DNA of 22,104 nt from a virus, in IMG/VR virus record IMGVR_UViG_3300042878_001483, positions 1 to 22,104 of that record. The stretch is one strand, 5' to 3'. The notes below the pieces were generated by a model. It saw nothing but the letters and a program-made list of their open reading frames with translations, searched no databases and was not told the origin of the DNA. Positions 1-22,104 of the stretch are shown here, one piece after another. The translations under genes and the position numbers were made by a program. Within the stretch, counting starts at the first letter, position 1; the number at the start of each line of letters is the position of its first letter.

Positions 1-814
1 AAATGTCGGACGATTGATAGAATGATTGGCATAGTATCTCCTTTGTCTTTTCAAAGTACCGCTGATTAAACTTACAGTCTCTTTGTCTAGGGTCTATAAA
101 GCTACCCCTACTGCAATTCATCCAAGGTTCCCAGTAATACCTTAGCTCACAATTACGGGACCGTCTTGCCCATTTATTGACGTTTAGAGCGGCACCGTCA
201 GTACCGTCCATATCAACTATACAAGGTGCAACTGCTTTAGGATCACTTCCATGTGATTCACAGATGTTTCCTTCAAGACAAAGTTGCCGGTAAGGATTGT
301 CCACCAAAACACAAGTAGGCATAGCAACAGATACCCGATCAGCCAAAGCTCTTCGTGCTCGTCCATTTAAATCACACTCCAAACACGGTGCTATAAAGCA
401 GGTTAAACTGCCTCTAGCTTTCGCTAAACGTTTTGCTGTTACTTCTAATACACGATTAAATCGTCTGTTAAGTCTGGACTTAGGGATATGCACCGCTCTA
501 CTAGCAGACGCCTTGTTGTAGCCCCACAACACCTCATACCGGCCACACCGCTTGTTACGCATACAAGGTGAGTTGATAAGATGCACCCGAACTACCTTGT
601 CTCTATCGTCCTTTAAAAGCCTGTCAGCACACTTACAATCAGGAGCAAAGGTTTTCTCTAGCCAGCCAATCTCAAGTGGCTCAAAGCCCTTATAGAGCTT
701 TACAGTGGCAGTACAGTTCCAATCCTTATGACAGAGAGCTAAAAAACTAGGTGCTGCTGTGGCTTGTTGTGTCCATAAAGATACTAATAGTATCGTTATG
801 AGCACCAATCTCAT
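1..814 (-). CDS. Cysteine-rich exported protein of unknown function, 3' end cut by the window edge
   Basis: Reading the minus strand from the ATG at 814-812 gives 271 codons without a stop, so the gene continues beyond the left edge. The product begins MRLVLITILLVSLW, a hydrophobic signal-peptide core, followed by an ATA-A/P cleavage-like site near residues 18-22, so export is likely. The remainder has 17 cysteines in about 250 residues, suggesting disulphides in an oxidising compartment. Distinct blocks include KVVRVHLIN, RCGRYEVLWGY, CIVDMDGTDG and YYWEPWMNC. The alternation of hydrophobic strands ending in polar or acidic residues could fit a barrel hydrolase, but I recognise no named family. 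The start overlaps the stop of the upstream holin-like gene by four bases (ATGA), so it belongs to the fibre-lysis operon. A role in envelope lysis, degradation or superinfection control is inference. That it is a gene is nearly certain; its function is unknown. Confidence 0.88.
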   Translation of the reverse strand, partial: MRLVLITILLVSLWTQQATAAPSFLALCHKDWNCTATVKLYKGFEPLEIGWLEKTFAPDCKCADRLLKDDRDKVVRVHLINSPCMRNKRCGRYEVLWGYNKASASRAVHIPKSRLNRRFNRVLEVTAKRLAKARGSLTCFIAPCLECDLNGRARRALADRVSVAMPTCVLVDNPYRQLCLEGNICESHGSDPKAVAPCIVDMDGTDGAALNVNKWARRSRNCELRYYWEPWMNCSRGSFIDPRQRDCKFNQRYFEKTKEILCQSFYQSSDI

Positions 815-1053
815 TTTTCTAAAGCCTTATCGAGCTTACCTTCCATCCGTTCAAGCCGCTGCTTGATATGGCCTAGCTCAGCTTGGATCACTTGAACTTC
901 CATACTTACCTTGTACTTACTCTCTTCAAGCTCACGCAAAGAGTTTTTAACCGCTCGGTAATCGAGTCCTACCATGCTGATAACAATGCCGATAATGGCC
1001 TTGATACCCATGTCTAACCAATAGCGCAGTTGGGTGAAATCGTGATCCGTCAA
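811..1053 (-). CDS. Holin-like small membrane protein with C-terminal coiled coil
   Basis: 80 aa. Residues about 15-31 (MGIKAIIGIVISMVGLD) form one hydrophobic segment. A charged heptad-like helix follows to the end (ELGHIKQRLERMEGKLDK). This single-membrane-segment plus coiled-coil design and the size fit phage holins or holin-associated proteins. The position, just after a DUF5675 gene and before an exported protein, supports a lysis role. The start is TTG (1053-1051), which overlaps the TGA of the upstream gene. A strong GGGAGG lies five to six bases before it, and no in-frame ATG exists nearby upstream; the first ATG inside the frame would cut into the membrane segment. It could instead be an i-spanin-like protein or a small structural membrane protein. 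Confidence 0.75.
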   Translation of the reverse strand: MTDHDFTQLRYWLDMGIKAIIGIVISMVGLDYRAVKNSLRELEESKYKVSMEVQVIQAELGHIKQRLERMEGKLDKALEK

Positions 1054-1469
1054 TGTATCCTCCCACTGCCATAGGCATCTATCACGATAAGCTCTGCACT
1101 AGGCTCACCGTTCATAATGACCATGAACCTATCAAAAGCAGCTTTACTGGCAAGGATGCTTGTTTCTTTGTCTACTCGACCGTATTGCAAGCCAACTAGG
1201 ATACACCCATGAGTGTCCTTGTGCGTATTTCCAGCATGAAAAAGAATGTGAGAACGCTCAGGTACATCCATCACCTGATACGTTACTCCAAAGCGAGGAG
1301 AGCGATGCAATTTAATAGTGTAACGACCAACAGGGATGCAAGACACCTGGCGCTCATTATTACGCCAGGCATCTTCTAGTGTTACCATCTCAGGCGAGTC
1401 ATCAATACAAAGCACACCAAGCGTTGCGCCGTTATGCTCTGTAACTCTGACTAACCTGAGCTGCTTCAT
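1050..1469 (-). CDS. DUF5675 family protein, possible peptidoglycan-active lysis protein
   Basis: 139 aa, full length for the family. It has the arrangement I associate with DUF5675: a CIPVGRY block (residues 44-50), SPRFGVTYQV (57-66), VPERSHILFHAGN (69-81) and DTHGCILVG (85-93). No catalytic activity is established for this family to my knowledge. The conserved His78...His87-Gly-Cys89 resembles the His...SHGC signature of L,D-transpeptidase (YkuD) domains, though the His-Cys distance is shorter. It starts at an ATG overlapping the fibre stop (ATGA) and ends overlapping the holin-like gene. No other lysozyme, amidase or transglycosylase is visible in this stretch, so it is the only apparent cell-wall enzyme candidate here. 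Family assignment is fairly sure; the lysis role is inference from neighbours. Confidence 0.82.
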   Translation of the reverse strand: MKQLRLVRVTEHNGATLGVLCIDDSPEMVTLEDAWRNNERQVSCIPVGRYTIKLHRSPRFGVTYQVMDVPERSHILFHAGNTHKDTHGCILVGLQYGRVDKETSILASKAAFDRFMVIMNGEPSAELIVIDAYGSGRIH

Positions 1470-2818
1470 GCCTCTAGTGCCGCGATACGAGCTTCTAGTG
1501 CTTCTACTTTGGCGTTAAGTTCTTTGATAGAATTAACGGCTAAAGACATCATGTGGCCATAGCTTAATCCATCAGGCGTATTGTCTGCCGCATATTGGAT
1601 AAACTCTGGCATCCCTGCTTCTAAAACTTCTTCCGCTATCAATCCCGCATATTGTGCAGAAGGATTAGTTTTGTCTTTGTAGTAAACAGGTCGAAGAGTT
1701 AATAACTCGGCTAATCCTTTATCATAATCTTCAACGTCTGTTTTGTATTTTATAGAAGAAACTGATCTGTAAAACGTGCCATCACTTCCTACGTACATAT
1801 TAGCGCCAAGACCTAATGTGTTATTATAGGGAGAACCTGCAAGCGTTCCTGAGTTTATAAACCCATCATTTCGTATGTAAAACACACTAGCAGGTGTAGA
1901 GTTTTGTAATGCAAGGCATGTAGCTGTTGAATCTGCGGTAGTACCTTGTACAGAAAACCTATTGGTAGCTGCTGGAGTTAATCCAATTCCAACGTTACCT
2001 GCGCTGGTAATTCTCATCCGCTCGGCTGGCGAACCACTACCATCGGGGCTTGTGTTAAAGGTTAATCTTGTAGGCATATCATTTGAAGCACCAGGAATAC
2101 CGTCAACTGCTGCTAAAATAATTGCACCACGAGTGTAATTGGTGCCATTAGCGCCAAAGAAATCTAACTGCCCTAAGCTATCGCCACTTTGCACAATAGT
2201 ATTTGTACTAGCATCGACTCCACGAGATTTGTAGAATCTTACACGAGCACCACCTGCATCTGCGCTATATTGACCAAGGTCAGTAACATTACTAACAGCA
2301 AAATTAGTTCCGTTGTATGTTGCCTCGTAAATTATACCTTTCTGCAAATAGAGGAACCCATTCAAAGGAGTATTAGAACCTAGCCCTACGCATGTTTTAG
2401 CTCCAATGCCATTCACATTCAAAGTGACTGCGGCTTCAGCAGCGGTATAGAACCCTGAAATAAACCGAAAGACCTGACCTGTTTTGTATGCAGTAATTGC
2501 TGGGGTAGCTGATGCAGTTTGTGCCGCTGCTGTTCCTGCGGTTGTACCTAACCAAAGAAAATCACCATCCTGAACCTGGCCAACTTGAGCAGCATCATTA
2601 CGAAGAGTGCCAGCAGCAAGGTTAGTAATCTTGTTACTACCCATGCTCAAAGCACCAGTCATTCCATTTTGACCAGTCTTGTTTAGGCACTGATCGATAC
2701 CAGTGGTGAAATCGTTGTCTTGGGTATCATGACGACCAGCCTCGATACCAATGCCATTCGCTGCATCGCTAACCCATGTTGGATTTGCTCTCGTAAAGTT
2801 TCCCCCGCTCCAAGCCAT
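1466..2818 (-). CDS. Tail fibre/tailspike-like protein with C-terminal S74 intramolecular chaperone
   Basis: 450 aa. The N-terminal third carries the fibre-type segment GALSMGSNKITNLAAGT (about residues 54-70). The middle has beta-rich receptor-binding-like stretches, including GDSLGQLDFFGANGTNY and MRITSAGNVGIG, both typical of trimeric phage fibres. Residues 354-450 form a Peptidase_S74 chaperone domain: SSIKYKTDVEDYDKGL, then YAGLIAEEVLEAGMPE, YGHMM and a closing coiled coil (VEALEARIAALEA). S74 domains fold the trimer and then cut themselves off with a Ser-Lys dyad; here Ser354 and Lys359 have the expected five-residue spacing. RBS AGGAGA sits five bases before the ATG. It is the last structural gene before the lysis cassette and overlaps it by ATGA. 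It likely binds a host surface glycan, but the receptor cannot be read from sequence. Confidence 0.9.
   Translation of the reverse strand: MAWSGGNFTRANPTWVSDAANGIGIEAGRHDTQDNDFTTGIDQCLNKTGQNGMTGALSMGSNKITNLAAGTLRNDAAQVGQVQDGDFLWLGTTAGTAAAQTASATPAITAYKTGQVFRFISGFYTAAEAAVTLNVNGIGAKTCVGLGSNTPLNGFLYLQKGIIYEATYNGTNFAVSNVTDLGQYSADAGGARVRFYKSRGVDASTNTIVQSGDSLGQLDFFGANGTNYTRGAIILAAVDGIPGASNDMPTRLTFNTSPDGSGSPAERMRITSAGNVGIGLTPAATNRFSVQGTTADSTATCLALQNSTPASVFYIRNDGFINSGTLAGSPYNNTLGLGANMYVGSDGTFYRSVSSIKYKTDVEDYDKGLAELLTLRPVYYKDKTNPSAQYAGLIAEEVLEAGMPEFIQYAADNTPDGLSYGHMMSLAVNSIKELNAKVEALEARIAALEA
1469..1759 (-). other. S74 chaperone domain of the tail fibre
   Basis: Encodes residues 354-450 of the fibre. 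The predicted autocleavage is immediately before Ser354, with Lys359 as partner, and would release a 97-residue chaperone after trimer folding. Confidence 0.8.
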
Positions 2819-2833
2819 TGTCGTCTCCTGATA

Positions 2834-4468
2834 TTATTGTATTAAAGCCAAAGCTTCTTCAGTTGTTAATTCTCGTGATGATGGAGCCGATACTTGTTGT
2901 AAAGGCGTCATCATTTGCTCTTGAGGCAATCCATATCCAGATAAAGCTGGTGCTAATGCGCTACTGCGTAAGACTGTGCTTGGAATACCAGTAATCAATC
3001 CACCTTGCCCGCCAACACCTGCCAAAGCCTGACTTAATCGACTTAATCCACGACCAGCTAATTGTTGACCTTTAGGGGTGGCTAATAATCGCAAGCCCAT
3101 TGCACCAGCAGCACCGGCTTCTGGTTCGCCAAACAATCCTCCTAGAGTAGCGCCTCCAACTAATCCAGCGCCGCCAGTAGTGTAAAGTTGCCGCATGGCA
3201 TTGTTAATAATTGACTCTCCTTCTGTAGCTCTTTTGGTGCGTTCTATGATTGGTTCAACTACAATTAAGTCTTGCTTTTGTTTGTTAAGGTCTTTCACTT
3301 CAGGAGCATATTTTTCTATGTGCTCTTTCATTTCACGATAGAGCGTTCTCCAAAAACCTGGATCTGATTGTGGTGAGTTTTTCCAGTTTTCACCGATAAT
3401 TTTCTTTTGTGTGTTCAGATAGGTAAGTTGACCTTTGCCTTCTCGCTTTAAAGCATCTGAATATCGCTCTAATTGAGAGAGGTATCTGTCTACGTCATCA
3501 GCAGCTACACGTTCAGATATATATTTCAATGTCTTATCAAAGGAGGGATTTGATATAGCTTTTGTGCGTTTTTGTAAGACAGATTGAATCTGATTTTCAA
3601 TTCCCTCTTTAGCGTCTTGCAAACGGCCATACATCACATTGGGGTCAAGCGAATTGCCGAGAGTTTTATTTTCTATTACTTGATTCAAAGATTTTTGAAC
3701 TTGAGTTTGAAAATCACCTTGAACGCTTTCAATAATACTGTTCCTAGCTGTTTTTGTATAATCAGATTTACGAGCACCCAGTGCTGTTCTTACTAAGGCT
3801 TCACCTGTCCTCTTTGTTAAAGGAGCTGCTGCTCTTGCCCCAGCGCCAATTACTGGAAGCAATCCGGCAACTCCTCCTCCAATGCCACCACTTAATGTGG
3901 CTAGACTGGCAATATCTTCTGCTGGAACTTCAACGCTTAAAGCGGGAGCTGCACTTAAAGCCGCTGAAACAGGCACAGCTCTTGCCAATGCCGGAACTAA
4001 TGCTTGCCCTCGCTGAACAAGTGCTGCTTTTGGTATTGGAGCTTTCAAGGCGCCAGCTAATTCTACAATTGGTGCGCCACCAATAAGTGGTACAGACTCA
4101 GGAACAACATAACCTTGTTCAGTCTGTGCCGCACGACCAAGAGCTTTTAGTTCTGCTAACTTAGCTCTTTCTTGTTCAAAACTTGTAGCTGAAGGTTGTC
4201 CTGTATATAGACTTGCAAGGTCTGAGAAAATAGCAGATCCGCCAGCAGCTACATTTCCTGTTAGTCCGTAGGTGAGAGCATCAGCAAGACTTAATAGTCC
4301 ACCTGCCCCAACGGCAGCAGCTCTACGATATGGAGAACTTACATCCAGTAAACTAGGTTCATAACTGGGTTGTAAAGATGAGGTTGAAACCATTGAAGTG
4401 CTTGAAAGATTTGGAGAACCTTCTAACAAACGCAATGCTTCTTCGGTTGTAAGTTCTTTATCAGCCAT
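2834..4468 (-). CDS. Putative internal virion/ejection protein with the same motif at both ends
   Basis: 544 aa. Small-residue-rich hydrophobic stretches at about residues 50-90 and 195-215 (GGIGGGVAGLLPVIGAG) could become membrane-active. They are followed by a long charged helical region (about 220-430, with QTQVQKSLNQVIE and ERYSDALKREGKGQ) and a second Gly/Ala-rich stretch. This layout matches proteins that podoviruses eject with their DNA, but I see no lysozyme or transglycosylase motif. The motif ELTTEEAL occurs at residues 5-12 and again at 533-540, four residues from the C-terminus. The gene lies between another ejection-type gene and the fibre. The RBS is weak, so translation may be coupled to the gene just upstream. 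Structural role fairly likely; exact job unknown. Confidence 0.72.
   Translation of the reverse strand: MADKELTTEEALRLLEGSPNLSSTSMVSTSSLQPSYEPSLLDVSSPYRRAAAVGAGGLLSLADALTYGLTGNVAAGGSAIFSDLASLYTGQPSATSFEQERAKLAELKALGRAAQTEQGYVVPESVPLIGGAPIVELAGALKAPIPKAALVQRGQALVPALARAVPVSAALSAAPALSVEVPAEDIASLATLSGGIGGGVAGLLPVIGAGARAAAPLTKRTGEALVRTALGARKSDYTKTARNSIIESVQGDFQTQVQKSLNQVIENKTLGNSLDPNVMYGRLQDAKEGIENQIQSVLQKRTKAISNPSFDKTLKYISERVAADDVDRYLSQLERYSDALKREGKGQLTYLNTQKKIIGENWKNSPQSDPGFWRTLYREMKEHIEKYAPEVKDLNKQKQDLIVVEPIIERTKRATEGESIINNAMRQLYTTGGAGLVGGATLGGLFGEPEAGAAGAMGLRLLATPKGQQLAGRGLSRLSQALAGVGGQGGLITGIPSTVLRSSALAPALSGYGLPQEQMMTPLQQVSAPSSRELTTEEALALIQ
2837..2872 (-). repeat. C-terminal copy of the ELTTEEAL motif
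   Basis: Encodes ELTTEEALALIQ, the last 12 residues of the 544-aa protein. It matches the copy at its N-terminus, and the underlying DNA is also alike (gcttcttc-gttgt). Confidence 0.8.
4424..4456 (-). repeat. N-terminal copy of the ELTTEEAL motif
   Basis: Encodes ELTTEEALRLL, residues 5-15 of the same protein. Eight residues in a row are identical to the C-terminal copy. Confidence 0.8.
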
Positions 4469-4472
4469 ATAA

Positions 4473-5774
4473 TTATGGTCTTACCCATCCCCCACCTGGT
4501 CCACGAACGAAACCAGCATCAAGCAATTTTTGGTCTGTTGCACTTACGTTGCTCGACAAATTACGTTCAGTTACATTCGACAAGTAGTCATAAATTGGAA
4601 CACGATTTTCATTGTATCTACCGTTTTTGAACACTTCTTTTTCTTTATATTTAATCCAGAGCGAATCTGCTCCAACTGCGGAACCTTTTTGCGCTATGTA
4701 AGATTCAACAAAGTCGGCGTATTCCTGTTCCAAATCTCCAATAACTTCCATCTTACGAATGATTTTTTCATTTTCTGAAGGAGTATTAGAAGATGAGGGT
4801 CCAGCGCCGATAAGGATTTGATTTTCTTTTTCAGTAACAGCACCAGGAGATCGACCAATTTTAACTATATCGGGTTTGACGGAATCAAGAAGTTTAACTG
4901 CATCCTGCTTAGCTTGTTGTTCAGGACTAAAAACAGCCGCAACTCGGGAAGCTCTTTCTCGTAATCCTCCTAAAGCACCCCCAGTCATTCCAGCGGCGTC
5001 TACTCCTGCACGAGCAGTAGAGGTTATTTCATCAAACAATAATGCTCTTTCACGAGAACTATTAACGCGCTCTGCTGCACCTTTATTTGCACTCGTATCA
5101 ACAGCAAGATTCTTTTCGGCGTAAACAAGAGCTTGATTTGCTGTCATTCCCATGTCCCTGCCACGCTGAATCAAAGCATCTCTACGGCCAGCTAATGTTT
5201 CAGGGTCGGTAATATTCAACGGTTTGCCAACAGTACCAGGTTGACCAATGACACTACCACCGCCACCGCCGCCGCCACCACCAATACGTCTTGCACCAGA
5301 TAATTCTGCTGCTTTACGAATGTCTCGGTCGTAAAGTGCAGTGCCAAGTGGTCCTAAATCAAATTGAGCTACACCTGTTCGCTTAGCAACTTCCTGATCT
5401 ACCAGTTGCTTCATAGCTGCTTGTTGAGCAGCAAGGCGAGTATTAACGCCTAACAGCTTTCCTTGCATAACAGTGTCAGGAGTTGATTCTATGATGCCTA
5501 AACGAGCCTGTGGACTCTGAGCTTCTAGCAGTTGTAGTCCAAGCTTATTAGCCTCTAGGGATTGTTCAGCAGCAGATTGTCTAGCCTGATAGCCAAGCAA
5601 TCCGCTTATAAGAGCGCCACCTAAAGCTATGCCTATGTTCGTGCCAGCACCCTGATAAGGGTTCATCAAGTTAGGTAAAGACGAAGCCAATACCTGAGAG
5701 CTTGTGCCATATCCAGTTTCTGCTGGATCATAGTTAAGTCCAGCTAGTGCTCCGTATAAATCTTCACCTGCCAT
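4473..5774 (-). CDS. Putative internal virion/ejection protein with polyglycine linker
   Basis: 433 aa. The N-terminal region has a Gly/Ala-rich hydrophobic helix (residues 44-62, GTNIGIALGGALISGLLGY) followed by a predicted coiled coil (ARQSAAEQSLEANKLGLQLLEAQ). A run of nine glycines (DNA 5256-5282) separates this from a mostly helical C-terminal half ending in the Gly/Trp tail RGPGGGWVRP. No catalytic motif is visible. Its place in a run of similar low-complexity, helix-rich genes after the tail hub suggests a virion protein ejected into the host envelope. AAGGT lies five bases before the ATG. The product assignment is by context and composition, not recognised homology. Confidence 0.68.
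   Translation of the reverse strand: MAGEDLYGALAGLNYDPAETGYGTSSQVLASSLPNLMNPYQGAGTNIGIALGGALISGLLGYQARQSAAEQSLEANKLGLQLLEAQSPQARLGIIESTPDTVMQGKLLGVNTRLAAQQAAMKQLVDQEVAKRTGVAQFDLGPLGTALYDRDIRKAAELSGARRIGGGGGGGGGSVIGQPGTVGKPLNITDPETLAGRRDALIQRGRDMGMTANQALVYAEKNLAVDTSANKGAAERVNSSRERALLFDEITSTARAGVDAAGMTGGALGGLRERASRVAAVFSPEQQAKQDAVKLLDSVKPDIVKIGRSPGAVTEKENQILIGAGPSSSNTPSENEKIIRKMEVIGDLEQEYADFVESYIAQKGSAVGADSLWIKYKEKEVFKNGRYNENRVPIYDYLSNVTERNLSSNVSATDQKLLDAGFVRGPGGGWVRP
5256..5282 (-). repeat. GGN tract coding for nine glycines
   Basis: Nine GGT/GGC codons in a row form a flexible linker between the membrane-like N-terminal part and the helical C-terminal part of the 433-aa protein. Confidence 0.9.
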
Positions 5775-5777
5775 ATT

Positions 5778-6716
5778 TTACCTTCTATTAGCTATTGCAA
5801 GAGGAACTGCGTTAGCAAAGCCAGTTGTAGCTGATTGCGTCGCAGATTGTTGTGGTTGTTGAGGTTGCCCGTACATACTTGCAACGTAATTAGCGTAAGC
5901 ATTTCCATCTTGCGATTGACCGCCGCCACCTGATTTCTGTAGCTTTTGAGCTTGTTTGAACTTCTGTTCATTGAGTTGTTTTTCATACTCAAATCTTTGT
6001 TTCTCTTGCTCAGATGCAAATTGACCTTGCAATCCAGCAACGTATGGAGATTGAATAGCCTGGAAGTATTCTGCTGGACTAAGTGCAGTTTTATACGCTT
6101 GTCCAAAAGCTTGTGCATTAACACCGTAAGCAGCTTGCTCAGCAGCGTTTGCAGCTTCTTGTCGTGCTCTATCTTCTCTATCATTAAGATCACGCACCAT
6201 AGCTTGAGCTGCTGGTGAGTTTGGATCTAACCCTCGCTCTGCAATAGCTTGTTGGGTTGATTGACGCTCTCGTCCAAACTGTTCTGCATTACGTCGCTCA
6301 AACTGAGATAACACGCTTTGTCGTGCTCTATCCATTTCTTGCGTGAAACCCATCTCATACTTCTTTTCCATCTCATACGGGTCAAATTCTTTAAACTGAC
6401 CTGTAATATCAGTGTACGCTTCTCCACCCTGTCGCAGTGGTTGCTCTGCAAGTTCTTCTGGTGTTGGAGGTGCTGGCGTTGTAGGTGCTGTTTGAGTTGG
6501 GGTTGGCTTAGGCTTAGGTTTTTTCTCATCTTCCCGACGACCACGACCTGGCAGTGGTTTACCCCCAGATGTTACAAGATTGCCTTTTGGATCTCTGTAA
6601 ACGCCAGGAGAAAGACGAGTAAGTCCCTTTGGCTTATCCTTAGGGTCTTGTGCCATTGCTCCCTTCTTTGGAGGCTTGTTAGCACTGCCTGTTGGTTTAG
6701 TTGTTTTCTTTGCCAT
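5778..6716 (-). CDS. Putative ejection/tail protein with RLSPGVYR motif and charged helical core
   Basis: 312 aa. It has a Lys/Pro-rich disordered N-terminus, the motif RLSPGVYRDPKGNLVTSGG at residues 34-52, and a second KPKPKPTPTQ-type linker. A long charged helix follows (about 113-260) with RGLDPNSPAAQ at 161-171; short 'small loop then helix' blocks of this kind occur in podovirus tail/ejection proteins. The C-terminus is Gln-rich. The RLSPGVYR block is shared with the 236-aa protein on the other side of the tail hub gene, and both begin MA(K/R)KT. The basic N-terminus might contact DNA. No enzyme motif was seen. The gene starts two bases after the tail hub stop. Function is inferred from context. 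Confidence 0.68.
   Translation of the reverse strand: MAKKTTKPTGSANKPPKKGAMAQDPKDKPKGLTRLSPGVYRDPKGNLVTSGGKPLPGRGRREDEKKPKPKPTPTQTAPTTPAPPTPEELAEQPLRQGGEAYTDITGQFKEFDPYEMEKKYEMGFTQEMDRARQSVLSQFERRNAEQFGRERQSTQQAIAERGLDPNSPAAQAMVRDLNDREDRARQEAANAAEQAAYGVNAQAFGQAYKTALSPAEYFQAIQSPYVAGLQGQFASEQEKQRFEYEKQLNEQKFKQAQKLQKSGGGGQSQDGNAYANYVASMYGQPQQPQQSATQSATTGFANAVPLAIANRR
6543..6617 (-). repeat. RLSPGVYR motif, copy in the 312-aa protein
   Basis: Codes residues 34-58. It shares RLSPGVYR, KG, TS and LP positions with the block at 8753-8824; 14 bases (ccaggagaaagacg) are identical in the DNA. Confidence 0.85.
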
Positions 6717-6718
6717 AA

Positions 6719-8254
6719 CTATACCTGACCACCCATATCGTATCTTATCTCAAATCCTAGTATTTGCATGGTAGTGTTTTTTAGTGAACCACCAAAACGT
6801 ATTGCTGCACAATGACCTTGGCCTTTGGTAGCGTACCTATCAAACGTATACTCAACTCCTGATGACCAAGGACTACCCCAAGGACTGCCCCAAGGTGTAT
6901 AGGTACTGGTTGGAGATGTTACGGACGTTATGGCAGTTCCTTGCCTGAAATCAGTGTCCAAACCAATGTTTAATGTAACGCCACGACGAGTTTTAAGGAT
7001 AGGTCTAATATCTTTAAACGCTTTGTAGTTTGATCGTGATCCGTAAAAGCTAAATGCTCCAATAGCTGAAAAGGTAATTGCTTGGCTATCTGTAGAAGTT
7101 ATTGCGTCAGCCTGACCTGTCTCGCCACTCCAAATGATACCAATAGAAGAAGCATAAAAAGGGAGCTTGTTAAACAAACAACTCGATAAAGCGTGTTCGT
7201 CTGTATAGAGTTTAAACTTAGTCCATCCCTTCGTATCAATCGAATATACTAGGAAATAACAACCTGAACCGGAAGTTGGCAAAGAGATGTATACTCGTCT
7301 GCCTTGTGGCCAGAAAAAGCCAGTCCACTCATGGTCAAACCCTACTTGAGTAGCAAGCTCAGAGATAAGAGGGTTAATACGATAGCTAAGTATGTTTAGA
7401 GCTTGCTCTGGGTCAGATTGAAAAAGCCCAGAAAGAGGTACAATACCTTGTTCAGTAATAACCCATATATCGTTGTTTACTCGTATAAAGGCTCTATACC
7501 CAAGAGGCCGACCGATGACGTAACGAGCTACAATGCCCCAAGTGGTAGGGTCGCCAGCGTAGACACCGTTGTAAAAGACTATCTCGCCTTCTGAACTACA
7601 AGCCCAAAAGTAGTCTTGGGAGGTTGTACTGGTTGTATTGCTGAAGCTACCAATACCGACAAGGTAGCCACCTCGTGTGAATACATAACTAAAGTCAAAG
7701 CTAGTAAGAGCAGGAGTGCCACCACTACCAGTGACCTGTAATCCACCATACCAAATCTTAGCTGTGTTCTTTTCTACAAAGTATAATCGCTCTTTGTAGG
7801 CTGTAACATTGACCAGATTGCTTAAAGTAACGCCAGTAAAAGTAAGATCAGAAAAAGCAGCAGCAATCCCATCCCATACCTGTGCATTATCTTGACCATT
7901 ACAAAGATAAATTTTGTTATTATAAATAATAGTTTGCCAGTCGCCTGATGTTGGAACGGTTGTCCCTGTTCGATCTGTTACAGTGCCACCGGTTGTTACT
8001 GAATAAAGTTTAGTTTCCGTTCCAGCAATAAGAAGGTTAGTTGCATCAGCTTTAATTAAAGGAGCAACAAATTTGATTGCAGTTGCAACTCCTATATCTG
8101 CAAACTGGGTATAACCAAGACGAACGGTTGGAGCGGCATTGCCAGGAAACACGTTTACTAAGTCCAGCGCATAGGCTGGATCCATGTTATCAATCGGACT
8201 TACTAGGTCCAATCCCCCGTAAGGCGGGGATACTGTAAAACCCTGAAAAGCCAT
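6719..8254 (-). CDS. Tail hub/stabilisation protein (P22 gp10-like, beta-propeller type)
   Basis: 511 aa, close to the usual size of podovirus tail hub proteins. The N-terminus (PPYGGLDLVSPIDNM, then YALDLVNVFPGN and VRLGYTQF, residues about 10-50) is the typical start of this class, in which a short block naming the 'net' of positions leads into repeated beta strands. Repeated Trp/Gly strand patterns follow, such as IYNNKIYLCNGQDNAQVWDG and KERLYFVEKNTAKIWYGG, consistent with a propeller-like body. It would close the portal/adaptor channel and seat the fibre or needle. RBS AAAGGTAG lies close before the ATG. The two flanking genes share the RLSPGVYR motif. Family-level assignment rests on remembered resemblance, with fair confidence. 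Confidence 0.75.
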   Translation of the reverse strand: MAFQGFTVSPPYGGLDLVSPIDNMDPAYALDLVNVFPGNAAPTVRLGYTQFADIGVATAIKFVAPLIKADATNLLIAGTETKLYSVTTGGTVTDRTGTTVPTSGDWQTIIYNNKIYLCNGQDNAQVWDGIAAAFSDLTFTGVTLSNLVNVTAYKERLYFVEKNTAKIWYGGLQVTGSGGTPALTSFDFSYVFTRGGYLVGIGSFSNTTSTTSQDYFWACSSEGEIVFYNGVYAGDPTTWGIVARYVIGRPLGYRAFIRVNNDIWVITEQGIVPLSGLFQSDPEQALNILSYRINPLISELATQVGFDHEWTGFFWPQGRRVYISLPTSGSGCYFLVYSIDTKGWTKFKLYTDEHALSSCLFNKLPFYASSIGIIWSGETGQADAITSTDSQAITFSAIGAFSFYGSRSNYKAFKDIRPILKTRRGVTLNIGLDTDFRQGTAITSVTSPTSTYTPWGSPWGSPWSSGVEYTFDRYATKGQGHCAAIRFGGSLKNTTMQILGFEIRYDMGGQV

Positions 8255-8257
8255 GAA

Positions 8258-8968
8258 CTACCTTTTGTATGGCATCATTGGTTGATACTGTTGTGGATTT
8301 GACATTTGCTGTTGCATTTGTTGTTGCTGAACATTAAACGCAGGACTAGGCCCACCATAGATGCCTGTGTTTACCGATTGCTGTGGCATCTGTTGTGACA
8401 TTTGCATTTGTTTCCACTGTTCAAATGATAGCTCAGGCATTGGCATATTCATTTGTGGGTTTTGCATCATTGGTGGTTGCTGTTGTCCACCTTGCTGCAA
8501 AAGTTGACTAATAGAATTAGGTCTTTGTGGTTGCTCAAAAGCATAATGTTGCAATAATTGATTTCTATCAAACTGCGGCATTTGAGGCATTTGTCCCATC
8601 ATGTTGCCGATAGGTGCTGAACCTTGACCATCTTGTTGAGCACTGCCAGCAGGTGTACCAAGTGGAGCAGGAGGACGAGTAGCAATTTGTCCTGGTTGTT
8701 GCTGATTCATTGCATCAACTAAACGACTTGCTTGAGTAGGTTGTGTTGCAGGACGAGGGAGTTGTCTACCTGAGCTAGTTTGCAACTGACCTTTTGAACC
8801 ACGATAGACACCAGGAGAAAGACGCTTCACTGATCCTGGTTTACCTTGAGCTAAACCATCAGCCATACTTGGCCCACCTGGTTTAAGGCCCCGCAAACGA
8901 TCCTTTTCATACTGAGGAACAGCAATGCTAACTGTTGGTTCTTTTTTCATTGCAGTTTTTCTTGCCAT
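8258..8968 (-). CDS. Gln/Met/Pro-rich low-complexity virion protein with RLSPGVYR motif
   Basis: 236 aa. It starts MARKTAMKKE and has the block RLSPGVYRGSKGQLQTSSGR at residues 49-68, like the 312-aa protein downstream. The rest is an extreme Gln/Met/Pro-rich tail (for example QQGGQQQPPMMQNPQMNMPM) ending QPMMPYKR, with little predicted fold. Such tails may act as flexible tethers or be packed in the virion. It is placed between an Ala/Gly-rich protein and the tail hub with gaps of five and three bases, so it is surely in the structural operon. I do not recognise a named family. Its function, perhaps in the tail or as an ejected component, is inference. Confidence 0.68.
   Translation of the reverse strand: MARKTAMKKEPTVSIAVPQYEKDRLRGLKPGGPSMADGLAQGKPGSVKRLSPGVYRGSKGQLQTSSGRQLPRPATQPTQASRLVDAMNQQQPGQIATRPPAPLGTPAGSAQQDGQGSAPIGNMMGQMPQMPQFDRNQLLQHYAFEQPQRPNSISQLLQQGGQQQPPMMQNPQMNMPMPELSFEQWKQMQMSQQMPQQSVNTGIYGGPSPAFNVQQQQMQQQMSNPQQYQPMMPYKR
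8753..8824 (-). repeat. RLSPGVYR motif, copy in the 236-aa protein
   Basis: Codes residues 49-72. It is paired with the copy at 6543-6617 and shares the core RLSPGVYR and the KG-L-TS-G-LP pattern after it. Confidence 0.85.
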
Positions 8969-8973
8969 ATTAC

Positions 8974-10164
8974 CTACTTTTTACCCATGTTTGATTGGAG
9001 CACATCACGGATGGATTTAGTTTTTTGTTTTTCTTCTGGAACTGATATTTGTGGTTTATTAACTACCGGAGCTGTTTGTCTTGATGTTGTAACAGGACGT
9101 GGAGTAACACCAGCTTGTTTTGCAAACTCTGAGCTACTCAACATTGCATTGATATTTGCTGTAACTTCTTCTTGAGTTTTAGCGTTAGACGTAGCGGCAT
9201 TTACTAACATGCCGGTGTATTGCTCAGGTTTAACTTTACCATCTTGACCTTCGTAAATCTTACGAATCATCGGGTCAATTTGTGTTACTGCAAATTGAGC
9301 AAGAGGATTAGAAAAGTCTACATCCCAAGCCTGGCGAGTTTTCTTTTTATCAATATTTTCGCCAACATTTTGCAACTTAGTTTTACCATCTAAACCTACA
9401 TTGTACTGCGAACCATCTGCTAAAGTAACATTGTAGGAATCATCAGCAACGCCTGTTTGCTTTAAAAGGCCACGAAAATCATCGCGCAATAGTTGTGCGT
9501 CAGACTTGCCAGTTGTCATCATTTTACCAATGGAACGCTTGCCCATCATACGAAGAGCAAGGTTTGGAAGTCCTCCAATTCCTCCTGTTCCAACCATTAA
9601 GCCGGTATTTATATAATCTTCTCTAGTGCCTCGGCCACGAAGTATATCTTTCATGCCGCCTTCCCAAAGTTGATTTAAACCAACTGCTCCAAGAGCTGCA
9701 ATTCCACCAATGGCACCAGCACTCATTCCTGCGGTACCTGCTCCCGCTCCTGCTCCCGCACTAGCAGCGCCAGCTGTGCCAGCTCCAGCAACACCAGCCG
9801 TTCCAGCTGTGCCAGCGGTAGCAGCTCCAGCGGTTCCACCCAAAGCACCTGCTCCACCCAATGTTGTAGGCATTGCAACTGCGCCAGTGCTAGCGCCAGA
9901 TCCAAATAAACCTGCAAGATTCGGAAATCCACTTAAGGCTTCTTGAGTAGCGAGCAAGCCGCCAATGGTACCAGCAGTTTGCGCTAGAGCATTACTTTGA
10001 CCTTGTCCAGCCTGTTCTCGTGCTCTTTGTTCTGGTGTTTTTGGTGCTCCAAATCTTTGTTCAACCATCTGCACAGCTTGCATTGCTGGTATGCGTTGGC
10101 TTTGTAGCCAAAGGTAATACGCTCTTGGGTCTTGCTGGGTTATAGCTGGTTCTTGTCCATTCAT
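8974..10164 (-). CDS. Ala/Gly-rich putative membrane-active ejection protein
   Basis: 396 aa. After a short helical N-terminus (AYYLWLQSQRIPAMQAVQMVEQ), residues 103-165 are almost only Ala, Gly and Thr in short repeats (TAG, AGAGAG) and end in a hydrophobic helix (AIGGIAALGAVGLNQLW). A mixed alpha/beta region follows (about 225-350). The C-terminus is polar. A long small-residue hydrophobic segment of this kind is characteristic of podovirus proteins that insert into the cell envelope during DNA ejection. No enzymatic motif is visible. The gene follows the adaptor gene by two bases, and its RBS is weak (TGGA), so coupling to the upstream gene is likely. Ejection role by context. Confidence 0.68.
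   Translation of the reverse strand: MNGQEPAITQQDPRAYYLWLQSQRIPAMQAVQMVEQRFGAPKTPEQRAREQAGQGQSNALAQTAGTIGGLLATQEALSGFPNLAGLFGSGASTGAVAMPTTLGGAGALGGTAGAATAGTAGTAGVAGAGTAGAASAGAGAGAGTAGMSAGAIGGIAALGAVGLNQLWEGGMKDILRGRGTREDYINTGLMVGTGGIGGLPNLALRMMGKRSIGKMMTTGKSDAQLLRDDFRGLLKQTGVADDSYNVTLADGSQYNVGLDGKTKLQNVGENIDKKKTRQAWDVDFSNPLAQFAVTQIDPMIRKIYEGQDGKVKPEQYTGMLVNAATSNAKTQEEVTANINAMLSSSEFAKQAGVTPRPVTTSRQTAPVVNKPQISVPEEKQKTKSIRDVLQSNMGKK
9670..9858 (-). repeat. Ala/Gly/Thr low-complexity tract with degenerate GCNGGN repeats
   Basis: Codes residues 103-165. Short units such as ccagctgtgccagc recur in the DNA, suggesting growth by slippage. The opposite strand stays open over it as a mirror artefact. 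Confidence 0.75.
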
Positions 10165-10166
10165 AA

Positions 10167-11030
10167 TTATATCCAGGTACCAAACACTGCTACACCGTTT
10201 CTAGCAAACATTGGATCACGCATGTGACCTCCGGCATACAACACTTTGCCGTTCTGATCTCTGCTAAACTCTTCGTTTAGTTGCATATCAAATCGTGGGC
10301 GTATGCTGTCTAAACCGTGAATCTCTGCAAACCTTTCTAGGATACCTTGCTCAAGAAGTTTTTCTTGGAAAATACTTTGGTCTGTATTGGCTAAGAATTG
10401 ATTGTAAGGACCGCTATAGTAGTCCCATGTCACACCACCATCAGACACGCTTCCGCTTGTGTGCGTAGGTACTGTGCCTCCTGTAGTCCCACCAGCAGTG
10501 GTTTGATAGTAGTTGCCGTTATAGAAGCAATAAGAGTTGGCAGCAAATGCTGTAGAGGCGGTCCAAATTACTGGACGTACTGACCGATCTGCAATGTACT
10601 CGAAAATAATTACATCACCGCCGTATGTAGCTCCTGGGGTCGGAGAGATAAGAAGTTCAGAGTTAGTAATACCTCTGATTTGAAATCTTTGATAAACGGC
10701 GGTGTTAAGTCCAAAACCTTGAATCTCCGCAAATTCTTGAGGACTCATTGGCCCAAGAACTCTCCAACGAGTGCTTTGGTTCCAAAAGGTTTCGTAATGA
10801 TAATAAGAAAAAGCCGCTGGTAGTTGGTAAGTTGCCTGACCTCCTACCAGCGTTATTGAACCAGAAGCGTAACACTTGGGCCATGGATACGCTTCAAAGA
10901 TGTCACGGTTAATTCTATTTGCGATAGCAAGGAGCTGCTTAGTTGTAACTTCATTGGAGGCGAGAATGTTAGTCTCGACTGTATAGCCAGCTTCGTTTGC
11001 TACGTTTTGAATAACCGTTGAAATCGTCAT
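10167..11030 (-). CDS. Head-tail adaptor protein with inserted carbohydrate-binding-like module
   Basis: 287 aa. The helical N-terminus (VIQNVANEAGY, then LLAIANRINRDIFEAYPWPK, residues 6-52) and a beta region with YQLPAAF (about 68-74) fit podovirus adaptors that sit below the portal (gp4/tail tubular A-like role). The C-terminus has a helix (QEKLLEQGILERFAEIHGL) as in such connectors. Between them, residues about 154-206 form a separate Trp/Tyr/Gly-rich module: PVIWTASTAFAANSYCFYNG, YYQTTAG, PTHTSGSVSDGGVTWDYY. This looks like the small aromatic-rich modules found in chitin-binding and other phage surface proteins. The gene overlaps the upstream 237-aa gene by four bases (ATGA). Connector role fairly likely; module binding is inferred. 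Confidence 0.73.
   Translation of the reverse strand: MTISTVIQNVANEAGYTVETNILASNEVTTKQLLAIANRINRDIFEAYPWPKCYASGSITLVGGQATYQLPAAFSYYHYETFWNQSTRWRVLGPMSPQEFAEIQGFGLNTAVYQRFQIRGITNSELLISPTPGATYGGDVIIFEYIADRSVRPVIWTASTAFAANSYCFYNGNYYQTTAGGTTGGTVPTHTSGSVSDGGVTWDYYSGPYNQFLANTDQSIFQEKLLEQGILERFAEIHGLDSIRPRFDMQLNEEFSRDQNGKVLYAGGHMRDPMFARNGVAVFGTWI
10413..10571 (-). other. Inserted aromatic-rich module within the adaptor
   Basis: Codes residues about 154-206. Boundary markers are the first Trp (PVIWTAST) and the last Trp (GVTWDYY). The flanking sequence reads as a continuous connector without it. Confidence 0.6.
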
Positions 11031-11740
11031 ACTTTTTTAGGTCGTCCTCTTCTTCGCACTTCTGGTGCTGCGTCTCTTTCATCGTCAGCTTCGATGATAT
11101 CTTCTTCCAGAGCTTCAACAGGCGTTGCTAATGCCTGAGTAGAACGGATCACCTCCTTTCGTTGGTCACGAAGGTCAATGCCCTCGTTAGCTTCGACACG
11201 CTGCAAAAGAAGCTCAACCTTATGCTCTAGTGCTTTGCGCCGAGAAGTTTCAACGTCTAACAACTGCTTAAATTTAACTACTTCACCTTGATCTGATTGT
11301 GCGGCTTCTAACCAATCTTTGGCTAATTTTACGAACTTAGACAAGGGGCCAAGTTTTCGTTTTACTTCGTCTGATGCAGCGGATAACTGCTCTACCGTCT
11401 TAAAGCCAAGGTACTGCAATTCACGCATTGCTGAACCAGTCATCAATGGCCATTCAGCCAAAGGTGAACCTTCGGATACTGGGTCTGAACCGGCTTTAAA
11501 TCGAGCGTAAATTTCTGGGTACTCTGCCATGTCCTGCGGCTCAATTTTACGAACCGTCTCATCCATGCCAGGCCATTGGATAGAAATGGAAGGAATCTCG
11601 TCAAAAATAGGACGACCTTGCGCTAACGACTTTTCTCGGTTTTCGTTATAAGCAAAGAAGAATTTGACGTTTGCACCACTGTATCGTTTCTTTGGCTGCG
11701 AATTACCGCTCATTATGCTCTGCCAATCAATTTGTGCCAT
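11027..11740 (-). CDS. Structural-region protein with coiled coil and C-terminal AT-hook-like motif
   Basis: 237 aa. The first part is mixed (KKRYSGANVKFFF, IQWPGMDETV, AEYPEIYARFKAG). Residues about 105-131 (MRELQYLGFKTVEQLSAASD) look like a helix-hairpin-helix-type element. A coiled coil follows (about 153-186), then an acidic stretch and the basic tail VRRRGRPKKV at the end. RGRPKK is the consensus core of the minor-groove binding AT-hook. Proteins of this general layout sit between capsid and connector genes in many podoviruses, with no settled function that I know. Clear RBS AGGAG six bases before the ATG; the next gene overlaps by ATGA. It may bind DNA in the capsid or help connector assembly. 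Function unproven. Confidence 0.72.
   Translation of the reverse strand: MAQIDWQSIMSGNSQPKKRYSGANVKFFFAYNENREKSLAQGRPIFDEIPSISIQWPGMDETVRKIEPQDMAEYPEIYARFKAGSDPVSEGSPLAEWPLMTGSAMRELQYLGFKTVEQLSAASDEVKRKLGPLSKFVKLAKDWLEAAQSDQGEVVKFKQLLDVETSRRKALEHKVELLLQRVEANEGIDLRDQRKEVIRSTQALATPVEALEEDIIEADDERDAAPEVRRRGRPKKV
11033..11056 (-). other. AT-hook-like RRRGRPKK at the C-terminus of the 237-aa protein
   Basis: Residues 229-236. The Gly-Arg-Pro core flanked by basic residues is the classic AT-hook form. Confidence 0.7.
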
Positions 11741-11762
11741 TCATAGCTCCTATAAAGGTAAA

Positions 11763-11777
11763 TAGGCTAAATGCCTA
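11763..11777 (-). terminator. Weak hairpin followed by T-rich sequence between the 105-aa and 237-aa genes
   Basis: TAGGC-ATTTA-GCCTA makes a 5-bp stem, read on the minus strand, followed by TTTACCTTTAT and then the next RBS (AGGAG). The placement mirrors the two stronger terminators upstream, but the stem is short and there is no unbroken T run. This lies in the only intergenic gap of about 50 bases. Confidence 0.25.
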
Positions 11778-11792
11778 AATAACTTTATATCA

Positions 11793-12110
11793 CTAACCTT
11801 CGATGACAGTAACAGTGTTAATTGGACTGCCTGAAGTCTGATAGGCCGTTACAATCCCAGAAGGGACAAATCCTTCTGTAAATCGCAATATGTTTGAGCC
11901 AGCAGTGCTTGGCAGTACATAACATTTATTGGTTGTAGTCGGCACAATACCAGTTAAGGTTTGCCCTTCAATTCCAATAGCTATGTTAGCTGCTGAATTG
12001 TTTTGAATAATCAACAACTTACGAAATGGCTTTGCAGTTAAAATAGTTACGCTAGTTGCTGTCGCCATTGTAGGCGTAGTGGTTGTTGGATTGCCGCCGT
12101 ATGCTGTCAT
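11793..12110 (-). CDS. Small beta-rich probable capsid or head-surface protein
   Basis: 105 aa. A Thr-rich N-terminus (GGNPTTTTPTMATATSV) is followed by alternating hydrophobic strands (KLLIIQNNSAANIAIGIEG, NILRFTEGFVPSGIVTAYQ), consistent with a small beta-sandwich such as a decoration or fibre-base protein. RBS AGGTGA immediately precedes the ATG and lies directly behind the terminator at 12119-12144. Its location after the major capsid and decoration-type genes supports a head role. I do not recognise a named family. Confidence 0.65.
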   Translation of the reverse strand: MTAYGGNPTTTTPTMATATSVTILTAKPFRKLLIIQNNSAANIAIGIEGQTLTGIVPTTTNKCYVLPSTAGSNILRFTEGFVPSGIVTAYQTSGSPINTVTVIEG

Positions 12111-12118
12111 AGATCACC

Positions 12119-12144
12119 TAAAAAATTGGGGGCTTTTCACCCCC
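12119..12144 (-). terminator. Intrinsic terminator after the 107-aa gene
   Basis: On the minus strand GGGGG-TGAAAAG-CCCCC is followed by AATTTTTT: a 5-bp all-GC stem and a T run. The T run leads straight into the AGGTGA ribosome binding site of the 105-aa gene, so read-through is needed for everything downstream unless another promoter exists. Confidence 0.75.
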
Positions 12145-12151
12145 ATCGAAG

Positions 12152-12475
12152 CTATGTAGCTTTTGTGAACTTGAGATAGAAGTAAGAAGTGCCATTCGAT
12201 ACTACTACAAAGCAGTTAGTATCAGCATCAGCATCTTTTACAACACCTACAAAACCAGCACCAACTGTAGCAGGAGCACCGAACGAAGTCGTAAGCTCTG
12301 CTGCTGTTGGTGTAGTATCACCTACGTTGTTGATTGCTTGCTTGGTACGAATACCAGCAGCAGTAGCAACTACCTGTCCGGTAGGTGTTACGGTGCCACT
12401 GAAAACGCCATCAGCAGTTGCCGAAGCAAGCTCTGCTGGCATACCAAGTCCAATCAATGTGGTTGCGCTTGCCAT
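12152..12475 (-). CDS. Small Ala/Thr-rich probable capsid accessory protein
   Basis: 107 aa. It begins MASATTLIGLGMPAELASAT, a pattern of phage structural genes with short helical starts, then shows beta-prone segments (FVGVVKDADADTNCFVVVSN, SYFYLKFTKAT). It lies between the decoration-like protein and another small beta-rich protein, in the capsid section of the operon. RBS AGGAGAATTT lies before the ATG and directly follows the T run of the upstream terminator. A surface or minor head protein is likely; no family name can be given. Confidence 0.65.
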   Translation of the reverse strand: MASATTLIGLGMPAELASATADGVFSGTVTPTGQVVATAAGIRTKQAINNVGDTTPTAAELTTSFGAPATVGAGFVGVVKDADADTNCFVVVSNGTSYFYLKFTKAT

Positions 12476-12485
12476 AAATTCTCCT

Positions 12486-12511
12486 AAAAAAGAGGGGTTT
12501 TTACACCCCCC
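12486..12511 (-). terminator. Intrinsic terminator after the decoration-like gene
   Basis: On the minus strand GGGG(GG)-TGTAAAAA-CCCC is followed by TCTTTTTT: a GC stem of at least four pairs and a T run, then AGGAG of the next gene. Almost the same sequence occurs at 12119-12144. Confidence 0.75.
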
Positions 12512-12518
12512 TTAATTC

Positions 12519-13007
12519 TTAGTTCACCTTAAGGTGCGCTACAGAGCCAAGCTCTACAGCAGCCGCGCCAGTGGTGGCCGCAAGTCCAACAACATAAGCA
12601 ATCTTAGTTGTTGAAGCATCGTCAGCTACGCCAGCAGTTGCAGTTGTATTAAGGTTAGCCTTGGCAACATAGCTTGCAGCAAGTTTGCCCTTGATTCCCT
12701 TTCCAACTCCACCGCCGTTGAGTCCACCGACCCATACCCATCCGTACTCGTTGTCAGCGAAAGCTATTTGAGCTACGCCAACAAGAAGTCCTTGTGAGCC
12801 AGCGTTCGTAGTAGTGAGCATAGCGGCTTGGCCGTCTTGCTCAATTTTTACGAAGCCATACTGGTCAATAGCACCATCAGCCTGAACAAACACAAATTCA
12901 CCCTCTGGCATACTTCCAACGGCACGAAGCTGTGCTGGAAGAGAGAGATTATCCGTGGTTGTAAAGGTTTTTAAATAATTAACTCCAAACGATCCACTCT
13001 GTGACAT
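12519..13007 (-). CDS. Probable head decoration protein
   Basis: 162 aa. It directly follows the major capsid gene with a strong GGAGG RBS, as decoration proteins usually do. The N-terminus (SGSFGVNYLKTFTTTDNL) leads into beta-rich sequence with Gly/Ala turns (EGEFVFVQADGAIDQYGFVK, YGWVWVGGLNGGGVGKG) and ends in a Val/Ala-rich strand. Such all-beta proteins stabilise capsid lattices from outside. It is followed by an intrinsic terminator, which suggests the gene lies at the end of a highly expressed segment with the capsid gene. Likely but not proven. Confidence 0.72.
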   Translation of the reverse strand: MSQSGSFGVNYLKTFTTTDNLSLPAQLRAVGSMPEGEFVFVQADGAIDQYGFVKIEQDGQAAMLTTTNAGSQGLLVGVAQIAFADNEYGWVWVGGLNGGGVGKGIKGKLAASYVAKANLNTTATAGVADDASTTKIAYVVGLAATTGAAAVELGSVAHLKVN

Positions 13008-13025
13008 ATTCTGTTACCTCCAAAA

Positions 13026-13982
13026 TTAAGCGTAAATAACAGCCTGAAGTGCAGGAGCAGCGCAACAGAGGTTTCCTTCAACGATAATAACCGTGAAGAA
13101 AGCATCTTGATCCACTGGGCGAGCCATTTCAGGAGCCAAAGGCTTGAAATCTGCGCCTCGAACTAAATCCATCGACCAGTACTTCGTATTAAGAAGTCGG
13201 CATGAATTAGTCTCAAGCACTGAAGAACCGTATCCACCGTCGAATACGAAATCGCATCCGTCGTACTGAAGCACACGGAATCCAGCTACAGCTTTCTTGG
13301 TAGGAAGCTGAATACGCTGAATAGCGGTGAGAGAGCTGTGGAGGTACTTCCAAGCAACACGATCCATGACTCCAAGGTCAGGCTGTTCATCGCCACGAGT
13401 AACTTGCGAAATCGCGTCGGTGATAGTCTCTTGAACGTTAGAAGCAGAGAGGGTTGTATTTACTGCAAGGTTGCGTGCCCAAGCATTTGATACGCGATCA
13501 ATGGTTCCGTAGGTTCCGCTCGATGGAGATGTAGAAATTGCTTTCTTCAAACCATCAAACTCAAGTCCGCTGCTTCCTGTTCCATCGCCACGAAGGGATG
13601 TAGAAACTGTGTTCTTGAGACGAGCTACAGCAGCCTTAATCTTGCTTTCTGCAAGGTCAAGGAGAGCTGCTTCGTCACGGTTAGCACGTCGATCACGTCC
13701 AGAGATTGCTACAGGCTCATAGCACTGCTTGATAGCAAATCGGAACGCCGTAAGGTCGTCGATTGCAGCAAGGTTAAACGAATCAAATCCAGCGTAGAAA
13801 CCACCCTGAGCTGCATCATTGTACATGATGGGCTTGCGGAGTTCATATCCACCAGAAAATTTACGAATGAGACCCTGATCGTCAAGAGATGCAAGAACTG
13901 GGTTGTGATGAAGAACTTCATCAGCAATAGCATCCGACTGATCGAAAAGGGTCGCTACGATTGCCTCTTCCAAATTAGCCAT
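13026..13982 (-). CDS. Major capsid protein (HK97-like fold expected)
   Basis: 318 aa. It begins MANLEEAIVATLFDQSD and has the middle and C-terminal pattern of this class of podovirus capsid proteins: YELRKPIMYNDAAQGGFYAG, ISGRDRRANRDEAALLDLAE, RGDGTGSSGLEFDGLKKAI, MDRVAWKYLHSSLTAIQRI, and a C-terminal strand (FFTVIIVEGNLCCAAP). The helix SKIKAAVARLKNT could be the spine helix. The position after a scaffold-like gene and before a decoration-like gene is the standard order. RBS AGAGGAT lies about eight bases before the ATG. No protease gene was seen near it; scaffold-guided assembly is expected. Confidence 0.87.
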   Translation of the reverse strand: MANLEEAIVATLFDQSDAIADEVLHHNPVLASLDDQGLIRKFSGGYELRKPIMYNDAAQGGFYAGFDSFNLAAIDDLTAFRFAIKQCYEPVAISGRDRRANRDEAALLDLAESKIKAAVARLKNTVSTSLRGDGTGSSGLEFDGLKKAISTSPSSGTYGTIDRVSNAWARNLAVNTTLSASNVQETITDAISQVTRGDEQPDLGVMDRVAWKYLHSSLTAIQRIQLPTKKAVAGFRVLQYDGCDFVFDGGYGSSVLETNSCRLLNTKYWSMDLVRGADFKPLAPEMARPVDQDAFFTVIIVEGNLCCAAPALQAVIYA

Positions 13983-14031
13983 TTTAATTATCCTCTAAAG
14001 TTTAGTGGACAACCTAGTAGCTATGATTTGA

Positions 14032-15063
14032 CTAATCGCCAGTCATGCGCCGCCGCAGGTTATCCCGAATATCTTTCGTTACTACCCTGGGGGTTCCGCT
14101 GCCAGCAGAGCCAGATATTGATCTAGCAGCTTGCTTTGCCCTTTGCGTGGCTTGCATTTGCTGCTGTATGACCGGTTTCGCCTGAAGTTTTTGATTCAGG
14201 TTGGCAAATACCGGATTACCATTCACCACATAATTATAGGCAGTTTCTAGGATCTCCTCTTGGGAGCTATATCTGCCTGTTTGGGTTAAAGCTCGTACCA
14301 CGGGGGCCATCTCACCTTCCAGTTGGGAAGCTGTTTCTGGGTCGCGGAACAAAGGCTTCTGGTTCATGAAAGATTCTACAATCTTTTGATTCATGTACTC
14401 AACTGCCTTTTTTTCCTGCTCAGCATGTAGGGACTGCCAACGTTCGTCTGCAATTCGCTCTGCATCAGCACGAGTAAGATAGTCTTGTTCTACGCTATGA
14501 GCTTCTGTTTGGTTTTCTCCAATAAGTTCTTCAGGAGAAATGCCGTAGGATTCAAGCCATTCACGGGCTGTGGCATGAGGGCTATTCTTCATTGCTCGAT
14601 CCCAAACAACGGAGCGTTTAGCTACATCCTGTATTGAGATACCCTCTTTAGCGTAGTCTTCCTCGTATTGTTTAATGGTGTTGTAAACTGTCGAGTTGCG
14701 CTCGATTAACTGATTAAGCTCTTGAGCCTTACGGTCATACTGAGTCCGAGTTTCGTGAGCACGTCGATTAAGGTAGCCTTGAAGGACATGGGAATTCTGA
14801 GACGTCGGACTAAGAAAAGCCTCTTTCTCAGCCTTGTTCATATCAGCCGGAGGAGCATAAACAATTTGCTCAGACTGTGCCGCTGGTGCAGAAGTTTTAA
14901 CCTCGAAATCCTCTTCCTTGGTTTCTTCAACTGCTTCTGTCTTACTTACTTCATCATTTTGACTATGAAGTTGTTTACGCAATGAATGACGAATTTGTAA
15001 GTCAGTTTCATTTCGATCTGGCGTTACATCTTCAGGAGTTACTTCGGTTACATTATCTTCCAT
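14032..15063 (-). CDS. Scaffold-like protein
   Basis: 343 aa, strongly charged and predicted helical. It has an acidic, disordered N-terminus (NVTEVTPEDVTPDRNE, AVEETKEEDFEVK), then a long Gln/Glu/Lys-rich helical middle (RTQYDRKAQELNQLIERNS, QYEEDYAKEGISIQDVAKR) and a basic C-terminus (RRRMTGD) that could touch the inner capsid wall. This composition and the position immediately before the major capsid gene fit internal scaffolding proteins, which guide procapsid assembly and leave or are degraded. It overlaps the upstream 108-aa gene by 11 bases. RBS AGGT is present. The role is by position and composition. Confidence 0.75.
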   Translation of the reverse strand: MEDNVTEVTPEDVTPDRNETDLQIRHSLRKQLHSQNDEVSKTEAVEETKEEDFEVKTSAPAAQSEQIVYAPPADMNKAEKEAFLSPTSQNSHVLQGYLNRRAHETRTQYDRKAQELNQLIERNSTVYNTIKQYEEDYAKEGISIQDVAKRSVVWDRAMKNSPHATAREWLESYGISPEELIGENQTEAHSVEQDYLTRADAERIADERWQSLHAEQEKKAVEYMNQKIVESFMNQKPLFRDPETASQLEGEMAPVVRALTQTGRYSSQEEILETAYNYVVNGNPVFANLNQKLQAKPVIQQQMQATQRAKQAARSISGSAGSGTPRVVTKDIRDNLRRRMTGD

Positions 15064-15379
15064 TTCTGTACCTATCTATCATTTTGGCTTTTATGTTTTG
15101 GATAAGTTTACGTTCAGATGCACCAGATTCTCGTTCTGTTGTGTATCCTTTGTCGTAAGCATCTCCGACTTCTTCGGCACCAGCAGCACGATATGCCGCC
15201 CTTAACTTGCTTTTGCTTGTGTAAATCTCTCTAGGATTTAATGGGTTCCTAGTCGGTGGCATCTCATCATGAATAAAGTTATGCGCAGCGTTTGCATGAA
15301 CGCGTACCATAACTTCTTCAACTGGAACTACTTTTCCTTGTATTGGACACCACTGAAATAGTTTATGTTTTTCTGTCAT
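15053..15379 (-). CDS. Small conserved-type phage protein before the scaffold gene
   Basis: 108 aa. The N-terminus (FQWCPIQGKVVPVEE) resembles short zinc-ribbon-like starts, but only one Cys is present so no metal site is expected. The C-terminal half is charged and helical (RAAYRAAGAEEVGDAYDKG, ASERKLIQNIKAKMIDRYR). Small genes of this kind often sit between portal-side genes and the scaffold in podoviruses, without known function. No Shine-Dalgarno motif is visible before its ATG (the leader is an A-rich stretch after the upstream stop), so initiation may rely on coupling. Confidence 0.62.
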   Translation of the reverse strand: MTEKHKLFQWCPIQGKVVPVEEVMVRVHANAAHNFIHDEMPPTRNPLNPREIYTSKSKLRAAYRAAGAEEVGDAYDKGYTTERESGASERKLIQNIKAKMIDRYRNGR

Positions 15380-15405
15380 CAGTTGTTTGTTTTTTAAAAT
15401 AACAA

Positions 15406-16092
15406 TTACGAATCAAAATCCTCTATAGCTAACATCATCAAAGCACGAATTTGTCGTTGTTTTCGCAATGCTTTTTGCTGACTTTGATACTGTTGAATAA
15501 GATCAGTAATTTCTTGTTTTTGAGATTCTGAAAACACATATTCAGGTTCGCTGATTGCTTCTATTATTTCAGCTGGCGCTGCTTCTGTAGCTAACTGTTG
15601 TTTGATCTTAATTTCAAATGGCTTACGACTTTCTGGCTTAAGCGGTTCCTTTCCGCTTTGTCGCGCTTTAAGAATTTGCGCAGCTACATTTTCTTCATCG
15701 AGCTCATCTTGCTTGCGCTTTTTACGAGCTTTGCGGATTCTCTTATCAAGAATGTCCGATGTATCAACATAGGTAATTCCACCTGTTATCTCCAACAGTG
15801 GGAAAGTTAAGGTAGAGGCGAGCAGATTAGTGTTAATAATTTTATCATCTTGAAATACTACAAGAGGATAAAACGTTTCAGATGATGGAACTAAATTACA
15901 GTTAACATTAACTGCCCCAGTACTTACCGCGGCAAGAAAAAACTGCTCACTTGATGCAATCAGTGTTGTTGAAATGAATGCTTGATTAGTAACTGAAGCA
16001 TTGAAAAACGTTTCGCCACTAAGTATCAAATCGCATGAGATAGCCTGATCTGCAAATGCCGTAATTCGTGGTAACCTGTTTCTTAATGCCAT
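15406..16092 (-). CDS. Protein with four ~22-residue beta repeats and a charged coiled-coil tail
   Basis: 228 aa. Residues about 20-102 hold four copies of the pattern L-x-x-S-x-E-x-F-F/Y, at Leu22, Leu44, Leu67 and Leu90 (spacing 22-23): DLILSGETFF, TLIASSEQFF, NLVPSSETFY and NLLASTLTF. Repeats of this kind are found in phage surface proteins as stacked beta units. A very basic region follows (KRIRKARKKRKQDELDEE, 117-134), then a helical C-terminus rich in Gln/Glu/Lys (SESQKQEITDLIQQYQSQQK). It sits in an accessory block between portal and scaffold. RBS AGGT precedes the ATG. Not a recognised named family; likely structural. Confidence 0.66.
   Translation of the reverse strand: MALRNRLPRITAFADQAISCDLILSGETFFNASVTNQAFISTTLIASSEQFFLAAVSTGAVNVNCNLVPSSETFYPLVVFQDDKIINTNLLASTLTFPLLEITGGITYVDTSDILDKRIRKARKKRKQDELDEENVAAQILKARQSGKEPLKPESRKPFEIKIKQQLATEAAPAEIIEAISEPEYVFSESQKQEITDLIQQYQSQQKALRKQRQIRALMMLAIEDFDS
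15781..16041 (-). repeat. Four diverged in-frame repeats of ~66-69 bases (22-23 aa) in the 228-aa gene
   Basis: Codes residues 18-104. The Leu-x-x-Ser-x-Glu-x-Phe core is kept while surrounding residues have changed, which implies old duplication. Confidence 0.75.
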
Positions 16093-16094
16093 AG

Positions 16095-16883
16095 TTAACC
16101 TATATCAATAAGTGGCAATTGAAACCTATATGGATGATCAATTGTAAGACTTGATTGCAAGCCCCACTTCCAAGCTAGGTACCCTTCTGTTTTATATTGC
16201 AAATTAAGATCCAAACGGTTGGCTATAACAATTTCATATAAAATACCATTTAGCGGATCGTTAGTTCCATTTAGGTACGCGCCAATGGTTGACGTTCCAG
16301 TTGTTGCAATTCCTGTTGGAAAAACTGAATAGGCTCCATTTGTGCCATTTCTTCTACAAGAAACTGTAGTTGATGCGGTTCCAATATCAATTCCAGTAGT
16401 ATTGTAAGTCACAATATCTGTAGCTACCTTAGGCAAATTAAACGGGAAATCCTGAACATTATTTCTAAAAATAGCGTAATTATTAGAGGCAGAATATCCT
16501 AGCCCTAGGCCAGTGCTAACAGATGTTTCAATAAAACCTTGGTAACCTGCACCATTTACTTTAACCACAATAAACGCACTTATTGGTGGGCTACTCCAAA
16601 TTGTTGATGCTCCCTGTAAGTACTTTGTTGTCGCTGCAAAGTTAACACCAGGCAGATAGTTTTGAGAGTTTTCAACTAGTGAGGGTTGGCTTCCAGAAGT
16701 TGCTTGAGTAAACGAAGATTGAGAGCTGCCCTTGTCTTTCCAATTCGATACCTGACTGCCGGTTCCAAATTCAAAACTACTGCGGTCAGCAGCGTCTAGC
16801 CATATAATAGGATTAAGAACTTTGGGCGTCCAAAGTCTACGTTCAATGATAGCTGAATCTGTTAACGTAATCCCGCGTGGCAC
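16095..16883 (-). CDS. LamG/concanavalin A-like lectin-fold protein, probable virion surface glycan binder
   Basis: 262 aa. It has the LamG_3-like course: LNPIIWLDAADRSSFE near residues 23-38, VSNWKDKGS (about 44-52), ISAFIVVKVNG (about 100-110), and the closing YKTEGYLAWKWGL...HPYRF at 230-254, which is a signature of this phage and bacterial lectin-like class. The fold binds sugars or sits in adhesins; no catalytic residues are evident. The start is GTG at 16883, one base inside the stop of the upstream gene (TAGTG), with GAGGAT ahead; no in-frame ATG follows for a long way. Such domains are usual in tail fibres, but this gene lies between portal and scaffold, so it may decorate the head. 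Confidence 0.75.
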   Translation of the reverse strand: MPRGITLTDSAIIERRLWTPKVLNPIIWLDAADRSSFEFGTGSQVSNWKDKGSSQSSFTQATSGSQPSLVENSQNYLPGVNFAATTKYLQGASTIWSSPPISAFIVVKVNGAGYQGFIETSVSTGLGLGYSASNNYAIFRNNVQDFPFNLPKVATDIVTYNTTGIDIGTASTTVSCRRNGTNGAYSVFPTGIATTGTSTIGAYLNGTNDPLNGILYEIVIANRLDLNLQYKTEGYLAWKWGLQSSLTIDHPYRFQLPLIDIG

Positions 16884-17296
16884 TAAGTGACATCCTCGTT
16901 ATAGGCTTCCAAGTTCAACGTATTGCCGCTAGCAGCAAATGCAACACCACTATTATTTAACAATACAAATCCATCTGAAAATGGATAGAGACGCACCATT
17001 TCAAAGATGACTTTTTTAACACTGGTTGTAGTTGTTAATGGGAGAACATAACTTTCTAGTCCAGTCGTAATATCTTCAGCAGTTCCGCTATATCGACCAA
17101 CATATCGTATAGTCACACTGCCGCCTGTTGCTGGAGTAATAGATCCAAGGTCCAACGTCAGCCGAGCGTATAGGTTTCTATTGCTAGAATTGTCATACGT
17201 CATTACTGATGAAGTAGATCCATTTGCTAATGAATTAAGAGCAGTCCCTGCAATGTTAGTGGCTGCTATACTTGTCGACCATTTTGCTGTTGCCAT
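16883..17296 (-). CDS. Beta-rich structural protein of unknown function
   Basis: 137 aa. Thr/Ser-rich strands dominate (TSIAATNIAGTALNSLANG, YARLTLDLGSITPATGGSV, YVLPLTTTTSVKKVIFEMV). This fits a small beta-sandwich found next to phage fibres or capsids. The start lies directly on the upstream stop (TAAATG), so re-initiation is likely. With the neighbouring lectin-like and repeat proteins it may form a head or tail surface assembly. No family was recognised. Confidence 0.65.
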   Translation of the reverse strand: MATAKWSTSIAATNIAGTALNSLANGSTSSVMTYDNSSNRNLYARLTLDLGSITPATGGSVTIRYVGRYSGTAEDITTGLESYVLPLTTTTSVKKVIFEMVRLYPFSDGFVLLNNSGVAFAASGNTLNLEAYNEDVT

Positions 17297-17770
17297 TTAC
17301 TTTCGTGCCTCTGCAATTATTTGTGATGTTACAGAAATCTTATGATACTGCGCCCAACTTTGCTGCTGATTGATAAGAGCGTTTATCTCAACAACTGATT
17401 GAGGTGTAATAATACCATCAACAACTAGTTTGTTTATGTTGCTAGTAAAATCAATCAAAACCTGTGGGTCTGTAAAATCAATAGTTGTTATCAAATTAAC
17501 TACTGATAACGCAGTTAAGGCTAACAGTTTATCATCTAACTCTACTGCTGAAGCTGCTTGCAATTCTATTTTCGCATAGTCGCTATTACGAATAAGAATA
17601 GTGCGGATATCAGTGGCTGTTACTAATGATGGTGACAACGGAAACGAACTATCTGAAGCATTTAGTAGGTTAACGATTAGCCAATCAGGCACGCTTGCTT
17701 TTGAACCATATTGCGGCTCGTAAGCAATTTCGATCTCATCAATTTTAGTTAAGAGGAGTGGATCTGTCAT
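17297..17770 (-). CDS. Helical protein of unknown function
   Basis: 157 aa, mostly helical: KIDEIEIAYEP, an Ala/Leu-rich middle (AASAVELDDKLLALTALSVV) and a C-terminal block with VVDGIITPQSVVEINALIN and SWAQYHKISVTSQIIAEARK. The phrase 'duration/index then WAxx-xIxVTxxxIxxAR' recurs in small phage proteins of unknown role near fibre-type genes. No clear RBS is seen; it starts seven bases after the preceding stop. Placed in the portal-scaffold accessory block. Function unknown. Confidence 0.62.
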   Translation of the reverse strand: MTDPLLLTKIDEIEIAYEPQYGSKASVPDWLIVNLLNASDSSFPLSPSLVTATDIRTILIRNSDYAKIELQAASAVELDDKLLALTALSVVNLITTIDFTDPQVLIDFTSNINKLVVDGIITPQSVVEINALINQQQSWAQYHKISVTSQIIAEARK

Positions 17771-17777
17771 ATGTTAT

Positions 17778-18203
17778 CTATAAAGCAAATATGCCACTAG
17801 CATTGAAAGTTATTGTAATATTTCCACCGTTAGGTGTTACAGGCAATCCGCTAGCTACGACATCAATATACGCTACAAGGGACGAAGTTGCTGCTGTCCC
17901 AGTGTCTTTATAGATAATGAGAGCTTCTACACTAGATCCAGTTACAGAAGTAAATGTTACATCTGCTGCATCAAACACACCGTTTGTAACTGTCTTAGTT
18001 CCAAGTGTTTGTGGTGTTCCTATTGCTGCTGCCGAAGCAGATGAATAAAACTCATGTGCTGTGCTGTATGTATAAACACCAGTATCTATCAATGCAATTT
18101 TGATAGTGTCGTCTACCATATCAACCGCAGTGCCGGATGTGGTTCCAAGCGTTCCAGGGTTAAGAAACTTTTCTTTTGTTTTTGGATAAATTGCATTTGC
18201 CAT
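17778..18203 (-). CDS. Probable phage surface protein, beta-rich
   Basis: 141 aa. The N-terminus IYPKTKEKFLNPG and the block IKIALIDTGVYTYSTAHEFYSS (residues about 34-55) are a pattern I have seen in small phage structural proteins, followed by beta strands (TKTVTNGVFDAADVTFTSVTG, SLVAYIDVVASGLPVTPNGG) ending NITITFNASGIFAL. It probably forms a beta-sandwich with a role in a head or tail surface complex. It starts three bases after the portal stop and has no clear RBS, so coupling to portal translation is likely. Assignment is tentative beyond 'structural'. Confidence 0.68.
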   Translation of the reverse strand: MANAIYPKTKEKFLNPGTLGTTSGTAVDMVDDTIKIALIDTGVYTYSTAHEFYSSASAAAIGTPQTLGTKTVTNGVFDAADVTFTSVTGSSVEALIIYKDTGTAATSSLVAYIDVVASGLPVTPNGGNITITFNASGIFAL

Positions 18204-18206
18204 ATA

Positions 18207-20822
18207 CTAAAATTCCATTCCAATTAGGTTGCCGTTTTCATCTGTAATTAGTTTTCTATCAACTGGTTCTTCACTTATCTTTATTGATACAGGATTTCCA
18301 TTCTCATCATTTATAAGTTCAGCCCTTCTCTTTTTAGAAGATATTTTAGCTGCTGGCTGCATTGAACTATTAGCATTAAAATTCTTTGTTTGTTCCATGC
18401 TCATGCGGATCCGGTCAAGTTGAGTATCAGTTTGCAATCTGCGTTCTTCCATGAGCTTTTCAGACTCAGAGAGTTTAATTCGCATTTGCTCAAGTTCAAG
18501 TTTTTGCAACTCAAGGATCTGCGCCATGCGGTTTGTTTCTTGAGTGATAGCTTGCTTGTTAGCATCCGACTGACTAGCTGATTGAACTTTAAGCATTTCA
18601 ACTTGAACACCAGATTGCTTAATCTGTACTTCTTGTTGAGCAATCGAAAGTTCTTGCTGTTGAATGTATTGGCCAAACTGTTGGTCTTGAACTTTAAGTT
18701 GAGCGTCAAGTTGATTGCGTTGCATCTGTAGTTGCTGGTCTTGATAACTAAGTTGGTTCTTAGTTGACTTGTCCTGCATTTCCATCTGTGCTGCTTGTAG
18801 TCTAGCTTGCGACTCAATCTGAGCTATTTGCAGCCGACCTTGAACTTCCTGCATTACAGGGTCTGGCGGTGGCGGTTGTTTAGCTGCCTCTTCTTTCGCT
18901 TTAGAAATCTCACCAATTTGCGTAAGAGCTTTCGTAAACAGGCCATCGATCTCTTTGCCTCCCTTGTAACGTTTGATCATGTTTTGGAACAACGAGATAG
19001 AGAAGTCGATCAACGGAGGATATTGGTCTATCAAACCACGCATTTGGTCGAAGAAAGCACCTGCTGTTTGAATCAGCATAGTTGCTTCTTGTTGTTGCTG
19101 TTGTTGGTCGATAGCCATCATAGAATCGGTAGCGATTTGGATTCGATAGCTTCTCTTCTTATCGTCTCGCAATATCTCTAAGATTTGTCCTTTAACCCTA
19201 TCGATTTCTTCCAACGGATCATATGGCGGTGGCATTGGTGGAGCCATCTCCGGCATTGGAGGCATCATACCTGTCTCATCACCTGGCATAGGTGGTTGCA
19301 TAGGTTCTGGTGCGGGAGGAGGTGGAGGAGGCGGTGGCAGAGTAGGCTCAATAAGAGCGTCTGCATCTGCAACATCAAAGATAGTCTCTGGCTCAAATAC
19401 CTCAGCGATAATGGTTGCAAGGTTACTGATAGAATCAGAAACAAACTTAGCAAACATGTTTTGTCGCACGATGAGTCCCATCGACGACCATTGATTCTCA
19501 AGTCTGTTAGCTGTTGCAGACTTGTACTGCTCTGAAGTACCACGAAGCAAGTCGCTTACTTTCAGTGTTTCATAAAGCTGCTGTAAAGCGTTCTGTCTAG
19601 CGCCTTGAAGGATGTTTAAAGCGTTTATGTATGGTTCTATGTTCATGGACTCAATGCCATTTGCAAGACCACCACGTTGCTTATAAGACGGCCAGTTAGT
19701 AACTGGGATGAGCTTTAGATCACCAGTCATAAGCATTTCAACTTGATTCCCCAAAGTCGCGTCGTAGAGGCTATTCGTGCGAATGGCCTGAGTAACAGCG
19801 TGGATACGGGTTGTAAGCCGCTCGACTTCGAGGATCTGGTCTTTTACATGGCTGTAATCCGAGACAGGAATAACGCTATCGGGATCAGCAGACTGACGAA
19901 TAACAGAGCAAGGGAAAAACTTTTCAAATCGAATCGGAGGTTCTGAGGTTTCAATAAGGGTCTTATCTCCACCTTTTTGAAGCCAATAAACCTTTCGTGA
20001 AGGCCGGTCCCATATCTCATATAGTTCAGCCTTTCCTTCGTAACGGTCATCTTGTCGGGCAATATCTTTTTTTATAACTTCTGGATAACTGTCGTAGCTA
20101 AGTTGTTCAGCAATTTCTGAACCAAACATGCTTTCTGCTTGGCTTCGATCCATAAAGGCTTTACGAGCTTGCCAATCGATCTCTGCTTCACTACGAGCAT
20201 CGTTGCAGTAGTAGTCGTTGTATTGCACAACTTCGAGGATAGCTCTTTCGCTAGTTTTCTTCTGAATCTCCATCCCACCGATAAGGATGCCACCTTCACG
20301 TTCTTCTAGTTCTTCTTCGTCGCCCTCGTAGTCGTTGCCGTTACCGTCAATCAACTTACCTTCTGGGTCACGAATAACTGCGTACTCTTCATAAACAGTT
20401 TCAAATTCAGCAACATAACGAGCCCACAAAACTGCTTGACCAGTCAGCAAAAATTGCAGAGCAGCTTGATAACCAATCTTGTCGAAATCAAAATGAACAT
20501 CCATTGCGTATTGGGCGTTACGCTCAAGGACAACAGAACCAAGCTCATACGGTAGACTTCCTGAACGTTTGCGTAGGTTTACTTCTGCTTTGGGAGTTGA
20601 AGAATAGTAAGCAGGAAGAAGAGTATTAGTACAATACCACCAAACATTAAGTCGTCTTTCTGCGTCATTAAGAACACCCACCTGCTTTTGAGCGTTGTAT
20701 ACACGAATGCTTTCTTCAGCAGCTTCTATAAACTTTTTGCGACGTTCTTCCGCACGAGTAATCTCATTTTTCCACCAACGACCACTATACTTTTCAACAG
20801 TAGGTTTAGGTTGAACTTTCAT
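18207..20822 (-). CDS. Portal protein (P22-type, long C-terminal helical region)
   Basis: 871 aa, longer than most portals. The N-terminal half has portal features: WWYCTNTLLPAYYSS (about residues 61-75), the clip/stem region DYSHVKDQILEVERLTTRIHAVTQAIR (about 320-350), and EQYKSATANRLENQWSSMGL (about 430-450), the patch commonly seen before the tunnel helix. A Pro/Met-rich segment with eight prolines in a row lies at 496-533. The C-terminus (about 655-820) is a Gln-rich coiled coil, as expected for a long barrel inside the capsid. It starts at an ATG overlapping the terminase stop (ATGA), the usual packaging-motor order. Portal assignment is fairly certain. Confidence 0.85.
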   Translation of the reverse strand: MKVQPKPTVEKYSGRWWKNEITRAEERRKKFIEAAEESIRVYNAQKQVGVLNDAERRLNVWWYCTNTLLPAYYSSTPKAEVNLRKRSGSLPYELGSVVLERNAQYAMDVHFDFDKIGYQAALQFLLTGQAVLWARYVAEFETVYEEYAVIRDPEGKLIDGNGNDYEGDEEELEEREGGILIGGMEIQKKTSERAILEVVQYNDYYCNDARSEAEIDWQARKAFMDRSQAESMFGSEIAEQLSYDSYPEVIKKDIARQDDRYEGKAELYEIWDRPSRKVYWLQKGGDKTLIETSEPPIRFEKFFPCSVIRQSADPDSVIPVSDYSHVKDQILEVERLTTRIHAVTQAIRTNSLYDATLGNQVEMLMTGDLKLIPVTNWPSYKQRGGLANGIESMNIEPYINALNILQGARQNALQQLYETLKVSDLLRGTSEQYKSATANRLENQWSSMGLIVRQNMFAKFVSDSISNLATIIAEVFEPETIFDVADADALIEPTLPPPPPPPPAPEPMQPPMPGDETGMMPPMPEMAPPMPPPYDPLEEIDRVKGQILEILRDDKKRSYRIQIATDSMMAIDQQQQQQEATMLIQTAGAFFDQMRGLIDQYPPLIDFSISLFQNMIKRYKGGKEIDGLFTKALTQIGEISKAKEEAAKQPPPPDPVMQEVQGRLQIAQIESQARLQAAQMEMQDKSTKNQLSYQDQQLQMQRNQLDAQLKVQDQQFGQYIQQQELSIAQQEVQIKQSGVQVEMLKVQSASQSDANKQAITQETNRMAQILELQKLELEQMRIKLSESEKLMEERRLQTDTQLDRIRMSMEQTKNFNANSSMQPAAKISSKKRRAELINDENGNPVSIKISEEPVDRKLITDENGNLIGMEF
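18363..18860 (-). other. Gln-rich coiled coil at the portal C-terminus
   Basis: Codes residues about 655-820, with repeated QAQ/QQQ helical sequence. It would form the barrel or crown pointing into the capsid. Confidence 0.6.
19224..19337 (-). repeat. Pro/Met-rich low-complexity segment in the portal
   Basis: Codes residues 496-533: eight prolines, then PMQPPMPGD, MMPPMPEM and PPMPPPYDP. It reads as a flexible insertion between the portal core and the C-terminal helices. Confidence 0.8.
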
Positions 20823-22104
20823 ATTTTTGCTCGTTGGTTGTTTTGTCTCATCTGTGAAATGTATGCTTGCAACTTAATCAACCCTTTATTGAAAACCTCA
20901 ACGGGTTGTTCCCACTTCGCGTCAAGTAGTCTAGCTTTACACATATAACGTAAAGCATCGACGGCATGATCGTTTCCGTTTGTATCTAAATCTTCTGGGT
21001 TGCGCTTGTCTATCGTCATGGATGGTAAAGTCTCTAGCAAGTATTGGCAATTAGCAAAGATATAGAGTAACGGCGGTTTACCCACCAACCTTTGTCTAAT
21101 TTGTGACCAGCCTGAAATACGGTTGTTATCTGCTGGCCTAAAACTTGGATGTTTGTACTTAGCAAAAACGACATTAAACTGGTCGTTAATGCTTGGTCCA
21201 CCTTCATGGCTAAAGATACTAGGGTCAGCTACAGCTATTGGATTTTCTCCGATGGAAGCTGCTGCAATTCTATTCGCTTGCTCAACATTATCAACTCCCT
21301 TGGAGTGCATCTCTCGATATATGACAATGCTTCCTTTTGGATATGGCACTTCATTACCTTTATCATCCCGTCCAGAACTAACAGCACCCCATACAGCGGC
21401 GAAAGGAGAACGATAACCCCAATCATAACCAAGGTAGCGAGGCCAGTGTTTAGGTAGATTAAAAGGAGCGATAATGTGTTTCCCACTGAACTCAGGAAAA
21501 TAACTACCTTCGTGAATTTCGAAATCTCCTTCAAGCCAAGCTCTGACAAGTTCTGGACTACCGACCATGTGCAATCGGTTGATGTACTCAGGATCTCTAG
21601 CAAGCAAGATTTGGTTGTCATGCACTCTCGACGGTATATAAATGTAATCAAAACTACTGCCATTAGGCAGCTTTTTCTCTAGTACCTGCATCCCTTTAGG
21701 AGCTGGTTTGATAAATAACTCTTTCAGCCATCCATGACCGACACCACCAGGGTTGAACGTAAGGATGACCTGACCGCCTCCCTTGCCTCGTAGAGCGCCG
21801 AACAGCTTCCAGATAGGGGAAGGGTCAGAGTAGTTACCAGCCTCTTCTATAGCGCAATCTGACAGGTTCTGGCCTTGATACTTTTCGGCATCATTATCAT
21901 TGCCTAAAGGTCTAAAACGTAGGCGACCACCCGATAAGAAGGTAAACTGCTTCTTCTGGTCCTGCCAATGGGCTTTAAGCGGTAAATATATCTGCTTAGC
22001 CCTTTCAATAAGGTCATCAGCTTGAGGTAATTCTTTACGAAAGAAGATAGCATTAAAGTCAGCCCCTAACTGTTCTTGCTTAACAGCAAACTTACCCAAG
22101 ACCC
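20819..22104 (-). CDS. Terminase large subunit, 5' end missing (cut by window edge)
   Basis: The frame is open to the right edge; a TTG at 22099 could be read as a start, but it only marks the window edge. About 426 codons remain. The ATPase Walker A part is outside the window. What remains shows a Walker B-like block (LSDCAIEEAG, residues 79-88 from the TTG), the coupling motif VILTFNPG (111-118), WLEGDFEIHEGSYFPEF and an RNase H-like nuclease with YLGYDWGY (Asp226), AVADPS (Asp292) and NDHAVDALRY (Asp377/Asp381). It cuts and translocates DNA with the portal, whose gene overlaps its stop. No small subunit gene is in view; it would lie to the right. The sequence is a confident terminase by motif. 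Confidence 0.92.
   Translation of the reverse strand, partial: VLGKFAVKQEQLGADFNAIFFRKELPQADDLIERAKQIYLPLKAHWQDQKKQFTFLSGGRLRFRPLGNDNDAEKYQGQNLSDCAIEEAGNYSDPSPIWKLFGALRGKGGGQVILTFNPGGVGHGWLKELFIKPAPKGMQVLEKKLPNGSSFDYIYIPSRVHDNQILLARDPEYINRLHMVGSPELVRAWLEGDFEIHEGSYFPEFSGKHIIAPFNLPKHWPRYLGYDWGYRSPFAAVWGAVSSGRDDKGNEVPYPKGSIVIYREMHSKGVDNVEQANRIAAASIGENPIAVADPSIFSHEGGPSINDQFNVVFAKYKHPSFRPADNNRISGWSQIRQRLVGKPPLLYIFANCQYLLETLPSMTIDKRNPEDLDTNGNDHAVDALRYMCKARLLDAKWEQPVEVFNKGLIKLQAYISQMRQNNQRAKI

Follow-up and report, generated by a model that had tools for sequence, protein, structure and literature searches.

The window analysed here, a stretch of 22,104 nucleotides of viral DNA (IMG/VR record IMGVR_UViG_3300042878_001483), carries at its left end, on the minus strand, a lysis cassette in which a gene for a cysteine-rich protein lies between other lysis genes. 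In the order of reading, the cassette consists of a DUF5675 gene, a gene for a protein with a transmembrane (TM) segment and a coiled coil, the cysteine-rich gene (hereafter the barrel gene, after the predicted fold of its product), and a holin gene of the Pam3 gp28 family. The features are as follows, with residues numbered along the barrel protein:

1050 to 1469, minus strand: DUF5675 protein (PF18925) with the HAGNTHKDTHGC motif, likely a cytoplasmic endolysin or L,D-transpeptidase-like enzyme
811 to 1053, minus strand: 80-aa protein that combines a single TM segment at its N-terminus with a coiled coil, of i-spanin-like topology and assigned to no family
2 to 814, minus strand: coding sequence of the cysteine-rich barrel protein (putatively exported), of whose roughly 274 codons the window contains 271
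755 to 814, minus strand: Sec signal peptide predicted from sequence pattern, codons 1-20, with an ATA|A site of the signal peptidase I type and without a lipobox
368 to 400, minus strand: CFIAPCLECDL, end of predicted strand 4, with invariant E146 and D148 (candidate acid/base)
251 to 265, minus strand: ICESH (residues 184-188), predicted strand 6, with invariant C185, E186 and H188
203 to 223, minus strand: CIVDMDG, predicted strand 7, in which D201 and D203 are invariant and may serve as metal ligands or provide the second catalytic acid
113 to 139, minus strand: YYWEPWMNC, predicted strand 8, with Y227, W228 and N233 invariant and E229 not universal
1 to 32, minus strand: beginning (MPIILSIVRHL) of the holin gene that follows (PF23987 in relatives) and shares its first bases with the 3' end of the barrel gene

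The barrel reading frame runs from 814 to 2 without an internal stop, encodes 17 cysteines in its 271 codons, and its start overlaps, as ATGA, the end of the gene at 1053 to 811, all of which agrees with the initial annotation. Judged from the closest relatives, the last three codons and the stop fall past the window edge: in L002 (97% identical) and L003 (93%) the C-terminus runs on as CSR and then stops. The gene is therefore intact, and the concern that it might be a degraded one falls away. The overlap with the TM/coiled-coil gene is itself a stable property of the locus, measuring 4 nt in 107 of 110 distinct relatives, with a single case of 32 nt and a single case of a 2-nt gap.

The four-gene order is invariant, and the cassette context is well supported. 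The DUF5675 and TM/coiled-coil genes precede the barrel gene in all 102 distinct loci with upstream flank, while a 61-aa protein follows it in 107 of the 108 with downstream flank. Of three members of this downstream protein that were tested, two score above the cut-off of PF23987 (Phage_holin_10, the Pam3 gp28 family). In most loci the start of its gene and the 3' end of the barrel gene overlap by 25 to 46 bases; in the window the holin gene starts at position 32, minus strand. The upstream 80-aa gene, which had been described as holin-like, gave no match to a holin-family profile and is probably not the holin; that role falls to the gene overlapping the 3' end. The topology of the upstream 80-aa protein resembles that of an i-spanin, a likeness that we take as a lead only. 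DUF5675 relatives carry a transpeptidase annotation in several phages and the aligned motif, H-x-G-N...T-x-G-C, is a fitting one, so that the DUF5675 protein is likely to be the endolysin of the cassette. A search through the TM/coiled-coil protein for clade members without a barrel gene returned two close matches only.

Several observations were made elsewhere in these genomes. Positions 1466 to 2818 of the window (minus strand) encode a tail-fibre protein with a C-terminal Peptidase_S74 endosialidase-type chaperone domain, and blastp identities show this fibre to differ strongly among relatives that are otherwise syntenic. In the related genome G001 (contig L221), the terminase large subunit gene (1500 to 3944, minus strand) contains a long, intein-like insertion starting CVAVGTPIRMADGTFKPIEQIQVGE after KYQGQNL; the terminase of the window has no CVAVGTPIRMADGTFKPIEQIQVGE insertion at that place. 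Genome G002 holds two similar small genes of the 'MSKYxLFQYC' type about 34 kb apart (65 to 385 of L223, and G002 33809 to 34123, in L224, both on the minus strand), which are either paralogues or an assembly repeat. Finally, an SLT-like lytic transglycosylase motif (ESGYKQKAESRVGARGLSQVMP) lies in a short early-region ORF of two related genomes (L221, 8122 to 8607, and L223, 13031 to 13519, both on the plus strand); these ORFs have an N-terminal hydrophobic segment and represent a possible second murein enzyme.

Scans of viral contigs with the barrel protein retrieved 54 relatives in a first round, 102 in a second and 162 when led by a diverged member, so that homologues are encoded on more than 160 IMG/VR contigs. 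Searches of other collections found none in 50,697 phage records of a cultured-phage collection and none in 72,556 plasmids; two pattern scans across genomes from 84,980 species of bacteria and archaea found none with the patterns used, and thus no prophage copy of the gene. Searches of Pfam, PHROGs, NCBIfam and PDB sequences, with single members and with the whole family, gave nothing significant, in keeping with the earlier remark that the protein belongs to no named family. From the viral-contig scans we drew 110 distinct full-length barrel proteins as a conservation set. Pairwise dN/dS within the family is 0.10-0.21 and, on these sequence comparisons, the gene is under purifying selection; together with its presence in more than 160 viral contigs, this places the family far beyond chance. 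The barrel proteins of these uncultured phages thus make up a new family, which occupies a known kind of place and has a recognisable fold.

Fifteen cysteines are invariant in the conservation set (residues 28, 34, 60, 62, 84, 90, 139, 144, 147, 168, 179, 185, 198, 222 and 234), and a sixteenth, Cys 247, is present in 109 of the 110 proteins. Two further C-terminal cysteines, at about residues 262 and 272, occur in 70% of proteins; they were set aside, as both fall within the stretch shared with the holin gene, and a clade in which the overlap is shorter lacks them. Owing to that overlap, conservation at the C-terminus may come in part from the holin reading frame. The export signature was judged by simple patterns on the 110 N-termini: a hydrophobic core is present in the barrel protein, an AxA-type site occurs in 108 of the 110, and no member has a lipobox within residues 11-40. 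The signal-peptide features of the initial annotation, and the missing lipobox, are hence family-wide, and for want of a lipobox by this pattern we reject a barrel protein acting as a lipoprotein or o-spanin. Conserved cysteines, hydrophobic core, AxA-type site and lack of a lipobox together fit Sec export followed by disulphide formation outside the cytoplasm.

A first AlphaFold2 model, built with 30 sequences, reached a pLDDT of 80. A second, built on L002 with 51 sequences, reached a pLDDT of 90.3 and a pTM of 0.86, its five models being similar (84-90), and we are confident from this prediction that the barrel protein is an eight-stranded TIM barrel. The predicted strands span residues 20-22, 47-52, 73-78, 137-142, 169-172, 184-188, 198-201 and 224-227. 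The blocks VVRVHLIN, CIVDMDG and YYWEPW had been read as parts of a hydrolase barrel, and in the model they correspond to strands 3, 7 and 8. Their proposed role as acid-bearing elements held in part: the blocks do lie on strands, but the acid of YYWEPW, E229, is kept in 75% of proteins and is Ser in a diverged clade, which rules it out as a universal catalytic acid. The invariant acids are instead E146 (in CLECDL), D201 and D203. The motif DxDGT is motif I of HAD phosphatases, but such a reading of DMDGTDG is also ruled out, since residue 201 lies on barrel strand 7 and the segment often reads DLDGID or DLDGVD.

Structural comparison with VIA-align gave, for both models, top rows filled almost entirely by clan GH-A glycosidases. 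The leaders were the GH5 mannanases 1qnp and 3wh9, each at Z 14.4 (rmsd 3.3 and 3.6 over 227 and 230 aligned residues, respectively), followed by GH5, GH2, GH35 and GH140 enzymes at Z of about 11 to 13. None of the Foldseek matches in the PDB fell below an E of 0.001 (best E 0.01), and the rows were a mixture of glycoside hydrolases, LeuA, aldolases and sugar epimerases; as these E-values are weak and the rows mixed, the GH-A-like assignment rests on the structural aligner, and both lists speak only for the families that they contain. Profile comparison with GH5 mannanases gave no signal (hhalign probability 0.2%), and a PDB profile search with the barrel family gave no match.

Conservation is concentrated where a TIM-barrel enzyme would carry its active site. 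We defined the C-terminal face as five positions from the end of each strand, where TIM-barrel active sites sit; mean entropy there is 0.80 bits, against 1.73 bits at the N-terminal face (n=110). Eight of 18 invariant polar residues lie on the C-terminal face and one on the opposite face (permutation p about 0.0025). H78, D172, H188, D201 and Y227, which close strands 3, 5, 6, 7 and 8, are invariant in all 110 proteins, as is E146 after strand 4. The catalytic pair of clan GH-A consists of a Glu on strand 4 and a nucleophile Glu on strand 7, and in most families the acid/base Glu that closes strand 4 has an Asn before it. In the barrel family, position 145 is an invariant Leu rather than Asn, and strand 7 has no conserved Glu among the 110 proteins, D201 and D203 being present in all. 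Hence, the predicted (beta/alpha)8 barrel of GH-A is present, while the strand 7 nucleophile Glu and profile similarity are absent; as that Glu is a defining feature, we do not file the protein in GH-A, though it may work like a member of that clan.

The reading that we favour, to which we give about an even chance, is that the barrel protein is a Sec-exported (beta/alpha)8-barrel hydrolase of envelope glycans, used at lysis and a fixed part of the cassette. The protein would presumably be produced late, from the late operon and together with the lysis proteins, then exported through Sec and processed by signal peptidase I; once beyond the inner membrane it would fold oxidatively, with about eight disulphides holding the barrel together. 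The general acid would be E146, where strand 4 ends, partnered by D201 or D203 where strand 7 ends. The substrate would be a host envelope glycan, either peptidoglycan strands or an outer polysaccharide. Given the DUF5675 protein and the SLT-like gene of two related genomes, there is no obvious need for another murein enzyme; the early-region gene means that murein may already be covered, and outer polysaccharide stays a good alternative. As the holin releases the putative DUF5675 endolysin, glycan cutting by the barrel protein would let the envelope open fully. Family, fold, conserved face, export signature and cassette are supported by prediction and comparison; the glycosidase chemistry, the substrate, the timing and the part in lysis we infer. 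A bolder form of this proposal, which we put forward tentatively and consider doubtful, is that of a Sec-exported, disulphide-rich TIM-barrel glycosidase family with Glu/Asp rather than Glu/Glu catalysis, dedicated to an extra lysis step and perhaps replacing the spanin.

The same fold and export signal could serve a secreted depolymerase, clearing capsule or exopolysaccharide around the burst cell and freeing the progeny, with no part in opening the cell. An exported, disulphide-rich protein suits the outside, and the glycosidase-like fold is nearest to GH5 glycanases; nevertheless, lysis genes enclose this one on both sides, no carbohydrate-binding domain turned up in the protein, and phage depolymerases are usually tail proteins of the virion, so that we regard this as unlikely. 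We hold it decidedly unlikely that the protein is an exported metal-dependent TIM-barrel enzyme, similar to a sugar isomerase, epimerase or AP endonuclease, in which E146, D172, H188 and D201/D203 are ligands at strands 4 to 7. This invariant E, D, H, D series on four successive strands does resemble the Glu-Asp-His-Glu metal site of D-tagatose and L-ribulose 3-epimerases, Foldseek places an L-ribulose 3-epimerase high in its list, among the top rows, and xylose isomerase scored Z 10.5 with the first model. Against this, the GH-A glycosidases score higher (14.4 versus about 10.5) and fill the list of the second model, the candidate ligands are closely spaced (26, 16 and 13 residues), and we know of no 3-epimerase of the metal type that is exported or cysteine-rich.

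A further explanation, which we consider very unlikely, is that the barrel and TM/coiled-coil proteins form a non-canonical envelope-disrupting pair in place of i-spanin and o-spanin, the barrel being a binding scaffold whose catalysis is secondary or lost. Both genes are present at every locus with flank, the partner combines an N-terminal TM segment with a coiled coil, and the ATGA overlap recalls that of overlapped spanin pairs. A simple lipobox scan found no o-spanin-like lipoprotein in the window or in G001, and about 13% of surveyed phages are without a recognisable spanin (PMC6139136). That scan is crude, however, and G002 and G003 have early-region ORFs that resemble lipoproteins, so a spanin may be encoded there; moreover, a barrel protein without a lipobox would have no outer-membrane anchor, and the invariant residues on its catalytic face point to an enzyme. 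That the protein acts in superinfection exclusion, as also suggested initially, or modifies the surface is extremely unlikely: apart from its being an exported phage protein nothing speaks for it, and the gene ends the late operon between endolysin-like and holin genes at every checked locus, and the scans of the genome collection found no prophage copy of it.

Read as an envelope-glycan hydrolase, the barrel protein offers a testable candidate for the means by which phages lacking a recognisable spanin pass the outer envelope. The family has been left blank by every annotation library used here, and its phage group has no cultured member; encoded in all the cassettes checked in this widespread group, it provides a lead towards new envelope-degrading enzymes.

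With the spanins (Rz/Rz1 and unimolecular), the barrel protein has in common its position in the cassette, the ATGA overlap with the TM/coiled-coil gene and the use of cysteines; unlike them, it is no lipoprotein and is predicted to be a folded barrel of 250 residues rather than a short helical or proline-rich peptide. LysB is an esterase for mycolata and has a different fold. The likeness to this mycobacteriophage enzyme, which detaches the outer layer, would be one of role only: LysB is an extra, envelope-acting enzyme of the lysis cassette besides holin and endolysin (PMC8309991), as the barrel protein would be. Endolysins of the Sec-exported, holin-independent type, such as M4Lys (PMC7143992), likewise would be analogous as lysis enzymes that leave the cytoplasm without a holin; those described act on murein, whereas the barrel protein, a predicted TIM barrel, may act on murein or on an outer polysaccharide.

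As regards fold, three uncharacterised proteins of uncultured Caudovirales in BFVD (A0A6J5M538, A0A6J5SYH0 and A0A6J5MYV4) share the predicted barrel (Foldseek E 3.5e-17 to 2e-9, query TM 0.67-0.83), while differing in sequence (22-24% identity) and in length (268-451 aa). The GH-A enzymes differ in having no detectable sequence homology to the barrel protein, which has no Asn before its strand 4 Glu and has Asp201/Asp203 in place of the strand 7 Glu; compared with the GH5 mannanases it is also shorter, has 16 conserved cysteines and is encoded by a phage lysis gene. Nonetheless, the GH5 beta-mannanases of Trichoderma reesei (1qnp) and Aspergillus (3wh9) align as TIM barrels with the same strand order over 227-230 residues, and the likeness extends to a Glu predicted to end strand 4, an invariant His on strand 6 and an invariant Trp on strand 8, and, by eye, to cysteines placed near the ends of strands 1, 4 and 7 as in 1qnp.

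Follow-up and report, generated by a model that had tools for sequence, protein, structure and literature searches.

Conserved twin hairpins behind the capsid genes of a viral genome fragment are probable partial intrinsic terminators

Behind the capsid genes of the IMG/VR virus record IMGVR_UViG_3300042878_001483, two gaps between neighboring genes each carry a hairpin with a U-tract that leads into the ribosome-binding site (RBS) of the next gene, and in related viruses hairpins are kept at the same two joints with stems that have changed in sequence while remaining paired. We conclude, with a probability of about 75%, that both hairpins are intrinsic terminators that would act only partially and would thereby generate stepped mRNA levels behind the capsid genes. 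The device as such is of an ordinary kind, namely post-capsid intrinsic termination, but its twin arrangement is unusual and it is well conserved. The record is a fragment, and the whole stretch of 22,104 bases that was analysed is referred to below as the window.

The capsid region is encoded on the minus strand, where the genes follow each other in the order terminase (phrog_2), portal (phrog_12082), a 343-aa gene that was labelled 'scaffold' by its position only, the major capsid protein (MCP) gene (phrog_9953), the 162-aa, 107-aa, 105-aa and 237-aa genes, and a tail gene matching phrog_6013 (Table 1). For the 162-aa protein, an AlphaFold2 model with a pLDDT of 85 was used in Foldseek searches, and the best matches were to proteins of Haloferax tailed virus 1, the Sf11 capsid, the TW1 stabilising protein, Pam3 and the phi29 head fibre. 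All of these are capsid-associated, at E values of 1e-3 to 1e-2 (none below 1e-3) and TM scores of about 0.5, while phrog_29386 was matched weakly by 2 of the 24 members of the group to which the 162-aa protein belongs. The predicted fold is therefore, within the weakness of these E and TM values, like that of capsid decoration or stabilising proteins. The model of the 107-aa protein reached a pLDDT of 62 and gave no confident fold match. In relatives, the places of the 107-aa and 105-aa genes were seen to be occupied by several alternative genes, such as one of 134 aa, or one of 85 aa together with one of about 251 aa. When named phages were searched by DNA none was similar, and by protein 13 were found, with MCPs less than 60% identical. 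A search of bacterial genomes with the MCP returned no relatives and consequently no host.

Table 1. Positions of the features of the capsid region within the window
Feature	Position	Strand	Basis or description
MCP gene	13026..13982	-	phrog_9953 major head protein, E 5e-63
162-aa gene for a capsid decoration-type protein, preceding hairpin 1	12519..13007	-	predicted structure and Foldseek
107-aa gene between hairpins 1 and 2	12152..12475	-	no PHROG or Pfam match
105-aa gene following hairpin 2	11793..12110	-	ORF
Hairpin 1, gap after decoration-type gene: AAGGGGGGTGTAAAAACCCCTCTT	12490..12513	-	stem of 9 bp whose outer pairs include A-U and G-U; GTAAAA loop
T6 tract and AGGAG Shine-Dalgarno of 107-aa gene	12481..12491	-	sequence
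Hairpin 2, gap after 107-aa gene: TGGGGGTGAAAAGCCCCCA	12127..12145	-	7-bp stem, GAAAA loop
T6 tract and AGGTG Shine-Dalgarno of 105-aa gene	12115..12125	-	sequence
Third hairpin before 237-aa gene, AT-rich, conserved	11763..11777	-	z -3.6 with flanks; no U-tract
TGCTATAAG-like element by stop of 105-aa gene (TGATATAAAG at 11783-11792), then AT-rich hairpin	11741-11792	-	conserved
Three leader segments before MCP gene (GGATAACC, GGTTGTCC, GGATAATT)	14058-14065, 14007-14014, 13986-13993	-	pattern

An earlier note on this DNA had described twin modules of hairpin, T run and RBS behind the capsid genes, and both were indeed found within a few bases of the positions it gave. The two hairpins have the anatomy of intrinsic terminators: each possesses a GC-rich stem of at least 5 pairs with a loop of 3-8 nucleotides, and at both sites the stem is directly followed by a T6 tract. 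Hairpin 1 folds at -15.5 kcal/mol (z -2.0) and hairpin 2 at -13.3 kcal/mol (z -1.6), as judged against shuffles that keep the dinucleotides. Several coding stretches of the window fold as strongly as this, and a generic terminator scan of the window yielded 18 sites against 16.3 ± 3.9 expected, which is the chance level. Rfam returned no match at the gathering cut-off in the window and nine relatives, and only weak sub-threshold matches at a loose threshold. Taken by themselves in the window, the two hairpins are not beyond chance; it is their conservation in relatives that rules out a chance origin and makes them real.

Relatives were collected via the MCP, taking 80 of 214 found, then 80 more of which two were already included, plus 80 more distant ones. 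The de-duplicated set comprised 205 loci, 132 of which had an MCP at least 70% identical to that of the window. At site 1, behind the decoration-type gene, a hairpin was present in all 123 relatives with a callable gap, and at site 2, behind the 107-aa place, a hairpin at least as stable as -9 kcal/mol was present in 100 of 101 callable gaps; 9 and 31 of the 132 loci, respectively, were left out at the two sites for want of a callable gene or gap. The search of related genomes proposed in the earlier note thus showed the hairpins to be present in close relatives. Near-identical loci are still in this set, and the distinct hairpin-plus-tail sequences amounted to 68 at site 1 and 62 at site 2. 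Between relatives the stems vary in both arms, with pairing kept, and 122 of the 130 distinct hairpins from the two gaps have a G-rich 5′ arm and a C-rich 3′ arm. Counted from the final G/C position of the stem, the next eight nucleotides included at least five T in 49 of 73 distinct cases at site 1 and in 65 of 70 at site 2, and a cruder count of T tails gave 41/68 and 58/62. Per 10 nucleotides, the tails contained 4.9 T at site 1 and 6.0 at site 2, and the heads 5.0 and 4.0 A. Such an asymmetry, A-rich upstream and T-rich downstream, is a mark of intrinsic terminators. Across 85 loci, the two gaps contained 125 terminator-like sites (53 and 72); elsewhere, in 743 kb, the sense strand had 463 such sites and the opposite strand 612. 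Shuffled gaps, in which the runs of G and C are kept, reached -9 kcal/mol in 66-73% of cases, and the mean z of the real gaps was only about -2. Together, the conserved hairpins with their paired stems and T-rich tails support the presence of conserved intrinsic terminators at both joints.

The arrangement also extends beyond the close relatives. In a distant group with MCPs about 27-34% identical to that of the window, counted over loci with a gap of at least 25 after the first gene behind the MCP gene, 54 of 57 had a hairpin after that gene, 43 with a U-tract; one member (L185) carries a hairpin nearly identical to hairpin 1 of the window. In ppBjS10J-1 and Mwe-JY13, two of four named phages examined, the first gene downstream of the MCP gene is followed by a strong hairpin. 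Of the other two, BUCT555 has a hairpin with no clear T tract behind its MCP gene, and Mx8 has no hairpin of that form. Furthermore, a locus without both small genes (L079) has retained the decoration-gene hairpin.

The likeness of the two modules had been attributed in the earlier note to duplication or strong selection. Selection is borne out by the retention of the hairpins in 123/123 and 100/101 gaps, by their T tails (49/73 and 65/70) and by compensatory changes in a bulged class of hairpins described below, while duplication is not. A recent duplication of one hairpin-RBS module is, in our estimation, highly improbable. The hairpin pair of the window does score 0.68, with only 4 of 64 other site-2 hairpins matching hairpin 1 better, and the two hairpins of one genome shared the same loop class in 20 of 65 distinct pairs compared with 13.0 ± 2.8 after permutation, a slight excess in a count that ignores kinship. 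However, the loop classes at the two sites of the window differ, and in the loci nearest by MCP (L003-L007, 97-99.7% identical) hairpin 2 is almost unchanged while hairpin 1 is unrelated and bulged. On these grounds, a tandem duplicate module with recent shared ancestry was rejected. The likeness of the site-1 hairpins tracked the downstream gene weakly (partial r 0.19), and that of the site-2 hairpins tracked the gene upstream of them, which is the middle one (partial r 0.52). This hints at a middle gene that moves together with the hairpins on either side.

As we envisage it, RNA polymerase would cross the scaffold, MCP and decoration genes and stop in part at hairpin 1, with a second partial stop at hairpin 2. 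Much mRNA would then be made for the capsid and decoration proteins and less for the 107-aa and 105-aa genes, which, to judge by the gene anatomy, should rely on read-through. As each U-tract runs straight into the next RBS, the read-through transcripts could be translated at once. By analogy with the stop signal at the capsid gene of T7, the hairpins would probably set the output of each later gene. Promoter-like matches between positions 4000 and 22104 of the window numbered 24 against 31.3 expected, and a single candidate element was found, before the 237-aa gene.

Conceivably, the hairpins could mainly shield capsid mRNAs, whether processed or terminated, from exonucleases at the 3′ end, with termination being secondary. 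This would fit the observation that the site-1 hairpin is always kept even though 24 of its 73 distinct versions have a weak U-tract (9 of 12 with the 134-aa gene type), and it would fit the recurrence of the very stable loop types GNRA and UUCG. Nonetheless, 65 of the 70 site-2 hairpins are followed by a U-tract, and the A-rich 5′ and T-rich 3′ flanks are as in terminators, so that we consider a mainly protective role possible but doubtful. Intrinsic terminators also protect 3′ ends, and the two roles are compatible. The short and fixed distance between hairpin and Shine-Dalgarno sequence, in gaps of about 40-51 nt, could alternatively point to a role in translation, in which the hairpins keep the next RBS free and uncoupled from the upstream gene. 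This appears unlikely to us, since it leaves the U-tract unexplained; the hairpin before the 237-aa gene has no U-tract, which argues that translation alone would not need one.

We regard it as equally unlikely that late transcription is antiterminated and ignores the hairpins, which would then merely block stray host-type transcription. Antitermination of the Q type is known in phages (PMC6606751), and the fragment that makes up the record has no known regulators. Yet the position of the hairpins is tied to the capsid genes and not to operon ends, and the other gene joints in the window are mostly closed or overlapping. Partial intrinsic termination remains the reading that we prefer. Stems of 7-9 pairs seem too short for an RNase III site.

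A weaker hairpin before the 237-aa gene had been described in the earlier note as having the same placement. The hairpin does exist and folds well, but neither the window nor the P105-type relatives have a U-tract after it, and it is not of the same kind; as a terminator it was rejected. It precedes the Shine-Dalgarno sequence of the 237-aa gene, and in 25 sequences it has six consensus pairs, four of them with double changes. Ahead of it, TAGTGCTATAAG over the stop codon is common to most P105-type relatives. A TGNTATAAT-like (extended -10) match of at least 7/8 was detected in 26 of 40 P105-type upstream regions, which are homologous there, against 3.1 expected from shuffles, whereas 4 of 35 regions in which another gene precedes had such a match against 3.1 expected. 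Since the match is limited to the P105-type group, the promoter before the 237-aa gene is only a candidate. The L079 locus kept TGCTATAAG before its 237-aa gene. Where the 105-aa gene is present, the TGCTATAAG element behind it may, as a candidate, restart transcription for the tail genes; with the AT-rich hairpin that follows, it is a candidate promoter or leader.

Upstream of the MCP gene, three segments reading GGAYAAC, GTTRTCC and GGAYAAC were present in 95 of the 126 relatives with enough upstream DNA. The first GGAYAAC lies at the end of the preceding gene, the second holds or touches the MCP Shine-Dalgarno sequence, and the middle GTTRTCC can pair with either of them. In these 95 loci, the variable pair of the first helix was T-A in 50, C-G in 29, T-G in 13 and C-A in none, with a G mismatch in the remaining 3, and that of the second helix was A-T in 51, G-T in 23, G-C in 21 and A-C in none; the pattern used to find the segments restricts the letters but still permits wrong combinations, and kinship is ignored in these counts. 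For these segments in the window, the minimum-energy fold contains the helix that would hide the RBS. The pattern suggests that the MCP leader forms two competing helices, one of which hides the Shine-Dalgarno sequence, and it may serve autogenous or coupling control.

A distinct hairpin form, consisting of a stem, a bulged G, two pairs and an NGUAY loop (with a different base in place of the A in a few), was present in 29 of 68 distinct site-1 and 14 of 62 distinct site-2 hairpins of the relatives, and absent from the two hairpins of the window and from the near-identical L002. In 47 distinct 22-mers, all eight pairs had changed on both sides, with 82 double-change cells versus 18.8 in shuffles; that 376 of 376 paired cells pair is built in, as pairing was the criterion of collection, and it is the double changes that are informative. 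Loci fetched by the MCP alone (237) contained 52 distinct NGTAY contexts on the sense strand, with G as the bulge in 52/52, and none on the opposite strand. When all viral contigs were scanned, the bulged form was found in 64 stretches, compared with 2 for a form with the bulge removed and 0 for one with the loop permuted. With the inner pairs swapped to CC/GG, 13 stretches were found, 11 of them complementary at the free position. ViennaRNA predicts the bulge-less form to be more stable (-14.3 vs -10.5), indicating that the bulge is kept at a cost.

The same form was encountered in 25 records without similarity to the capsid-region proteins of the window or to two other capsid proteins. Every one of them was complementary at the free position and 21 had a U-tract, some of the records being near copies. 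In seven of them the hairpin follows an MCP gene of another type, as assigned by PHROG (L298 and L292) or by similarity of the gene, or of its end, in translation (L290, L297, L302, L311 and L320). The bulged hairpin was located at 5520-5541 of L298, and in L292, L302, L110 and further viral contigs it was likewise seen downstream of genes of unrelated phages, for capsid proteins as well as for others. A version with a GGGAG stem occurred in 43 viral stretches and in none of the genome_contigs collection, and the bulged form is also contained in a stretch of a B. cenocepacia replicon, which by our reading of its ORFs includes phage-like genes. A literature search by hairpin letter strings gave unrelated subjects among the matches listed and no name for the form, and we know of no name for the bulged-G/NGUAY hairpin. 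Its recurrence at such sites in relatives and unrelated phages is new here. Tentatively, these hairpins might represent a phage-wide class that is selected for its specific tip, is recognised by a protein or RNA polymerase, and tunes termination or protects the ends of capsid mRNAs in unrelated phages. Combined with the MCP leader they might form an RNA-controlled device for capsid dosage, for which the window would have substitute GNRA-like tips at the corresponding places. We offer this as a conjecture to which we give the lesser credence.

Phages require hundreds of copies of their capsid proteins and few of the proteins encoded next. That the terminator pair is kept at the same joints despite sequence turnover suggests lasting selection on post-capsid dosage in phages other than the T7 group. 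With its recurrence, the bulged hairpin offers a testable lead to a possible RNA-recognition event in phages, as well as a compact part for graded termination; it and the capsid leader are what a specialist would pursue.

The closest known counterpart is the terminator Tphi of T7. According to PMC5592923, this single leaky terminator lies right after capsid gene 10, and genes 11 and 12 are expressed only via read-through. The putative terminators of the window similarly separate a capsid gene from other late genes that follow it on that strand. However, unlike T7, which has one terminator and its own polymerase, the window has two in tandem flanking a small gene, and the first of these is placed one gene further down, behind the decoration gene. 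For the T7-like Pseudomonas phage LUZ100, the sections of PMC10134795 that we cite report an apparent strong terminator behind the MCP gene and describe no twin terminator as in the window. An annotated terminator of Burkholderia phage JC1 (OM283127.1, 13228-13272) carries a bulged GGCTCGTACAGC hairpin and a T run, as in the relatives, but it is not at a capsid gene, and the window is without the bulged form. With intrinsic (Rho-independent) terminators in general, the two hairpins share the GC stem, the short loop and the U-tract, whereas their fusion to the next RBS and the strong G bias of the 5′ arm set them apart.
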